A DNA stretch of 64,000 bases from Bacteroidota bacterium (GTDB lineage: Bacteria > Bacteroidota > Bacteroidia > Palsa-965), in the NCBI GenBank assembly GCA_020402865.1, contig JADBYT010000018.1, positions 1 through 64,000 of the forward strand. The letters run 5' to 3'. Below, in pieces: positions 1 to 64,000 of the stretch (position 1 is its first letter; each line of letters starts with the position of its first letter). The notes below the pieces were generated by a model, which worked only from the letters and a program-made list of their open reading frames with translations, ran no database searches and was not told the DNA's origin. The position numbers and the translations under genes were made by a program.

Positions 1-1
1 C

Positions 2-145
2 CGGCGGGGCTTTCGCTTCCTGAAGGGGCCGATCTTCTGCCAATTGCTGATGGCCGATGAAATCAACCGCGCCTCGCCCCGCACGCAATCCGCCCTTTTG
101 CAGGCCATGCAGGAACAGCGCACTCATGGACATCAGCGATTTTAA
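2..145 (+). pseudogene. MoxR-type AAA+ ATPase fragment, 5' end outside window
   Basis: The frame open from base 2 reads through a MoxR-like Walker B region with the string [15 protein letters not shown] followed by [10 protein letters not shown], which is diagnostic of MoxR-family AAA+ ATPases (ATP-dependent chaperones that often act with von Willebrand proteins). It should continue for about 200 residues, but after the glutamine-rich helix it becomes unrelated and stops at 143-145. The next bases belong to a superoxide dismutase in another frame. The start lies outside the window. Either a deletion fused two genes or the assembly is chimeric here; the sequence alone cannot decide. Confidence 0.75.
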
Positions 146-284
146 AGGCCGCCCGGTGCTGGCGCTCGATGTGTGGGAACATGCCTATTATCTCCACTAC
201 CAGAACCGCCGCCCCGATTATATCAATGCATTCTGGAATGTGGTAAACTGGGATAAGGCCGGTGAGTTGTTTGCCAATGGGTAA
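117..284 (+). pseudogene. Fe/Mn superoxide dismutase, C-terminal fragment
   Basis: This frame encodes only the last roughly 55 residues of an iron/manganese superoxide dismutase. The signature DVWEHAYYL carries the Asp and His that are the last two metal ligands, and it is followed by [18 protein letters not shown], typical of the family end. The N-terminal domain with the first two histidine ligands is absent, so this piece cannot be an active enzyme. An ATG at 57 is in frame, but the residues between 57 and about 116 are MoxR DNA read out of frame. The join to MoxR lies near 114-122. Confidence 0.8.
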
Positions 285-298
285 GTAAATTCTTTAAC

Positions 299-556
299 AT
301 GATACCCGCTCTCATTCTGCTTTTTCTGCACAGTGTACTTGCCGTATTCGCTATACGCGTATTGAACAAAAGCCATGTGTTTACTGAGCGTGTGCGAAAG
401 ACCCATCAGTGGCTTTGCCTGCTTGTGCCTTTTTTGTGGAGCCTTTTTACGCTGGCCGCTTCCAGGTCAAAAGCTCCTGAAGTAATGGCCAGCCATGTAC
501 GCAGACGAGTACGCTCCGATGAATCGCCGGAAATGACAGGTAATTACGTCGGCTGA
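299..556 (+). CDS. small membrane protein, unknown
   Basis: An 85-residue product with two probable membrane segments (about residues 3-21 and 36-54), separated by a short basic loop, and a charged C-terminal tail rich in Arg and Ser. I do not recognise the family; the layout is like many two-helix inner-membrane proteins of Bacteroidota. It starts 14 bases after the SOD tail and is followed 26 bases later by the HEAT-repeat gene on the same strand. No clear ribosome-binding site is seen, which is normal for this phylum. Confidence 0.5.
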   Translation: MIPALILLFLHSVLAVFAIRVLNKSHVFTERVRKTHQWLCLLVPFLWSLFTLAASRSKAPEVMASHVRRRVRSDESPEMTGNYVG

Positions 557-582
557 TTTGCAGCAGGAAAACGTTTATAAAT

Positions 583-1101
583 ATGACCATTGCTGATGTG
601 TTGGCCGGCAAAGCCACCAAACCCAAACAAAAAACGGAATTGCTGAGCAGTATGCTGCTCAACAAACAAATTACACCCGCTCAGCTTACTGAGTTTGCAG
701 CATCAGCAAAAGACCCGGCAAAAGCCACCTGCATTGAGGCACTTGAGTTTGCCACTATGCAGCAGCCTGAAATTGCAGATGAAGCGGCTTTTTCATTCGT
801 AATTACCACACTGGCAGCCAAAGCGCCCCGCATTAAATGGGAATCGGCAAAAGTGATTGGTAATACGGCATCACTTTTCCCAAACAAACTCGACGAAGCC
901 ATTGCCGCATTGCTGGGCAATACTACACACACCGGCACCGTAGTGCGCTGGAGCGCGGCATTTGCCCTCAGCGAAATACTCAAACTCGGCACCCCACATC
1001 AGAAATCATTGCGCCCTGCGCTGGAACAGGTGTGCGAAAAGGAAGAAAAAAACAGCATCCGCAAAATTTACCTCGCTGCATTCAAAAAAGCGGGCAAATA
1101 A
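583..1101 (+). CDS. HEAT-repeat protein
   Basis: A 172-residue, mostly helical, soluble protein without a signal peptide. Paired amphipathic helices with the HEAT rhythm are visible: stretches such as RWSAAFALSEILKLG, preceded by DEAIAALLG and KWESAKVIGNTA. HEAT proteins are protein-binding scaffolds, so a partner is expected, but the sequence does not name it. It lies 8 bases upstream of a pentapeptide-repeat gene in the same direction, so the two are probably co-transcribed. No catalytic motif is seen. Its specific function is unknown. Confidence 0.7.
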   Translation: MTIADVLAGKATKPKQKTELLSSMLLNKQITPAQLTEFAASAKDPAKATCIEALEFATMQQPEIADEAAFSFVITTLAAKAPRIKWESAKVIGNTASLFPNKLDEAIAALLGNTTHTGTVVRWSAAFALSEILKLGTPHQKSLRPALEQVCEKEEKNSIRKIYLAAFKKAGK

Positions 1102-1109
1102 CTTACCTC

Positions 1110-1682
1110 ATGCCGCTCCTCACCGAAAACCAAACCATAACCCGCCAAACCTACACCGAAACCGGCTTCCCCAAAGGCGAATACATGGCCTGCACATTTG
1201 AGCACTGCGACTTTTCAAAAGCAAATCTTTCTGCGGTTGATTTTGTCGATTGCCGCTTCCTGCACTGCAACCTCTCGCTGGCCGATGTAAAAAACACAGC
1301 CTTCAAAAACTGCATATTCGAACACAGTAAAGTAACAGGCGTAAATTTCGGCGAATGCAATCCCTTTATGTTTTCGGTTGCCTTCCTGCACAGCATACTC
1401 GATTACTCGGTATTCTTCAAACAGAAAATGAAGAAAACCGTGTTCACCTCCTGCTCGCTCAAACAAACCGATTTCGAAGAAACCGACCTCACTGAGGCGG
1501 TGTTTGACAATTGCGATTTAACCGGGGCCAATTTTTACAAAACCATTCTCGATAAAGCCGACCTGCGCACCGCCTCCAGTTTTGACATTGACCCCGAACA
1601 AAACAAACTCAAAAAAGCCCGCTTCTCGCTCACTTCACTGCCGGGTTTGCTGGGGAAATACGACCTGAAAATTGAACCTTAA
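1110..1682 (+). CDS. pentapeptide-repeat protein
   Basis: I place the start at 1110, 8 bases after the HEAT gene, because upstream residues in this frame are that gene read out of frame. The 190-residue product is built of A(D/N)LxX-type pentapeptides, for example CDFSKANLSAVDF, ADVKNTAF and CDLTGANFYKTILDKADL, which fold into a right-handed quadrilateral beta-helix. The hydrophobic end (LPGLLGKYDL) resembles the C-terminal dimerisation helix of Qnr/McbG-like proteins, which mimic DNA and bind gyrase. That similarity is from pattern only. Calling it a quinolone-protection protein would be over-interpretation. Confidence 0.8.
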   Translation: MPLLTENQTITRQTYTETGFPKGEYMACTFEHCDFSKANLSAVDFVDCRFLHCNLSLADVKNTAFKNCIFEHSKVTGVNFGECNPFMFSVAFLHSILDYSVFFKQKMKKTVFTSCSLKQTDFEETDLTEAVFDNCDLTGANFYKTILDKADLRTASSFDIDPEQNKLKKARFSLTSLPGLLGKYDLKIEP

Positions 1683-1771
1683 TAAAGCCTTCCCCGGCAT
1701 TTTTCACCAAAATTCCAGCGTGGCAGTGCCAAAACCGGCCCTCACGCCCACTCCCACACTGAAAAAAACCT

Positions 1772-1779
1772 TACCTTTG
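1772..1779 (+). promoter_or_regulatory. -7 box TACCTTTG upstream of tatA
   Basis: The sequence TACCTTTG matches the Bacteroidota -7 consensus TAnnTTTG. It lies 20 bases before the tatA start codon, so transcription should begin about 10-15 bases upstream of ATG. I do not see a convincing -33 TTTG element. Confidence 0.5.
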
Positions 1780-1799
1780 CTGTTCAATCTTCTACGATC

Positions 1800-1994
1800 A
1801 TGACATCGTTAACCATCTTAGGTGCTTTCGGTTTGGGAACCGGAGAATTAGTAATCATCCTCGTTGTGGTACTGCTTCTTTTCGGCGGCACCAAAATTCC
1901 GCAGCTTATGCGCGGTCTGGGCCGGGGTGTAAAAGAGTTTAAAGACGCTTCAAAAGGCGTTGACAGCAACACGCCTGAACAGAAAAAAGATTAA
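1800..1994 (+). CDS. tatA: twin-arginine translocase subunit TatA/E
   Basis: A 64-residue protein with one N-terminal membrane helix (about residues 13-28, [18 protein letters not shown]), then the conserved [21 protein letters not shown] amphipathic helix split by a Gly hinge, then a charged tail. This is the standard TatA/E architecture. TatA oligomers form the passage through which folded proteins cross the inner membrane with TatBC. No tatC is nearby, so the translocase genes are dispersed in this genome. gatA follows 56 bases downstream. Confidence 0.93.
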
Positions 1995-2050
1995 TTCAAC
2001 AACCCGCGCCCGCAGGCCGGATTGATTCATGCACAGCGGGCTTACCACGT

Positions 2051-3487
2051 ATGGCATCGCCTGTGAATTCCTATTCTTCTCTTGCCGCCGTTCGTGCGGA
2101 TTTATTCAGCGGCCGTGTAACCTGCGCCGCATTGGTTGAGGCATATATCGAGCGCATTGCGGCCAATACGCACCTCAACATTTTCCTCGAAGTTTTTGCC
2201 GACACCGCCCGCGCGCAGGCCAAAGCGGTTGATGCCAAAGTAGCCGCCGGTACTGCCGGTGCGCTTGCAGGCATGGTGATCGGCCTCAAAGACAATATCT
2301 GCGTAAACGGGCACAAGGTCTCGGCCTCGTCAAAAATCCTCGAAGGCTTTGTTTCGCCCTACACATCTACCGTGGCGCAACGCCTGCTCGATGCCGATGC
2401 CATAATCATTGGCCGCACCAATTGCGACGAGTTTGCCATGGGCAGCTCCAACGAAAACTCGGCTTTTGGCACCGTAAAAAACCCGCACGACATTACCCGC
2501 GTACCCGGCGGCTCATCGGGCGGTTCGGCAGCAGCCGTGGCGGCCGATCTCTGTCTGGCCACACTCGGCACTGATACCGGAGGCTCAATCCGTCAGCCAG
2601 CCTCGTTTTGCGGCGTGGTTGGGCTTAAGCCTACTTACGGACGGGTATCGCGCTGGGGCATCATTGCCTACGCTTCGTCGTTCGATCAGGTGGGGCCCAT
2701 TACTAAAAATGTGGACGATGCCGCTGCCATTCTCGAAGTCATTGCCGGTATGGATGAATACGACGGCACACTGTCGTCGCAGCCGGTTGAGACTTACACG
2801 CAAAAGCTCGATGCGCCCAAAGCCTTACGCATTGCTGTGCTCGACGAAGGCCTGAACAGCGAAGGGCTCGACACCGAAATACGCGCCACCATGCACAAGC
2901 GTATTGAGCAGCTGCGCGCGCTCGGCCACACGGTAGAAACGGTGAAGTTTCCCTATCTCGATTACCTCGTGCCTGCGTACTACGTGCTCACCACTGCCGA
3001 GGCATCAAGCAACCTCGCCCGTTTCGACGGCATCCGCTACGGCTACCGCAGCCCCAATGCCACCGACCTCGAATCAACCTACAAAAAATCGCGCAGCGAA
3101 GGCTTCGGGCCTGAGGTAAAACGCCGCATCATGCTGGGCACTTTTGTACTCAGCGCCGGCTTCTACGATGCTTATTACTCCAAAGGCCAGAAAGTACGCC
3201 GCCTGCTGCGCGACAAAACCAACGAAATTCTGGCGCAGTACGATGCCATTTTGCTGCCCAGCACGCCCGGAGCAGCATTCCAGTTCGGCGCCAACTCCGC
3301 CGATCCCATCAAAATGTACCTCGAAGACATTTTCACCGTGCAAGCTAACCTCACGGGCATTCCGGCCATTTCAGTTCCCGCCGGTAAAACCGCTGCCGGT
3401 TTGCCTTTCGGGGTACAGCTGATGAGTGCCAATTTTACCGAGAGCAAATTGCTGGCACTGGCTAAGGTGGTGGAAGCGTTGGGGTAA
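2051..3487 (+). CDS. gatA: Asp-tRNA(Asn)/Glu-tRNA(Gln) amidotransferase subunit A
   Basis: A 478-residue amidase-signature protein. The Ser-cisSer-Lys triad is visible: Lys80 in GLKDNI, the glycine/serine loop GGSSGGSA around 153-160, and the nucleophile Ser179 in TDTGGSIRQP. As GatA of the GatCAB complex it releases ammonia from glutamine to amidate Glu-tRNA(Gln) and Asp-tRNA(Asn) in the cytoplasm. Length and C-terminal motif (GIPAISVPAG, GLPFGVQLM) are normal. gatB and gatC are not adjacent, which is common. A strong hairpin terminator follows the gene. Confidence 0.95.
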   Translation: MASPVNSYSSLAAVRADLFSGRVTCAALVEAYIERIAANTHLNIFLEVFADTARAQAKAVDAKVAAGTAGALAGMVIGLKDNICVNGHKVSASSKILEGFVSPYTSTVAQRLLDADAIIIGRTNCDEFAMGSSNENSAFGTVKNPHDITRVPGGSSGGSAAAVAADLCLATLGTDTGGSIRQPASFCGVVGLKPTYGRVSRWGIIAYASSFDQVGPITKNVDDAAAILEVIAGMDEYDGTLSSQPVETYTQKLDAPKALRIAVLDEGLNSEGLDTEIRATMHKRIEQLRALGHTVETVKFPYLDYLVPAYYVLTTAEASSNLARFDGIRYGYRSPNATDLESTYKKSRSEGFGPEVKRRIMLGTFVLSAGFYDAYYSKGQKVRRLLRDKTNEILAQYDAILLPSTPGAAFQFGANSADPIKMYLEDIFTVQANLTGIPAISVPAGKTAAGLPFGVQLMSANFTESKLLALAKVVEALG

Positions 3488-3543
3488 AGAATTGTAAGTA
3501 AGAAATCACGAAAACAACCCGAAAAGCATAATTCAATCATAGA

Positions 3544-3578
3544 ACCAGCAGCAGGCAAAACCGGCTGCTGGTTTTTTA
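3544..3578 (+). terminator. rho-independent terminator after gatA
   Basis: ACCAGCAGC at 3544-3552 pairs with GCTGCTGGT at 3564-3572 (9 bp, 11-base loop) and is followed by a T run. It closes gatA and separates it from the atypical DNA that follows. Confidence 0.85.
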
Positions 3579-3846
3579 TTTGTGTTTTCTGTATTAGCAA
3601 GCTGTTTTTCAGGCTGCACGCGGCGTAATCTTTAATACAGGTGTTAAGAAGTGGATGTAGTACAAAAAAGCTTATTTTGTACTTGAAAACAAGTAGGCTT
3701 TGTTTTCTGTCAACCTCAACCAGAAATAACTTAACACGAAGAAAAATCTGCGTTACATGTTTACGTAAACGATTTGACTTCATCTATAAAACTCCTTTGT
3801 GCGGGTATTGCCAGCACAACTACTGTATTACGTAATCAAAAAAGGT
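3579..3846. other. gene-free stretch with three inverted repeats
   Basis: This AT-rich stretch between gatA and the EEP gene shows no convincing gene. It holds GTACAAAA/TTTTGTAC (3660-3682, 7-base loop), GAAAACA/TGTTTTC (3685-3707) and the perfect palindrome GTTTACGTAAAC (3759-3770). The first two could be adjacent RNA stem-loops, or operator-like or recombination sites at the edge of the accessory block. I see no T run after them, so they are not obvious terminators. Confidence 0.5.
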
Positions 3847-5115
3847 ATGAACGAATTAAAATGTATGTTTTGGAATGTGCGGAATCTTACGCTTCAAATG
3901 AGCCGGAAAGGAAAACAAGGAGGACTCATTAAGCCTAATCAAAGGATTAATGCTATTTGCAAATTAATGGTGAGCTACGACCTTAATTTTTTGCTTGAAA
4001 CTGGAGATAAAAGAATTGATTATCAAATTAAACAATATATAAAATATCAAATAGGGGCTAAATATCAATTATTAACTATAGACACTTTCGGGGAATCGTA
4101 TTTTATCATTTATGACGAAAAAAAATGCTGTTTTGATCAAAACGGTCTTTTTGGTTTGACAACGATTAAATCAACGAAAATTCGGCAGGGCTTTTGGGTT
4201 AAACTAAAACAGACCAACTTGGTTTTTGCCGTATTACACGCCCCATCTCCTTCTATGCGAGTAGAAGATAGAGCACAAGTTATACAGGCCGCAAAACAGC
4301 AACTTTTAACGGCACGTCAACAAAAATATAATGTAATATTTTTTGGCGACTTAAATTTCAAACGAACAGAGTATGGTAAAATTCGGGAGAGCTTAAACCC
4401 TGATTTTACGCATAGAGGCCCTTTTGAACTTGACAACACCACACCATTAAAAACAAGCTTAAAAACATTTCGGACAATAATTAAAAGTGGTGACGAAGAA
4501 AGTCAGCCTTATGATCAGGTTTGGCTCAGCAAAGCAAACGTTGGCGAACCACAAATAAACCTTAAAAATGTTAAGAAACCAGAAAACGTGTATTCAATAT
4601 TAACATTTCCGGTGACTATAGAATTTATTGAAAATGGGCTGTTAAAAGATTTAGAAGATGATGTCAAAAACTATTGTAGTTATTTATATTTAAAAACAAA
4701 AAGACATCAATATAACGGGTCGTTTGTGTCCCTGAGTCATGAACTCGGTTATTTGCAAACATCAATACAAGACTATAAGAAATTATATACATCAAAAACA
4801 TACTTACTAAGTGCAACAATAAAAAAAACGTGGCAAGAAATAGATGAATTGTTGATCTATTTTTCAAATAAAAGAATAATAAAATATCGAAATGAAGGTA
4901 GTCTTGATTTTTCAATTTCTGAATTAAAAAAAGCTAAATTATCACGTTATCAATATGAAACAGTAGTCAAAGATATTATTAGTACAAGAAAAAAGATCGA
5001 TATAATATCCGCCTATTTGGAGGATAAGGATGATAAAGTAAAGGATCTTAATGCAGCCTGCTTTGAATACGGCATGAGCGACCACTTTCCTATTGAATTT
5101 ACTGTTCAGTATTGA
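3847..5115 (+). CDS. endonuclease/exonuclease/phosphatase (EEP) fold protein with helical insertion
   Basis: I choose the ATG at 3847 because the EEP fold begins at once (FWNVRNL, with metal-site Asn10). The frame is open back to 3799, but those residues look non-coding. Other fold marks are Glu51 (LLETG), His131 (VLHAP), Asp168 and Asn170 in FFGDLNF, Asp223 in YDQVW, and the closing Asp412-His413 pair in MSDHFP. This is the DNase I/exonuclease III superfamily, which cleaves phosphodiester or phosphate bonds with Mg2+. About 160 residues of Lys/Tyr-rich helical sequence (about 245-405) are inserted before the final SDH motif, which is unusual. There is no signal peptide. The gene is far more AT-rich than gatA or the downstream genes, suggesting transfer. 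The substrate is unknown. Confidence 0.75.
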   Translation: MNELKCMFWNVRNLTLQMSRKGKQGGLIKPNQRINAICKLMVSYDLNFLLETGDKRIDYQIKQYIKYQIGAKYQLLTIDTFGESYFIIYDEKKCCFDQNGLFGLTTIKSTKIRQGFWVKLKQTNLVFAVLHAPSPSMRVEDRAQVIQAAKQQLLTARQQKYNVIFFGDLNFKRTEYGKIRESLNPDFTHRGPFELDNTTPLKTSLKTFRTIIKSGDEESQPYDQVWLSKANVGEPQINLKNVKKPENVYSILTFPVTIEFIENGLLKDLEDDVKNYCSYLYLKTKRHQYNGSFVSLSHELGYLQTSIQDYKKLYTSKTYLLSATIKKTWQEIDELLIYFSNKRIIKYRNEGSLDFSISELKKAKLSRYQYETVVKDIISTRKKIDIISAYLEDKDDKVKDLNAACFEYGMSDHFPIEFTVQY

Positions 5116-5175
5116 TTAAGCCTCATAAGTCATTGTTGCAGCATCATTCTCATTTAATCTTCAACACGCATTCAG

Positions 5176-8100
5176 ATGGTATTTAGCGAAATAGAAGCGA
5201 AGGTAAAAAACCAATTAGCAGGCAGCACGTTTTTCATTACGCAGAACGATTTGCCGGGCATTGCCACAGAAAAGATGTTTCGTGATTTTTTCCCGACACT
5301 TCGGCTCGACCTTACACTTGTTAACGCAGCGTATTCTGAATCGGAAATAGTGGTAAGCGGAACCTTGCAGCAGGAGTTTTTGGGCGTTTCGAATTTACGG
5401 GCGCAATTATTTTTCAGTGTAAAGGATGATTCTCCCCGACTTCGCATACGGTTCAGCAATTTTCCCGAAGACTGGCACATAGCAAAAAGCATCCCTTTGC
5501 TTGCAGATACAGCCGTAGCCGAGCCGCCTTATTTTCAGCCGGTATTTGAGCTTGATTCCGCAAATGAAAATCCGTTACCGGAAGATTTTCAGCTTCCTTG
5601 GGGGTATAAACCCGACCCGATTATTGCTGAAACCAGTATTAAGCGAGGTCTCACATTCGAGGCAAAAGTTGCGCTAAGAAATTTACCCCCGTCGTTTTCA
5701 TGGCTGGCGCTTTCAAGTACAGTTGAGCATATAACTATAGGCGGGCCAATTGAAATAAGAGACGGATTCCCGAAACTTTGGTTCAGCAGCAGTAGTTGGG
5801 ATTTTGGCATAAATGATATGACACTGCCGCTGGTTTTGCAAGTGGTGGCATTGCTGCCCGATGGTAATGCCTTTCGGGGCAATGATGTTCCTGTTGACTT
5901 TGGCCGGCTTGAAACATACATCAACAGAACGCTTAACGGGCAGTTGTTCCGTATTCCGCTTGCGGCTTCTTTTGGCGCAATGCAAACGCTGTTTCTAAAC
6001 CTCGAAAGCGATTTCGGGATAAATACTCAGCCATTATTACTGAGTGACCTTGCCGCGTTAATCGGGCTTCCTGAGGCTGATTCGCTTTTCCCGGAATTTT
6101 TTCCGCAGCCGGAAAATCTTTCACTTCAAAAAATCGGGTTCGATCTTCTTACAGATCCTCCCGGCTTGCAAAGTGCGTATGCCGAAATAGCAACCTCGTC
6201 GGTAATCCGGCTTTTTACCAACCGGCTTGTGCTTTCCGGAATGAGCGCCAAATTTATTCTGAGTGCCGATGAAGATGGGTTGCCCTCAGGCAGCGCAGTG
6301 CTCTTTATGAAAGCAGCATTTCTGGGCAACGAAATGGAGGGTTACCTTACACTTCCTCAGGGCGATTTGGGCTGCTACATTGCCGAAGGTCAAACGGTTG
6401 ATCTCAAGCCACTGGTTCAGAACATACTGGGTGTTGAACTTGACGAAATGCCTGACGCGGTTTGTACCGACTTCAATTTCGGAGCAAGTGTAACCGAGCA
6501 AACGTTTTCCCTGTCGGGAGAAATACAGCAGAACTGGAATATTAATCTTGGTGGTGAAGTTGCTGTATTTAAAAAGCTACAGTTTGAAATACAACGTGAT
6601 CGAGAAGAACTTCCTGCAGAAACAGAAGAAGCGCCGATTGTTTACACTTACCCGGTTTCCGGCCGTATATACGGAGAGCTTCAAATTGACGAAATTCTGT
6701 TTTATGCCAGTGCCTATCTAAATTCTGCAGCAGAGGGCTGGGTGTTTGAATGCGGAAATTACGAAGGCGATTTACCGGTAACTAAACTTGTAAATAGTGT
6801 AGGCAACGCATTTGGAGCAACAGCCGAGTTTCCGATACCCGATGTGTCGGTGTATAACTTGAAGCTAAGGTTTGAAAAAAACACAAAGCACTTTAGCATT
6901 AAAGCGTATGTAAAAACCAACGAACCAATAAGTATCGGGCCTGCTGTTTTTAATGTGATTACGTTTATTGACCTGAACAGTAAAAAAAATCCGGCCACTG
7001 GAAAAACGTCAATTGCCGGTAATATCGAATGCCGGATTGCTATCGGCGAAGCCTTGTTCACCGTCTCGTACGTCATCGGGAACAACAAATTACTTTCAGG
7101 CGCGTGGCAAACGACTGATGGAGAAACAATATCGCTTGCAGATTTTGTAGCATTATTTGGAATTGATGCCTTACCGGAGTTGCCGGTTGATTTTCACTTT
7201 TCAAAGGCATCGTTTTCGTATAGAAGCGATAAAAAAGAATTTACATTAGCCGCAGTTTCCGATGAATTTGGAGATGCCTCACTTCGCGCATTTCAGGACA
7301 CGAATAAAAAATGGTGTTTTGAATTTGCTATGAAATTGGGCAGTATCACCAAACTACCGGTTATTGGCGAACAGCTTAAAGAACTGGGTGATATTGTAAA
7401 AGAGGTAAGTCTTCAGATCAATTCGCCGGCAGGTACAAAACCATATCATGTTGCTCTTGGCGTAGGAGTCGGGTTGCCTGAAGAGTTGAACATGCTGTTT
7501 GGCGCCGATAAAAACGGAGCACCAAAATACCGCATTTTCAAAACATACGATTCACAAAATCCGGGCTATACAATTATTGATACACGTTTCACCCGAAACG
7601 AAACCGGAACCCGGCTTCAGTTGCTTGACAGTCCGTTGCAAAGTGTAGATGCCGTTGTGCAAAACGGTAAAACCTGGCTGCCATTTGATTTTGGTGATTG
7701 TGGCGCTGGCCGCATCGAAATGCCGACGTTTAGCTATAACGAGGCCGCCCGAAGTTTTTCTGCCTCAGGAGGATTTGAAATTACACGCACACTTGCCATT
7801 CCTCTCAGACTACTAAAAAGCCTTTTACAGAATTGTGGCCTGGATGTTTTGAATAAAGCATTGCCTGATACGATTCCGCTGCGCGATATACGACTTGTGG
7901 ATGCAAGCGGGAATTTCCGCTTTTCCGAATTGAATGTGCCGCCGGCCGTTGCAGACGTGCTTAAAATAATTAACAGCAGAACCGATAAGCTGCCAGATCG
8001 TTTCAAGGCATACTTCAATATCGCTATACCCAAAGCGCTTTCGTTTGAAATAGCCTATGGGCAAGGCCTCAGCAACCTTATGCTGAAGCTGGCTGTACCA

Positions 8101-10140
8101 GATGAAAATGAACCGGTGCGAATTTTATTGTTTGCTTCCGGCGCATTTATCGGCCTTGAGTTAAAGAGCATTTTAGTTGGAGAAGCCGTAAGGGGCAAAA
8201 TGATGGTGCTTGAAGTGGATGCCAAGATTGATTTTTTTGATATTCCCACACTCCTCGCGGCTGCGCTTATTCCCTCCGGATTTGAGCAGATATTACCCCC
8301 AACAGCCAGCCTGCATAAAACGATTGTATTAAAAAAACTGCTTTCTGTTATTGCCATTGGCGCCGCTAATCCAATGCCTGTGCCGGTGTTTTATGATGAA
8401 CTGAGTTTGAATTATTCTGGTTTCGAAGGATTTCAGATACGGTCAGAATTTCGTTTTCCCAAACCATCGGGCGGAGCTCAAGGGCTTGCCGGTGTGTTGC
8501 AACAGATGACTGATTTTCTTCTCAAACCCGGCTTTCTGCTCGATCCGAATAAATCGCCATTTATCACGCCGGTTAATTTTACCCTAGGGCCACAATATGT
8601 GAAACTACCGAACTATCTCGGACAGGTTACACTGGGTGAAACGAGCAATTTAATTTCAGTGGCGGTATATGAAAACATTGCACATGGCTTAAACTGGCTA
8701 AAAACATTCAGAATAGAGGAGCTCATACGAAGTATTCCCATTGATAAGCGGGTGGGTAGTTTGAGCTTTTCTTTTGCATTCTTTTCGTTTAATGCAGCAT
8801 GGCTGGTGACCACCGGGAAAGAACTAAAAGACGGAGCATATCAGAAAATTAATCTTTCAACAACCGATATAGAAAGTGTTGTACGTCCGCTATCAATATC
8901 GCCCTCTGCACAAGACAAGTCTCTTGCAGTGTTTCTGAAAGGACAGGCAAATCTCGGATTCGTTAAACTCGATGCCGTTTACGGGTTGCTCGGATCGCCA
9001 TTGAGCAACTTCGCAAGTGCATTTCGATACACTGGCACATTCATCGATTTTCTGGCCGCATCATTTGCCGGTTATGTTACAATTGACCCTGGGGCAAAAG
9101 CAAACCAATGGTTTATCATGGGCGGAGCCGCCGATTTGAAAATCGGACAGACATCAGTAATTAAAGGAACGTTCTCTGTAAGCCCTGCCGCATTTAATGT
9201 GCAGGCACAACTTGATCTATTCCCGGATAATCCATTGGTGCGTATTACCGGCGAGGTGAGCGGCGCACTTTCCAAAACAAAGTTTGAGCTAGCCGGAAAA
9301 ACGGCTGTTAAGATTGGCGGGGTTAATCTGATGGATGGTACAGTAAGCATAACAGCAACCGGATTTATTATTTCCGGGAAGTGGCTTACAATGCAGCAAC
9401 AGTTCAGGATTGTTGAAAGAGCCGGGTTCCCGGAATTATCAGGCACTACTTCTTTTAATGTAGAACTTGATCTTGATCTTTTGGAGCTTGACAGCGTCCT
9501 GGGCCTGATTCCCGGCTTATCCGGACGGGTAAATATGTCGAGAATTAAAACTGCAGTAACAATGAACACCACAATTACCAAAAAGGGATTTCATTCCTCA
9601 GTAAGCGGCAAGTTTGATTTTGCGGGCAAGTCTTTAAGCTTTGCTTCCTTTACACTTACCGTTGCACCCTCTTCAATTGAGGAAGTGGCCGAAAAAGTAG
9701 CACGAGAGGTAGCTGCAATTATTGAAAACATGGCTGTAGATTTTGCAGCAATTATTAATATGGCTGCTGGTCAAATTGTTAATGCTGCGGAAGAAACTGC
9801 AGCGTTTACAGTTAACGCGGCAAATGCCGCTTACCGTGAAGGAGAGAAGCTTGTGAATAATGCAGAGATTGCAGGCCGCCTTACTATAGATGCAGCAGGC
9901 GTTGCTGCAAACGCAGTGAGCAATACCGCGCAGGATGTAGCCAAAGAAATAGCTCAGATCGGACAGGAAATAAGTAATGTAAAGGGTCTGGCAACGAGTA
10001 TCAGTAATGCGGCTGTAAATACGTTGAGCTCAGGCATAGGAAGTATTAAATCAGGATTCACAAGCATCGGCGGTTTTGCCACAAGCATTGGCAAAACGGC
10101 AATATCAGCAATAGGAGATTTTTTCGATGATCTTTTTTGA
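5176..10140 (+). CDS. giant beta-repeat protein of unknown function (1654 aa)
   Basis: I do not recognise this protein. It has no signal peptide and no enzymatic motif. Most of it is alternating short beta strands with recurring units of the form 'sLxxLvxxxg...LPelp...f.f....fsY....k.FsLsg'. Clear examples lie near residues 407-450, 532-578 and 652-695; about ten more degenerate ones may follow. The last 156 residues (from 1499) change character: an Ala/Asn-rich, probably amphipathic helical region, then a Gly/Ser/Ile-rich tail ending in a Phe/Asp cluster, which could insert in or lie on a membrane. Repetitive beta modules ending in an amphipathic segment recall large scaffold or lipid-groove proteins, but that is inference. 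It is 61 bases after the EEP gene and 103 bases before the Vps62-like gene, on the same strand. Confidence 0.8.
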   Translation: MVFSEIEAKVKNQLAGSTFFITQNDLPGIATEKMFRDFFPTLRLDLTLVNAAYSESEIVVSGTLQQEFLGVSNLRAQLFFSVKDDSPRLRIRFSNFPEDWHIAKSIPLLADTAVAEPPYFQPVFELDSANENPLPEDFQLPWGYKPDPIIAETSIKRGLTFEAKVALRNLPPSFSWLALSSTVEHITIGGPIEIRDGFPKLWFSSSSWDFGINDMTLPLVLQVVALLPDGNAFRGNDVPVDFGRLETYINRTLNGQLFRIPLAASFGAMQTLFLNLESDFGINTQPLLLSDLAALIGLPEADSLFPEFFPQPENLSLQKIGFDLLTDPPGLQSAYAEIATSSVIRLFTNRLVLSGMSAKFILSADEDGLPSGSAVLFMKAAFLGNEMEGYLTLPQGDLGCYIAEGQTVDLKPLVQNILGVELDEMPDAVCTDFNFGASVTEQTFSLSGEIQQNWNINLGGEVAVFKKLQFEIQRDREELPAETEEAPIVYTYPVSGRIYGELQIDEILFYASAYLNSAAEGWVFECGNYEGDLPVTKLVNSVGNAFGATAEFPIPDVSVYNLKLRFEKNTKHFSIKAYVKTNEPISIGPAVFNVITFIDLNSKKNPATGKTSIAGNIECRIAIGEALFTVSYVIGNNKLLSGAWQTTDGETISLADFVALFGIDALPELPVDFHFSKASFSYRSDKKEFTLAAVSDEFGDASLRAFQDTNKKWCFEFAMKLGSITKLPVIGEQLKELGDIVKEVSLQINSPAGTKPYHVALGVGVGLPEELNMLFGADKNGAPKYRIFKTYDSQNPGYTIIDTRFTRNETGTRLQLLDSPLQSVDAVVQNGKTWLPFDFGDCGAGRIEMPTFSYNEAARSFSASGGFEITRTLAIPLRLLKSLLQNCGLDVLNKALPDTIPLRDIRLVDASGNFRFSELNVPPAVADVLKIINSRTDKLPDRFKAYFNIAIPKALSFEIAYGQGLSNLMLKLAVPDENEPVRILLFASGAFIGLELKSILVGEAVRGKMMVLEVDAKIDFFDIPTLLAAALIPSGFEQILPPTASLHKTIVLKKLLSVIAIGAANPMPVPVFYDELSLNYSGFEGFQIRSEFRFPKPSGGAQGLAGVLQQMTDFLLKPGFLLDPNKSPFITPVNFTLGPQYVKLPNYLGQVTLGETSNLISVAVYENIAHGLNWLKTFRIEELIRSIPIDKRVGSLSFSFAFFSFNAAWLVTTGKELKDGAYQKINLSTTDIESVVRPLSISPSAQDKSLAVFLKGQANLGFVKLDAVYGLLGSPLSNFASAFRYTGTFIDFLAASFAGYVTIDPGAKANQWFIMGGAADLKIGQTSVIKGTFSVSPAAFNVQAQLDLFPDNPLVRITGEVSGALSKTKFELAGKTAVKIGGVNLMDGTVSITATGFIISGKWLTMQQQFRIVERAGFPELSGTTSFNVELDLDLLELDSVLGLIPGLSGRVNMSRIKTAVTMNTTITKKGFHSSVSGKFDFAGKSLSFASFTLTVAPSSIEEVAEKVAREVAAIIENMAVDFAAIINMAAGQIVNAAEETAAFTVNAANAAYREGEKLVNNAEIAGRLTIDAAGVAANAVSNTAQDVAKEIAQIGQEISNVKGLATSISNAAVNTLSSGIGSIKSGFTSIGGFATSIGKTAISAIGDFFDDLF

Positions 10141-10243
10141 GGTTGCCAGGCAAGGCTAGCTACCATCAAGCATACACAGAATTGTTCTCCGCGAAGCGGG
10201 AATCAAAAAACAGAATTGAAAAACAGTAACAAAAAGACAGTTT

Positions 10244-11146
10244 ATGACCACAATAATCATCAAACAGAAAATCAGCTCTCCAAAGGTAAAGGCAGAGGTA
10301 AAGAATGTGGTAGATGCAGCTAAATTGCGAATTGATAAAGCAGAAAAAATAACACGAGAAACACAAAAGCCAGAGGCTATTATTGAACAGGCTAAACAAA
10401 AAGCCAGCGAAATAGAAGCAAAGGCGCTTCTGCAGGCCACAAAGGTGAAAGCTGACGCTGAGAAAATTCTTATAGAAAATGAGGCCTTACTGGCGTCCAA
10501 GAAAAACGAACTTAAAGCGGCAGAAACAGAACTTTTGAAAGCGAAAGAAAAGCAGGAAAGAACATCTCAGATTAACGGACTGCTGCAACTTACCAACGAT
10601 CTTACGCGCGTATGGTGGGATAAAGGAAGTGGGGCAAAAGGCAGTATTTCATTGTATATACCTGATCCTGAAAAGGGCTATGCAATTCTCGGCCACACCG
10701 GTTATCCGAGCTATAAAGCGCCTAAAAGCAGTTTTGGCGTAATTACATTTAACACTAAAAACAGTTTTATTAAATGGAAACATCCGGTTGACTATGAAAG
10801 GGTTTGGAAAGATTCCGGCTCAGGTGCTGATCAGGATGGTGCAATATGGCGCCCAATCCCGCCATCAGGCTATGTGGCCATGGGCATGATGGCTTCGCGC
10901 GGACACAGCAACAAACCGTCTGAAAAAGCCATGGTATGTATCGAAAAAAAATTCACGAAAGCGATCAAAGCGGATAAGTCGTGTTTACTCTGGAACGACA
11001 AAGGCTCTGGTGCCGACAGAAATGTATCCCTTTGGTTTAATTCGCAACTGGGCACCTTCTGGGCACACGCCAGCCATCGTGTGCCATCAGGCGAAGTTAT
11101 TCATGTGTTTGATATGGAAATGATTGAAAAGACATTATCGCAATAG
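10244..11146 (+). CDS. coiled-coil protein with three Vps62-like repeats
   Basis: A 300-residue protein with two parts. Residues about 15-108 are a long Lys/Glu/Ala heptad-rich coiled coil. Residues 121-300 hold three copies of a Trp-rich module: VWWDKGSGAKGSISLY (from 123), VWKDSGSGADQDGAIW (from 187) and LLWNDKGSGADRNVSLW (from 248), the first two followed by a GYxxLG or GYxxMG strand. The D-x-GSGA...S/W pattern is that of the Vps62/DUF946 family, known from fungi, plants and scattered bacteria and also seen as a module in some VPS13 proteins. No signal peptide is seen. It shares direction and composition with the giant gene upstream, and a terminator follows at 11289, so the two probably form one transcript. 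The biochemical role is unknown. Confidence 0.75.
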   Translation: MTTIIIKQKISSPKVKAEVKNVVDAAKLRIDKAEKITRETQKPEAIIEQAKQKASEIEAKALLQATKVKADAEKILIENEALLASKKNELKAAETELLKAKEKQERTSQINGLLQLTNDLTRVWWDKGSGAKGSISLYIPDPEKGYAILGHTGYPSYKAPKSSFGVITFNTKNSFIKWKHPVDYERVWKDSGSGADQDGAIWRPIPPSGYVAMGMMASRGHSNKPSEKAMVCIEKKFTKAIKADKSCLLWNDKGSGADRNVSLWFNSQLGTFWAHASHRVPSGEVIHVFDMEMIEKTLSQ

Positions 11147-11288
11147 CGTACTGCTCCCCAAACAGATCAGCGTATTAATCATTACCCGGTATAGCAATGT
11201 GCATGAAATCTCTTAACACTCTTTAACCCAAAACATTCGACGAACGCCCCTTGCACATCTCCCTCAAAATGCGATATTTGTAAAACAA

Positions 11289-11313
11289 GGCATACCACAA
11301 CGGTATGCTTTTT
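11289..11313 (+). terminator. hairpin terminator before mltD
   Basis: GCATACC (11290-11296) and GGTATGC (11302-11308) form a perfect 7-bp stem with a 5-base loop, followed by five T. It lies 143 bases after the Vps62-like gene and 36 bases before the mltD start, so it closes the accessory block. Confidence 0.75.
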
Positions 11314-11348
11314 CGTTGAATACAAGGAATTTAACCCAGAAACGGCCA

Positions 11349-12845
11349 ATGACATTACGCTTCCTGCCACTGCTTGCCGCACTGCTGCTTGCCTGCTCCG
11401 TTCAGGCGCAACAACCCGATCCGCCGCGCTTTCCCGACGATCAGGTGGCTGCAATGCTGGATAGTCTGGCGCGTAAATCATACCTGGCGCGTTTGCCCCG
11501 GCAGCCGCAACGGCAGGGCAATAAGTTTCACTATGCGGCTGATTCCGTGCCCCGCCCCGATGCCGTGGTGATGGAAGCCCGCCTGGGCCGACTCAACAGC
11601 CAGTCGCCATTTGATCTTGTGTATAACAACGATGTGCAGGCCTACATTAATCTCTATACCCTGCGCAAACGGGCTTCGGTGGAGAAAATGCTGGCGCTTT
11701 CGCAGTTGTACTATCCCATGTTCGAGCAGCAGCTCGACAAATACAATCTCCCGCTCGAACTTAAACACCTTGCCGTTATCGAATCGGCGCTCAACCCTTC
11801 GGCTACATCCAAAGCCGGTGCACGCGGCCTCTGGCAGTTTATGTACACCACCGGCAAAATGTACGGCCTTGAGGTGACTTCCTATGTGGATGAGCGTTGT
11901 GATCCGTACAAATCCACCCAGGCCGCCTGCGAATACCTCAAAGCTCTTTACGGCATGTTTGGCGACTGGCAAATGGTACTTGCGGCTTATAACAGCGGGC
12001 CGGGAACAGTTAACCGAGCCATCCGTCGCGCAGGTGGCGGCAAAAAAACATATTGGGAAATTCGCCCTTTTCTTCCACTTGAAACGCAAGGCTATGTGCC
12101 CGCATTCATCGCTGCCAATTACGTAATGAATTACCATGCAGAGCACAACCTCTTTGCCTCCGTGCCCCGCAAAACATTTATTGAAGTAGATACGGTAGCT
12201 GTGAAGCAGCAACTTACTTTCGGACAAATAGAAGCCGTGCTGGGTGTGCCGGTTGATGAGCTGCAGTTCCTCAACCCCATGTATAAACTGGGTGTGATTC
12301 CGCTATCGCTCAACGAGCCTTATACGCTGGTGCTGCCGGCCTCTAAAGTGGGCAACTTCGTAGCCAACGAAGAAGCCATTTATAATTACATCAAAAAAGA
12401 CAGCACCCTTGCCGCCGATACATACGTGCAGGTGAAAAAAGTACACACAGTGAAAAAGGGCGAACAAATAAGCACCATTGCCCGACGCTATAAATGCACC
12501 GTGGCCGACATACGCGCATGGAATAACTTAAAGAGCAACACGCTGCGTCCCGGACAAAAACTCACCATTTATACGCCCGTAAAAAGTCCCGCCACTGCAG
12601 CCCCCGAAACCACCACGCAGACACCGGCGGCTACCACGCAGCCAACACAAACAACTTCGCAGCCCCCGGCTACTGTAAAACCAGCTACCGGATCCTTTAC
12701 ATACTACACCGTAAAAAACGGCGATAACCTCTGGAAAATAGCCCAGAAATACGGCACCACGGTTGACGAAATCAAAAAGCTGAACGGATTCGGAGCGAAC
12801 TATAAACTCTATGCCGGGCAGAAAATTAAAGTGAAGAAAAACTAA
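11349..12845 (+). CDS. mltD: membrane-bound lytic murein transglycosylase D-like, two LysM domains
   Basis: The ATG at 11349 gives a proper signal peptide ending ...LACSVQAQQ. The Cys there is not in a good lipobox, so the protein may be soluble in the periplasm. The SLT domain spans about residues 110-270, with catalytic Glu145 in AVIESALNPSA and the motifs GLWQFM and AAYNSGPG. Two LysM peptidoglycan-binding modules follow (about 360-410 and 450-498), separated by a Thr/Pro/Gln linker. The enzyme cleaves the MurNAc-GlcNAc bond and leaves a 1,6-anhydro end during wall growth and turnover. At 498 residues it is of usual size. A J-domain gene follows 26 bases later. Confidence 0.9.
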   Translation: MTLRFLPLLAALLLACSVQAQQPDPPRFPDDQVAAMLDSLARKSYLARLPRQPQRQGNKFHYAADSVPRPDAVVMEARLGRLNSQSPFDLVYNNDVQAYINLYTLRKRASVEKMLALSQLYYPMFEQQLDKYNLPLELKHLAVIESALNPSATSKAGARGLWQFMYTTGKMYGLEVTSYVDERCDPYKSTQAACEYLKALYGMFGDWQMVLAAYNSGPGTVNRAIRRAGGGKKTYWEIRPFLPLETQGYVPAFIAANYVMNYHAEHNLFASVPRKTFIEVDTVAVKQQLTFGQIEAVLGVPVDELQFLNPMYKLGVIPLSLNEPYTLVLPASKVGNFVANEEAIYNYIKKDSTLAADTYVQVKKVHTVKKGEQISTIARRYKCTVADIRAWNNLKSNTLRPGQKLTIYTPVKSPATAAPETTTQTPAATTQPTQTTSQPPATVKPATGSFTYYTVKNGDNLWKIAQKYGTTVDEIKKLNGFGANYKLYAGQKIKVKKN

Positions 12846-12871
12846 GCAGCGTTTACGTCTGTTTACCCTGC

Positions 12872-13288
12872 ATGCGTGCCGATGATCTGAAATTGCTGGG
12901 ACTGCCCGCCAACTGCAGCGAAGAGGCTATTCGGAAAGCCTACCGTAAACGCGCGTTTCAGCTTCACCCCGATACATCTGCCGATCCTGCATCAAAAGAC
13001 AAGTTCAATGCGCTGGTGGAAGCCTACGAGCGTCTGCTCGCCAACAACTATCCGCCTGATCCGCTTAAACCGGTTGCCGCCCGCCGTAAATCGGCCACGT
13101 ATCATGCTATTTACCGCAAAAAGCAGGAGTCACTTACTCGGCGACAAAAATTCTGGCGCAAAACGGGTGCAGTGATCTACCGCATTTTTACACCGGTACT
13201 GTTTCTGCTGCTGTTTCTGCTTACGCCGCTCTGGCTTATGCTCATTCCGGTTATTCCGTGGATGCAGGAAAGGTGGAGGAGGAGATAA
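12872..13288 (+). CDS. J-domain membrane protein
   Basis: A 138-residue protein with an N-terminal J domain (residues 1-60): helix II AIRKAYRKRAFQ, the invariant His-Pro-Asp at 32-34, and helix III DKFNALVEAYERLL. A basic linker leads to a strongly hydrophobic segment (about 103-132) that probably spans the inner membrane and leaves the J domain in the cytoplasm, where it could recruit DnaK. It lacks the Gly/Phe and zinc regions of DnaJ, so it is a type III J protein. It may share a transcript with the transglycosylase. Its end lies one base from the end of the convergent CapA gene. Confidence 0.85.
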   Translation: MRADDLKLLGLPANCSEEAIRKAYRKRAFQLHPDTSADPASKDKFNALVEAYERLLANNYPPDPLKPVAARRKSATYHAIYRKKQESLTRRQKFWRKTGAVIYRIFTPVLFLLLFLLTPLWLMLIPVIPWMQERWRRR

Positions 13289-13289
13289 C

Positions 13290-14477
13290 TCACCGCACCG
13301 GCAGCATCATCTTCCGCGTATCCGCATCCGCCTCACAAAGTCGTCGTTTTGATTCAGCATCTATCCAGGCCGGAAGCGAATCACGGCTGCACCAAAGACC
13401 AGGAATAATAACATGGTTTTTTAATGCGGGATGATAGGCGCGATAAACCCATGTGGGCACAATTTCGGCCGATTTCAATGCAATTTTCCCGGTGGTGAAA
13501 TTTTTTTCAAGAGTGAGGGTGAGAATTACACCCGCATCGGTGTAGCGCCAGTATTGGTTGGAGATGAAATTGCCCAGCGACCAGGCTACAAGGCCGGTGT
13601 CGAGTGTGGCACCGTTTTGAGTTTTGAATTTTTGCATGGGCCCAACCACGTGCGGATGAGCGCCGATAATGAGGTCGGCTCCGGCTGCTGCGGTATAGCG
13701 GAACATACTGTCTTGTTTTGCTGTTGGCTCGCCACGATTTTCGATGCCCCAGTGAAAAAAGACAAGGACTAATTCAGCGCCGTTTTTACGCGCGCGTGCA
13801 ATGTCTGTTTTCACAAGTGTGCTGTCTTCTACATTGAGCATCCACTTATGTGCCGCGCTCGGATAAGCACCGTTTGTGCCGTAGGTGTAGTTTAAAACGG
13901 CCATACGCGTGCCTTTAATTTCCGCAATGCGAATGGAGTCGCGGTCGGCAGCAGAGGTGTGTGTGCCGGTGTAGCCGAGGCCGTTTTTACTAATCTGTTC
14001 AATGGTGCGGAGCAGGCCGTTTTCGCCGGTGTCCATGCTGTGGTTGTTGGCGGTAACCAGAAAATCAAAACCGGCCGCTTTCAGCGCACTGATATACGCA
14101 TCAGGCGAATTGAAGGCCGGATAGCCGGCGTAAGGCATGCGGGTACCAGCCGTAGTGGTTTCCAGATTGCCAATTGTAAAATCGGCCGCCGCCAGCGCGG
14201 GTTGAATTTCGGCAAAGCTGCCGGTGAAATCATATTGACCATCGGCCCGCAACGCATTTTTGGTTTGCGGCAAATGGCACATCAGGTCGCCAGTCAGGTT
14301 GATGGTAAATGTAACCACCGAATCGGGCATTGCTGCCAAAGATGAAGCGTGAGGTGCCCGCGAAGACACATTTATCGCAGTGTCTTCAGCCAGCAAGATG
14401 CCGCCCACAACAAACACAATTTGAGATACACAAAGGTATTGTACTAGGTTTTGGCGGATATTTAATAATGCAATCAT
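13290..14477 (-). CDS. CapA-family metallophosphatase-like protein (PGA_cap)
   Basis: A 395-residue exported protein: an N-terminal hydrophobic segment (about 17-30), then the PGA_cap fold. Marks are the metal-binding start GDLMCH (Asp64), the motif IGNLETT, the Asn-His pair in TANNHSMDTG, and the two histidines in GAHPHVVG with FFHWG before it. The family is named for CapA of Bacillus poly-gamma-glutamate capsule synthesis, but many members lie outside capsule operons, and no capB/capC is near. It is divergent from the first thioredoxin-fold lipoprotein (224 bases between starts). A decayed copy occurs in the same position beside the third lipoprotein, so the pair was duplicated together. 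Confidence 0.85.
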   Translation of the reverse strand: MIALLNIRQNLVQYLCVSQIVFVVGGILLAEDTAINVSSRAPHASSLAAMPDSVVTFTINLTGDLMCHLPQTKNALRADGQYDFTGSFAEIQPALAAADFTIGNLETTTAGTRMPYAGYPAFNSPDAYISALKAAGFDFLVTANNHSMDTGENGLLRTIEQISKNGLGYTGTHTSAADRDSIRIAEIKGTRMAVLNYTYGTNGAYPSAAHKWMLNVEDSTLVKTDIARARKNGAELVLVFFHWGIENRGEPTAKQDSMFRYTAAAGADLIIGAHPHVVGPMQKFKTQNGATLDTGLVAWSLGNFISNQYWRYTDAGVILTLTLEKNFTTGKIALKSAEIVPTWVYRAYHPALKNHVIIPGLWCSRDSLPAWIDAESKRRLCEADADTRKMMLPVR

Positions 14478-14645
14478 GGTGCAGTTTCTTGGGGTAAAAA
14501 TAAGGCCAAGCCTCCATCTTTACGTTGAATTTCAGGAATAAACCGGACAAAACATGTATTTACATGAAAATATCGGGCCCGATCTTGCATTTCCCGATTT
14601 TTTAATTCAACTTAGTGTTTCATAAAAAACCCAACCACAAGTAAT

Positions 14646-14663
14646 TACGTTTATATAAACGTA
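14646..14663. promoter_or_regulatory. 18-bp perfect palindrome upstream of first Omp28-like gene
   Basis: TACGTTTATATAAACGTA is a perfect dyad 37 bases upstream of the start codon, inside the CapA/lipoprotein divergent region. Its size and position suit an operator for a dimeric regulator, though no regulator gene is adjacent. Another dyad, ATCGGGCCCGAT, lies at about 14572-14583. Confidence 0.4.
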
Positions 14664-14700
14664 CTTTTTTTCTAAGAACTCAACGCAAAACAATACAAAT

Positions 14701-15468
14701 ATGAAAAAGTCACTCCTCCTGATTCCCGCCGCAGCACTGGTTTTCGGCCTCGGAAGCTGTAAAAAAGAAGAAGCCGCTTCAGGCGATATTCAGTCGGTAT
14801 CATCGGTTTATAAAGCCGTTGTATTTGAATACTCAGCCACCTGGTGCGGCCCTTGCGGTCAGTATGGCTACCCGGCTATGCACGACCTCATGGCAGAATA
14901 TAAGTACAAAACAGTAGGTGTATTCATGCACCCCAGCGATGATATCGTAAGTCAGGAGCCTACCGGTATGGATGACATTATCGACTTCTTCGGCTTCTCT
15001 GGTACACCGGCATCGGCTGTAAACACTGGCGAAGATACCTATCCGACCTACCTTGAGCCCAAAGTAACACAGGCGCTTGCTGCCAACCCGACCGCTAAAG
15101 CAGGTATCGGCATCAGCAAAAGCATTTCGGGCAACGTAGTTACCGTAAACACCAAAACCGTATTCTTTGAAGACGTAACCGGCACCTACAACCTGGCCGT
15201 GTATGTAACCGAAGATAAGATTATGGAACAGCAGAATGGTCAAACCGCTGCTGAAGTAGAGCACAACGATATTCTCCGTGCTATTGCCGACGGAAAAGCA
15301 TTTGGAACACTCTGCGCTACCAATCCTACCAAAGGCAGCAAAGTTGATGGTACATACACCATTACCGTTCCCCAGTCGCGCAACAAAGACAATCTGCATG
15401 TAGTGGCTATTCTCTACAAAATGGAAAACAACCAGCCCACAGCCGTTCTTAACGCCAACAAGTTTTAA
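14701..15468 (+). CDS. thioredoxin-fold lipoprotein, Omp28-like, copy 1
   Basis: A 255-residue lipoprotein: a signal peptide with lipobox LGSC (Cys20), a short KKEE linker, then a thioredoxin fold with the active site WCGPC (Cys49, Cys52) and a C-terminal beta domain (about 140-255). This layout is that of Omp28-related outer-membrane proteins of Bacteroidota. With a CGPC pair it is probably a periplasmic-facing reductase or disulfide protein. It is followed by a terminator and then by a polybasic barrel gene, an order repeated three times here. Copies 2 and 3 differ in the CxxC middle residues (YA and GA). The substrate is unknown. Confidence 0.85.
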   Translation: MKKSLLLIPAAALVFGLGSCKKEEAASGDIQSVSSVYKAVVFEYSATWCGPCGQYGYPAMHDLMAEYKYKTVGVFMHPSDDIVSQEPTGMDDIIDFFGFSGTPASAVNTGEDTYPTYLEPKVTQALAANPTAKAGIGISKSISGNVVTVNTKTVFFEDVTGTYNLAVYVTEDKIMEQQNGQTAAEVEHNDILRAIADGKAFGTLCATNPTKGSKVDGTYTITVPQSRNKDNLHVVAILYKMENNQPTAVLNANKF

Positions 15469-15501
15469 GTAAAGGCCGCTGCGGTAAACACAACCTTTAA
15501 A

Positions 15502-15534
15502 AAAGCCGCCCCGACAATCGGGGCGGCTTTTTTT
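15502..15534 (+). terminator. terminator after Omp28-like copy 1
   Basis: AAGCCGCCCCGA and TCGGGGCGGCTT form a perfect 12-bp stem with a 3-base loop and a run of T. It makes the downstream barrel dependent on its own promoter or on read-through. Confidence 0.9.
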
Positions 15535-15630
15535 GCCCTTTTTCGTGCGTAAAAAGTTGTTTCTTAGGCAAATTCTGAAAGTCTGACCATTGTCAAAGCG
15601 GAAAATATGAACTGACACAAAGAACTTTGT

Positions 15631-15638
15631 TATATTTG
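15631..15638 (+). promoter_or_regulatory. -7 box TATATTTG for barrel copy 1
   Basis: TATATTTG matches TAnnTTTG. It lies 45 bases before the barrel start and downstream of the terminator, which supports separate transcription of the barrel gene. No clear -33 element is seen. Confidence 0.45.
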
Positions 15639-15682
15639 ATTTGCTCAACAAACACGTATTCATTAATTAAATCACTCCCCGG

Positions 15683-16321
15683 ATGAAAATCAAATCCTTT
15701 CTGCTTCTTCTGCTGTGCGCACTCATTTTTGTGCCCGATCTGAATGCAGAAGAAATGAAAAAGAAAAAGCGCCGCAAGAAAAAGAAAAAGAAAAAGGAAC
15801 TTGCCTTTATGCAGGGTCAGATTGGAGGTCAGGTAGCTGCCGGTTTCCTCATGCGTCCGAACTATAACAAAGCTGATTATGCCATTTACGGCACCAATAC
15901 AGTTGATGCCGGTTTTCCGTTTGGCGTGCGTGCCGAGTTTGGCGTGGCACCCGTGTTTGGGATTGGCGCCGGCTTTGGTATGTATAAAGACAAGGTAACG
16001 ATTGGTGATGTAACTGTGCCCGAAAACGTATATGGGTACGAGCATAAATACACCATGCTTTTCCTGCGTCCGGCCTTTCATGCACCGTTAAACAACAGTA
16101 AGCTTGATGTGTATGCCGCATTGCCGATAGGCTTTACGGCCATTAAAGCCACACCATTTGGGAACAACAATTTCGTGCAGCAACCACTCAAAGGCGGATT
16201 TGCCTGGGCGGTAATGGCTGGCACCAATTTCTACTTCACCAAAAATATCGGTGTGTTTGCCGAAGGCGGCTATGGGCAGAATCTTCCCATTATTAATGCC
16301 GGGCTCTCGGTGAAATTTTAA
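15683..16321 (+). CDS. small outer-membrane beta-barrel with polybasic N-terminus, copy 1
   Basis: A 212-residue exported protein. A signal peptide (to about residue 22, DLNA) is followed by EEM and then about 15 almost uninterrupted Lys/Arg residues, ending in KKELAFMQGQ. The rest (about 45-212) is alternating hydrophobic beta strands with Gly/aromatic girdles and a C-terminal Phe (NAGLSVKF), typical of an 8-strand outer-membrane barrel. The polycationic tract would sit in the periplasm or at the barrel mouth, where it could bind peptidoglycan, lipid A or an acidic protein; this is inference. The tract and the KKELAFMQGQ string recur in copy 3 and in the broken copy 2. I know of no named family. 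Confidence 0.75.
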   Translation: MKIKSFLLLLLCALIFVPDLNAEEMKKKKRRKKKKKKKELAFMQGQIGGQVAAGFLMRPNYNKADYAIYGTNTVDAGFPFGVRAEFGVAPVFGIGAGFGMYKDKVTIGDVTVPENVYGYEHKYTMLFLRPAFHAPLNNSKLDVYAALPIGFTAIKATPFGNNNFVQQPLKGGFAWAVMAGTNFYFTKNIGVFAEGGYGQNLPIINAGLSVKF

Positions 16322-16340
16322 TTTTAGCCGCACTCATTCA

Positions 16341-16372
16341 AACCGGAATCAGCTAATGGTTCCGGTTTTTTT
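16341..16372 (+). terminator. terminator after barrel copy 1
   Basis: AACCGGAA pairs with TTCCGGTT across a 12-11 base loop region, followed by a T run. A close copy (CCGGAA/TTCCGG) follows the broken barrel copy at 18319, showing that the duplication included the 3' flank. Confidence 0.8.
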
Positions 16373-16963
16373 GTGATTAGGCCGAAGCAATAGTGCTGAA
16401 ACGATACCCGCAGAAACGATTTATTATAAATAATTCAAACAAATAAATACAAAACAAAACCCGAGATCAGACATTTATGTTAAATATACGCAACCCCTAT
16501 ATTAAATCTCTTGCACGGTTAACTTGTTAAACTTAAGGCTAATATCATTTAGAACATTTCAGATTTGCATTGTTGGGCACATCCGGTTTCCTGTAAATTT
16601 ACCGCAAAACGAACCACGGAATCAGTCAGAGCAGTTACTTCCGTAAAAGTCCAATTGTCAAGTCCTTGCTTAGAATAAACAATGAACCAGCCAATGGAGA
16701 GCAGCCACTAAGCATATCAAACACCGGTGGAAATAGGATATGTTTGGGATTAATGTTGAATTTGCAAAAGCAAGATAGCGGGCTTATTAACTGATTTGAA
16801 ATTCCGAAAAGAGCACAGAATGGGCAGTTGTAAGCGTCTGCTTCTTGAAAGTACTCGTTGTGTAGCAACATTTATTCGTAGTTTAGTATTTCGTATTGAG
16901 CCTGAAAATGGCATAACACGTTATTGATTTCCTAATGACTTAATAATCGCTAAGTATTAACTC
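16373..16963. other. AT-rich gap with a possible decayed minus-strand gene (16549-16871)
   Basis: 591 bases without a convincing gene. On the minus strand a frame starting at 16871 gives 78 residues beginning MLLHNEYFQEADAYNCPFC. The +1 frame then continues plausibly as GWFIVYSKQGLDNWTF through FAVNLQETGC to a stop at 16549. This could be a small gene broken by one frameshift, but I do not recognise the family and the AT-rich setting makes chance frames likely. Nothing else is seen except AT-rich DNA at 16420-16540. Confidence 0.25.
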
Positions 16964-17746
16964 ATGAAAAAAGCGCCGCTTTTCATTTTATCTGTTGCAC
17001 TTACACTCTTTGTGAACAGCTGTAAAAAGGAAGAACTGGAACAGAAAATCAACAACGTTTCTTCAACGTACAAGCCCTTAGTGATTAAGTTTGCTGCAAC
17101 CTGGTGCTATGCTTGTGGTTCCCAAGGCTATCCGCATTTTCAAGAAATTATGAATCAGCATGGGAGCACAATTACCGTGCTTAACATAAATGCTGATGAC
17201 GCGATCAATTCCGGGACTCCTCCGGGGTCAAGTGAACTAAGGACGTTCTATAACGTTCCTTATGTACCTTATTGCGCTGTAAACACAAGTGCCGGCTTCA
17301 GCCCGTGGCCGATTCAAATTAACGACACCATCGAATTTGCAAGAGCTCAGCATCCAAAAGCTAAAGCCGGTATTGGTTTTTCAATGAAAATAGAAGGTAA
17401 TAACGCAGTTATCACCACCAAAACGGTTGCTTTCGAAGCACTCACAGGTCGCTACAGCCTTGCTGTTTATCTCACAGAAGACAATATTGTTCAAGAGCAG
17501 AACGGTCTTTTAGACGGCCCCGGTCATTTTGATCACATTTTCCGAGCAGCAGAAAGCGGACAGCCTTGGGGCGATCCCATCATCACAAGCTCTTGTGAGG
17601 CAGGTGCAGTATTCGATAAAACACATACCATTGCTATTTCGGCCGACGTTCGTGATCGCAACAACCTGCACCCGGTTGTAGTATTGTACAAAATCAACCC
17701 GGCTACCTCATTGCCGGTTGATGTGATTAACTCAAACCATAACTAA
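16964..17746 (+). CDS. thioredoxin-fold lipoprotein, Omp28-like, copy 2
   Basis: A 260-residue paralogue of the lipoproteins at 14701 and 18870: lipobox VNSC (Cys20), KKEE linker, thioredoxin motif ATWCYACG (Cys48, Cys51), then the conserved C-terminal domain. A stretch of about 30 residues including TKTVAFEALTGRYSLAVYL is identical to copy 3, yet the codons differ at many third positions, so purifying selection rather than recent conversion keeps it. The CYAC centre is unusual and should shift the redox potential relative to CGPC. A terminator follows, then the interrupted barrel copy 2, so this lipoprotein has lost its partner. Confidence 0.85.
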   Translation: MKKAPLFILSVALTLFVNSCKKEELEQKINNVSSTYKPLVIKFAATWCYACGSQGYPHFQEIMNQHGSTITVLNINADDAINSGTPPGSSELRTFYNVPYVPYCAVNTSAGFSPWPIQINDTIEFARAQHPKAKAGIGFSMKIEGNNAVITTKTVAFEALTGRYSLAVYLTEDNIVQEQNGLLDGPGHFDHIFRAAESGQPWGDPIITSSCEAGAVFDKTHTIAISADVRDRNNLHPVVVLYKINPATSLPVDVINSNHN

Positions 17747-17770
17747 GAAAATTTTATTTCATTCTATTAT

Positions 17771-17804
17771 AACTCCGAAGCCGTAGTGGTTTCGGAGTTT
17801 TTTA
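17771..17804 (+). terminator. terminator after Omp28-like copy 2
   Basis: AACTCCGAA (17771-17779) pairs with TTCGGAGTT (17791-17799) and is followed by T. It is almost the same element as the terminator after copy 3, so the 3' flank was duplicated with the gene. Confidence 0.85.
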
Positions 17805-17815
17805 TTCCTTTAGGG

Positions 17816-18296
17816 TTGAGTAAAATCTTGTTTTTATTAATGCTTGTAATGTGTTTTGCTGCAGCATTTACAAAAGCATTGGGCGACTTTAGCCCAATAT
17901 CACCACTTAATACAGAATGAATAAAACGATATAATAGTAAAAAATGGTTGGCAAATCCATTCAAACGGCAATAGAATCAATAGTTTCAGAGACGTTAATT
18001 GAAACCGGGTTCAATAAACGTCTTTTGATTTATGAAAAAAGTCAAAAAAAGCGGTGTTGGGTGTATTCGGCAACCCGGCTGATAATATGGGGGAAAACGA
18101 AATGGTAAACAGCGTTATCGTTGTCAGGATTGTGGGGCGCTTTCAACAGGATGAAACAAGGCAGACAGCAAGAAAAAGAAAAAAGAGCTTGCCTTTATGC
18201 AGGGCCAGATTGCGGGTCAGGCAGCAGCAGGTTTTCTTATGCGGCTATGGGCAGAATCTTCCCATTGTTAATGCCGGGCTTTCAGTGAAGTTTTAA
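17816..18296 (+). pseudogene. barrel copy 2, interrupted and internally deleted
   Basis: Two pieces of a polybasic barrel gene flank a transposase relic. 17816-17880 reads as a signal peptide (SKILFLLMLVMCFAAAFTKA) at the same distance after the lipoprotein terminator as in copy 3, but the start codon is now TTG. 18168-18296 reads KKELAFMQGQIAGQAAAGF and then jumps from ...CTTATGCG to GGCTATGGGCAGAATCTTCC, which encodes the barrel's final strand GYGQNLP...GLSVKF. The central barrel of about 130 residues is deleted and the join is out of frame. The first piece is less certain than the second. The copy cannot make a barrel. Confidence 0.7.
18032..18154 (+). mobile_element. transposase N-terminus relic (zinc-ribbon, IS1-like)
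   Basis: The frame beginning MKKVKKSGVGC contains two stops and then KRNGKQRYRCQDCGA, the zinc-ribbon signature found at the start of IS1-type and related transposases. Only about 40 codons survive, and no catalytic DDE domain or terminal inverted repeats are visible. It lies exactly where barrel copy 2 loses its middle, so insertion followed by deletion probably destroyed that gene. The 5' side includes a small hairpin TTGGGC/GCCCAA (17879-17897). Confidence 0.6.
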
Positions 18297-18318
18297 TTCT
18301 CATCACATAGATTTACAA

Positions 18319-18347
18319 GCCGGAATCAGCAATGGTTCCGGTTTTTT
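18319..18347 (+). terminator. terminator after broken barrel copy 2
   Basis: CCGGAA/TTCCGG stem followed by TTTTTT. It is homologous to the terminator after barrel copy 1. Confidence 0.7.
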
Positions 18348-18360
18348 GCGTCAATAAATA

Positions 18361-18644
18361 CGCTTGATAGAAACGGGCCAAGCCGTTGCCCGTTGAATTT
18401 CGGTAAAGTGTCGGGTAAAGTCAGATTTCAGATTCGTCTGCGGGACGTTTGGGTTTCAGACAGAATGAGCCTCAGGATGCCGCTTACATCCCGCTTAAAT
18501 GTATCCGTCGAATACAGGCCGTTGGTTTCTCCGTCAGTTGTTTCCTGCCGTATTTACCGCACACAGCGGCTCACCGGCAAAAAAGAATACTGATAAAAGC
18601 ACAGCCATCACGATTAAACAGCAACACTTGAAACCCGGCCGCAT
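18361..18644 (-). pseudogene. decayed 5' end of a CapA-like gene
   Basis: Reading left from the ATG at 18644 gives MRPGFKCCCLIVMAVLLSVF and then FFAGEPLCA, a good signal peptide, followed after a frameshift by DTFKRDVSGILRL and, after another, FTRHFTEIQRA. These match the start of the CapA-like protein at 13290-14477 (VTFTINLTGDLM, DFTGSFAEIQPA). The start lies 226 bases from the start of the adjacent lipoprotein, against 224 in the intact pair, which strongly supports a duplicated CapA-lipoprotein divergent unit. About three quarters of the gene is missing. Confidence 0.6.
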
Positions 18645-18869
18645 GAATCTTGCCGCAGGGTTTCAAATACCTATGTTGCCAGTCCTGCTGGTTCTTTGAA
18701 CCCCCGGCCCTACACCTAGAAAATATGGAAAATCATTGAATTTTCAACCCCAAGTATGTTCGGGAGAGATAATTTTTTGTACATTAGATTTAGTTAAATA
18801 ACCTAAAGACACAACGTTACGTTATCGGCTACGTAAAAAAGTTAGCTCAACACCAATAAATACAGCATT

Positions 18870-19652
18870 ATGAAAAAAGCTCTTCTTGTACTACCTCTTG
18901 CAGCTCTTCTCTTTACAGTTAGCAGCTGTAAAAAAGAAGTCCCCGCTCAGGACATCAACAACATTTCCACCACCTACAAACCGCTTGTGGTTAAGTTTTC
19001 AGCCACTTGGTGCGGTGCCTGCGGTTCTGTTGGCTATCCGGTTTTTAAAGACATTGCCAGCCAGCACGGCAGCAAAATCACATTGCTCAATGTAAACACA
19101 GATGATGATATCAACAGCGGAACACCTCCGGGTGCTGGCGGGCTGCTCAATTATTTCGACGTAAGCGGCATTCCTTCCTGCGGTGTTAACCTGAGTGAGG
19201 GCTTCTATCCCGATGTAGCTGATATCAACGACAGCATCACCGCGGTAAGAGCTGTGCACACAAAAGCAAAAGCCGGTATTGGTTTTTCTTTGAAAGTTGA
19301 AGGCAACAACGCCGTTATCACTACCAAAACCGTAGCTTTTGAAGCACTCACAGGTCGTTACAGCCTGGCGGTTTATCTTACCGAAGACAACATTGAGGAA
19401 GAACAATCAGGTCTTTCAAGCGGTACCGGTAAGTTTGACCACATTTTCCGTGGCGCAGCGGATGGCCAGTCTTGGGGAGCTCCCATCATCACCACCTCAT
19501 GCGAAGCAGGTGCCGTGTTTGATAAGAAAGTATCTATTCCGATTCCTGCTGATGTGCGTAACCGCAACAACCTTCATGCAGTAGTGGTGTTGTATAAAAT
19601 CGATCCGACATCATATATGCCGGTTGATGTAATCAATACAAACCACAACTAA
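18870..19652 (+). CDS. thioredoxin-fold lipoprotein, Omp28-like, copy 3
   Basis: A 260-residue lipoprotein: lipobox VSSC (Cys20), a KKE linker, the active site ATWCGACG (Cys48, Cys51) and the Omp28-like C-terminal domain. It is closest to copy 2. As in copy 1, a CapA-like gene (here decayed) diverges from it and a polybasic barrel follows 73 bases downstream. The conserved pairing suggests that lipoprotein and barrel act together at the outer membrane, with the CxxC pair serving a thiol step for the barrel or its ligand; this is inference from order only. Confidence 0.85.
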   Translation: MKKALLVLPLAALLFTVSSCKKEVPAQDINNISTTYKPLVVKFSATWCGACGSVGYPVFKDIASQHGSKITLLNVNTDDDINSGTPPGAGGLLNYFDVSGIPSCGVNLSEGFYPDVADINDSITAVRAVHTKAKAGIGFSLKVEGNNAVITTKTVAFEALTGRYSLAVYLTEDNIEEEQSGLSSGTGKFDHIFRGAADGQSWGAPIITTSCEAGAVFDKKVSIPIPADVRNRNNLHAVVVLYKIDPTSYMPVDVINTNHN

Positions 19653-19677
19653 CCGAAACAGTTATTTATTTTATTCT

Positions 19678-19712
19678 AACTCCGAAACTGTAGTGGTTTC
19701 GGAGTTCTTTTA
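19678..19712 (+). terminator. terminator after Omp28-like copy 3
   Basis: AACTCCGAAAC pairs with GTTTCGGAGTT (7-base loop) and is followed by CTTTT. It lies only 14 bases before the barrel start, so it may act as an attenuator between lipoprotein and barrel. Confidence 0.8.
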
Positions 19713-19725
19713 TCCCCCCGATTGT

Positions 19726-20370
19726 ATGAATAAAAGAATCATCTTACTCTTTATCCTCGCGTTCTGCTTTGTAGCGGCCGATCTTTCTGCGGAAGAAGCT
19801 AAAAAGAGAAAAAAGAAGCGCCGTAAAAAAAGAGGGAAAAAGGAACTTGCATTTATGCAGGGACAGAAAACAATTCAGCCGGCCACCGGTTTTCTTGCCC
19901 GTTCTGATTACGACAGTACGTCTTACGGTTATTTCGGCAACACAAAGGTTGATCCTGGTTTTCCTATTGCTTTTCGTGGTGATTATCACGTAACGGATTT
20001 TCTTTCTGCCGGTGCGTTTTTCAATATCTACAGCGAGAAAGTGACGATTACCGATGTGACCGACGAATCAGTGAGCTTCGGCTTCAAACACAATACTTCT
20101 ACATTTGGCATTCGTTCGGCTTTTCACAAGCCCTTTGGTGCAAAGATCGACGTTTACGGGGGCATTGGTTTGGGATTTACTGCTGTTAAGGTAAAACCCT
20201 TCGGCGAAGTCAATCCGATAACACCCAATGAAAAACTCGGAGGTTTTTTCTACAATGTGTATGGCGGATTGGGTTACTACATTATCAAACCGCTTGGTGT
20301 TTTTGTAGAAGTGGGTTATGCCACGCCTTGGTATCCGATGATACAAACCGGAATCAGTCTGAAATTCTAA
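19726..20370 (+). CDS. small outer-membrane beta-barrel with polybasic N-terminus, copy 3
   Basis: I choose ATG 19726 because it gives a clean signal peptide (MNKRIILLFILAFCFVAADL, then SA); an in-frame ATG at 19693 lies inside the terminator hairpin. The mature protein starts EEA and then runs through about 15 residues that are nearly all Lys/Arg, ending in KKELAFMQGQ as in copy 1. Barrel strands follow to a C-terminal Phe (TGISLKF). Outside the basic tract and a few strand motifs (VDPGFP, KVTI), identity to copy 1 is modest, so the tract is under selection rather than a recent copy. The role is unknown. Confidence 0.75.
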   Translation: MNKRIILLFILAFCFVAADLSAEEAKKRKKKRRKKRGKKELAFMQGQKTIQPATGFLARSDYDSTSYGYFGNTKVDPGFPIAFRGDYHVTDFLSAGAFFNIYSEKVTITDVTDESVSFGFKHNTSTFGIRSAFHKPFGAKIDVYGGIGLGFTAVKVKPFGEVNPITPNEKLGGFFYNVYGGLGYYIIKPLGVFVEVGYATPWYPMIQTGISLKF

Positions 20371-20392
20371 TTCAAGATAAATTCTGATAACA

Positions 20393-20430
20393 CACAAGCG
20401 GCGGTCTCTGCATGAGACCGCCGCTTGTGC
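20393..20430. terminator. bidirectional terminator between barrel copy 3 and mksB
   Basis: A 16-bp perfect stem (CACAAGCGGCGGTCTC with its complement, loop TGCAT) lies between two convergent genes, with T-rich sequence on the plus side. It can serve both strands. Confidence 0.8.
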
Positions 20431-20453
20431 TTTAGAACGCCTGTAATGCCGGT

Positions 20454-23400
20454 TTAGTTCTGTACCTGCAGCGAGTGAATGTAGTCTTCCAGACGCTCCA
20501 CAATACGGTCGTAGCTGAACTGCGCCAACGGTGTGGGGTTTACGTTGTGGAATTCCGGATTGTTGTTTTTGCGCAGGGTGTAGATGTTTTGCTTGCCCTC
20601 TTCAAAACGGCCAATCGGGTCGATGGTCATGGTGAGAATCTGGTAATCGTAATTCTTCGCCAGTTCATACAGCATGTCGAAGTTTTCGCCCAGACCGGCC
20701 ACCTCGTCGATGGTCATAAAGCGGATGCCTTTTTTGATCTTGCGGTCCTTGCGGCTCAAACGGTCGGTGTCGATGATTGACAGACGGGCAATGCACAGCA
20801 GTGCCAGCATGGTGTAGTTCTGTCCGTTTGATCCGGGCGCATCTTCGCCTTTGGGCGTTTTGAGGCTGATGGAAAGATCGAAATACGATTTCGGGTTGGT
20901 GAGTTTGCGGATATCCGGCTTCACGTTTTTGCCATCGCTGTGTTCGAGGAAGGCTTTGAGAATGATGGCATCAGCGCCTTCATTTTCCACCTCAAACATT
21001 TTGAACAGGCCCACGTTCTGCGCTTTGGCCGCAATTTGTTTGTTCAGGTTGCGAATCCAGCTGATGGGATATGATTTCGACGGATCGAAGTTGATTTCCA
21101 CGTAGTGGCCGCCGGAGATTTTGTTCTGGCGGAAGAACTCACGCATATCATCAATACGGTCGCGGTATTCGCTATATACTTCTTCGATTTTGGAGAAGAT
21201 GCCGTTGATGATTTTGAGCTTGTGGTCGTTAATCTCGTTCATCTTCTGGTTGATGATGCGGAGATGTTCTTCCACGTCGTTCTGGAGATCTTCTTCCACG
21301 TTGCTGCCGTCTTTAATAATCTTGGGCAGCATTACTTCGGCCAGTGTCTGGAAATCGAAGCGGTGATTGCCTTTGAGGCGTTCGTCTTCGATCTGGAATT
21401 TCTCTTCGCGCAGAATGCCTTCGTAGTTTGTTTCGTAGGCTTTTTGCGTGGTAATAACCGTTACCTGCGCTTTTTTCACGAGGTTTTCTTCAATTTCCTC
21501 AGCGGCTTCGGCCGGGTCAAACTCACCAATTTCTTCGGTGTAGCGGGCCAGTGCTTCGCGGTAGCGGTTTTCGAGTGCGGGCATTTTCTCCATCAGGCCA
21601 ATGAGGCGCTGCTCAAGGCTGCCCTGCTTGCGCGAAATTTCCTGCAGGCGCTGGGTAAACGCGTTGTACATCATCTTCGTGCTGGAATTGTGTTCTTTTT
21701 CCAGCGCGCGTATTTCGGCGTTTACTTTTACCTGGCTTTGCTCGCCTTCAGACGGACGCAAGTACGTTGCCACGTCTTTCAGCCAGTCGTTATAGCGTTC
21801 ATCAAGTGCTTTGCGTTCCTGCTTAAACTCTTTCAGTTCACGCTCTTTGTCGGGCAGCTGTGTAAGTTCGAGCTGACGGATCTGGCCTTCGATGCCCAGA
21901 ATGTTGCCCTGCGAGTTGTTGATGATTTCATCGGCCTCACGGAGTTTCTGCAATGCGTCTTCCCAGCTCTTCTTCGCTTCTTCATATTGCAGGCGAAGGT
22001 TGTTTTTCGGGTTGGTGTAAAGGTCAATGGTAAACTCAAACTCATCGCGCGTAAGCAGCAGCGTATCATCGGGCGAGTAGCGGTTCAGTTCGTCGCGTCG
22101 CACCCAAATTTCCGATACCTGCTGGTTAAAGCCGAATTCGGTCAGCAGCTCGCGCAGGCGGCGGTTGCTGTCGCGCTCGGCGGTAAGTTTTTCGAGTTCC
22201 TTTTCAATGGTATCGCCGTACTTCTTCAGCTCTTTTTCAATCGTATCCGGATTGTTGAAGAGTTGTTTCTGCACGTAAGGCACATACTCCAGCACACCGC
22301 CGAGGTTCACCCAGAAACCGCCCGCATCCTTATCGGCCGGCTTGATGTTTTTATATACTTTATCCGGCTCCGGAATAAAGCGCGTTCCGTCCCGCTTGTC
22401 GGTGGGGCGCTGTGTGCTCAGTGCTTTAAAATGCATCAGCACCGATTCTTCCTCTTTGGTGAGCTTACCCGCATTGCGGATGGCCCACTGCGCTACCGAA
22501 TCCTGATTGGTAGTATCGAAAAGCGGCAACAGCTGTTCAAGGCGGTGAATTTCATTTTCGAGCTGATCCATCAGGCCGTCGTACTCGGCCTGCGCAAGGC
22601 GGTAGTCTTTGCTCCAGGTCGAGTCGATAAATGCGCTTTCAATGCGGCGGTCGGCAAGGAAGGTTTCAAAATCGTGGAGTTTGTCGCGGTCGCGTGCCAC
22701 TTTGTCCTGTTGCGCAAACTGTTCGCGTACGGCCTCAATGGTTTTGTAAATACGCAGCCAGCCTTCCACGCGTTTTACTTTGGTCCAGCGTTCGCTGGCT
22801 TCGTCGTATTCGTCCTGCGCAATCTTGTAGGCATTTTCGTACGAAGCGCGGTTTTTATCGGCAAACTCGCGTTGCTTTTTGCGGCTTTCGAGCTCCTGCT
22901 CCAGTCTTTCGCGTTCGGCCGTAATGGTGTCGAGTTCGCGTTCCACAGCTTCCATGTTCAGCTCATTCACGCGCTTTTCGAGCAAAATCTGCTGCAGGTT
23001 TACATAAGCCGTTTCCTTCTGTGTGCGCACCAGATCGCGGCCTACCACATCTTTTTGCTGGAATGTCCAGCCGGTTTCCAGAAACAATGCACGGTGGTTG
23101 GCCTTGTCGCGTTTCTTTTTGTCTTCAAGCAGGGCAAGCAGGCGGTCTTTTTTCAGCTTCACCATTTCATACACGCGTGCGCGGCGCTTGTACTCTTCGT
23201 GGGCTTCTTCAATTTCCTTCTTGCGTTTTTCGTATTCCTTGCCCTGATCGTCGTCGTTGGCAAAGAGGAAGTTTTTCAGGTCTTCCGATTTTGCGCCAAT
23301 GCCTTTACCGCGCGAGAACGACTGGATAATCTGCGCAAAGGTTTTGAGCTTGCGCTCATCCTGGCTCAGATCAATGCTCAGAATCTGGTTGTTGAAAAGC

Positions 23401-23939
23401 ACACGGTGAAACTCGGCCGTGCGGTTGTTGAAATGTTTCAGGTTCATGCCCCGCTTTTCGAGATGCTCTTTCAGCTTGTCGATAGGCAGAATCTGGTTGC
23501 CCTGCAGGAAATCGCGGTAAAGCAGAAACTGGTTGTTCGGCTCCAGATTGAATTCCGTTTCCGAAGAAAAATCGAACCCTTTCTGAATAATAAACGGATA
23601 AATGGAGCGGGCCGTGGTTTGCACGTGCGTGCCCACAATAATGTATTTACCCTCTTCAATTTCCACGTTCACAAAGGCATAACCGAGGTTGGCGCCGTCG
23701 TTTTGTTTGAGAACAATGCCTTCCACAGTACGTTTTTCGGTGGTCATTACATCGGTGCCCGATTCCCAGTATTCTTTCTTGGCCACAAAAATAAGCTGGA
23801 GCAGGTCGGCAATAACCGATTTGCCCGAACCCGAACCACCGGTAAAATCGGTGCGGAGCGGGTGCAGCAGGTAGTCGCAGTTGTTGTGATAAATCACCCC
23901 AACGGTTGACAGTGAGAAAATGCGCGGATATTGTTTCAT
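20454..23939 (-). CDS. mksB: SMC-like condensin ATPase MksB
   Basis: A 1161-residue ATPase with Walker A GGSGSGKS at residues 34-41, two long coiled-coil arms (about 225-480 and 560-860) around a hinge-like middle, and Walker B FMTIDEVAGL near 1070. Upstream genes are MksE- and MksF-like, so this is the motor of an MksFEB/MukFEB-type SMC-kleisin complex, which extrudes DNA loops. The ABC signature is odd: at about 1033 the sequence is GSNGQNY rather than LSGGE. No fourth gene (the TOPRIM nuclease MksG/JetD of Wadjet) follows; the next gene is convergent. Chromosome organisation is therefore more likely than plasmid cleavage, unless the nuclease is elsewhere. Confidence 0.85.
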   Translation of the reverse strand: MKQYPRIFSLSTVGVIYHNNCDYLLHPLRTDFTGGSGSGKSVIADLLQLIFVAKKEYWESGTDVMTTEKRTVEGIVLKQNDGANLGYAFVNVEIEEGKYIIVGTHVQTTARSIYPFIIQKGFDFSSETEFNLEPNNQFLLYRDFLQGNQILPIDKLKEHLEKRGMNLKHFNNRTAEFHRVLFNNQILSIDLSQDERKLKTFAQIIQSFSRGKGIGAKSEDLKNFLFANDDDQGKEYEKRKKEIEEAHEEYKRRARVYEMVKLKKDRLLALLEDKKKRDKANHRALFLETGWTFQQKDVVGRDLVRTQKETAYVNLQQILLEKRVNELNMEAVERELDTITAERERLEQELESRKKQREFADKNRASYENAYKIAQDEYDEASERWTKVKRVEGWLRIYKTIEAVREQFAQQDKVARDRDKLHDFETFLADRRIESAFIDSTWSKDYRLAQAEYDGLMDQLENEIHRLEQLLPLFDTTNQDSVAQWAIRNAGKLTKEEESVLMHFKALSTQRPTDKRDGTRFIPEPDKVYKNIKPADKDAGGFWVNLGGVLEYVPYVQKQLFNNPDTIEKELKKYGDTIEKELEKLTAERDSNRRLRELLTEFGFNQQVSEIWVRRDELNRYSPDDTLLLTRDEFEFTIDLYTNPKNNLRLQYEEAKKSWEDALQKLREADEIINNSQGNILGIEGQIRQLELTQLPDKERELKEFKQERKALDERYNDWLKDVATYLRPSEGEQSQVKVNAEIRALEKEHNSSTKMMYNAFTQRLQEISRKQGSLEQRLIGLMEKMPALENRYREALARYTEEIGEFDPAEAAEEIEENLVKKAQVTVITTQKAYETNYEGILREEKFQIEDERLKGNHRFDFQTLAEVMLPKIIKDGSNVEEDLQNDVEEHLRIINQKMNEINDHKLKIINGIFSKIEEVYSEYRDRIDDMREFFRQNKISGGHYVEINFDPSKSYPISWIRNLNKQIAAKAQNVGLFKMFEVENEGADAIILKAFLEHSDGKNVKPDIRKLTNPKSYFDLSISLKTPKGEDAPGSNGQNYTMLALLCIARLSIIDTDRLSRKDRKIKKGIRFMTIDEVAGLGENFDMLYELAKNYDYQILTMTIDPIGRFEEGKQNIYTLRKNNNPEFHNVNPTPLAQFSYDRIVERLEDYIHSLQVQN

Positions 23940-23978
23940 GTTCGGATTGTCCGGATGCGTGTGTGTTTATGAGGTCAG

Positions 23979-24680
23979 TTATTCGGAAGCTTCACCTTCT
24001 TCAACCGGGTAAAGCCCGCCGGTGCGCTCTTCAATCGAGTTTGTTTCGTCGATGAGGCGGTCGATGTTGTGAATTTCGTAGGAGTACATGGTAAACAGGC
24101 GCTCAATGGAAGGCATAATTTCAAAGAGTTCCTTGTTTCGCGGATCGTAATGTATCCACCCCAGGCGTTCAAACTCTTTCAGCGCATTGCGCACCCATTC
24201 GTCAATGGTGTTTTCATCAATATCGGTAGCCTCTTTTTCGCGGCGTTTGGCGAAGAGGTTGTAGATATAATTTTTGTACTCCTCATTGCCTTTAATGAGC
24301 TGAATGAGGTCGGGCACATAAATATCGTTGATGAAAAACTTGTCGATGCGGTGAATTTTCAGCAGCAGAATGCCGAGCAGCGTGTATTCGGGCGAAAGCT
24401 TTTTGGCGCGTGTTTTTACAATACCGCGGCTTTCGTCGTCGAGTTCGAGGTAGAAATAGCGGGTATAGTCAGAACCTTTGGCGGCAAGGTTTACGCGAAA
24501 CAGGTTGCGGTAAAACAAACGGATTTCATCTTCATATTTTTCGAGAAAATTGAAGAGTTCCGTCTGGTGCGGGAAGTTCTGAATGTGTTGTCCGCTCTTC
24601 AGGGCAAAGTCGAGATCAGCGAACAGGCTTTCGGCTTCATCAGACTCTAAGAAGCCGTACTTTTTAATTGCAGTTTCCAT
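23979..24680 (-). CDS. mksE: condensin accessory subunit MksE-like
   Basis: A 233-residue, acidic, mostly helical protein with winged-helix character (TLLGILLLKIHRIDKFF and ALKEFERLGWIHYDPR), as expected for the KITE-type MksE/MukE/JetB subunit that binds the kleisin and DNA. It overlaps the end of the upstream kleisin gene by 34 bases and ends 39 bases before mksB, so the three genes form one operon in the order F-E-B. There is no signal peptide and no enzymatic motif. The family call rests on size, fold pattern and operon order. Confidence 0.75.
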   Translation of the reverse strand: METAIKKYGFLESDEAESLFADLDFALKSGQHIQNFPHQTELFNFLEKYEDEIRLFYRNLFRVNLAAKGSDYTRYFYLELDDESRGIVKTRAKKLSPEYTLLGILLLKIHRIDKFFINDIYVPDLIQLIKGNEEYKNYIYNLFAKRREKEATDIDENTIDEWVRNALKEFERLGWIHYDPRNKELFEIMPSIERLFTMYSYEIHNIDRLIDETNSIEERTGGLYPVEEGEASE

Positions 24681-26044
24681 ATTCCGATATTGGGTTGTTT
24701 GGCATCGAGCACAAATTCTTCGCGCACGGTAACCTCCACATTTTCCATTTTGGTGAATTCCTTGAGTACGAGGGTTGCTGTTTTAATGGCAGCCTCAAGG
24801 TCATTGTCTTTGAAGAGAATTTTGTAGTAGTAATCGGCAAAATTCACCTTCTTCTTTTTCTCAAGTTCGGCTGTAATGTCGCCAATCCATTTTTCAATAC
24901 GGATTTCGCGGTCAATCTGCTGCTGGCGCAGCATGGCCTGGCGTTTCAGGTCTTCCTCGTCCCAGCTCAGATCCTGCACCAGCACCGGCGGCGGATCAAG
25001 CAGCTGGTAGTAGTCGATGCTGGTAAGACGCGAGCGGTCGCTGTACAAATCTTTAGTGGTAATGTTTTTGGGCAGAAATACTTCCACCTCGTGCACTGTG
25101 CGGTCTTTGAGTTTTTTTGTACGACCATGTTTACTGCTCGAATTTTTGAGCAGGTAAATCAGAAACGCTTCAATCTTGCGGTCAAACTCACGCTTCTCGA
25201 AATCGTTGTACAGCTTATTGATTTTTGGTTTAATGCGGTCAATGGTATGGCTCACATTAATCAAACGCTGCTCGATGTCTTTGAAGAAGCTTCGTACTTC
25301 GCGTTTGGTTTCGCGGAAGTCAGCTTCATCACTCAGGCTGGCGTCGTCGAGAATCTGCTTGATATCGTCTTTCGAGGAGAAAGCACTTGAGAGTTTGTCG
25401 GCCTGTTCTTTGATACGGTCGAGCAGTGCTTCGCAGCCAATGAGCATTTCGCGGAAATTGTCGAACTCGTTTTTCACGAGGTCGTTGAGCTGCTCAACCG
25501 TATCTTCAATTTGCGACTGCAGTGCGCGGAGCTGTGCGCTGATGTCGTTTTTGTGTTTGAAGAACTGGGTGTGATACCAGTGGCGGAAATCGTCGATAGA
25601 CTCGAGCTTTCGTTCGAGCAGGAGCACCAGATCGGAGAATGTTTTCTGGATCTGCGAGGGGTTTATCGCTGTGTGTACCTCGCGTTCCAGCATATCGCAG
25701 AAGTTCTCTGCGTAGGTGCTGAGCTGGTATGATTTTTCTTCGAGGTTTTTATCGAGGAAATGGCGCAGCAGGCGGTGCAGTGCCTCGTCGTATTTCTGCG
25801 TTTCTTCTCCGCGTGCCGAGGTCATGCCCAGCTCGGTGTACACCTGTTTGATGGTGTCCACGATAATCCGCTCAGGGAAGGTACGGTCTATGGTTCCTGC
25901 ACGCACTTTCTGAAAGAGTGCAAGCACCACCAGTCCGTCTTCCTGCCGCGGCACGAGCAGGTTGTACCGCTCGCGGAGAATTTTCGGGAAATGCATGGGC
26001 CGCGATGTGCGCAAGGCCGGCGGCATGATAGAAAGTTGTTCCAT
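24647..26044 (-). CDS. mksF: condensin kleisin subunit MksF-like
   Basis: A 465-residue protein, first gene of the operon. The N-terminal part (about 35-130) is helical with winged-helix features, the middle (about 150-300) is coiled coil (SQIEDTVEQLNDLVKNEF, VSHTIDRIKPKINKLYNDF), and the C-terminus has a beta-rich end (VEVTVREEFVLD). This fits the MukF/MksF kleisin, which bridges the SMC heads and binds two MksE dimers. A TAnnTTTG box at 26052-26059 lies only 8 bases before ATG, so translation is probably almost leaderless. The call depends mainly on operon context and shape. Confidence 0.72.
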   Translation of the reverse strand: MEQLSIMPPALRTSRPMHFPKILRERYNLLVPRQEDGLVVLALFQKVRAGTIDRTFPERIIVDTIKQVYTELGMTSARGEETQKYDEALHRLLRHFLDKNLEEKSYQLSTYAENFCDMLEREVHTAINPSQIQKTFSDLVLLLERKLESIDDFRHWYHTQFFKHKNDISAQLRALQSQIEDTVEQLNDLVKNEFDNFREMLIGCEALLDRIKEQADKLSSAFSSKDDIKQILDDASLSDEADFRETKREVRSFFKDIEQRLINVSHTIDRIKPKINKLYNDFEKREFDRKIEAFLIYLLKNSSSKHGRTKKLKDRTVHEVEVFLPKNITTKDLYSDRSRLTSIDYYQLLDPPPVLVQDLSWDEEDLKRQAMLRQQQIDREIRIEKWIGDITAELEKKKKVNFADYYYKILFKDNDLEAAIKTATLVLKEFTKMENVEVTVREEFVLDAKQPNIGIWKLQLKSTAS

Positions 26045-26051
26045 ACGTACA

Positions 26052-26059
26052 CAAATTTA
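26052..26059 (-). promoter_or_regulatory. -7 box TAAATTTG of the mks operon
   Basis: On the minus strand TAAATTTG ends 8 bases before the mksF ATG, so the transcript start is predicted within a few bases of the start codon. No good -33 element was identified. Confidence 0.5.
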
Positions 26060-26164
26060 CCCGCCGCAAGCGTTTATTTGTGCCGTGTTGAAATCTTGTG
26101 GAAACAAACCGCGAATGCCTGAAAACACTGCGTTTTTGTTAACATCTTTACCCTACAGAAATTT

Positions 26165-26211
26165 GGCTTTCCCGGTTTTTTTAAGTAGTACAAAAAAACA
26201 CCGGGAAAGCC
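26165..26211. terminator. long inverted repeat downstream of STAS-like gene
   Basis: GGCTTTCCCGGT (26165-26176) and ACCGGGAAAGCC (26200-26211) form a perfect 12-bp stem with a 23-base loop containing T and A runs. It lies just after the minus-strand gene ending at 26234 and upstream of mksF, and probably ends the STAS-like transcript. No T run follows the stem, so it is not a classic terminator. Confidence 0.5.
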
Positions 26212-26233
26212 GTAGCAGGCTCCGCAGGTCTGT

Positions 26234-26668
26234 TTACTGAATGGTGCCGTCGTGAAGCAGGCTGAGCAGCCAGAGCCGCCCGTGTTCCAGTGTGCTGAAC
26301 ACCCTTACTGGAACATCCGGTTTGTGCACACTGATGTAGTGATGCGCCAACTGACGCGCCTCAAGATGGTCGGCCACCAGTGCAAGTGCACCAATCCGCT
26401 CAATAAATTTGGGAGAAACGGTAAGATCCAACGCCTCTTTTGCAATGCGGTGCACAAAACGCAGATCAGTTAATAACGCCAGCTTCCGGTCGGTTACCGC
26501 ACTTCCTCCGGCACCCTGCAGAAAAATCTGCATCATGTCGGTGTAGGATATGTCGGTTTCCGGTAAATACCTGACGTACGAAATCCCGTCGGCGTCCGAC
26601 CAGGTTTCGGCTTTGTCAGCAATAAATTGCTGATTGAGTTTGTTGTTTTTTAGCGCAGGGGTTGCCAT
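26234..26668 (-). CDS. STAS/SpoIIAA-like protein A
   Basis: I start at 26668 (MATPALKNNK), because the region before it lies in untranslated-looking AT-rich DNA. The 144-residue product shares with its neighbour at 26834 the layout W(S)DADGISYVRYL, then a helix, a strand with LLTDLR, a helix with a SPKFIERIGALALVAD-like segment, and a final PVRVFSTLEHGRLWL. This is the SpoIIAA/STAS-like fold found in many small Bacteroidota proteins of unknown role. No phosphorylatable Ser of anti-sigma antagonists can be assigned. It may be co-transcribed with the neighbour. Confidence 0.6.
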   Translation of the reverse strand: MATPALKNNKLNQQFIADKAETWSDADGISYVRYLPETDISYTDMMQIFLQGAGGSAVTDRKLALLTDLRFVHRIAKEALDLTVSPKFIERIGALALVADHLEARQLAHHYISVHKPDVPVRVFSTLEHGRLWLLSLLHDGTIQ

Positions 26669-26833
26669 ATTTTTAAATAATTCAATAATAGTACGTGAAT
26701 CGGCCCGTCTTTGTTTAGAATTATCCGCTTGAAAACGGGTAGGAAAAACCACGCTCGACTAAAACCGAGTTACAACACATAAATCCCCGGTTTTCAGGGA
26801 CAAAAAAAACGCTCAAGAAGTCTGGAAAACCAG

Positions 26834-27232
26834 TTATCGGGTTGCCAGCAGCCAGGCTCTGGCGGTTTCGGTATCACTAAATATCCGTGTAGGTATTCTG
26901 GGCCGGTTAAACTTCATGTAAAAGTTAGCCAGAATACGGGTTGCAGGCGAATCAACCACGATAGCCATAGCCTTCAGCATCGAACTGAAAGAGTTATTGA
27001 CACCATAATTCCGGGCTTCGTTTGACATGCCTGTGATCTGCCGCGCATCTAGGATCAGCAGAAAGGGTTGTTCGGGTTTATAGGTTTGCCGCGCCAGCTC
27101 AGTAAGCTGTATGGCGTCTTCCACCTCAATCAACGCATTCTCAGCCAATACCGCCCAGGATATTCCGTCTTCATCAGACCACATATATCCTTTCCCGGGA
27201 ATTCCTCGGTAATTAATGCGTGATTCGTTCAT
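26834..27232 (-). CDS. STAS/SpoIIAA-like protein B
   Basis: A 132-residue soluble protein paralogous to the one at 26234: WSDEDGISWAVLAEN, then LLILDARQITGMSNEARNYG, AIVVDSPATRILANFYM and PTRIFSDTETARAWLLA. The Asp in LILDARQ sits where STAS proteins keep a strand-end loop. In this phylum such proteins often lie near two-component genes. Here the next gene, across a 228-base gap, is a histidine kinase on the opposite strand. The function is unknown. Confidence 0.65.
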   Translation of the reverse strand: MNESRINYRGIPGKGYMWSDEDGISWAVLAENALIEVEDAIQLTELARQTYKPEQPFLLILDARQITGMSNEARNYGVNNSFSSMLKAMAIVVDSPATRILANFYMKFNRPRIPTRIFSDTETARAWLLATR

Positions 27233-27460
27233 TTTTGTGGCTTATACGCTCAATCAAAGGTAAGTTCGCCTACAGTTTTCCTCTTACCAGACATTACATG
27301 AAAATCAGATTTAATAATAGGGGTTATTATTAGTTTTGAAATTAAGACGCACTGTCGTTTATTCATGTTTGCAATGATACAGTGTGAGCGCGGGATGTGT
27401 ATATTATTTTAAAAACAAGCAGATTTCACAGAATTAGTCACAATAAATAAGGATCAGCGC

Positions 27461-29329
27461 ATGCGTATCGTTTCATACATAGTTATCATTTTATTACTGA
27501 ATACATGTAGTGAGGGATTTGACGGAGAGCCCGAAAGCAAGGAAACAGAAAGCCGAATTACCGGCAATACGTCCGTTTTTGCAGCTAAAGATCGCGCTGC
27601 TGCGCAGATAAAATGCAACCTGCTGTTTGAACAGGCCGAAGCTTATTCGCGCCAGGGCCGCGTAAAAGAGTCGATAATGGCCGACAGTACCGCGCTTCGG
27701 ATTGCTGAAAAAGCCTTGCTTGTTCCTGAAATGATTTCGATAATCAAACGGCTCGAAAGGAAGTATGCGATTCAGCTTCAGCGCACGCAATCGTATCAAT
27801 TAATAAACAAGGGACTAAAGCTTGCCCGTGAGATTGGAGATAAAAAAGCGGAGATTGATTTCATTGCTGCCCGTGGTATGTGGTATTTCTATGGCGGCGA
27901 ATTTGATAAGGCCCTTCCCATTTCAGAAGAATGCCTTGCAAAAAGCCGGGCTATTAATTACAGCTTTGGCATATCAAGTGCACTTGCTGATATCGGCAGT
28001 ATTTACATGAACTTAAAAAACGAAAAAAAAGGCGTTGAATATTTTATGGCCTGCAAACCGTTTGCCGACAGTCTGAAAGGAACCACCTATGAATCGCAAA
28101 TTTACCAGCTTTTGGCAAGTGCATATTTGGAGAGCAACCAGCATGATTCGGCACAGGTGTATATAAATAAAGCGATACGCACGGCTGAGCTACAGCAGGA
28201 TAAAAAAGTGTATGCCGCCTGTCAGGCCTCGCTGGCCAATATCTTGATTTATGAAGGCCGATACAATGAAGCAATTGAAGTGGCCCGCCGTTCCATTGCA
28301 CTTTGCAGGGAAATAAACTTCAAAGCTCAGATCATTAACAACTATGTAATTCTGCGAAATATTGCCCTAAAACAGGGCGACCATAAATTGGCGTTAACGT
28401 ATTTTGAAGCATACGCCGGATTGAAAGATACGCTGCGGAATGACCAGACACTTTTAAAAGAACAGGAAAAGGAATATGTGTACACGCTTGAAAAAAAAGA
28501 GCGTGAAAATCAGTTGCTGCTGCAGAAAAATCAAATTCAGGAATTTCAGATCAGTAAGACGAGATATGTGATTTTCGGATTTATTTTTCTTCTTCTGTTG
28601 TTGCTGATGATCGGTACACTGCTTTTCAGACAAGCCCGACTAAAAACGGAAAATTGGAAAATGTCGGCCGAACAAAAGTTGCTTCGCGCACAAATGAATC
28701 CGCATTTTATCTTTAATTCGCTCAACTCCATCCGTTATTTTATTCTCAGCAAGCAAAATGCCCAAGCCGAAAATTATCTCGCTACGTTTTCACGTCTCAT
28801 CCGCAATTCGCTTGAGTCTTCAATTGATGATACTGTATCCGTTGATCGGGAGGTGGAAATGCTGAAAGACTATCTCGGTATTGAGGCGCTGCGGTTTAAC
28901 GGGGTTTTTGAGTATGAAATACATATTGATGATGCACTTAAAGTTAATACCGTGCGGATTCCGCAATTAATGATTCAGCCCTTTGTGGAGAATGCAATCT
29001 GGCACGGGCTGCTTCCCAAAAAGAATAACAGAAAACTCCTTATTCAGCTTTTACCCGGGGCTGATTCGGGGAAAATCAGGTGTGTGATAGACGATAATGG
29101 CGTGGGGCGCACTGCTGCAGCACAAAATAAATCATTGCAAAAAGAAAAACACCTGGCAATTGAATTTGTGCAGCAGCGCCTGCTGTTGTATAAAAAAGCA
29201 TACCACAGCGATTGCAGGCTAACGTTAACCGATAAATTCGATGAAAACGGGGATGCAGATGGATTATGCGTTGTACTTGAGCTGCCCAATTTATATCAGT
29301 ATAAACTGCCTGTGCGAAATGAAGTATAG
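27461..29329 (+). CDS. TPR sensor histidine kinase, LytS type, A
   Basis: A 622-residue membrane kinase. The N-terminus is a signal peptide with possible lipobox LLNTC. A periplasmic TPR array follows (about 45-340), then a short coiled coil, one membrane helix (about 369-390) and a cytoplasmic LytS-type kinase: phospho-acceptor His in MNPHFIFNSLNSIRYF (about 412-427) and N box MIQPFVENAIWHGLLPK. The ATPase G box is DDNGVG. Such kinases pass phosphate to LytTR regulators. Its end overlaps the start of a paralogous kinase by 11 bases, and the LytTR regulator follows. The TPR domain presumably senses a protein or envelope signal. Confidence 0.88.
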   Translation: MRIVSYIVIILLLNTCSEGFDGEPESKETESRITGNTSVFAAKDRAAAQIKCNLLFEQAEAYSRQGRVKESIMADSTALRIAEKALLVPEMISIIKRLERKYAIQLQRTQSYQLINKGLKLAREIGDKKAEIDFIAARGMWYFYGGEFDKALPISEECLAKSRAINYSFGISSALADIGSIYMNLKNEKKGVEYFMACKPFADSLKGTTYESQIYQLLASAYLESNQHDSAQVYINKAIRTAELQQDKKVYAACQASLANILIYEGRYNEAIEVARRSIALCREINFKAQIINNYVILRNIALKQGDHKLALTYFEAYAGLKDTLRNDQTLLKEQEKEYVYTLEKKERENQLLLQKNQIQEFQISKTRYVIFGFIFLLLLLLMIGTLLFRQARLKTENWKMSAEQKLLRAQMNPHFIFNSLNSIRYFILSKQNAQAENYLATFSRLIRNSLESSIDDTVSVDREVEMLKDYLGIEALRFNGVFEYEIHIDDALKVNTVRIPQLMIQPFVENAIWHGLLPKKNNRKLLIQLLPGADSGKIRCVIDDNGVGRTAAAQNKSLQKEKHLAIEFVQQRLLLYKKAYHSDCRLTLTDKFDENGDADGLCVVLELPNLYQYKLPVRNEV

Positions 29330-31136
29330 CTGCCTGTTTCTGTGGTTGATTATTTGCTCCTGTGCCGGCCCGGCAAGTGATAATTCAACTGAATGCCAAA
29401 CGCAGGTCGAAGCCTATAATGCTTCCACCCGCAAACACAGTTATAAACATTATCGCGATTTAAGGCTCGCGGCGTGGCAGCTCGGCAATTCCGGCAAGCT
29501 GCATGAATCAATTGCGGCCGATAGTGCGGCTCTTATCATTGCCACTCAATTGGGAAACGATACCGCCTGCCTGAGTACGATAAAAGCACTTCAGGCAAAA
29601 TACTATCAGTTGCTGAACCGGATGCAGGTGCTGGAGCTTTGCAACCGGGGAGTGGCCATTGCAAAGAAAACGGGTAATTATAAAGACATGGCCGATTTGT
29701 ACTCGGCAATAGGTCTTTGCTATTTTTTCTTTGAAGACATAGATAAAGCACTGGCCGCGCACCGGAAAAGCCTTGAAATAAGCCGGAAAGCGGGATATGA
29801 GTTTGGTATTTCCAGTGCATTGGTTGATATCGGGAGCGATTATATTGCACTGAACCGTACTGCCGAAGCCGTTCCTTATTACCTGGAAGTGGAGAAATAT
29901 GCGCCGCTGTGTAAAGGAACCATATACGAAGCATATATCTACAACTCTGTGGCGGCGGCTTACTGGCTTACGCAGCGTTACGACTCGGCATTTATGTATT
30001 CCGAAAAAGCCTTCGCCATTGCCCGCACGCTAGGAAACAGCCGGGGAATTATCAGCATCACAGCTACAATGGCCCGTATCGAGTTGCTGAGAAACAATAC
30101 GGCAAAGGCCAAACTTTTGGCCGAACAGGCATTGCAGCAAGGCCTCGAAACCCGTTTTGCCATTCAGCTTCCCGCCCTGTACCTGCTGCTGAGCGAAATT
30201 CACGAAAAAGAAAAAAACTTCGAGACTGCACACTATTACTTTCGCAAACACATACATCTGAAAGACAGCATTGCCGATGAAAAAACGCTGAAAATTATCC
30301 GCAGCAACGAACTCGAAGCCACCATCAGGCAAAAGGAAAACGAAAAAGAACTGTTGCAGCAAAGCAACCAGATCAGTGAACTTAAAGTGCAGCAAACCGG
30401 AATTCTGGCCCTTTCGCTGCTGCTGGTTATTCTGCTGCTTGTAATTATTGGTATTGCCCGGCAGCGCCAGGCGGCATTAAAAGCAAACCACCAGTTGGCC
30501 ATAGCCGGTCAACAGCTTTTGCGCGCACAGATGACCCCGCATTTTATTTTCAATTCTCTCAACTCCATTCAGGCGCTGATTATGCAGAATCAGAATCTGA
30601 AGGCAGAAAACTACCTCGGCAGGTTTTCAATACTGCTGCGCAATATTCTCGAAACCGGAAGCCAGCAAAGCGTAACACTGATGCAGGAAATACAAATGCT
30701 CAACGATTACCTGCATATCGAGTCGGTAAGGTTCGACGGCCGATTTACTTATTCTATCCAGGCCGACGAAGAGCTTAACCGGCTCAATCCGCGTATTCCG
30801 CACATGATGATTCAGCCTTTTGCCGAAAATGCGGTATGGCATGGCTTACTGCCAAAGAAGGGCGATTGCGGGCTTTCTGTGTTATTCAGGTACGAAAACC
30901 AAAGTAAACTAACCTGTATCATCGACGATAATGGAGTGGGCCGCGAAGAAAGTGCCGGTTACAAAAACCCCGATTCAAAAAAGCAACAGGCAATATCCTT
31001 CACACAAAGTCGACTGGCCATGTTTAATGACCGATACAAAACCCAATGCATATTTGATATTGAAGATAAATACGACCAACACGGGAAAGCACTGGGAACA
31101 AAAATTACCATTCAGTTACCGATAATAAAAAAGTAA
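29319..31136 (+). CDS. TPR sensor histidine kinase, LytS type, B
   Basis: I start at 29319 (MKYSCLFLWLIICSCAGPA), which overlaps the previous gene by 11 bases and gives a lipobox-like ICSC; an in-frame ATG at 29241 lies inside the previous gene. The 605-residue protein repeats the architecture of kinase A: periplasmic TPRs (about 35-330), coiled coil, one membrane helix (about 360-382), then MTPHFIFNSLNSIQAL with the phospho-acceptor His near 407, and N box MIQPFAENAVWHGLLPK. Asn of the MNPHF motif is replaced by Thr, which is unusual. It ends one base before the response regulator. Confidence 0.87.
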   Translation: MKYSCLFLWLIICSCAGPASDNSTECQTQVEAYNASTRKHSYKHYRDLRLAAWQLGNSGKLHESIAADSAALIIATQLGNDTACLSTIKALQAKYYQLLNRMQVLELCNRGVAIAKKTGNYKDMADLYSAIGLCYFFFEDIDKALAAHRKSLEISRKAGYEFGISSALVDIGSDYIALNRTAEAVPYYLEVEKYAPLCKGTIYEAYIYNSVAAAYWLTQRYDSAFMYSEKAFAIARTLGNSRGIISITATMARIELLRNNTAKAKLLAEQALQQGLETRFAIQLPALYLLLSEIHEKEKNFETAHYYFRKHIHLKDSIADEKTLKIIRSNELEATIRQKENEKELLQQSNQISELKVQQTGILALSLLLVILLLVIIGIARQRQAALKANHQLAIAGQQLLRAQMTPHFIFNSLNSIQALIMQNQNLKAENYLGRFSILLRNILETGSQQSVTLMQEIQMLNDYLHIESVRFDGRFTYSIQADEELNRLNPRIPHMMIQPFAENAVWHGLLPKKGDCGLSVLFRYENQSKLTCIIDDNGVGREESAGYKNPDSKKQQAISFTQSRLAMFNDRYKTQCIFDIEDKYDQHGKALGTKITIQLPIIKK

Positions 31137-31137
31137 A

Positions 31138-31851
31138 ATGTACCGAGCGATTATTATTGATGATGAAAAAGCCGGAATAGAATCGCTGATGATTCTGGCC
31201 GCCCGATATGCCCGGGATATAAAAATTGTAGCCACCACACGCTATCCCGAAGAAGCGGCGGGGCTTATTGAAGATTATGATCCGGATATCGTTTTTCTGG
31301 ATGTTCGGATGCCAAAAATGTCGGGGTTTGATTTGCTTAGCCAATTGCCTTCCCGTGACTTCAAACTTGTGTTTACCACAGCTTACAGCGAATATGCCAT
31401 AAAGGCCATCCGTAATCAGGCATTCGATTATCTGCTCAAACCCATAAGCGATGATATGTTCTGCGAATTTATTGCTTCGCTGGGTGAGAAACAGGATAAG
31501 CCCCATAGCGCAGAAGACCACCGACGCAAGTCGATTGAAATTGCCATGAAAGACGGCATTCAGTTTTTGCCTCAGTCTGATATCATCAGGCTTGAGGCCT
31601 CGCGAAGTTACACCGAGATATTTATGGATAACGGTGTGCGCCACATCGCCTCGCGCCCGCTCAAAGATTTTGAAAACCGGCTTGATACATCATTATTCTT
31701 CAGGTGCCATAAATCGCATATTGTGAACCTTCGCAAAGTGAAGAAATTTGTAACCCAGGATGGTTTTTTTCTGCTCATGACCGACGGTTCGCTCCCCGAA
31801 GTTTCGCGTGTAATAAAGGATGACCTGCTGGCGCGTATTCGCGAAAAATAA
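31138..31851 (+). CDS. LytTR-family response regulator
   Basis: A 237-residue regulator: receiver domain (1-120) with acidic pair IIIDDEKAG, phospho-acceptor Asp in DIVFLDVRMPKMSG (about residue 58), Thr in VFTTAYSEYA and Lys in YLLKPI. The LytTR DNA-binding domain (about 130-235) follows, with IIRLEASRSYTEIF and FFRCHKSHIVNLRKV. It is translationally coupled to the two kinases, so the three make one signalling operon with a single output protein. LytTR regulators bind short direct repeats; I could not identify a target site. Confidence 0.92.
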   Translation: MYRAIIIDDEKAGIESLMILAARYARDIKIVATTRYPEEAAGLIEDYDPDIVFLDVRMPKMSGFDLLSQLPSRDFKLVFTTAYSEYAIKAIRNQAFDYLLKPISDDMFCEFIASLGEKQDKPHSAEDHRRKSIEIAMKDGIQFLPQSDIIRLEASRSYTEIFMDNGVRHIASRPLKDFENRLDTSLFFRCHKSHIVNLRKVKKFVTQDGFFLLMTDGSLPEVSRVIKDDLLARIREK

Positions 31852-31888
31852 ATTCAGGCAAGAGAACATTCTGCTCTTCCAGGCATTG

Positions 31889-31914
31889 GCTGCCGGAATC
31901 CATATTCCGGCAGC
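31889..31914. terminator. hairpin after LytTR operon
   Basis: GCTGCCGGAAT and ATTCCGGCAGC form a perfect 11-bp stem with a 4-base loop, 38 bases after the regulator. No T run follows, so its terminator role is uncertain. Confidence 0.5.
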
Positions 31915-32100
31915 ATGAAATCCTATGAATTAAAACGCACTGTTTATGGCTTATAAAAGAGGGGTCAGGGAAACTTATACGGCCATTTGGGAAATCGGCT
32001 GTCGGTTTAAGGCAACTGCTGCTGAAATTCATTTTCATAGAGTATAGTTTTGACTTGTTGATATCAGCGATCGATAATTATTCATTTAAAACCAATTCTT

Positions 32101-33114
32101 ATGAAAAAAGCAATTCAACTTCTGGTTCTGGCTTCGGCCGTCTTTACTATTCAGGCAAAAGCACAAACCGGTACACTTACCGGTTGGGGTATGGCAGTAT
32201 GCAACCAATACAGTTTTTCAATATGTCCGGGTGAAGTTATCACCCCGAACAATTATGGATCACAAAATTTTGTGTGTACAGGCCGCCCGCACGAAGACGT
32301 TTCTTTCATCAACCAGGGTCCGCTCTGGCGTGTGGAGTCGCGGACATGGTCATTTACACCTACGCTTTCCGGCGCATTGGTAACCGGTGTTGACCAGAAT
32401 AACAATCCGGTGAGTATTACACTTCTCGCCAACGATCTGCTTCAGCCGGCGATCTATTCTCCTGTCGCAAATCCGCAGTATGTGGAGTTTTCGGTGAATA
32501 ATGTCAACACCGGAATTTTGTTTGACAGAAATTCATATCAGATTTCGCTTACGGCCACCCTTTCTGCCTCGTTTTCGCTAAGCCTGAGCAATGGCCTGCT
32601 GTCGGGCACGAGCAATGTAGCGGGAAACAGCACATGGAACATTTACAGTACACCCAATGGAATTGGCGGCCCATATACGTTTGTGGCTTCGTTTAACACA
32701 CCGTCTTTTTCGCTTAATGTGGGCCCGGGTTGTTACTATGTTACGCATACGGTTAATTATTCGCCCTGCGGTACTGCCTGTGAAGCCATGACTGTGTGCA
32801 ACGCTTCGTGCGATAAAAAACTGCCTGAGGGAAAAATAGGTGTCAATACTGATTTGCCGGTGCTTTTGCAACTTTTCCCGAACCCGGCATCAAATCAGGT
32901 AACACTGGAAATTCCATCTACTGATGATACTGAATTTCAGGTGCGCATTTACGACATGAGCGGAAAACTGGTAACAGATATGCGCAAACAGGCTGCAGCC
33001 GGAGCCACCACACAGGTAATGCTTGATCTGGGGGCTTACGGTGCAGGCACTTATCTTGTAAAAGTATCGGGCAATAAACTTGGCGAACAACACCGCACGT
33101 TGATTGTGGAATAG
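32101..33114 (+). CDS. secreted protein with T9SS C-terminal sorting domain
   Basis: A 337-residue protein: signal peptide to QAKAQ (about residue 22), a central beta-rich region with a cysteine-rich start (VCNQYSFSICPGE) and end (YSPCGTACEAMTVCNASC), and a type A sorting domain (about 255-337) with LFPNPASNQVTLEI, VRIYDMSGKLV and GTYLVKVSG. The domain directs export by the type IX system and attachment or release at the cell surface. The middle has no recognised domain; several Cys may form disulfides. It stands alone and a terminator follows. Confidence 0.85.
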   Translation: MKKAIQLLVLASAVFTIQAKAQTGTLTGWGMAVCNQYSFSICPGEVITPNNYGSQNFVCTGRPHEDVSFINQGPLWRVESRTWSFTPTLSGALVTGVDQNNNPVSITLLANDLLQPAIYSPVANPQYVEFSVNNVNTGILFDRNSYQISLTATLSASFSLSLSNGLLSGTSNVAGNSTWNIYSTPNGIGGPYTFVASFNTPSFSLNVGPGCYYVTHTVNYSPCGTACEAMTVCNASCDKKLPEGKIGVNTDLPVLLQLFPNPASNQVTLEIPSTDDTEFQVRIYDMSGKLVTDMRKQAAAGATTQVMLDLGAYGAGTYLVKVSGNKLGEQHRTLIVE

Positions 33115-33134
33115 ATCTGCGGCAAACAATTCAG

Positions 33135-33170
33135 GCAGACATCGGCTCACAGGCTGGTGTCTGCTTTTTT
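33135..33170 (+). terminator. terminator after T9SS protein
   Basis: GCAGAC and GTCTGC (extended by mostly paired flanks) form a hairpin followed by TTTTTT; it also sits at the end of the convergent deacylase gene. Confidence 0.7.
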
Positions 33171-33185
33171 ATGCGTAAAGAAGGG

Positions 33186-34133
33186 TTACCTGTAAGAACC
33201 GATATGCATTAACGCATCGCCCTGATTCACTACTGGCTGGTTATTCAGCCCCACCACATACCCGTCGTGCGGTGCGGTTACGGTATGTTCCACTTCGCCG
33301 TAAGGATCGCAGATGATGCCCAGCTTTTCGCTTTTTCGCACAGGGGCACCATAGTCAATTGTGGTATGAAAAAGCCCGGAGCTTTTAGCGCGCACCCAGC
33401 CCGAATGATTGAGCAGCACGGGTGTGCCCTGCGGCACTTCGGTGTCAATCATGCCGTGGTGATGCAGCAGGCGCAGGCAGCCGTGCAGGCCCTGCTCAAT
33501 GCTGAAATAATCCATCCGTCGTGATTCGCCACCTTCATACACCAGTATAGGTTTGTTTTGCCTTGCGGCTTCTTTGCGCAGCGTGTTTTCGCGGAAGGGC
33601 GAATTGATGATGAGCGGTGCAGCAAACATTTTACCCAGCTCAATATTGCGCGGGTCGTTAAACACGCAGCGTATTTGCGGATAGTTGGTGATTTTGGCGC
33701 CGCCGGTGTGAAAGTCCACACCAAAATCAATTTGCGGAATTATGGTTGATGAAAGATCGTGCGCAATGCGGCTGCCCAGCGATCCGTTGCGGCTGCCGGG
33801 AAAGCAGCGGTTCAGGTCGCGTCCGTCGGGCAGATCGCGCGAGCCGGCGAGAAATGAAATGATGTTGATTACCGGAATAGCCACCACGCAGCCGCGTTTG
33901 GGTTTCATCACATCGGGCCGCTGGATAAGGCGGCGCACTACTTCAATGCCGTTTATTTCATCGCCATGCATACCCGCCAGAAAAAGTACGGTAGGGCCGT
34001 CTTCTTTAGCGTTGAAAATAAACACCGGAATTTCAATAAGCGTGTGCGTGGGCAGCTTGTAAATATTCAGCACAACCTGCGCGTGCTGCCCGGCCTGTAT
34101 GGTCTGGCCCTGAATCTGAAACGGTTTTCCCAT
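33186..34133 (-). CDS. succinylglutamate desuccinylase/aspartoacylase-family protein
   Basis: A 315-residue zinc hydrolase of the M14-like AstE/AspA group: zinc ligands His and Glu in LAGMHGDEINGIEVV, third ligand His in GVDFHTGGA, then a C-terminal beta domain (about 230-315). It is the last gene of a three-gene operon: its ATG overlaps the TGA of the rimK-like gene by one base (TGATG). The known members remove acyl groups from amino acids. Next to a glutamate ligase it may trim glutamate tails or act on a small glutamyl product, as proposed for RimA-type partners in other bacteria. The substrate is not shown by sequence. Confidence 0.85.
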   Translation of the reverse strand: MGKPFQIQGQTIQAGQHAQVVLNIYKLPTHTLIEIPVFIFNAKEDGPTVLFLAGMHGDEINGIEVVRRLIQRPDVMKPKRGCVVAIPVINIISFLAGSRDLPDGRDLNRCFPGSRNGSLGSRIAHDLSSTIIPQIDFGVDFHTGGAKITNYPQIRCVFNDPRNIELGKMFAAPLIINSPFRENTLRKEAARQNKPILVYEGGESRRMDYFSIEQGLHGCLRLLHHHGMIDTEVPQGTPVLLNHSGWVRAKSSGLFHTTIDYGAPVRKSEKLGIICDPYGEVEHTVTAPHDGYVVGLNNQPVVNQGDALMHIGSYR

Positions 34134-35023
34134 CAGTGCAAATGACTGTGAAACTCATTCCGCTCCACGTATTCAATAATTTTTCCGGCAATATCCACAC
34201 CTGTGGCACCTTCAATGCCTTCGAGTCCGGGCGATGAGTTTACTTCCATTACCAGCGGGCCACGCTTGCTTTGCAGCATATCCACACCGGCAATGGCCAG
34301 CCCCAGTTTCTTTACCGCTTTCATGGCGGTGGCTTTTTCTTCGGGCGAAAGCTGGATGAGTTGTGCCTTGCCGCCGCGATGCAGGTTGGAGCGGAAATCG
34401 CCCTCGGCACCCTGCCTGCGCATGGCGCCCACAATCTGCCCGTCCACAATAAATGCACGCACATCAGCTCCTTTGGCTTCGGCAATAAATTCCTGCACCA
34501 GAATATTTACCTCCACATCCAGAAACGCTTCAATTACTGATTTGGCCGAGTTGTGCGTTTCGGCCAGAATTACGCCGATGCCCTGCGTACCTTCAAGCAG
34601 CTTAATCACTACCGGCGCACCGCCAACCTGTTTGATCACATCATCAATATCACGTGCGCTGGCGGCAAATGCGGTTTTGGGCATGCCCAGTCCGGCTTTG
34701 GCCAGCAGCTGCAGGCTGCGCAGCTTATCGCGCGAGCGTACCAGCGCCTGCGATTCAACAGTAGAAAATACTTTCATCTGCTCGAACTGCCGCACCACGG
34801 CCGCGCCGTAAAACGTAACGCTGGCGCCAATACGCGGAATAACGGCATCAATGCCTTCGAGCGGATGGCCTTTATAAATAATCTGCGGACGGCTTTGCTC
34901 AATCACCAGCACACATTTCTGGTGATCGACCACCATAATATCGTGGCCGCGCTCTTTGCCGGCTTCCACCAAACGCTGGGTGGAGTAGAGGTTAGGGTTT
35001 CTTGAAAGGATTGCGATGCGCAT
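34133..35023 (-). CDS. rimK: RimK-like ATP-grasp glutamate ligase
   Basis: I start at 35023 ([18 protein letters not shown]), the normal start of the family; an upstream in-frame ATG adds residues that are not conserved. The 296-residue protein has an ATP-grasp fold: [17 protein letters not shown] (nucleotide loop), [28 protein letters not shown], and the metal-binding end [16 protein letters not shown]. RimK adds glutamates to the C-terminus of ribosomal protein S6 and, in some bacteria, makes poly-alpha-glutamate. Its partners here are an aspartyl/zinc protease-like gene upstream and a deacylase downstream, the familiar RimA/RimB context. Confidence 0.88.
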
Positions 35024-35072
35024 AAACGAGGCTGATAATAATGGTGTAAGATAGGAAAGTGTATGAATGAAA

Positions 35073-35543
35073 TCAATGTTCCAGTGCATTTTCGAGCGAT
35101 ACATCCACCACAAACCGCCCATGCAGCAAACGGCGGCCGATGAGCACCGGATAGCGCATGTTACCACGGTCGGTGAGTGATACAATGCTGCGGATTATGC
35201 GGCTGCCCATACGTATGCGGGTACGCACAATGTAGCGGAGCTCTTCTTCACCAAACGAATTGCGTACCTGCTTGCGGTCGAATTGGGTAAAGCGGTGTTC
35301 GCGGTCCTGATATTCGGGATGTGTTTCATCGAGCAAACGGAACACAAGCACACCATTTTCAATACGTACATGGTGACAATGCAACGCAGTGGTGTAGGCG
35401 CCGGTATCAAGCTTGGCGGTGAGGCCAAACAGGCCGAGGTCTGGAAAGTCAACCCGCTCACGCCGACCGGCAGTTTGTTTGGGCCGTTGTTTTTTCTTTT
35501 TACGCGGTTTCCCGGCAAACTGGTCGGGTGTTTTACTCCACAT
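35073..35543 (-). CDS. RimB-like ATP-dependent zinc/aspartyl protease
   Basis: I prefer the start at 35543 ([13 protein letters not shown], 156 residues); the earlier in-frame ATG at 35624 is possible. After a basic leader ([10 protein letters not shown]) comes the retroviral-protease-like core: [18 protein letters not shown] with the catalytic Asp-Thr-Gly, then paired beta strands and [19 protein letters not shown]. This is the family named RimB or 'ATP-dependent zinc protease', which trims C-terminal glutamates added by RimK in Pseudomonas. It precedes rimK by 49 bases on the same strand. The three genes probably form a glutamylation/de-glutamylation operon. Confidence 0.82.
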
Positions 35544-35712
35544 ATACACACGTGTGAGAAACGAAGATAAGCCGGGCGCGGTAAGCAAACAACATTCGGA
35601 GCGGTTAATTTTTTGACGCAGCACATTTCCGTTTTATGTCTGTAGTTATCCGGTTTATGTGTGAGAAATTCAGTCATGATGTGTATCAGTATCAACTTCG
35701 GTAAATGCCCTC

Positions 35713-35720
35713 TACCTTTG
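35713..35720 (+). promoter_or_regulatory. -7 box TACCTTTG, 6 bases before ATG
   Basis: TACCTTTG matches TAnnTTTG and ends 6 bases before the ATG at 35727. The transcript of the FAD oxidoreductase gene would begin at or next to its start codon, so it is probably leaderless. Confidence 0.5.
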
Positions 35721-35726
35721 CGGGGT

Positions 35727-36782
35727 ATGCAAAGAGCCGATTACTTAATTGTGGGTCAAAGCCTTTCGGGCAGCATTCTTGCGCTTACGCTGCTTGAAGC
35801 AGGCAAAACCGTGCATGTAATTGATATGCCCGGGCTTTCGATGAGCTCGCGTGTGGCTGCGGGTGTTTACAATCCGTTCAATTTCCGGCGCATGGTCAAT
35901 ACGTGGGAAGCCGAAACGGTGGCACCTTTTGCCACGGCTTTTTACACGCAGGCTGAAAAGCTTTTGGGTGCGGCATTTCACCAGCGCCGCCCGGTATGGA
36001 AAATACTGGCCGATGCAGGCGAGCGTGTACTCTGGGAAAAAGCCTGTGCCGAACGCCCGGGACTTTTTGCCCGCGCCGGAATTCTCGAAAATCAGCTGCC
36101 CGGTATGTTGCATGCACCGCATGGCATTGGTGAGGTAAGCGGTTCGGGAAGTATAAACACCGTTGCCTTTATTGAGGCGGTAAGGCAACTGCTGCGTGAA
36201 AAAAATGCGCTTACCGAAGCGGTATTCGATGAAAGCCGGCTTGTGCTGCACGGCGGCGGTGTGGAGTATAACGGGCAAATTGCCGCGCGGGTGTGTGTAA
36301 ACTGTCAGGGCCACCTGGCGGCGCAAACCACGTTGTTTGCTTTCCTGCCGCTGCGGCCCATGAAAGGCGAAGTGCTGCACCTGCACATTCCGGGCCTGGC
36401 AACAGATGCCGTGCTTAACCGCGGCGCTTATCTGCTGCCGCTGGGCGGCGATACATTTGTGTGCGGCGCCACCTACGAAGCCGGCCAAACTACCGAAACC
36501 ACCAGCGAGACAGCCCGCACCGAACTGCTGGGCAAGCTGAGCAAATTTGTGACCGCACCGATTACCGTGCAGGCGCAGTATGCCGGTGTGCGTCCGGCTG
36601 TAAAAGACCGCCGCCCGTTGCTGGGCCGTCATCCGCAGCATCCGCAGCTGGCCGTGTTCAACGGCATGGGCAGCAAAGCAGTAATGCTGGCGCCGTGGCT
36701 GGCAAAGCAGCTCATTACACACCTCGAAACGGATGTTTCTTTACCGGCCGAGGTAAATCTGAATCGCTTTACCCGCAGCTGA
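35727..36782 (+). CDS. FAD-dependent oxidoreductase (DAO family)
   Basis: Start chosen at 35727 (MQRADYLIVGQSLSGSILAL), where the Rossmann beta-alpha-beta dinucleotide motif begins. The upstream in-frame ATG lies in non-coding DNA and before the promoter box. The 351-residue protein has the D-amino-acid oxidase/GlpO layout: FAD-binding N-terminus, VAAGVYNPFNFRR, a central substrate domain, and a C-terminal FAD-contact region with AGVRPAVKDRRPLLG and FNGMGSKAVMLAPWLA. The dinucleotide motif is GxSxxGS rather than GxGxxG, as in several Bacteroidota homologues. The substrate is unknown; MnmC-like amine oxidation is one possibility. Confidence 0.8.
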   Translation: MQRADYLIVGQSLSGSILALTLLEAGKTVHVIDMPGLSMSSRVAAGVYNPFNFRRMVNTWEAETVAPFATAFYTQAEKLLGAAFHQRRPVWKILADAGERVLWEKACAERPGLFARAGILENQLPGMLHAPHGIGEVSGSGSINTVAFIEAVRQLLREKNALTEAVFDESRLVLHGGGVEYNGQIAARVCVNCQGHLAAQTTLFAFLPLRPMKGEVLHLHIPGLATDAVLNRGAYLLPLGGDTFVCGATYEAGQTTETTSETARTELLGKLSKFVTAPITVQAQYAGVRPAVKDRRPLLGRHPQHPQLAVFNGMGSKAVMLAPWLAKQLITHLETDVSLPAEVNLNRFTRS

Positions 36783-36867
36783 TGTTTTTTCACGCAATTA
36801 GCTGTGGAAATTGCCCTAACATTGCATCATCTGTTCAAATCATTCTTCCGATTAGTCGGTAAAACCT

Positions 36868-39800
36868 ATGGATACATTATCGAACGTGCCGGATTCCGGT
36901 ATTCCTGTTTCTCCTGCTTTGCGATCGGCCCGCGTGGTGCGCTGGCTGGTGGCTTTTATTGTATTGGTAGCCGGGGCAGCCTGGTTTTTCATTTCAAACA
37001 CTGCTAATGCCGAACCTATGCTGAATTTCAAGCCCGGCAAAAATTATGAATCCGACTGGGCCCGGGTTGATTCGCTTACCGAACAGGGGCTTTACAAATC
37101 GGCGCTGGAACTGAGCAATGCTATTTTCGATAAAGCCCAAAAGGAAGACAATTCAGCGCAGCAGGTAAAGGCGCTCATGTATCGTTTCAGGCTTTCGCAA
37201 AACTTCGAAGAATACAGCGAGCAGAAAGCCATCAACGACCTGCGTGCCGAAATTGCCGTGGCAAAGTTTCCGGTTAAGCCTGTGCTGCACAGCGTGCTGG
37301 CTAATTTATACTGGCAATACTACGAACAACACCGCTGGGAATTTTCACAACGCTCAACCCTTGCGGGCAACAAGGATGACGATATTGCTACCTGGGATTT
37401 GAAAACCTTAGTGCAGCATACCATAAAAGAATACGAAGCCTCGCTGCAAAATGCCGACAGCCTGCAGCGCACCACGCGCGAAGTGTTTTTGCCGGTGCTT
37501 GAGCAAGGCGATAAAATTTCGGCCTCGCTGCGCCCTACGTTGTATGATTTTCTCGTGCACCGCGCCATCGACTTTTACAGCAACGAAGAAGCCGGTGTAA
37601 CCCGCCCGGCCGAACGCTTTCTGCTCGATCAGGACTCCTACTTCGGCCGCGCCGGGGAGTTTGTGAAACTCACCCCGGCCAACCCTGATTCGCTGGCCAT
37701 GAAGTATTACGCTTTCCGCCATTATCAGCAGCTGCTTAGTTTTCGCCTTGCTGATAAAAACAATGTGGATGCGTATGTGGACGCCGACCTGAAACGCATC
37801 AACTTTGTACACGCCAACAGCATAAGCGATTTGCGCGATGAAACGTACCGCACGGCGCTTTCACAACTGGCGGCGTCTTATCCTTCATCGCCCGTTTCAA
37901 CCGATGTGCTTTTTGCGCTTGCGCAGCATTATCAGTCGAAAGCCGAAGCTTCTGAAGATCCGGCCGCTCCCGAACGCAGCTACATGAAGAAAGCGGTAGA
38001 AATTTGCCGCGAAGCCATTCAGCGTGCCCCCGGTTCGGAAGGCGCAAAAAACTGCGCAGCACTTGAAGAACAGATCAAACACAAATCATTCACCTTCACC
38101 GGCGAAATGACTGTGCTGCCCGATCAGGTTTCACGCATCCGTATGGAGTGGCGCAATGCCGATAAACTTTACTTCCGCGTGGTGCCCGATAAAGTGGATA
38201 TAAACAATCCCGAGCGGTTTGATAACGAGCGCGACCGTATTGCCGATTATGTGAAACGTAAGCCGGTGGCAATCTGGGAAATGGGAATGCCCAACGACGG
38301 CGACTATCTCACACACAGTGCCGATATTAAAGTACCCGCACTGCCCGCCGGCGATTATATCCTACTCGCGTCAATCAAATCGTCGTTTGAAATAGACACC
38401 AACCTCATTGCCGAGAAAAACCTGAACGTATCGGAAATCAGCAATGTAAGCCGTCGCCTCGAAAACGGCTACGAAGAAGTGCTGGTGCTTAACCGCCGCA
38501 CCGGCGCGCCCATGGCGGGTGTTACCGCGCACATCTGGCAGCAGGAATACAGCTACATCTCCCGCCGGTATGTGTATAAAAAAGTAGAAACCCTAAAAAG
38601 CACAGATGCCGGGTTTGTGGTTATTGCACCCCGCTCCGACAACGGTTCGTCACATGTAGTGGAATTAATTAGCGGTAAAAACCGCACGCTTTCCGAAAAC
38701 TTTTACCTCTATAAAAGCTATCGTGCACCTAAGCGCATGACTCCGCAAACGGTGTTCTTTACGGATCGCTCCATTTATCGTCCCGGTCAAACGGTTTACT
38801 TTAAAGCCATCTATCTCGAATCTGACGGTGAAACCAGCAACCTGCTTACCAACCGTGATATCACGGTTTCGCTTATGGATGCCAATTATCAGAATGCCGG
38901 CAGCCTGCAGCTGGTAACCAACAAATTTGGCTCGGTAAGCGGTTCGTTTGTGCTGCCCATGTCGGGCGTTACCGGGCAATACAGAATTCAGGCCGATTAT
39001 GGTGCGCAGTATTTCTCAGTGGAAGAATACAAACGCCCCAAGTTTGAAGTAACCTCGCTGCCCGTGAAAGGCAGTTACCGCCTCAACGATAAAGTGGAAA
39101 TTACCGGCAAGGCAAAAACCTATTCGGGTGCCGTGGTGGATAATGCCGAAGTGCAGTACCGCATTGTGCGCAACGTGAGTTTCCCGTGGTGGTGGTATGC
39201 GTGGTATGGCTGGGGGCGTGGTTATAACCGTGGCAACGAAGCCGAAATTGCTTCGGGCAAAGTGATGACGAACGATACAGGTGGTTTTGTAATTCCATTT
39301 ACCGCACTGCCCGACCGCACCATTGCACGCAAAAGCAGTCCGACATTTAATTACACCATATATATTGATGTAACTGACCAGAGCGGCGAAACTCAAAGCA
39401 CTACTGCCTATGTAAATGTGGGCTACAAGGCGCTTAATGTAAATATAGGGGTGGGCGAACAATACAGCATGCAGGATACTTCGGGCATTTCGGTGTCGGT
39501 AGCTAACCTCATGGGGACGCCTGAAAAGGCCGATGTGAAAGTAAGCGTTACACAACTCGAAGCGCCAAAACGCCAATACCGCAGCCGTTTGGAACAACCT
39601 TGCGACAAACAGCTTTACACCGAAGCCGAGTGGTTTGCCATGTTCCCCAACGATCCGTATAAAGACGAGCATCTGATCCGTAACTGGAAACAGGGCGCAG
39701 TACTCTTTACCAAAACAATTAATTCGGATAAAGAGAAACGGGTGAAGCTGGCCGGTAAAGAAAAGTGGAAGCCCGGTGCATATAAAATAGAAGCAGTTAC

Positions 39801-42800
39801 TACCGACAAGTATGGCGAAGAAGTAAAGGAAACCCGCTACTTCACACTTTTCAGCGAAACGGGTAAAGATGCACCCGAATCGGAAAAACCGTTCTGGTTT
39901 GAAGCATTGAAAACCGATTGCAAGCCTGGCGACAAAGCGGCGTTTCTGCTTGGCACTACTGCAAAAGATATGCAGGTGCTTTACGAAATTGAGCACAAAA
40001 ACCAAACGGTAAGCCGGCAGTGGCTCAAAATGAATAACGAGCAGCGTCGCATTGAAATTCCGGTAGAAGAAAAACACCGCGGCAACTTTGCCGTGCATGT
40101 ACTGATGATGGTAAACGGCCGTGTATATCACCACGACCAGACAATTTATGTAGGTTGGGAAAGCAAGGCGCTTGATATTCAGCTGGCCACATTCCGCGAT
40201 AAAATGAAACCCGGTGCACCCGAAGAATGGAAGCTCACCGTGAAAGGCCTGAATGGCGAAAAGATGCTTGCCGAAATGGTGGCCTCCATGTACGATGCAT
40301 CGCTTGATGCGTTTCGCGGCCACGGCTGGGGCTTCAATATCTGGCGCAGTTCATACAGCACACATTACTGGAATACGAGCCACGCAGCTACTATTCAAAA
40401 CGCTACAGGCTGGGTGGGGAATAATTTTTATCTGAACTCCGGATATTATTTCCGTGAGTATGATGTGCTCAATACGTTCGGGTTTTATATGGGGAATAAT
40501 TACGGGTATGGGTATTTCCGGGAAGGATTGGGAGCAGGTTCGTACGATATTGTGGTAGAAGATTCAAATGGGAATTCATTGGAAGAGCAGGAAAGTCTGC
40601 CGCCACAAAAAAGCCTGTCGGCAAAACCCGGTGCTCCCAAGCCCAAGCTGGCCGCTACCCGGAGTGAGAGTGCGGTTGCGGCAAACAGTTCGATCGGTGT
40701 TGATGATGGTGATTTTAAGCAAGACAAGAAAGAAGACTATCGCGGTGCATCGGGCGAAGCGACCGCAGGGTTGCAGCAGATAAAAGCGCGCACCAATTTG
40801 GGCGAAACCGCATTCTTCTTCCCGCAGCTTGAAACCGATGCAGAAGGCAATGTGGTGCTCAAATTTACCGCGCCCGAAGCCTTGACACGCTGGCGTTTCA
40901 TGGCGTTTGCGCACACGCAGGATTTGCATTACGCACAAATCTCGCGCGAGGTAGTGACGCAGAAAGAACTGATGGTAATGCCCAACGTACCGCGTTTCCT
41001 GCGCGAGAATGACAAGATTACCATTACCACAAAAATTGCCAACCTTGCTGATAAAGACCTCAGCGGCACCGCACAGCTCATGTTGTTTGATGCACTGAGC
41101 ATGAAACCGGTAGATGTGCAGATGGGCAACAATGCGGCAGTGGTGAATTTCAGTGTGAAGAAAGGCCAAAGCACGTCGGCCAGCTGGAACCTCAGCATTC
41201 CCGAAGGCTTGGGCGCCGTGCAATACCGCATTGTGGCGGCAGCCGGCAATTTCAGCGACGGGGAAGAAGCCTCGCTGCCGGTGCTTACCAACCGCATGCT
41301 GGTCACCGAAACATTGCCCCTGCCCATAAACGGCGGGCAAAGCAAAGAGTTCCGTTTCGAAAAACTGCTTGCTTCGGGCAAAGGCTCTTCAACCTTGCGC
41401 AGCCACCGCCTCACGCTTGAGTTTACGTCAAACCCGGCCTGGTACGGCATTCAGGCGCTGCCTTATCTTATTGAATATCCTTATGAGTGCGCCGAGCAAA
41501 CCTTCAGCCGCTTCTACGCCAACAGCATTGCCACGCATGTGGCTAACTCATCGCCCAAAATACGCGCGGTGTTTGATGCGTGGAAGAATCAAAGCCCTGA
41601 TGCATTTCTGAGTAACCTTGAAAAGAATCAGGAGTTAAAAGCGCTGGTGCTTGAAGAAACGCCGTGGGTGCTGCAGGCCAAAGACGAATCGGAACGCAAA
41701 CGCCGCGTGGGTATGCTGTTTGAAGTAAACCGCATGGCCGCCGAGCAGCAGCGCGCATTGCGCCAGCTCAGCAAAATGCAGGTAAGCAACGGTGGCTGGC
41801 CGTGGTTTGAAGGTATGCCCGACGACCGCTACATTACCCAGCACATCATTACCGGCATGGGTCATCTCGATCACCTGAAAGTACAATCCGTGCGCAACGA
41901 ACGCTTTGCCTGGAACATGACCACCGACGGCATACGCTACCTCGATGCCCGCATTGCGGAAGACCTGCGCGATATCCGCAAATACGACAAGGATTATCTC
42001 AAGAATAATCACCTCGGCTATTTGCAGGTGCAGTACCTCTACGCCCGCAGCTACTTTAAGGATGTGGAGATGGACAACAAAACCAAAGAGGCGTTTGATT
42101 ACTTCTTTGGTCAGGCGCAGAAATACTGGCTCCAGCAGCCGCGCTACATGCAGGGCATGCTGGCCTTGTGTCTGCATCGCTACGACGATAAGAAAACTTC
42201 GGCTGCCATTATGAAATCGCTCAAGGAAACCGCGCTCACCAGCGAAGAAATGGGCATGTACTGGAAAGACAATACCGGCGCAGGCTGGTACTGGTATCAG
42301 GCACCCATTGAAGCGCATGCAGTAATGATTGAAGCGTTTGACGAAGTGAGCAACGACCAGAAATCGGTTGATGCGCTGCGTGTGTGGCTGCTCAAGAACA
42401 AGCAAACCAACGACTGGCGCACCACCAAAGCCACGTCTGAAGCCTGTTACGCCCTGTTGCTGCGCGGTACCGATTTGCTCGCCACCGAATCAGACGTGAG
42501 CATTGTAATCGGCAACATGCCGGTGGATCCGAAAAAGCTGGATACACCTGTGGAGGCCGGCACCGGCTATTTCAAAACAAGCTGGAGCGGCACAGAAATC
42601 AAGCCCGAAATGGGCAATATCAAAGTAAGCAAAGCCGGCCCGGGCGTTTCGTGGGGAGCTGTGTACTGGCAGTATTTTGAGCAGCTCGACAAGATTACGC
42701 CAGCACAAACGCCGTTGCAACTGAAAAAGCAATTGTACCGTGTGCGCAACACACCGTCGGGCCCGGTGCTTGATGCCATTACCGAAAGCACCGTACTCAA

Positions 42801-43134
42801 ACCCGGCGATAAAATCCGCGTGCGCATCGAACTCCGCAACGACCGCGATATGGAATATGTACACCTGAAAGACATGCGCGCCTCGGGCTTTGAGCCGGTA
42901 AACGTGCTTTCGCAGTACAAGTATCAGGATGGTTTCGGCTACTACGAAAGCACGCGCGATGCGGCTACCAACTTCTTCATAAGCTGGCTGCCCAAAGGTG
43001 TACACGTGTTTGAATATCCGCTTGTAGTGGCTCACGCCGGCGATTTCTCAAACGGCATCACGTCTGCGCAGTGCATGTATGCCCCCGAGTTTGCCGCACA
43101 CAGTGCAGGCATACGGGTGAGTGTGCAACGCTAA
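36868..43134 (+). CDS. alpha-2-macroglobulin family protein (MG2), no thioester
   Basis: A 2088-residue protein with one N-terminal membrane helix (about 26-43), so the bulk is periplasmic. A helical TPR-like region (about 60-400) is followed by macroglobulin-type beta domains, including the MG2 signature around 630-690 (TDRSIYRPGQTVYFKA). The alpha-2-macroglobulin bait/core domain and helical toroid (about 1400-1900) come next, then a receptor-binding-like end. The motif YECAEQTFSRFY at about 1537-1548 is where true macroglobulins have the thioester CGEQ; here it is CAEQT, so no thioester forms. Such proteins are thought to trap foreign proteases in the periplasm. No penicillin-binding partner (pbpC) is adjacent. 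A low-complexity linker lies at about 1230-1290. Confidence 0.88.
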   Translation: MDTLSNVPDSGIPVSPALRSARVVRWLVAFIVLVAGAAWFFISNTANAEPMLNFKPGKNYESDWARVDSLTEQGLYKSALELSNAIFDKAQKEDNSAQQVKALMYRFRLSQNFEEYSEQKAINDLRAEIAVAKFPVKPVLHSVLANLYWQYYEQHRWEFSQRSTLAGNKDDDIATWDLKTLVQHTIKEYEASLQNADSLQRTTREVFLPVLEQGDKISASLRPTLYDFLVHRAIDFYSNEEAGVTRPAERFLLDQDSYFGRAGEFVKLTPANPDSLAMKYYAFRHYQQLLSFRLADKNNVDAYVDADLKRINFVHANSISDLRDETYRTALSQLAASYPSSPVSTDVLFALAQHYQSKAEASEDPAAPERSYMKKAVEICREAIQRAPGSEGAKNCAALEEQIKHKSFTFTGEMTVLPDQVSRIRMEWRNADKLYFRVVPDKVDINNPERFDNERDRIADYVKRKPVAIWEMGMPNDGDYLTHSADIKVPALPAGDYILLASIKSSFEIDTNLIAEKNLNVSEISNVSRRLENGYEEVLVLNRRTGAPMAGVTAHIWQQEYSYISRRYVYKKVETLKSTDAGFVVIAPRSDNGSSHVVELISGKNRTLSENFYLYKSYRAPKRMTPQTVFFTDRSIYRPGQTVYFKAIYLESDGETSNLLTNRDITVSLMDANYQNAGSLQLVTNKFGSVSGSFVLPMSGVTGQYRIQADYGAQYFSVEEYKRPKFEVTSLPVKGSYRLNDKVEITGKAKTYSGAVVDNAEVQYRIVRNVSFPWWWYAWYGWGRGYNRGNEAEIASGKVMTNDTGGFVIPFTALPDRTIARKSSPTFNYTIYIDVTDQSGETQSTTAYVNVGYKALNVNIGVGEQYSMQDTSGISVSVANLMGTPEKADVKVSVTQLEAPKRQYRSRLEQPCDKQLYTEAEWFAMFPNDPYKDEHLIRNWKQGAVLFTKTINSDKEKRVKLAGKEKWKPGAYKIEAVTTDKYGEEVKETRYFTLFSETGKDAPESEKPFWFEALKTDCKPGDKAAFLLGTTAKDMQVLYEIEHKNQTVSRQWLKMNNEQRRIEIPVEEKHRGNFAVHVLMMVNGRVYHHDQTIYVGWESKALDIQLATFRDKMKPGAPEEWKLTVKGLNGEKMLAEMVASMYDASLDAFRGHGWGFNIWRSSYSTHYWNTSHAATIQNATGWVGNNFYLNSGYYFREYDVLNTFGFYMGNNYGYGYFREGLGAGSYDIVVEDSNGNSLEEQESLPPQKSLSAKPGAPKPKLAATRSESAVAANSSIGVDDGDFKQDKKEDYRGASGEATAGLQQIKARTNLGETAFFFPQLETDAEGNVVLKFTAPEALTRWRFMAFAHTQDLHYAQISREVVTQKELMVMPNVPRFLRENDKITITTKIANLADKDLSGTAQLMLFDALSMKPVDVQMGNNAAVVNFSVKKGQSTSASWNLSIPEGLGAVQYRIVAAAGNFSDGEEASLPVLTNRMLVTETLPLPINGGQSKEFRFEKLLASGKGSSTLRSHRLTLEFTSNPAWYGIQALPYLIEYPYECAEQTFSRFYANSIATHVANSSPKIRAVFDAWKNQSPDAFLSNLEKNQELKALVLEETPWVLQAKDESERKRRVGMLFEVNRMAAEQQRALRQLSKMQVSNGGWPWFEGMPDDRYITQHIITGMGHLDHLKVQSVRNERFAWNMTTDGIRYLDARIAEDLRDIRKYDKDYLKNNHLGYLQVQYLYARSYFKDVEMDNKTKEAFDYFFGQAQKYWLQQPRYMQGMLALCLHRYDDKKTSAAIMKSLKETALTSEEMGMYWKDNTGAGWYWYQAPIEAHAVMIEAFDEVSNDQKSVDALRVWLLKNKQTNDWRTTKATSEACYALLLRGTDLLATESDVSIVIGNMPVDPKKLDTPVEAGTGYFKTSWSGTEIKPEMGNIKVSKAGPGVSWGAVYWQYFEQLDKITPAQTPLQLKKQLYRVRNTPSGPVLDAITESTVLKPGDKIRVRIELRNDRDMEYVHLKDMRASGFEPVNVLSQYKYQDGFGYYESTRDAATNFFISWLPKGVHVFEYPLVVAHAGDFSNGITSAQCMYAPEFAAHSAGIRVSVQR

Positions 43135-43148
43135 CGCTTAAAATGAAG

Positions 43149-43190
43149 GAGCCGCTGTTTCAAGGCAATTGAAACAGCGGCTCTTGCTTT
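43149..43190. terminator. terminator between A2M gene and membrane protein gene
   Basis: A near-perfect 13-bp stem (GAGCCGCTGTTTC with its complement, short loop) followed by TTGCTTT serves the convergent genes. Confidence 0.8.
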
Positions 43191-43200
43191 ATTCCCGCGT

Positions 43201-45060
43201 TTATTTTGCAGGGATAAACACATCCACTTTCAGATTATCAACCAACACTTTTGTACCACCTGCGTTCAAGATTCCGGCAGTAAGTGTATCGGAAGCATGC
43301 AGAATAACCGGTGTAATATAATCGCCTTGTATTCGGGTCCACTTGCCATACTTTACGGAAGCAGAATCAAAGCCAACACCTGAATATCCGTAATCCTGCC
43401 GGCCGCGCATTTGGCCAACCAGTACAAGATTGGGCGCCGCAGACTTTTCCAGACTCAATACATCCGCACTTATGCGCACGCGCACGTGATCTTTATCTGT
43501 AATGTCTGTCAATGCCCTGATCAGATAAGGCGAATAAATGTTTTCATTATTCAGCTCCATACTTTTTTTACCTGCGCCCGAAGAAAGCGTATCACACAAG
43601 TAGCTCAGATTACTTTTACTAAGCTGTTCAAAATCTTCGTTCATCAGCGTTGTGCGTTTATACTTGTGCATGACCTCATCAAGCGGCGGGGCATTCCAGC
43701 GGTCAATTTCGAGCAAATCCTCAGCCCCCGGCGGAATGTGGGTACGACCAAATACAGCGAAGTAATACTCTTTTGTCATACGGTCGCTGCTTATTATGCC
43801 GGCTCTGTACTGCCAGGCTTGAAACACGCACAGCAAAAATGTAAAACCTGCACAGCCATACAACACGCTTTTCAGGAGGCGGGATTTTGAAACGGCAAGC
43901 AATAAGAACCCAAGCGGAATGGCCATTATTCCGGTTGACTGTATCATGGGCCGCTGGCTCCACGAATTGGCATACCACCAGCACTCCCAACTGCTCACCA
44001 CCCAAAGGTTGATGAGAAAAAAGCTGAATAAGGGCAAAAATAATTTACGGTTCAGCTTCCATAATGCCAGAAAACCGAGTGTGGCAATGGCCATAAGCGG
44101 TGTATAAACAAACCAGCCCTTTTTGAAGCTGAACAGAAATTTGAGCGTGAACGGATGCAGAAAATCAAACCCTTCGGTGTGATGATAGGTTGTCCATTTG
44201 CCGCTCGTATATTTCCAGTAGGCCAGCTGAATAAAACCGATTGCTACAACTCCGATGCCCATAGCCACCACATCAGCCTTGCGTTGCCAGAGTAGTTTCG
44301 CTTTTTCTTTAACATCATTTATACTTCCAATTCCCCAAAACAACGGAATAAGTGCAAGCACAAGTTCCGACGGGCGGGTAATGGTGAGCCAGCCAAGTGT
44401 AATACCTGTACACAACGCCAGTTTTACCGAAGGGCGCTCATGCCATTTTATAGTTAGCAGCAGCAGCAACGCATTGCCCGCAAACAAATAGTTGTGCGGT
44501 ATTGTGGTGTCGAAACTGGCGTAGTAAAACTGATTGGTGCCAATGGAAATGAGCAAAAGCAACAAAGCCGTCATCCTGTCGCTGAACCAGCGAAGCAGGA
44601 TGCTGCGCAGCAAAAACAACCCCAGTATGCTGTAAAACAATCCCGATAAAATAGCCGCATACTGATAAGGCGGTGAAAATCCGTCGGCAGGTGCCCCGCT
44701 CAGTGTTGCCGCCGCGTGGCCGAGCATAAAAAACGGAAGCATGGCAATGGATTGGCCTGCAGGATACACATTCACAAGCCTGTTTTTTTCCGTAGGGTAA
44801 AACTGATAGGCGGGCCTGTCGGCCTGATACTTTTTATCAAGCGAATCTTTCCACTGCCGGTTTTCAATGCCCGCATCATTATAAATAAGCGTAGCGGGCA
44901 AATACATATAATAGCCGTAAATATCCCAGCTTAATGCATTTGAACCTGTAATGTATGTAGGGAACGAACGGATTACATTGGCCTGAAAACCGATAAACAG
45001 CAAGCCAAGCAGGCAAACGGCCCGGAATGAAAAACGATTGACAAGCGGGCGAATCAGCAT
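43201..45060 (-). CDS. polytopic membrane protein, GT-C glycosyltransferase-like
   Basis: Started at 45060 (MLIRPLVNRF); an ATG five codons earlier is also possible. The 619-residue protein has about ten membrane helices in residues 10-410. A loop after the first helix holds WDIYGYYMYLPA, in the place of the acidic catalytic loop in GT-C lipid-linked glycosyltransferases. The C-terminal soluble domain (about 480-619) is a beta-sandwich with RVRISADVLSL and WTRIQGDYITP, resembling a carbohydrate-binding fold. No specific donor or acceptor can be inferred. It is followed on the same strand by a 7-TM gene (45081), whose end lies about 21 bases upstream of this gene. Confidence 0.65.
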   Translation of the reverse strand: MLIRPLVNRFSFRAVCLLGLLFIGFQANVIRSFPTYITGSNALSWDIYGYYMYLPATLIYNDAGIENRQWKDSLDKKYQADRPAYQFYPTEKNRLVNVYPAGQSIAMLPFFMLGHAAATLSGAPADGFSPPYQYAAILSGLFYSILGLFLLRSILLRWFSDRMTALLLLLISIGTNQFYYASFDTTIPHNYLFAGNALLLLLTIKWHERPSVKLALCTGITLGWLTITRPSELVLALIPLFWGIGSINDVKEKAKLLWQRKADVVAMGIGVVAIGFIQLAYWKYTSGKWTTYHHTEGFDFLHPFTLKFLFSFKKGWFVYTPLMAIATLGFLALWKLNRKLFLPLFSFFLINLWVVSSWECWWYANSWSQRPMIQSTGIMAIPLGFLLLAVSKSRLLKSVLYGCAGFTFLLCVFQAWQYRAGIISSDRMTKEYYFAVFGRTHIPPGAEDLLEIDRWNAPPLDEVMHKYKRTTLMNEDFEQLSKSNLSYLCDTLSSGAGKKSMELNNENIYSPYLIRALTDITDKDHVRVRISADVLSLEKSAAPNLVLVGQMRGRQDYGYSGVGFDSASVKYGKWTRIQGDYITPVILHASDTLTAGILNAGGTKVLVDNLKVDVFIPAK

Positions 45061-45080
45061 TTTACATAAATACAAAAAAA

Positions 45081-45758
45081 TCAGCCCTGTGCAGACAACT
45101 TGCTTTCTTCATTCAGCAAAAGCACACCTTTTGCCATCATCCATACACTTATTATTACAAGTATGTGTGCAATATCGTTGTAATTAAACCACAGCGAAAG
45201 CGAAATTTTAAATCCGTGAACGGCCCCCGTAATAACCGATACCAGTACACCACCGGCAATCCAGATTCCGCTTTTTTTGTTTCTCGTGAACTGATAGATA
45301 TGCCATGCCATAACCGGTAAAATACCCAGTGCGAGGTGATACTTAACAATTGTATAGGATTGAAAGCTGATGAGTACAATAGTGGTAATCACCAATTGTG
45401 CAATAATGAAACCCTGAAGCAGGCGAAGTTTGCCCGGCCAGTATTGTTCAACGGTTGCCAGCTGTGCGCCCGACACACCGGCCGATTGCACCAGACCCAT
45501 GGTAAGCCAGATGGAGAGGTGTACGTTTTCCGGTGTGTAGTATGAAAAACCGTGAACCACCACACCAATGAGCGAGGCAATACTGATACCGGCAAAAAAC
45601 CAGCGCCAGATGCGCGCAGCACGCAGGCTAATATCGTCTCTGATAAGTCTGCGCCACGCAATGAGCCCGGCAATAAACATCATGATGTTGGTGACCGCTG
45701 TTACCGGATCACGTATCACAAAACCGCCGGAGGCAATTTCGGTGGAATAATGCAGCAT
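45081..45758 (-). CDS. seven-helix membrane protein, unknown
   Basis: A 225-residue inner-membrane protein with seven predicted helices; conserved-looking residues include His and Tyr within helix 3 (VVVHGFSYYTP) and helix 6 (GAVHGFKISL). I do not know a function. A TAnnTTTG box lies 29 bases upstream of ATG. Spacing and direction suggest it is read with the GT-C-like gene downstream. The symporter gene ends 42 bases from its start on the same strand. Confidence 0.65.
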   Translation of the reverse strand: MLHYSTEIASGGFVIRDPVTAVTNIMMFIAGLIAWRRLIRDDISLRAARIWRWFFAGISIASLIGVVVHGFSYYTPENVHLSIWLTMGLVQSAGVSGAQLATVEQYWPGKLRLLQGFIIAQLVITTIVLISFQSYTIVKYHLALGILPVMAWHIYQFTRNKKSGIWIAGGVLVSVITGAVHGFKISLSLWFNYNDIAHILVIISVWMMAKGVLLLNEESKLSAQG

Positions 45759-45787
45759 TCGGGGAAACGGTCAAGTGTGTTGAGGAG

Positions 45788-45795
45788 CAAATGTA
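45788..45795 (-). promoter_or_regulatory. -7 box TACATTTG for the 7-TM gene
   Basis: On the minus strand TACATTTG matches TAnnTTTG and lies about 30 bases before the ATG at 45758, between the symporter stop and this gene. Confidence 0.45.
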
Positions 45796-45799
45796 AGCA

Positions 45800-47182
45800 T
45801 TACTGCTGACTCATACTTTTCATACGCTGAATGAAAACAACCGCCAGCCATCCGGAAGCACTGGCGGCAATGCCCCAGATCATTGCCGGACAGATGTTCG
45901 GGAAAAGCGTAAATACAAACCACACGCCCATGCCGGCCAGCATGGATGTAATAGCGGCAGTGCTGTTTGTACTGCGCAGGAAAAGTCCGGAGCAAAGCGG
46001 CACAAACAAACCTACAAGGCTTATGGCCGATGCTTCGCTTACGAGTTCGGCAATATCGCGGCGGAAAATGGCCATGCCCACAGCCACCAGCGCAAGTGCC
46101 GCTACACAAAGCCGTGTGCGCAAAAGCCGGATACGGTCTGAATGCTGCGGGAAAAGCGGCTGCAGAATATTTTCGCTGAGAATTACAGCCGGTGCCAGCA
46201 ACGCTCCGCTGGCGGTACTCATTACTGCTGAAAGCAATGCGCCAAAGAAAAAAATCTGTAACACGGGGCCTGTTTGCTGCATAATAAGTGTGGGTAGTGT
46301 AAGCTGCACATCGGCTGGTGCGGTAATGAGAAGTTTGGCGGCAAGCACCATTACAATTGGTAAAAACGCAATGGTGAGATACATGCCCGCTGCAAGAAAA
46401 GATGATTGTACAGCCACCTTCTCACTTTTTGAGGCCATCACACGTTGAAAAACGTCTTGCTGCGGAATGGAACCGAGACCAATACTTATCCATGCCGCCA
46501 CAAACTCAAGCACGCCGGTAAAGCTTTTATCGGGCAGCAGATTGAAACTGTTTTCCGGCGCCGCGTGCAGCACGGCTTCCATGCCGCCGGCCTGACTGAC
46601 CACCACCAGGGTAGCCGCAATTAATCCGGCCACAATAAAAATGGTTTGCACAAAATCCGTCAGCGATACACTCCACATGCCGCCGCTCATGGTATAACCT
46701 ACCACCACAGCAGTAGAAAGCAGTATGCCGGCGGTTACCGAAATTTCGGGCACTACGGTGTGCAACACCAATCCCATAGCCACCATTTGCGCCGATACCC
46801 AGCCTACATAAGAAATCACCAGCACGGCGCCCGCAATGAGTTCGGCCGTTTTTCCGAAACGTATGCGGTAAAAATCGCCAAAGGTGTTCAGATTCATCCG
46901 GTAGAGCGGCCGCGCAAAGAAAAAGCCTACCAGCACCAGACAAAGTGCCGCACCGAGCGGATCTTCCACCAGTCCGCTTCCGCCTTCTTCGGCAAAACGC
47001 GATGATGCGCCAAGCACAGTTTCTGATCCGAACCAGGTGGCAAACACAGTAGCTGCTGCCAACGGCAACGACAAGCGGCGCCCGGCCAGAATAAAATCCT
47101 GATCGGTTTTTACACGGCGTGCGGCATAAATGCCAATGAGCACATTGAGCAAAAGATAGCCGGTGATGAAAAGTGCAACCAC
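45800..47182 (-). CDS. sodium/solute symporter (SSS family)
   Basis: A polytopic transporter with about 13 helices and SSS marks: GYLLLNVLIGIYAARRVK, AGRRLSLPLAAATVFATWFGS, GYTMSGGMWSVSLTDFVQ and ISIGLGSIPQQDVFQRV. It uses the sodium gradient to import an unknown solute. The open frame runs to an ATG at 47314, but that stretch lies inside the divergent methyltransferase gene and is not conserved-looking. I therefore start at the GTG at 47182, just before VALFITGYLL. The exact start is uncertain. Confidence 0.85.
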   Translation of the reverse strand: MVALFITGYLLLNVLIGIYAARRVKTDQDFILAGRRLSLPLAAATVFATWFGSETVLGASSRFAEEGGSGLVEDPLGAALCLVLVGFFFARPLYRMNLNTFGDFYRIRFGKTAELIAGAVLVISYVGWVSAQMVAMGLVLHTVVPEISVTAGILLSTAVVVGYTMSGGMWSVSLTDFVQTIFIVAGLIAATLVVVSQAGGMEAVLHAAPENSFNLLPDKSFTGVLEFVAAWISIGLGSIPQQDVFQRVMASKSEKVAVQSSFLAAGMYLTIAFLPIVMVLAAKLLITAPADVQLTLPTLIMQQTGPVLQIFFFGALLSAVMSTASGALLAPAVILSENILQPLFPQHSDRIRLLRTRLCVAALALVAVGMAIFRRDIAELVSEASAISLVGLFVPLCSGLFLRSTNSTAAITSMLAGMGVWFVFTLFPNICPAMIWGIAASASGWLAVVFIQRMKSMSQQ

Positions 47183-47245
47183 GAAAGCAAAGATGCTTTT
47201 TTCGGCGCAAACAACATAAATCAGTAAACGGCACAGCGAAAGGAA

Positions 47246-47253
47246 TACCTTTG
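47246..47253 (+). promoter_or_regulatory. -7 box TACCTTTG, 3 bases before ATG
   Basis: TACCTTTG matches TAnnTTTG and ends 3 bases before the methyltransferase ATG at 47257. If used, the transcript begins at or within the start codon, or the start codon is further downstream. Confidence 0.45.
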
Positions 47254-47256
47254 CGC

Positions 47257-48474
47257 ATGCAACAAAAGCAAACGTACAACGGGCCTGCAATGAATGTGCT
47301 GATGGCCGAGGCACTTGAACTCTTTCTCGAAAAAGGTATGCCTGCCGATCGTGTAATCGGCGAGTTGTTTAAACGACACCGTATCAAACAGGAAGCCCGC
47401 CGTGCCGATGTGGCGGCCATGTTCACGTTGCTTGTACGTTTCTGGCGGCCACTTTCAACCGCCGTGCAGTTTTCTGATTATCGCAGTAATGCACAAGTGC
47501 TGCAACTGCTTAAAGCCGCCAGTTTGTGGAAACGTATTTATGCCGACAAACCTGCCGAGAGCGATGATGCCGCACTGCTTGACCGGCTGAAGAAATACCT
47601 CCGTGTGCGCAAACTCCGCGAGTCGGTGGCCGACTGGATGGATGAACAGGGAGTAAAAGAGCTTGGCGAAACACGTTGGGAAGACATGCTCAAAGCACTC
47701 AACCGCAATGCCACGGTGTATTTGCGCACCAACACACTTCGCACCACACCCGGCAAACTGCAGAAGCAGCTGGCTGATGAAGGAATTGAAACCACTTCAG
47801 AAAACGATTTGCCCGGCGCATTGCGTTTAGCCCGTTATCAAAATGTATTTGGAACGAAAGCCTATGAAATGGGCTGGTTTGAAGTGCAGGATCTCTCCTC
47901 GCAGCGTGTAGCCGTGTTTGCACAAGCTGAACCCGGCATGCGTGTGGCCGATGTGTGTGCAGGCAACGGAGGTAAAACACTTCATCTGGCCGCATTGCTT
48001 GGCAACAAAGGAAAATTAATGGCGTTTGACGTGTCGGCAGCAAAACTCGAAACGCTGCGCAAACGTGTGGCGCGAGCCGGTGCCGATACAGTAGAAATAA
48101 AACAAATTGCCGCCGGCCAACCCATCAAACGTCAGGAACCAGCGTTTGATCGTGTGCTGCTTGATGTGCCCTGCTCAGGTACCGGTGTGTTGCGACGAAA
48201 TCCTGATATACGCTGGAACCTGCACCACGACGACCTTTCACGATTGCAGCATACGCAACAGCAACTGCTCGAAAACGGAAGCAAACTACTCAAAGCGGGT
48301 GGTAAACTCATTTACGCCACATGCAGTATATGGCCTTCGGAAGGAGAAGAACAGGTGCGCACATTTCTTGCAAAAAACACCGGCTGGATACTCGAAGATG
48401 AATACCGGACAGACCCGGTTCAGGAAAACAGCGATGGTTTTTACATGGCCCGGTTATTTTTTTCGGGGGAATGA
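47257..48474 (+). CDS. rsmB: RsmB/NOP-family 16S rRNA m5C methyltransferase
   Basis: Start at 47257 (MQQKQTYNGPAMN); residues further upstream overlap the symporter and the promoter box. The 405-residue protein has an N-terminal NusB-like/RNA-binding helical region (about 15-150) and a SAM-dependent methyltransferase domain. Its motifs are DVCAGNGGKTLHLAALLGN (SAM loop), LDVPCSGTGVLRRNPDIRW (catalytic Cys-containing motif IV) and ATCSIWPSEGEEQV (motif VI Cys). It methylates cytosine C5 in rRNA; Escherichia coli RsmB targets C967. The symbol is by similarity, and the exact target base in this organism is not shown. Confidence 0.85.
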   Translation: MQQKQTYNGPAMNVLMAEALELFLEKGMPADRVIGELFKRHRIKQEARRADVAAMFTLLVRFWRPLSTAVQFSDYRSNAQVLQLLKAASLWKRIYADKPAESDDAALLDRLKKYLRVRKLRESVADWMDEQGVKELGETRWEDMLKALNRNATVYLRTNTLRTTPGKLQKQLADEGIETTSENDLPGALRLARYQNVFGTKAYEMGWFEVQDLSSQRVAVFAQAEPGMRVADVCAGNGGKTLHLAALLGNKGKLMAFDVSAAKLETLRKRVARAGADTVEIKQIAAGQPIKRQEPAFDRVLLDVPCSGTGVLRRNPDIRWNLHHDDLSRLQHTQQQLLENGSKLLKAGGKLIYATCSIWPSEGEEQVRTFLAKNTGWILEDEYRTDPVQENSDGFYMARLFFSGE

Positions 48475-48769
48475 CGACTGAAAACTGTTTGATTGTCTGA
48501 AACCGAATTGTAAGAAAAAGATTATAACTAAATTTCAAGCAAATTGTGTGATATATACAAAAATCAATAATTCGCAAACATTTATTTTTTATAACAATTC
48601 AAATATAAAATACAAAAAATTGCTATTTCACTCATTTTCTTCGCATTGCGGGAGCATCGTAACAGCCTTATTAACAGAATTGTGTTGAAAAAATAGACGC
48701 TACGTATTTTTTTCAAGCGGCTATTTTTTTTTACTTCGTCGAAACAATTCTTCAAAACCAAAAAAAACC
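48475..48769. other. AT-rich upstream region of histone-like gene
   Basis: 295 bases with no gene, strongly AT-rich with A and T tracts (for example 48560-48620 and 48700-48735). Such tract-rich DNA is typical upstream of strongly expressed nucleoid genes. I find no TAnnTTTG box with good spacing and no clear operator. Confidence 0.4.
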
Positions 48770-49024
48770 ATGGCAAAGAAAGCAACCAAGAAAGCAGCTC
48801 CGAAGAAAGCTGCTGCTAAGAAGCCGGCCGCTAAGAAAGCTGCCAAGAAAGCTGCTCCGAAAAAAGCTGCTAAAAAAGCTGCTAAGAAAGCTGCTCCTAA
48901 AAAAGCAACTAAGAAAGCTGCTGCTAAGAAAGCTGCTCCGAAAAAAGCTGCTAAGAAAGCTGCTCCTAAGAAAGCTGCTAAGAAAGCTGCTCCTAAGAAA
49001 GCTGCTCCGGCTCCTGCAAAGTAA
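48770..49024 (+). CDS. histone H1-like lysine/alanine-repeat DNA-binding protein
   Basis: An 84-residue protein made almost only of Lys, Ala and Pro, as repeats of the type KKAAPKKAAKKAA. This matches the C-terminal-like H1 homologues (HC2/Hc1-type, Bacteroidota histone H1-like) that bind DNA through charge and condense the nucleoid. The underlying DNA repeats units near aagaaagctgct, so it can expand or contract by slippage. Antisense frames through it are artefacts. Its own terminator follows, so it is monocistronic. Confidence 0.88.
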   Translation: MAKKATKKAAPKKAAAKKPAAKKAAKKAAPKKAAKKAAKKAAPKKATKKAAAKKAAPKKAAKKAAPKKAAKKAAPKKAAPAPAK

Positions 49025-49046
49025 TTCAAGAATTACTGCAACAAAG

Positions 49047-49073
49047 GTCCTGCCCATCCGGCAGGACTTTTTG
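49047..49073 (+). terminator. terminator after histone-like gene
   Basis: GTCCTGCC and GGCAGGAC form a perfect 8-bp stem with a 5-base loop, followed by TTTTT. Confidence 0.9.
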
Positions 49074-49186
49074 TTTGCATTCAATTCAACATGCCGCATT
49101 CATAACAAGCACCTTTCCCTGAATGATGCACAGCGGTAAAGAAGCCTGCACTTTTCTCCCTGCGCTACATTATATAAGCGAAATCT

Positions 49187-49194
49187 TATCTTTG
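49187..49194 (+). promoter_or_regulatory. -7 box TATCTTTG for lipoprotein gene
   Basis: TATCTTTG matches TAnnTTTG and lies 25 bases before the ATG at 49220. Confidence 0.5.
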
Positions 49195-49219
49195 AAGAAC
49201 CGAAATCAACTAACGCGAC

Positions 49220-49756
49220 ATGAAAAAACTGCTTTTTGCTGTGGTTGCCGTTGCTTTTTTGCAAAGCTGCTCTGGCGATACCAAAACAACAACCGAAGAT
49301 GTAGTACCTGCCGGACAAACGGCTTTGGATCTTACGCCGCAGGGCTTTCCGCTTAAACTGAATATTCCTGATTCGACCTTTGGCGTGGCTGAGGTAATGG
49401 AAAATGCAGGCGGTATTGAAATAAAAATAGGCAGCAAGTTTGATCTTGTGCTAAACACTGCGGCACCCGAAGATCTTGATATGAAGCAGCAGAAAGCACT
49501 TGCACAGGCTGCAATGGATGGAGCTACTGTTAGTTTTCTTACCGACAGCGATTCGCTGCTGGTGTGGGAAACAAAATTCTTCGACCTGAAGCCTTCGCGT
49601 CATTTTTACCTCATCAAAAAAATAGGCAACGACAGCTACATTATCCGCGACAACATTCAGAACGCCGAGAACCAGTTTGAAGCAGCCGAAATTACCCGCA
49701 TGCAGGATGCTGCCAAAACGCTGCGTGCAAAACCTGCTGCCGCACCGAAAGCTTAG
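49220..49756 (+). CDS. lipoprotein, unknown
   Basis: A 178-residue lipoprotein: signal peptide MKKLLFAVVAVAFLQSC with lipobox LQSC (Cys17), a Thr/Glu-rich linker, then an alpha/beta domain (about 35-160) with VAEVMENAGGIEIKIG and SDSLLVWETKFFDLKPSRHFY, and an Ala/Pro/Lys tail. I do not recognise the family; similar small lipoproteins occur across the phylum. It has its own promoter and a terminator shared with typA, so it is monocistronic. Confidence 0.7.
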   Translation: MKKLLFAVVAVAFLQSCSGDTKTTTEDVVPAGQTALDLTPQGFPLKLNIPDSTFGVAEVMENAGGIEIKIGSKFDLVLNTAAPEDLDMKQQKALAQAAMDGATVSFLTDSDSLLVWETKFFDLKPSRHFYLIKKIGNDSYIIRDNIQNAENQFEAAEITRMQDAAKTLRAKPAAAPKA

Positions 49757-49775
49757 TCCGACATACTTAATTGAA

Positions 49776-49818
49776 AAACGGGAGCAGATTGAACATCTGC
49801 TCCCGTTTCGTTTTTATT
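49776..49818. terminator. bidirectional terminator, lipoprotein and typA
   Basis: A perfect 14-bp stem (AAACGGGAGCAGAT and its complement, loop TGAAC) lies between convergent genes, with T or A runs on each side. Confidence 0.85.
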
Positions 49819-49829
49819 CAACCAGCCGA

Positions 49830-51644
49830 TCAGCTTTCGGCGGCCATTTTCTTCTTCATACGATCACGTTCGTTGGGGTCGAGGTAAATCTTACGGATGC
49901 GGATGGATTGCGGCGTGATTTCCACGTACTCGTCGCCCTGGATGTATTCCATTGCTTCTTCAAGCGAGTGCTTGATGGCGGGCGCAATGCTCACTTTATC
50001 ATCGCTGCCTGAGGCGCGCATGTTGGTGAGTTTTTTCTCGGTTACCAGATTCACCACCAGATCATCCGGACGAATATGCTCGCCAATTACCTGCCCGCCG
50101 TAAATTTCTTCGCCGGGCGATACAAAGAACGCACCACGATCCTGCAGCTTGTCGATTGAATAAGCCACAGCCGCGCCTTTATCTTTCGCAATCAGTACAC
50201 CGGCAATGCGTCCGGGAATGGGGCCTTTCCACGGCTCAAATGCTTTGAAGCGGTGTGCCATTATGGCTTCGCCGGCGGTTGCGGTGAGTACGTTGTTGCG
50301 CAAACCCATCAGCCCGCGTGAAGGGATTTCGAATTCCATGTGAATAAGATCGCCCTTGGGTTCCATTACCAGCATTTCGCCTTTGCGCTGGCTCACGAGC
50401 TCAATTACTTTGCCCGATGTTTCTTCGGGTACGTCAACCGTAAGTGTTTCTACAGGCTCATGTTTTACACCGTCAATTTCGCGGATGATCACCTGCGGCT
50501 GGCCCACCTGCAATTCATAACCTTCGCGGCGCATGGTTTCGATAAGGATAGACAGGTGCAGAATGCCACGGCCGAACACAAGGTAAGAATCGGGCGAATC
50601 AGTTTCCTGAATGCGCATGGCAAGGTTCTTTTCAAGTTCCTTGTACAAACGGTCGCGAAGGTGGCGCGAAGTCACAAACTTGCCTTCTTTACCGAAGAAC
50701 GGTGAGTTGTTGATGGTAAACAACATGCTCATGGTAGGCTCGTCGATGGAAATTGCGGGAAGTCCTTCGGGATTTTCGAAATCAGCAATCGTATCGCCAA
50801 TTTCAAAACCATCAATACCGGTAACAGCTACAATATCGCCTGCTTTTACAATATCGGTTTTCTTTTTGCCGAGACCGTCAAACACAAACACTTCCTTAAT
50901 GCGTGTTTTTACCAGCGTTCCGTCGCGTTTAACGAGCGTAACCGGCGTATTCTCGCGCACTTCGCCACGGAATACACGGCCTACTGCAATACGTCCGATA
51001 AACGTAGAGAAGTCGAGCGAAGTGATTTGCAGCTGCAGTGTTCCTTCGTGCTGCGGTGCATTGGGGAAATAATCGAGAATGGTATCGAGCAGCGGACTGA
51101 TGTCTTCGCCCGGTGTTTTCCAGTCGTGTCCCATCCAGCCGTGCTTTGAAGAACCATAAATGGTGCGGAACTCAAGCTGTTCTTCGGTAGCGTTGAGGTT
51201 AAAGAACAGATCGAAAACCTGATCGTGCACTTCATCCGGGCGGCAGTTGGGCTTGTCAACTTTATTGATTACCAGAATTGCTTTTTTGCCCATTTGCAGG
51301 GCTTTCTGAAGCACGAAACGGGTTTGCGGCATTGCACCTTCAAACGCATCTACCAGAAGCAGCACGCCGTCGGCCATGTTGAGCACGCGCTCTACTTCAC
51401 CGCCAAAGTCGGCGTGGCCAGGGGTGTCAATGATGTTGATCTTCACACCTTTGTAAACCACCGATACGTTTTTGGCGAGAATGGTAATTCCGCGCTCGCG
51501 TTCGAGGTCGTTGTTGTCAAGAATAAGTTCGCCTGAGTCCTGATTCTCACGGAAGAGTTTTCCCTGAAGAAGCATTTTGTCAACCAGCGTGGTTTTGCCA
51601 TGGTCAACGTGAGCGATGATGGCGATGTTGCGGATTTGCTGCAT
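49830..51644 (-). CDS. typA: ribosome-associated GTPase TypA/BipA
   Basis: A 604-residue translational GTPase of normal length. G motifs: [14 protein letters not shown] (P loop), RERGITI (switch I), [11 protein letters not shown] (G3) and NKVDKP (G4). EF-G-like domains III and V follow, and the BipA-specific C-terminal domain is present ([26 protein letters not shown]). It binds the ribosome and aids 50S assembly and stress or cold adaptation. A TAnnTTTG box sits 23 bases upstream of ATG. No unusual residue is seen. Confidence 0.95.
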
Positions 51645-51666
51645 GATCTGTTTTCAAAAAGAGGTG

Positions 51667-51674
51667 CAAAGGTA
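51667..51674 (-). promoter_or_regulatory. -7 box TACCTTTG for typA
   Basis: On the minus strand TACCTTTG matches TAnnTTTG, 22 bases before the typA ATG. Confidence 0.5.
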
Positions 51675-51731
51675 CGGCTTTTTGGGCAGGCAGCGTTAAT
51701 TGGCTGTTAAGCAATATGCAAAAGGCCGTAT

Positions 51732-52304
51732 TTACTCGCTTACACGCCATCTTACACCCGGCATCACCACAAAAACCACCGGAATTCCGGGCAGCACATT
51801 GGTAGAAATATCCATGTGGCTGTTTATCGGATAATTATGTTCCAACTCGCCGCCATGCCACACAAACTTGGTTTGCCAGCGCTTGTTTGCCGATTCTTTA
51901 AAGATACCCTGCTCCACATAACCATCCATGTTTTTCCAGGTGCGGCGGTAATAGAAAAACGGGCCCATGCCAATGGTTCCCTCTCCCAGCTTGCCCAGCG
52001 GCATTTGTGTGCGTAGCGTGAGAATGCTGGCTCCGGCAAACTTTCCGCCGCAGTCCGACAAAACAGCTTGCCCAAACTTTACCGCTATATAAGGATGAAA
52101 ACGATACTCGCACGTAAGTGCAATGCCGTAATTCATTACGAAATGCCCCTTTTTGTCGATACGTCCTTTATATAATTGCGGGTGCGGCGATTTTTTGGGG
52201 TGAATGGAAAGACCGATCAGTTTAACGCCTACATACCACTGTGCCGAAAGTGCCGGAGTGAAGAGAATTCCGATAAGTAAGGAAAAGCACCGGCATTTTT
52301 TCAT
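51732..52304 (-). CDS. exported beta-rich protein, possible outer-membrane barrel
   Basis: A 190-residue protein with a signal peptide (MKKCRCFSLLIGILFTPALS, then AQ) followed by alternating strands such as WYVGVKLIGLSI, YGIALTCEYRF, GEGTIGMGPFFYYRR and VFVVMPGVRWRV, consistent with a small outer-membrane barrel or beta-sandwich. No named family is recognised. A TAnnTTTG-like box (TAAATTTG, near 52312-52319) is very close to ATG, so the message may be nearly leaderless. It stands alone. Confidence 0.65.
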   Translation of the reverse strand: MKKCRCFSLLIGILFTPALSAQWYVGVKLIGLSIHPKKSPHPQLYKGRIDKKGHFVMNYGIALTCEYRFHPYIAVKFGQAVLSDCGGKFAGASILTLRTQMPLGKLGEGTIGMGPFFYYRRTWKNMDGYVEQGIFKESANKRWQTKFVWHGGELEHNYPINSHMDISTNVLPGIPVVFVVMPGVRWRVSE

Positions 52305-52319
52305 TGCGCATCAAATTTA

Positions 52320-52606
52320 GAGTAATCATTCTGTTCTTCCGTCATTCATTTCATGCAGCCAAACGCGCGATTGGCTATGTGTGGGAGGATTTTTTCAAAT
52401 AACGGCATTTTTAGTATTTAAAAAACTGCTAATCAAGCTATAACTATAATTATCGCAATAAAATAATTAATCATTTCAGCGCATTATTGTTGATCAAAGC
52501 AAGCAATAATTGGCCAGATGCTTCTACAAAAAAGTAAGCAATTTGCTTTTCTGGATCCAATAGCTGAAATTTGCATGTAGCTACATATAATTAATTCGCC
52601 GGCATC
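52320..52606. other. AT-rich intergenic region
   Basis: About 290 bases between divergent genes. It contains no gene, is AT-rich from 52390 to 52600, and shows no strong hairpin or consensus -7 box that I can defend. Confidence 0.4.
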
Positions 52607-53503
52607 ATGCACCGCAAACATTTTTTACGTTTAATGGGAATGCTGCCCTTAACAGGAGCCGCCATGCAGTTACAGGATTTACGTCGGTTTTCCGACACAC
52701 TTTCGGCCACCGACCCGATGCCGGTGTTGTTTGTAGGGCACGGCAGCCCGATGAACGCGATTGATGACAATGTGTTTTCGCGCGAGATGAAAGCAATGGG
52801 GCAGAAAGTGCCCCGGCCGAAAGCCATATTAATGGTATCGGCGCATTGGGAAACCAAAGGCACGTTTGTAACTGCGCAGGCCATGCCGCCTACCATTCAC
52901 GATTTTGGCGGTTTTCCCCAGGCCTTGTTTGATGTGCAGTATCCGGCCCCAGGCAGCAAGTGGCTGGTTGATGAAACCAAAGCCGCAGTGAAAAAAACAA
53001 CCGTGGCTGATAGTCATGAATGGGGCTTTGATCATGGCTGCTGGAGTGTAACGCGCAACATGTTTCCGGGTGCCGATATTCCGATCATACAAATCAGCCT
53101 CGATTACAGCCAGCCGCCGCAGTATCATTACGACTTAGCTAAAGAGCTGGCCGTGCTGCGGCGAAAAGGCGTGCTCATTGTAAGCAGCGGCAACATGGTG
53201 CATAACCTCGGCCGACTGGTAATTCCGGCTAACGGCGATTTAAATGCGCCCTACGGCCTCGACTGGGCGCTTGAGGCACGAAGCCTTTTCAAAAAACACA
53301 TCGAAAGCGGCAATCATCAGGCACTTATTGGTTATAAATCGCTTGGACAGGCAGTACAACTTTCGGTGCCTACGCCGGAACATTACCTGCCGCTGCTTTA
53401 CACACTTGCACTGCAGGAAAAAACCGATCAGCTTTCGTTCTTCAACGATGTGGCTGTGGCCGGGTCACTTACTATGACTTCGGTGCTTATTGGTAAAGTG
53501 TAG
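52607..53503 (+). CDS. ygiD: 4,5-DOPA dioxygenase extradiol family protein
   Basis: A 298-residue class III extradiol dioxygenase-like protein (YgiD/LigB fold). An N-terminal leader (MHRKHFLRLMGMLPLTGAAM) is unusual for the family and may be an export signal. The metal-binding pattern is present: VLFVGHGSPMNA, VSAHWETKG, HDFGGFPQALF and SGNMVHNLG. In plants and bacteria the family opens the ring of DOPA or similar catechols; the substrate here is unknown. It ends at a cluster of 18-bp repeats. Confidence 0.88.
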   Translation: MHRKHFLRLMGMLPLTGAAMQLQDLRRFSDTLSATDPMPVLFVGHGSPMNAIDDNVFSREMKAMGQKVPRPKAILMVSAHWETKGTFVTAQAMPPTIHDFGGFPQALFDVQYPAPGSKWLVDETKAAVKKTTVADSHEWGFDHGCWSVTRNMFPGADIPIIQISLDYSQPPQYHYDLAKELAVLRRKGVLIVSSGNMVHNLGRLVIPANGDLNAPYGLDWALEARSLFKKHIESGNHQALIGYKSLGQAVQLSVPTPEHYLPLLYTLALQEKTDQLSFFNDVAVAGSLTMTSVLIGKV

Positions 53504-53541
53504 CTTCTGCAATCCGGTGACTGAGTTGTGATGTTTGCAGA

Positions 53542-53631
53542 ACTTGTCTCGGTGGCTGAGCTTGTCTCGGTGGCTGAGCTTGTCGCGGTGGCTGAGCTTG
53601 TCGCGGTGGCTGAGCTTGTCGAAGCCACCGC
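53542..53631. repeat. five 18-bp tandem units ending in a palindrome
   Basis: Units close to gcttgtctcggtggctga run from 53542 to 53613 (four units), followed by a fifth unit that changes to gcttgtcgaagccaccgc. The last part forms the stem CGGTGGCT (53604-53611) with AGCCACCG (53623-53630). The core cttcgacaagctcag (reverse strand) is, from memory, a common intergenic repeat motif in bacteria. It lies between convergent genes, so it may act in termination. Open frames through it are low-complexity artefacts. Confidence 0.75.
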
Positions 53632-53648
53632 AAACAAATGTCTCCGCA

Positions 53649-55259
53649 TTACTCCTCCGGCTGCGCATACCATTTTCTCATCATCCGTCCGTACAACAAC
53701 AGCAACAAGCCCAGCAGCAATGCAAGTCCGCCACATTGCGCCAGCGCGTAGTGGAAACTTTCGTTTTTAAACAATACATCGTGCGGCGAGTTGAAATTGT
53801 CGGGATAGTTATTGTGCAAGTACCGGTAATACAACCCCACACCAATAAGCGGAATAAAGAACACACTGTACACACTCAGCTGTAGCGTAATGCCATGCCA
53901 CAACGAGCGTTTGCGCGCGCCAAACAGCCCAAGCGAAAACACATGAAAAGCAACAATATAAACCAGTATCGTAATCAGCACACTTTCTGTGCGTGCATTG
54001 AATAATGCAAGCCCAACGCCTGTGGTAACCGCCAGCACAGTGCCCGCCAGAAATGTGGCCGCAAATGTTTTGAGCGAACTGTGGCGGAACATGAGAAGAA
54101 TAAGTGACAAAGCCAGCGAGACGTAAGCAAGTACAAGGCAATTTGTAAAAAGAAAATTGCTCCGCTCGTACCGATACATCCGACGCTCAATGTTTTCGAT
54201 GGCGTTGTCGATAGCGGAAAGATTGTAGCGGTAATCGAAAAGGTAGCTGTCAAAAATATCTTCCTGATATTCGTTAAGCGGGGGAACATATAGTGAATCA
54301 GTACGTTTTCTGTAGTTGCTTTCCGGCCCGTAGTCGTTTCTAATGGGTATGCCGGCAAATTTCAGGCTTAGCTTATTCAGCGTACTCAATGCTTCGGTTT
54401 CGCTCACTGTTTTCTTCTTGTAAATGAGGTGGTATAACTGATAGGCAGTAAGCGGACGAACTGAGGAGTAATCGGGCGACTGGTTTTCGGATACATACAT
54501 AATATTGAACCACCTGTAGTGAACCAGTCCGCTATCGCCGAGTAATACAAGCGTATCTTCGCGTTGAAGCCATCCGTCTTTATTGTCAACTGGTTCCCAT
54601 GTTACATTTGTTCGGTAGCGCGACTGCACATCAATGACAGTATCATTTAGCGTATCCCCCACAAGCATATTGTTGTTGCGGTAATGTTCATTTTGAATCA
54701 CTTTTTTTCTTGCCTCAGTTTCGGAAGCAACAAAAATTACGGTATCGCGTCCCAGTTGAACCGGGTTGTATTTATGCTCTGCCACATTCACGCAATAATT
54801 AATCTGGTTCACCGCATCGGTCAGTTCGTCGGGTGTGTATTCGCTGCGGGCGCTTTGCGTTTCTACAAATGCGGGGAGCAGGATGCTGAAACCGGCCATA
54901 AAGAATACGGCCCAGAACAGCAGCAGTTGCAGTGCGGGTGCAAGTGTGTGTGGCTGCCCGAAACGCTTGAATGTATTAAAACGCAGCAGGTAAATAAGCC
55001 AGAGAATAATGCCCAGTGCAGCCAGCAGGCCCACTACAACCTGATGTTCTGCGAGTGAAGATCGTGTGCGCGGATCGTCGGGTAAAATCCAGAAGGTGCC
55101 GTAAATTACCGCATAGCCGATGAGTGCGTACCAGAGGAAAAGATGCACGCGTGTGGCCCAGAGTGTGGGGTAATTAAGCAGCAGCCATTTGTCGAGCCGG
55201 TTGATGAACGCGGGAGCAAGCGGGCGGCGGCCGTTGGCGGTGGAGAAGAGGCGATTCAT
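53649..55259 (-). CDS. membrane component of ABC export system
   Basis: A 536-residue membrane protein with two N-terminal helices (about 40-58 and 75-92), a third (about 108-130), a large extracytoplasmic domain (about 135-365), and five further helices (about 370-520). The start overlaps the stop of the ABC ATPase by one base (TGATG on the minus strand), so it is translationally coupled and is very likely its membrane partner. The large extra-membrane domain resembles none I know. The substrate is unknown. Confidence 0.72.
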   Translation of the reverse strand: MNRLFSTANGRRPLAPAFINRLDKWLLLNYPTLWATRVHLFLWYALIGYAVIYGTFWILPDDPRTRSSLAEHQVVVGLLAALGIILWLIYLLRFNTFKRFGQPHTLAPALQLLLFWAVFFMAGFSILLPAFVETQSARSEYTPDELTDAVNQINYCVNVAEHKYNPVQLGRDTVIFVASETEARKKVIQNEHYRNNNMLVGDTLNDTVIDVQSRYRTNVTWEPVDNKDGWLQREDTLVLLGDSGLVHYRWFNIMYVSENQSPDYSSVRPLTAYQLYHLIYKKKTVSETEALSTLNKLSLKFAGIPIRNDYGPESNYRKRTDSLYVPPLNEYQEDIFDSYLFDYRYNLSAIDNAIENIERRMYRYERSNFLFTNCLVLAYVSLALSLILLMFRHSSLKTFAATFLAGTVLAVTTGVGLALFNARTESVLITILVYIVAFHVFSLGLFGARKRSLWHGITLQLSVYSVFFIPLIGVGLYYRYLHNNYPDNFNSPHDVLFKNESFHYALAQCGGLALLLGLLLLLYGRMMRKWYAQPEE

Positions 55260-56374
55260 CAGAAAAGGCGTTTGGTGGAGTTGGAAATATCGCGGCAGTA
55301 GGTAATGGTAATGTTTTGCTGCACGAGATGGCTGAGCAGTTCCTGCGCGGTGTGTGTGTGCGATACGAGCGTGAAGAAGCCGCCGTTGAACTGCAGCTCC
55401 GCATCAAGTCCCTGCATGGCCAGTGTAACGGTATCGCGCGGCGAAGTGGTTTCGAGTTCGAGCGCATAACCGAGTGTGTGCGCCGAAGGTTGATCGCTTG
55501 TGAAAATACACTCGCCCTTGCGGATGAGCAGCACGCGGTCGGCCACTTTTTCCACTTCATGCAATTGCTGCGAGGTAAGCAATACAGCGAGTGGCCGGAC
55601 CGAGGAAAGCGCGAGGAAGCGCAAATCGGTAAGCAGCGTTTGCTGGGCGTTGATGTCAAGATTAGCCAGCGGTTCGTCAAGAATCATTACCTGCGGCCGC
55701 ATCAGCAGTACGCGTGCAATTTCAAAACGTGTGCGGTAGCCGCTGCTGATCTGGTTCCACGTAAGTTCGGCATACTCACTCAGGCCCAAACGCTCAAGCA
55801 TAAAGTCAACCAGCAGCTCGTTTTCGCTGCCGGTAATGCCGGAGAGTGATGCCGAGAAGTGAAGATTATCGCGCAGCCGGCCAAACCAGCGCGGAATACG
55901 CTGCGGAATAAACGCCACTGCTGATTTTACGGCATAGTGGTTTTGCGCATTCAGCCCCGCATACTCAAGCGTGCCGCCGTTTATGGCCAGCTGTCCGGCA
56001 ATGCAGCGCAGCAATGTGGTTTTGCCGTTGCCGTTTTCGCCTACTACGCCGGTAATTTCGCCCGCATTCAGTTGCAGGCTCACCGGCCTTAGGCTGAAGT
56101 TGCCACGGCTGTATGTTTTTGATACCTCGCGCACATTCACCAGCACAGGCTTTTCAGCCGCAGGTAAATGCTTTGGCAAGCGCGAAAAGAATTCGAGCGC
56201 AGCCGCTTTAAACGCTTCTCCGTGGCTGGAAAGCGTAGCCCGGTAGTTCCGGCTAATCGCAATTGCCTCGCGTATCAATTCCTGATTATTACTCTCAAGC
56301 GACATGTCGAGCAGCCTGCGCAATGCAAGCTCATAATCGCCATGCTGTAAGTAATGTTCGGCCGTATGTGCCAT
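55259..56374 (-). CDS. ABC transporter ATPase with N-terminal helical extension
   Basis: I prefer ATG at 56374 (MAHTAEHYLQHGDYELALRR); an in-frame ATG lies 14 codons earlier. Residues about 1-75 form a TPR-like helical extension not found in ordinary ABC ATPases. The ABC core follows: Walker A GENGNGKTT, Q loop FIPQRIPRW, signature SSGYRTRFEIARVL (variant of LSGGQ), Walker B VMILDEPLANLD and H loop TSQQLHEVE. It should energise the membrane protein encoded immediately downstream. The altered signature and the extension suggest a specialised subgroup. The substrate is unknown. Confidence 0.85.
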   Translation of the reverse strand: MAHTAEHYLQHGDYELALRRLLDMSLESNNQELIREAIAISRNYRATLSSHGEAFKAAALEFFSRLPKHLPAAEKPVLVNVREVSKTYSRGNFSLRPVSLQLNAGEITGVVGENGNGKTTLLRCIAGQLAINGGTLEYAGLNAQNHYAVKSAVAFIPQRIPRWFGRLRDNLHFSASLSGITGSENELLVDFMLERLGLSEYAELTWNQISSGYRTRFEIARVLLMRPQVMILDEPLANLDINAQQTLLTDLRFLALSSVRPLAVLLTSQQLHEVEKVADRVLLIRKGECIFTSDQPSAHTLGYALELETTSPRDTVTLAMQGLDAELQFNGGFFTLVSHTHTAQELLSHLVQQNITITYCRDISNSTKRLF

Positions 56375-56558
56375 AAAGAAGCGGGTTAATCTGTTGCGCA
56401 GTACTATCGGGCGCAATAAAGGGTGAAACCTGTAGGATTATACCCCGTTATCAAACCGGGTGGGATTATTTACTAAACGAATTTACATCTTCCGCCGCCG
56501 AATATCAGCCGGCAACCCACGAATATTTATCTCGGCTGACTTTGGCTATTTGCGGCAA

Positions 56559-56566
56559 TACATTTG
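56559..56566 (+). promoter_or_regulatory. -7 box TACATTTG for T9SS gene
   Basis: TACATTTG matches TAnnTTTG, with TTTG at 56541-56544 as a possible -33 element (spacing somewhat short). It lies 25 bases upstream of the ATG at 56591. Confidence 0.5.
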
Positions 56567-56590
56567 AAAAGTACTTCAAAATAAAAAACG

Positions 56591-59500
56591 ATGCATAATC
56601 TCAGATCACAAAAAAACAAAAAACAACCGCGCCTGAAAAGGATTGCAACGGCACTCATGCTGCTGGCGCTTCCGGCGCTTGCGCATGCCCAGCAATACAA
56701 TCAGTGGGCATTTGGTATGAATGCCAGTTACAATTTTACCACACAGGCTCCCGTAACTCCCGCGCCAACAATTTCGACAATAGAAACCGCCGCCTCATGG
56801 TGTAACAATGCCGGGAATCTGTGGATTTATACCAACGGTAAAAACATTTATAATGCACAGTCGGGGTTAACCTGTGGTGGTTGTTTGAATGGCAACCCGA
56901 ACTCCGCCACCAACAGTGCAATACAAGGCGTATTGATTTTGCCCAAAATCGGCGGGCCGGCAGATCAGTTCTACATATTTACAGTTTCTGATCGCGGTAT
57001 ATTATCAGGAAACATTAACTACGGGCTTACTTATGATGTATATAACGCAAGCAGCAATAGTATTAATGGCGAAACGTCTATGGGCTTTGCAATGAACACT
57101 TACGGTTCATTTACTACTGAAGCGCTTACGGCCATTCCGCACGCCAATGGTACTGACTATTGGGTAATTGTTAAATCGGTTGTTATTCCTCCCGGCACTC
57201 CAGGTGCTACCATTGGCTCTACTCCTCCTCCCAACCAGCCTGCTGGCGGTAACAACAACAGTTTGTATGCCTATCTCGTTACCGCAGCCGGTGTTACTCC
57301 GCAGCCAGTTGTTAGCAATGCCGGATTTGCATCTGATTATATGGGTGGTTTCAATTTGATACAAGAAATCAGATGCTCGCCCGACCGTCAGTTTGTGGCT
57401 GTAACAAACCGGACGGCAAGCAATGCGGGTTCTGTTTTTCTTTATCGGTTTAACGACGCCACCGGCGAGTTTGGCTACCTGCAAACGCTGCCCATGCCTG
57501 CCACTTATTGCCCGTGGAGTATTTCATTCAGCCCCAATTCGCGTGTACTTTATGCTACCGGTAATCATCCGGCCACATCGGCAACAGACCCTGCGGCTGA
57601 AACCCTTCGCCAGTTTGATCTAAGTACAGTGCCTTGTAGTCCTTCAGTAACACCAGCTTATTGCGATTATAATACAACCGTGCCTTTTAGCTCATCTTCT
57701 AAACTTACCAAACTACAACTTACGCCCGATGGCCGAATTTTCAGAACCCGCAAAGGTTCATATTACATCGACGTAATCAGCACACCAAACAATGTGGGTT
57801 GTGCCAACATGGGCTATCAGGCCACAGCCATTCAGGTTGCTACCTCAGGTACAAATAACAGCGAATTCTCGCTCCCCAACAACATCGACGCCAAAGCCGG
57901 TCCGGTAGGCACAACCGAGTGGCCCAAAACCACCACACTCACCAACACGCAGGACAAAGGCGTAATGACCGACCTCGACCAGTTTGGCGATATCTATTCG
58001 GCCGGTGAGTTTAAAGTCAGTACGCAGTTTGAAACAGTAAACATTACCGGCCATGTAAACGGCGCCATGTACTTAACCAAGTACGACAACTGCAACGGCC
58101 TTGAGTGGGTAGCCAAAGGTGTGCCCGCATTGCCCGGCGGTTCGGTTACCTGTACATCAATGAGCACAGGCCCGTCAATAAACAGCGTAATGGTAACGGG
58201 GCGTTTCAGTGGCCCGACCACATTTTCATCAGCGGTAAATGGTTCCGGTGTGCCGGTTTGTGGCACTGGTTTGTCGATCACAGGCGCCGGTATTTACATT
58301 GCCATTTACGATTTCAACGGGTGTTTGCTTGGCGTAAAAACCATTCAAAATGATGCAACCTACACGCACAACTCTTCACACATTACCATTGGTCGTTTGC
58401 TTGTACCCGCCACCGGCATCACCGAGAACCGCGTGTATGTAGCCGTAAATGAAACACCTGTAGCGGGCAACAACGACCGTGTGCGTGTTTTCTGTTTTGT
58501 ACATTCATCGCCTGCTACGCTCACCAATGCGTGGGTAGTACCGCTGAAGTCTTCCTCATCAATTCTGGCTTACGACATCAGCAGCTACAAAACCACGGTT
58601 GCCGTAACCGGTCATTTTCAGCGCGATATTTCGTGGAACACCAACGTTACACCGTTTGCATCAGGTGCCAGCGGCATCAGCGAAGCGTTTGTAGCGTCGA
58701 TGGCCGATGTAAACAACCTTGCTATCCCCAACAACATAGGCGCACTCACGGCCGGTTTTGATCCTGTTGTAACCACAAACAATTCGTATGGTATGGGTGT
58801 AAAAGTATATTCCACCAATGATGTATTGCTCACCGGCACCTACAACAATGCGGTGGCAAGCACATTCGGCACCGGTTTGGGTATGGCGGGCAACGGATCG
58901 TTTTCCTGTGCGTATGCCGTGCGCATGAACAGCACCACACCGGCCTCCAACTGGGTACGTTCGGTAATGTCTGACGGGTTTGCGTATGGTGTTGATATTA
59001 CACAATCAGGCAGCATGGTTTACCTTACGGGTATGTGGGAAGGAACTACGTTTGGCATTAACGGCACCGTGTTGCCTACAGCCGTTCCGCTCAAAAATCA
59101 CATGTATGTGGTGGGCATGGAAGTAAACGGCAGCTACACCACCGCTCCCTGCTGGCAAAACCATTCGTACCTGAACAGCGATCTTACCGATTTTGCCCGG
59201 CCAGCCCGTATTGCGGCTAATGCAAACTATGTATATGTAAACGGCGTGTACAAAGGCACCAACCAGATGGAAGACGACATTGCGTTCAACTCTCCGTTAA
59301 CATCTACAGCGGGTACTTCCAACAGTTTTGTGTGGCGATATAATGTACCTAACGGCATGGCTTTACGCGAGAGCCAGGTGGCCGCCGCCGCCGCCGAATC
59401 GACAATGCAACTTTATCCCAACCCGGTAAACCAAACCTTGTTTTTAACGCTGGGCAATGCGGATACCGAAGCGGCTATTGAAGTGTACAACACTTCAGGG

Positions 59501-59632
59501 CAGGTAATTTATTCGGCACGCACCATGCAGAGCAATACTCAAATTGATGTGGCCGACTGGGCGCCGGGCATTTATCTGGTGCGCATGGTACGCAACGGCG
59601 AGGTGATTACAGAAAAAATCATTAAGCAATAA
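56591..59632 (+). CDS. large secreted protein with T9SS C-terminal sorting domain
   Basis: A 1013-residue exported protein: a positively charged leader and signal peptide (IATALMLLALPALAHAQQ), then an N-terminal part (about 35-440) that reads like a beta-propeller with YSPNSRVLY-like repeats (ISFSPNSRVLYATG, LTPDGRIFRTRKG). The middle is repeated beta-sandwich or propeller-like (about 450-920), and the end (about 930-1013) is a type A sorting domain: LYPNPVNQTLFLTL and GIYLVRMVRNGEV. The C-terminal signal sends it through the type IX secretion system to the surface. The role may be adhesion or binding; no catalytic motif is seen. Confidence 0.85.
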   Translation: MHNLRSQKNKKQPRLKRIATALMLLALPALAHAQQYNQWAFGMNASYNFTTQAPVTPAPTISTIETAASWCNNAGNLWIYTNGKNIYNAQSGLTCGGCLNGNPNSATNSAIQGVLILPKIGGPADQFYIFTVSDRGILSGNINYGLTYDVYNASSNSINGETSMGFAMNTYGSFTTEALTAIPHANGTDYWVIVKSVVIPPGTPGATIGSTPPPNQPAGGNNNSLYAYLVTAAGVTPQPVVSNAGFASDYMGGFNLIQEIRCSPDRQFVAVTNRTASNAGSVFLYRFNDATGEFGYLQTLPMPATYCPWSISFSPNSRVLYATGNHPATSATDPAAETLRQFDLSTVPCSPSVTPAYCDYNTTVPFSSSSKLTKLQLTPDGRIFRTRKGSYYIDVISTPNNVGCANMGYQATAIQVATSGTNNSEFSLPNNIDAKAGPVGTTEWPKTTTLTNTQDKGVMTDLDQFGDIYSAGEFKVSTQFETVNITGHVNGAMYLTKYDNCNGLEWVAKGVPALPGGSVTCTSMSTGPSINSVMVTGRFSGPTTFSSAVNGSGVPVCGTGLSITGAGIYIAIYDFNGCLLGVKTIQNDATYTHNSSHITIGRLLVPATGITENRVYVAVNETPVAGNNDRVRVFCFVHSSPATLTNAWVVPLKSSSSILAYDISSYKTTVAVTGHFQRDISWNTNVTPFASGASGISEAFVASMADVNNLAIPNNIGALTAGFDPVVTTNNSYGMGVKVYSTNDVLLTGTYNNAVASTFGTGLGMAGNGSFSCAYAVRMNSTTPASNWVRSVMSDGFAYGVDITQSGSMVYLTGMWEGTTFGINGTVLPTAVPLKNHMYVVGMEVNGSYTTAPCWQNHSYLNSDLTDFARPARIAANANYVYVNGVYKGTNQMEDDIAFNSPLTSTAGTSNSFVWRYNVPNGMALRESQVAAAAAESTMQLYPNPVNQTLFLTLGNADTEAAIEVYNTSGQVIYSARTMQSNTQIDVADWAPGIYLVRMVRNGEVITEKIIKQ

Positions 59633-59664
59633 CTGTGTAGTTTTTTCCCCACACAGTAAGCAGG

Positions 59665-59696
59665 GCGGTCGTTTCGGGGGCGAAACGGCCGCTTTT
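59665..59696 (+). terminator. terminator after T9SS gene
   Basis: GCGGTCGTTTCG and CGAAACGGCCGC form a stem with one G-T pair, followed by TTTT. Confidence 0.75.
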
Positions 59697-59794
59697 GCGT
59701 TTACCGTTTACCACACAGCAAGCCCATTTACATAAATTTTTCTGCAAGTTTCATTTTTTTGCTGTGTGTTTCTTAGGCTGGTGTATTTTAGCGT

Positions 59795-60538
59795 ATGAAC
59801 CGCATTCTTCTTCTGGCTTTCTCAGCAGTACTGCTCATGTCTTTCGGACAAAAACCGCTTCCCGGCGGCGAATCTTTTCTGCGTCGTACGCATAAAGTGT
59901 ATGCCGGGAAATGGTACAGCACACTTACGTTTGAGCAAACCACACAGTTTTACAAAAACGGGGTCAAGGAAGGCTCGCAAACGTGGTATGAAGCGGGTAT
60001 TTACCCTCATCTTTTCCGCATTGATTTTGGCAGTCCCGATTCGGGCGATGCTTATATTTCGCGCAATGACTCGGCCTATCTTTTCCGCAAGGGGAAACTG
60101 GTGCGCGCCATGCCCGAAGTAAATGAACTCCTGTTCCTTTTTGGCGGCATGTATTTTTACCCGGCCGACACAGTGGTGAAGAAAACGGCTGCTATGGGCT
60201 ATGATCTTAACAAAACCCATTCTACCACATGGCAGGGCCGCAAGGCGCAGGTTGTAGGCGCACTGCCGGGCGATACCGTGTCGCCGCAAATCTGGTTTGA
60301 TCTGGCCAACCGTTATGTGGTGCGCATTATCCGTAACCGCAACGGGCACCGCGAAGAAATTATTTCCCGCAAACATATTCCTCTGGCCGGAGCCTGGTGC
60401 GAAACCGAAGTTGTTTTTTACATGGATGGCAAGCTGGTGCAGGAAGAATTCTACACCAACTGCAAAGCCAACGAGCCGCTTGATGCACGCATTTTCGATC
60501 CGAAAGTGTTCGGGCAGGTGCATTGGATGAAGAAGTAA
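59795..60538 (+). CDS. exported protein, unknown
   Basis: A 247-residue protein with a signal peptide (MNRILLLAFSAVLLMSFGQ), then a beta-rich domain with YAGKWYSTLTFEQTT, FRIDFGSPDSGDAYISR, WQGRKAQVVGALPGD and FDLANRYVVRIIRNRNG. The pattern of long antiparallel strands recalls LolA/outer-membrane lipoprotein-sorting folds, but I do not claim that function. The convergent gene at 60543 ends 4 bases away. Confidence 0.65.
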   Translation: MNRILLLAFSAVLLMSFGQKPLPGGESFLRRTHKVYAGKWYSTLTFEQTTQFYKNGVKEGSQTWYEAGIYPHLFRIDFGSPDSGDAYISRNDSAYLFRKGKLVRAMPEVNELLFLFGGMYFYPADTVVKKTAAMGYDLNKTHSTTWQGRKAQVVGALPGDTVSPQIWFDLANRYVVRIIRNRNGHREEIISRKHIPLAGAWCETEVVFYMDGKLVQEEFYTNCKANEPLDARIFDPKVFGQVHWMKK

Positions 60539-60542
60539 GCCG

Positions 60543-61304
60543 CTATTTACCAAGCAGTTTTGCTTTCAGTGCCTCGGCTCGTTGTTTGCCTGCTTTTCCC
60601 GTCTTGTCAAGCGCAATAGCTTTGTCCAGACAGCGCAGTGCTTCAGTACGGTATTTTGCCTTTTGATGCTGATTGGCCCAGGCCCAGTACACAAAACTCA
60701 TGAGTTTAGGTGTCGCATAGCTGCTGTCGGCCTCATACTTTTGGATGAGCTGATTCATATCTATGCGTGCAAACCGGTGTTTGCGAAACATCCATTTGGG
60801 GAGGTTTTCGGCCACGCTGCCACGCAGAAATTCAGGCAGGGCAGAAACCGGAGCATACTGCTTTACCGCAATTTCAAACAAATCGAAAGCCATTCCCAGC
60901 TGCTTCAAACTGCCTGTTTCGCCGGCTATTAGTGCCAACGCCGATGCACGATATGAAACAATAATTGGAAGAAAAGCATTTGCGGGATCTGCCTTTTGCG
61001 CCAGACTATCAAGCAGCGAATAGCTTTTGGCTGCAAGCCCTTTATCGCCCGTTTTGGCCAGCAAGGTGAAGTTCAACGCGGCTTCGTGATACAAAATACC
61101 GAGGCGTAAACGAGTAACCATGTCTGACGATGCCGCAGCCAGTTGCTGTGCAGCTGCAATACGGTTTCGGAGATTCACGGTGTCTGTTATCTCCATTACA
61201 TCATCCAGCTGTTGTGCCGCTTCGGCCACGCTGCTGCGCGAAATTGTTTGTGCTGATGCCGTTACACTTGCTCCGGCAAGCACTAAAATTAAAATATGCT
61301 TCAT
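60543..61304 (-). CDS. exported helical protein, TPR-like, unknown
   Basis: Started at 61304 (MKHILILVLAGASVTASAQ) for a clean signal peptide; an ATG five codons earlier is also possible. The 253-residue mature protein is helical, with repeated pairs such as LGILYHEAALNFTLLAKTGDKG and FVYWAWANQHQKAKYRTEALRC, and resembles TPR-like scaffolds; the last helices (ALRCLDKAIALDKTG) are a TPR-like pair. No catalytic motif was seen. The Crp/Fnr regulator gene lies 61 bases upstream on the same strand and could control it. Confidence 0.65.
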   Translation of the reverse strand: MKHILILVLAGASVTASAQTISRSSVAEAAQQLDDVMEITDTVNLRNRIAAAQQLAAASSDMVTRLRLGILYHEAALNFTLLAKTGDKGLAAKSYSLLDSLAQKADPANAFLPIIVSYRASALALIAGETGSLKQLGMAFDLFEIAVKQYAPVSALPEFLRGSVAENLPKWMFRKHRFARIDMNQLIQKYEADSSYATPKLMSFVYWAWANQHQKAKYRTEALRCLDKAIALDKTGKAGKQRAEALKAKLLGK

Positions 61305-61364
61305 AAGTGTTTGTTTCATGAAGCAAAGTTCTGTGCCGAAGGTTGCCCGATTCGTTGACGAGCG

Positions 61365-61949
61365 TCAAGATTTTTCGCGTTTAAGTATCCGGAGGCGGAT
61401 TCTGCTCAGCGTTTCGGGACTTACACCAAGAAAATTGGCAATGTATTTTTGAGGTACACGCTGAAACATATCAGCCTGATTAAGCATAAGATTGCGAAAT
61501 CGTTCCTCCGGACGCTCAGAAGACAGCGACATGGCTATTTCAGTGGCTCTTTGTGCAATTTGTTCTGCAATGAGCCGTCCGAAAGTTTCATATTTCGGGT
61601 ATTGCGTATAAAGAGTAGTTAATTGATCACGACTAATGATTAGCAATGAACTATCTTCCATTGCCTGTAAATTAATTACCGCAGGTTGTTGTGTGTTAAA
61701 GCTCTGAAAATCGGTAACCCAACGGCCTTCAAAGGAAATATCACAAGTTTTTTCGTTGCCGTTTTTTGTGTGAAAGTGGCGTATGGTGCCTTGCTCAACA
61801 AAAGCAACGAACCGGCACACATTGCCTTCTTGCAAAAGAAATTTTTTGCGGGGAATGATCTGCCGTTCAAAAAACAGATCAACTAAGTTCAGCTCATCGT
61901 CAGAAATTTCAATCAGCGATTGAATATGACGGCGTAATTGCTCGTACAT
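61365..61949 (-). CDS. Crp/Fnr-family transcriptional regulator
   Basis: A 194-residue regulator: a cyclic-nucleotide-binding-like beta-barrel (about 1-115, FLLQEGNVCRFVAFVEQG), the dimer helix (about 120-145), and a C-terminal winged helix with QKYIANFLGVSPETLSRIRLRIL. The phosphate-binding cassette of true Crp (RAATV) is not obvious, so the effector is probably not cAMP; no cysteine cluster like Fnr is visible. It lies upstream of the helical exported gene on the same strand. Target sites were not found. Confidence 0.88.
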   Translation of the reverse strand: MYEQLRRHIQSLIEISDDELNLVDLFFERQIIPRKKFLLQEGNVCRFVAFVEQGTIRHFHTKNGNEKTCDISFEGRWVTDFQSFNTQQPAVINLQAMEDSSLLIISRDQLTTLYTQYPKYETFGRLIAEQIAQRATEIAMSLSSERPEERFRNLMLNQADMFQRVPQKYIANFLGVSPETLSRIRLRILKREKS

Positions 61950-62403
61950 GACTTTTCATTAATGATGCAAGATACCTATCTGTAATGAAAAGAACCTTAT
62001 CCCGCTCATAAGCATAAGGGCTGGTGTATTGGAGACAAAGTACCACCACGTCTGTTCACAGCACATCTGGTTTAGCACCGGTAACGTTTTTGTATCGCGC
62101 TTTCGGGCCAAAAGAAGACGCGAAGAAAAGCAGCAGGAAAATTCAGCGGAGCGCAAAAATTTTGTACCGCTTCTGGCCTGTGTTTACGACATACATAACT
62201 GTTTAATCTTGCTTTTCGCTTTTATTAAAGCGAAAAGGGTGCTTGTTTTTGCTGCGAATACCGACCTGTTTGCCTTTTTTCTTAACGACATCCGGCAATG
62301 TGATTTTAACAAATTGTTGGCTAATTAGAAGATACTATACATAATTATCAGTAATAAACGAGGTTGTATTTTATGAAAATGTAGTTTTTATTTGCTGGCA
62401 ACT
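61950..62403. other. 454-base gap with an 11-bp hairpin
   Basis: No convincing gene. A perfect stem (CTTTTCGCTTT at 62212-62222 with AAAGCGAAAAG at 62227-62237, loop TATT) could be a transcript end, but no T run follows. Short open frames on both strands (the longest reads 99 residues on the plus strand) show no recognisable motif and overlap the hairpin, so I do not call them. Confidence 0.45.
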
Positions 62404-62664
62404 ATGAAGAAGCGAGGCCCCAGGCGTAAATCAGGTATTTCCGATCCGGCAATTGTGCAGCTTGGAAAACGGATACGTGATTTGCGCAAAGCCGCCGGTT
62501 ATAGTAGTCACGAAACATTTGCCTACGAACACAATATTGCCCGCGCGCAATACCTTGCCTACGAGCATGGCCGCGATTTGCAGTTCAGTAACCTCTTACG
62601 CATTGTACGCGCGCACCGTATGAGTCTGGCCGATTTTTTTGCCGAAGGTTTTGAAGAAGAATAA
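62404..62664 (+). CDS. small XRE-family helix-turn-helix regulator
   Basis: Start at 62404 (MKKRGPRRKSGI), because the four codons before it add nothing. The 86-residue product is one HTH_XRE domain: LGKRIRDLRKAAGYS, then HETFAYEHNIARAQYLAYEHGRD (recognition helix) and FSNLLRIVRAHRMSLADFF. It is a free-standing DNA-binding protein, as often paired with mobile or toxin genes, though none is seen here. A good terminator follows. Confidence 0.85.
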   Translation: MKKRGPRRKSGISDPAIVQLGKRIRDLRKAAGYSSHETFAYEHNIARAQYLAYEHGRDLQFSNLLRIVRAHRMSLADFFAEGFEEE

Positions 62665-62696
62665 ACAGCTTGCACAGGACCCGATCTGTGAATAAA

Positions 62697-62740
62697 TGTT
62701 CCCGGTCGTCGCCAGTAAGATGTGCCGGGAACGTTTTTTT
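62697..62740 (+). terminator. terminator after XRE gene
   Basis: GTTCCCGG (62698-62705) and CCGGGAAC (62725-62732) form an 8-bp stem with a 19-base loop, then GTTTTTTT. Confidence 0.8.
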
Positions 62741-62747
62741 ATAACGT

Positions 62748-63356
62748 TTACGGCCAGAAAACGGTAAGCCCCAGAAACCAGTCGCCGCGCCATTCGCGGG
62801 CCTGACTCTGGTAAATGCGCAGCAGACTTTGCTCGTGCCTTAGAAAAAGCAGGAGATGTTTTCCGCATTTCCAGCCGGCTTCGGGCAAGAGCGTGAATGA
62901 AATTCCATTGGAATAAAAGCGCGTCCACAGCGGCAACCTTGCATAAAAGCGGTTTGAGGCAAATGTACCTGAGGCAAACACAAGCGGTTCGGCGCTGCTG
63001 GTGGCTTCGCTGCGTTCGTCATTCACCAGCCGCAGGCGGATATCGGCTCCGGCTCCGGCCGCAAAGCCAAACGGCGAAGCGGCAGATGTAAAGCGGTAGC
63101 TGGCCAGCGGTGTAATATCGTATGCCGTTTTACTGAAAATCCAGTAAGCTCCGTATGAACGCAGTCTCACCGAAAGCTGCACGGGCATACGCTTCAGCTC
63201 AGGCGCTGTGTATTGTACATTGGTGGCCGGATAAATGTAGCGGTTGCGCAAGGTGCCTGCATCATAACTCAGCTGGTGTGTATTGCGCAACACATTTTCC
63301 TGTGCAGGCAGTATCGTGCAAATCATCCACAACAAAAACAGCATTACTCCTTTCAT
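62748..63356 (-). CDS. exported beta-rich protein, possible outer-membrane barrel
   Basis: A 202-residue protein with a signal peptide (MKGVMLFLLWMICTILPAQE), then alternating strands (VQLSVRLRSYGAYWIF, FGFAAGAGADIRLRLV, NGISFTLLPEAGWK) and a C-terminal WFLGLTVFWP, ending in a hydrophobic strand as in small barrels. No family is recognised. Its start overlaps the end of the upstream lyase-like gene by 4 bases, so the two are co-expressed. Confidence 0.6.
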   Translation of the reverse strand: MKGVMLFLLWMICTILPAQENVLRNTHQLSYDAGTLRNRYIYPATNVQYTAPELKRMPVQLSVRLRSYGAYWIFSKTAYDITPLASYRFTSAASPFGFAAGAGADIRLRLVNDERSEATSSAEPLVFASGTFASNRFYARLPLWTRFYSNGISFTLLPEAGWKCGKHLLLFLRHEQSLLRIYQSQAREWRGDWFLGLTVFWP

Positions 63357-64000
63357 GGCGCCACCTCCTGATATGATTTACCCGTTTTCACTTCATCGAA
63401 ATACACCACTCCGTTTGCCTGCGGTGCCGTGCGCCCGCGATATTGCCCGAACTTGAAATAATTTCCGCCACGCGTATATAAATTGCGGCGGTAGAACCTG
63501 TAATCGGTACCGTTAAAAGGTGTAATCTGCGCACCATTCAGCCATACTTCCGTGTAGCCGGTTTCATCGTCGCTCCAGTACATGCGCGCCACTACATCAT
63601 ACCATTGTCCTTTAACCACCGGTTGTGCATTGCCCACCAGAAAAGGCTGTGCATTCAAACCCGGATCAGTATTCATTTTCAGTTCCAGCTTTCCGTTTAC
63701 ATACACCAGCGCCAGCGGCGGTGGTGATGCATTGAGATACGGTACCGGGGCCCAGTTTTCGCCCTGAATATAATTGGGCAAATCCTGCCACTGACACAGC
63801 AAATTGTATGCGCTGTCGCTGTAAGCCGTATCAATCAGAAAGCTGAAGGCATAAAATACTTCGCTGTGATAGCTGGCACAATGATACAGCGCCAGTTCGC
63901 TGCGATAACCATTAAATACAAAATCGTTTGGGCGCAGGGTATTTCGCAATGCATAGCTGCCTTTGCGCACGGGCTGATTTACAATTACAGTATTCACTGC
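63353..64000 (-). CDS. heparin lyase I-like polysaccharide lyase, N-terminus outside window
   Basis: The last 215 or so residues of a protein that runs off the right edge; an in-frame Met at 63997 is probably internal. The beta-jelly-roll signature of the polysaccharide lyase family (heparin lyase I type) is visible: EVFYAFSFLIDTAYSD, LLCQWQDLPN, GQWYDVVARMYWSDDE, GYTEVWLNGAQITPFNG and FKFGQYRG. Such enzymes or binding modules act on acidic glycans at the cell surface. Catalytic residues cannot all be assigned. It is co-transcribed with the barrel-like gene downstream. Confidence 0.7.
   Translation of the reverse strand, partial: AVNTVIVNQPVRKGSYALRNTLRPNDFVFNGYRSELALYHCASYHSEVFYAFSFLIDTAYSDSAYNLLCQWQDLPNYIQGENWAPVPYLNASPPPLALVYVNGKLELKMNTDPGLNAQPFLVGNAQPVVKGQWYDVVARMYWSDDETGYTEVWLNGAQITPFNGTDYRFYRRNLYTRGGNYFKFGQYRGRTAPQANGVVYFDEVKTGKSYQEVAP

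What the first reader, a model, noticed from the sequence alone, without database searches (positions are those of the whole stretch)
5176..11146. Candidate undescribed system: giant beta-repeat protein plus Vps62-repeat partner
A 1654-residue, signal-less protein of repeating beta units with an amphipathic C-terminal tail is followed in the same direction by a protein with a coiled coil and three Vps62-like repeats, with a terminator after the second. Vps62 modules also occur in VPS13-type lipid-transfer proteins of eukaryotes. The pair may therefore be a bacterial membrane-associated scaffold or lipid-handling complex. The EEP gene upstream may be a third component. I infer this from order, composition and repeats; no function is shown.
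Basis: inference. Interest (0 to 1): 0.75.

Follow-up and report, generated by a model that had tools for sequence, protein, structure and literature searches.

The report
Foreign cassette: nuclease-like enzyme, giant, tripod
Three neighbouring genes in an uncultured Bacteroidota genome (a nuclease-like enzyme, a 1654-residue protein of unknown function and a target-recognition protein) arrived as a foreign block, and relatives of the giant protein elsewhere also sit behind exchangeable nuclease- or protease-type enzymes, which looks more like a microbial conflict system than the lipid-transfer complex first suspected.

Summary
The genes are real. The giant ORF is 5176-10140, the partner 10244-11146, with an EEP-fold enzyme upstream (3847-5115). 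The lipid-transfer reading fails: the 'three Vps62 repeats' are one beta-tripod domain, as in the insecticidal protein GNIP1Aa, and 'Vps62' is a documented misnomer. The 'terminator' lies in the leader of the next gene, mltD.

The three genes are an insertion: gatA and mltD are direct neighbours in seven relatives, and the three have the lowest GC3 of 27 long ORFs. The giant has one clear relative, in a same-genus MAG. There it follows an MBL-fold enzyme resembling defence nucleases (LmuA, Avs1a), and that genome has no beta-tripod gene. A ~50-residue motif ties the giant to DUF6603 giants, of which 4 of 27 directly follow an MBL enzyme and 5 a protease; one, in the window's own genome, lies downstream of two EEP-fold enzymes.

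Best reading: an exchangeable hydrolase, a giant scaffold or sensor, and here a beta-tripod recogniser, probably a conflict module. Function, fold and expression are untested; AlphaFold failed (pLDDT 35-38). Confidence: about 0.8 foreign block, 0.6 enzyme plus giant as a unit, 0.35-0.4 conflict role.

The parts
3847..5115 (+). EEP-fold (endonuclease/exonuclease/phosphatase) enzyme, 422 aa from ATG 3847 (ORF listing gives GTG 3799); catalytic motifs intact, ~185-residue insertion between the YDQV and SDH motifs
   Evidence: PF22669 E 6.7e-5; motifs; GC3 0.273, lowest of 27 long ORFs of the window
5176..10140 (+). giant beta-rich protein, 1654 aa, no signal sequence; core aa 755-1400 (nt 7438-9375) shared with the same-genus giant
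   Evidence: no Pfam, NCBIfam, PADLOC or PDB match; homologue in G006/JAAFIA010000083.1 E 8e-35
6772..6915 (+). ~50-aa unit (aa 533-580: short helix, iP, beta hairpin) shared with N-terminal parts of DUF6603 giants
   Evidence: profile built only from DUF6603 giants ranks this and the G006 giant first (8.9 and 8.6 bits; best of the controls 3.8)
9670..10137 (+). amphipathic helical tail of the giant (aa 1499-1654)
   Evidence: hydrophobic moment profile
10244..11146 (+). coiled-coil/helical N-terminus (aa ~1-110) plus beta-tripod ('Vps62', PF06101) domain (aa ~119-272), 300 aa
   Evidence: PF06101 3.7e-14; 6fbm E 1.6e-24; three DxGSG motifs
3488..11272 (.). inserted block between gatA and mltD (limits approximate)
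   Evidence: gatA and mltD adjacent (137-539 bp between the aligned coding ends) in seven relatives of three genera
3557..3575 (+). terminator-like hairpin after gatA, separating it from the block
11273..11313 (+). GATATTTG promoter-like element plus leader hairpin of mltD; right-hand host side of the insertion, not a terminator of the tripod gene
   Evidence: same element before mltD in relatives without the block

Best explanation
The locus is a horizontally acquired three-gene accessory module: an enzyme with an intact EEP (phosphodiesterase/nuclease) active site, a giant, probably cytoplasmic beta-rich protein, and a coiled-coil beta-tripod protein. The giant is a distant relative of a wider set of giants (DUF6603 type) and, with the G006 giant, shares their habit of sitting behind exchangeable hydrolases: MBL nuclease-like, EEP, subtilase, trypsin-like. 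The most likely mechanism is that the giant is a long scaffold and sensor that holds the hydrolase inactive, the beta-tripod protein (oligomerised by its coiled coil) recognises a target, and recognition releases the enzyme to cut nucleic acid or another phosphodiester substrate, as a conflict/defence effector. Shown here: the insertion, the intact motifs, the beta-tripod homology, the recurrence of an enzyme upstream of giants. Inferred: joint function, scaffold/sensor role, enzyme substrate, conflict role.
For: Empty site in seven relatives and the three lowest GC3 values of the 27 long ORFs in the window (1 in 2925 for an arbitrary trio). The G006 giant directly follows an MBL-fold enzyme that matches LmuA 1.4e-19 and RTasMBL 1.4e-18 and Avs1a 1.2e-11. 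Among 375 ORFs in the surveyed neighbourhoods the five with an MBL motif (HxHxDH or HxDxDH) all lie directly upstream of a giant, and the three with the EEP motif set all lie upstream of a giant: the window's and a tandem pair upstream of a DUF6603 giant in the window's own genome. Subtilases (L038, L040, L094) or trypsin-like proteases (L029, L037) lie upstream of others. The shared 50-aa unit ties the window and G006 giants to DUF6603 giants. MBL nucleases with trypsin-like proteases are a known interchangeable pool across unrelated antiphage systems (PMC12799240).
Against: No direct functional evidence. The window proteins match no PADLOC defence family (the EEP's only hit, BrxF at 0.016, is negligible). 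The two EEP lineages are not detectably homologous to each other beyond the superfamily. About 16 of 27 DUF6603 giants have no recognised enzyme nearby, and one is preceded by recG. Homology of the giant to DUF6603 giants rests on a short motif; profile-profile comparison of whole proteins is not significant. No integrase in the block. The EEP gene differs in GC3 from the other two (0.27 against 0.41-0.42), so it may have joined separately.
Confidence: 0.4

Rival explanations
1. Chance accumulation: the gatA-mltD gap is an insertion hot spot and the three genes are unrelated cargo that arrived separately.
For: The same gap in G006 carries a different insert, an SDH/ClpP-like protease gene (PF01972 8e-19) and a small ORF. 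The EEP gene is much more AT-rich than the other two. The beta-tripod gene is absent from the G006 genome.
Against: Same strand, short gaps (60 and 103 bp), nothing else in the block, and an enzyme directly before the homologous giant at a different locus in G006. Giant and tripod share GC3 (0.410 and 0.417).
Confidence: 0.25
2. Toxin or antagonism complex released from or exported by the cell: the beta-tripod aims the giant/enzyme at eukaryotic or bacterial surfaces, as in the insecticidal MACPF protein GNIP1Aa.
For: Closest solved relative of the tripod is GNIP1Aa, where the domain is proposed as target recognition (PMC8624791). Vibrio plasmid Vps62 genes lie near aegerolysin and HBL/NHE-type genes. 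The G118 DUF6603 cluster carries tail-collar and S74-chaperone proteins, and a Paenibacillus one lies ~10 kb from a baseplate gene.
Against: No signal sequence, MACPF or secretion module in the block. Sheath-like genes in the searched DUF6603-bearing genomes lie on other contigs or about 70 kb away, and several of these genomes show none.
Confidence: 0.2
3. One reading: a membrane-associated scaffold or lipid-transfer complex of VPS13 type.
For: Alternating beta pattern over most of the giant and an amphipathic C-terminal tail; beta-tripods do occur as accessory domains in some VPS13 proteins (PMC7613979).
Against: The Vps62-VPS13 link is a naming artefact. No RBG, VPS13, AsmA or TamB family match. 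The upstream enzyme resembles nucleases/phosphodiesterases, and the one in G006 resembles defence nucleases. No structural support.
Confidence: 0.07

Closest known systems
DUF6603 giants (PF20248, function unknown)
   Same: giant beta-rich proteins of about 900-3200 aa, a part of them behind an exchangeable hydrolase gene; share a ~50-aa N-terminal unit with the window giant
   Different: the window giant has no DUF6603 domain, has a helical tail, and lacks the partner proteins (families c1/c2 or c3/c4) found beside DUF6603
MBL 'gated' nuclease modules of Lamassu, AVAST, Hachiman and DRT (PMC12799240)
   Same: an MBL-fold nuclease-like gene immediately upstream of a large partner, as at the giant of G006; interchangeable enzyme pool
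   Different: the window itself has an EEP enzyme, not MBL; no STAND, SMC, helicase or RT partner, no fused trypsin domain recognised
beta-tripod domain of GNIP1Aa (PDB 6fbm)
   Same: three DxGSG lobes, 186-residue alignment, E 1.6e-24
   Different: no MACPF domain; a coiled coil instead
VPS13 bridge-like lipid transfer proteins
   Same: some carry beta-tripods as accessory domains (PMC7613979)
   Different: no RBG or VPS13 family match in the giant; the resemblance is by a misnamed domain only

Membership tests
DUF6603 (PF20248) | DUF6603 core domain above the Pfam cut-off | tested here: not met
   no PF20248 hit at E<=1 in the window giant; most true members score >400 bits
DUF6603 (PF20248) | N-terminal helix-iP-hairpin unit seen in members (not an official criterion) | tested here: met
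   8.9 bits, first of all non-DUF6603 proteins; best control 3.8
beta-tripod / 'Vps62' (PF06101) | profile score above cut-off and three DxG[ST]G motifs | tested here: met
   52.4 bits against 22.1; motifs at 126, 190, 252
VPS13/RBG lipid-transfer proteins | RBG/VPS13 family domains | tested here: not met
   no such Pfam hit at E<=1
VPS13/RBG lipid-transfer proteins | continuous hydrophobic beta groove | tested here: inconclusive
   AlphaFold pLDDT 38 and 35, not interpretable
EEP superfamily | catalytic motifs N, E, H, DxN, D, SDH in order | tested here: met
EEP superfamily | Pfam score above the curated cut-off | tested here: not met
   23 against 27 bits; PDB search by sequence also finds no EEP
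known anti-phage systems (PADLOC) | signature proteins | tested here: not met
   no credible hit for the three window proteins
MBL gated-nuclease modules | MBL nuclease in the same operon | tested here: not met
   absent in the window block; present before the G006 giant
MACPF toxins of GNIP type | MACPF domain | tested here: not met
   no MACPF hit
extracellular contractile injection system cargo | sheath gene in the cluster | tested here: not met
   sheath-like hits of G000 and G006 are on other contigs

The most novel reading that the evidence does not exclude
An undescribed class of immune or conflict systems built on giant beta-rich proteins (DUF6603 type and this type), each coupled to an exchangeable nuclease or protease, with a beta-tripod recogniser in this variant.
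Probability: 0.3. Interest if true: 0.8.

Novelty: new variant of a known kind. Interest (0 to 1): 0.5.

Why it matters
DUF6603 giants are found in Bacteroidota, Actinomycetota, Bacillota and Pseudomonadota and have no known function; the held paper library has no paper naming them. A recurring pairing with exchangeable nuclease- or protease-type enzymes would be a first testable clue. The case also corrects a naming trap (Vps62) that points annotators to lipid traffic, and gives a clean natural experiment: a compact three-gene block with empty sites in sister genomes.

Tried and rejected
Lipid transfer via Vps62: rejected as a naming artefact. Direct search for relatives of the giant in plasmids, phages, viral contigs and 395 genomes each of phylum and class: nothing except G006 and a weak DUF6603 hit. 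AlphaFold of core aa 755-1400 and of aa 379-775 with a two-row alignment: pLDDT 38 and 35, not interpreted and not sent to fold search. Self-repeat detection: no significant repeats. Single-seed repeat profile from the window: found only itself. Homology of the window EEP with the C13 EEP pair: not detectable beyond motifs. Relatives of the EEP in 59 genomes and plasmids: none. Search with the G006 MBL at E<=1e-10 in 296 genomes: empty, threshold probably too strict. Contractile injection cargo: sheath genes not linked. PDB profiles of DUF6603 giants and two partner families: no hits. Direct repeats at the insertion ends: each end was searched separately and none was seen that both ends share.

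Full report
WHAT IS THERE. The window is part of contig C18 of a 4.9-Mb genome. Its one close relative with a homologue of the giant, G006, corresponds to a record titled 'MAG: Bacteroidetes bacterium ... WN_Bacteroidetes_4' (contig JAAFIA010000083.1). Three same-strand genes lie between gatA (2051-3487) and an mltD-like lytic transglycosylase (11316-12845): an EEP-fold enzyme (3847-5115), the 1654-residue giant (5176-10140) and a 300-residue protein (10244-11146). The gaps are 60 and 103 bp.

THE 'VPS62' PROTEIN. PF06101 matches at 3.7e-14, but the informative match is PDB 6fbm, the insecticidal MACPF protein GNIP1Aa, over residues 87-272 at 1.6e-24. Three motifs D-x-G-S-G-x3-[DNS] at residues 126, 190 and 252 fit the published beta-tripod signature D-X-G-S/T-G-X3-D, a target-recognition domain (PMC8624791). 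[quoted passage not shown] So the 'three repeats' are one three-lobed domain, and the lipid-transfer inference has no basis in homology. The domain is preceded by a charged helical stretch of about 110 residues.

THE GIANT. No Pfam, NCBIfam, PADLOC or PDB match. Sequence repeats are not significant by self-comparison. One clear homologue was found: a protein of more than 2350 residues in the same-genus genome G006 (E 8e-35, aa 761-1383), which runs off its contig. Searches of 395 phylum and 395 class genomes and two pattern scans of the 84,980-species collection added only a weak DUF6603 hit. Those pattern scans have low sensitivity for divergent proteins.

LINK TO DUF6603 GIANTS. The weak hit, in G118, is a 1583-residue protein with a full DUF6603 domain (2e-144). 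To test the link independently, a repeat profile was built from DUF6603 giants only and run on the rest. The window giant (8.9 bits) and the G006 giant (8.6 bits) came first and second, the best of the control proteins 3.8 bits. With them included the unit reads as helix, iP, beta hairpin. Whole-protein profile comparison is not significant, and the DUF6603 core itself is absent from the window giant. The window giant is therefore treated as a distant relative, not a member.

THE ENZYME SLOT. In G006 the gene just before the giant is an MBL-fold enzyme that resembles LmuA (1.4e-19), RTasMBL (1.4e-18) and Avs1a (1.2e-11). Such MBL nucleases were recently shown to be part of an interchangeable nuclease-protease pool in Hachiman, AVAST, Lamassu and DRT systems (PMC12799240). 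In 27 DUF6603 giants examined, the gene directly upstream is MBL in four (L006, L027, L030, L033) and a subtilase in three (L038, L040, L094); trypsin-like proteases lie in the two genes upstream in two (L029, L037). A tandem pair of EEP-fold enzymes lies a few genes upstream of one in the window's own genome (L036). Among the 375 ORFs in these neighbourhoods, all five with the MBL motif sit directly upstream of a giant; with about 29 such positions, chance is of the order of 3e-6. The three ORFs with the full EEP motif set all sit upstream of a giant. This is a small sample, collected around giants; about 16 of 27 loci show no recognised enzyme, and one is preceded by recG.

THE INSERTION. 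gatA and mltD are direct neighbours in G002, G003, G004, G007, G008, G010 and G011, with 137-539 bp between the aligned coding ends. In the window they are 7.8 kb apart. In G006 the same gap holds a different insert of about 1.4 kb with an SDH/ClpP-like protease gene, so the gap is a hot spot. The three genes have the lowest GC3 of the 27 long ORFs of the window: 0.273, 0.410 and 0.417, against 0.43-0.65 for the rest. The hairpin called a terminator follows a GATATTTG element found in the same place before mltD in relatives, for example GATATTTG in G006 and G007 and ATCTTTG in G002, G003 and G004, so it is part of the mltD leader. That this element is a Bacteroidota-type promoter is from my own knowledge of the TAnnTTTG consensus.

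PAIRING TEST. G006 has a giant but no PF06101 anywhere in a 97%-complete genome. Four annotated Vps62 loci on plasmids of other phyla show no giant listed beside them. So giant plus tripod is not a conserved pair; giant plus upstream enzyme is the recurrent arrangement.

MECHANISM AND VERDICT. Best-supported reading: an accessory module in which a giant scaffold/sensor is coupled to an exchangeable hydrolase, here EEP, with a beta-tripod recogniser, most likely for conflict. Shown: insertion, intact catalytic motifs, tripod homology, recurrence of enzyme before giant. Inferred: contact between the proteins, autoinhibition, substrate, conflict role. Structure prediction with two rows failed and was not used.

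Noticed in passing
L036 and L037 (G000 contig C13, 25000-64800): The window's own genome carries two further DUF6603 gene clusters of different types (partner families c1/c2 and c3/c4); one lies downstream of two tandem EEP-fold enzymes, the other of trypsin-like proteases.
   Followed up: partly
L071 (G006:C125, between gatA and mltD): The gatA-mltD gap in G006 holds a different insert of about 1.4 kb encoding an SDH/ClpP-like serine protease (PF01972) and a 76-aa ORF: an insertion hot spot.
   Followed up: partly
L031, L032, L033, L034, L041 and L037, L038, L039, L040, L043: DUF6603 giants are followed by conserved large proteins with no Pfam family (families c1 and c2, or c4 and c3 here); some clusters add S74-chaperone or tail-collar proteins.
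   Followed up: partly
L011 (Vibrio campbellii plasmid): A Vps62-related (beta-tripod) gene lies close to an aegerolysin gene and an HBL/NHE-family gene.
   Followed up: no
window 583-1101 and 1032-1682: A HEAT-repeat-like ORF overlaps the called start of a pentapeptide-repeat ORF; the second start is probably further downstream.
   Followed up: no
L032:12026-12526 (minus strand): A weak GIY-YIG nuclease match (E 0.0011, below cut-off) directly upstream of a DUF6603 giant, a possible further nuclease type in the enzyme slot.
   Followed up: no
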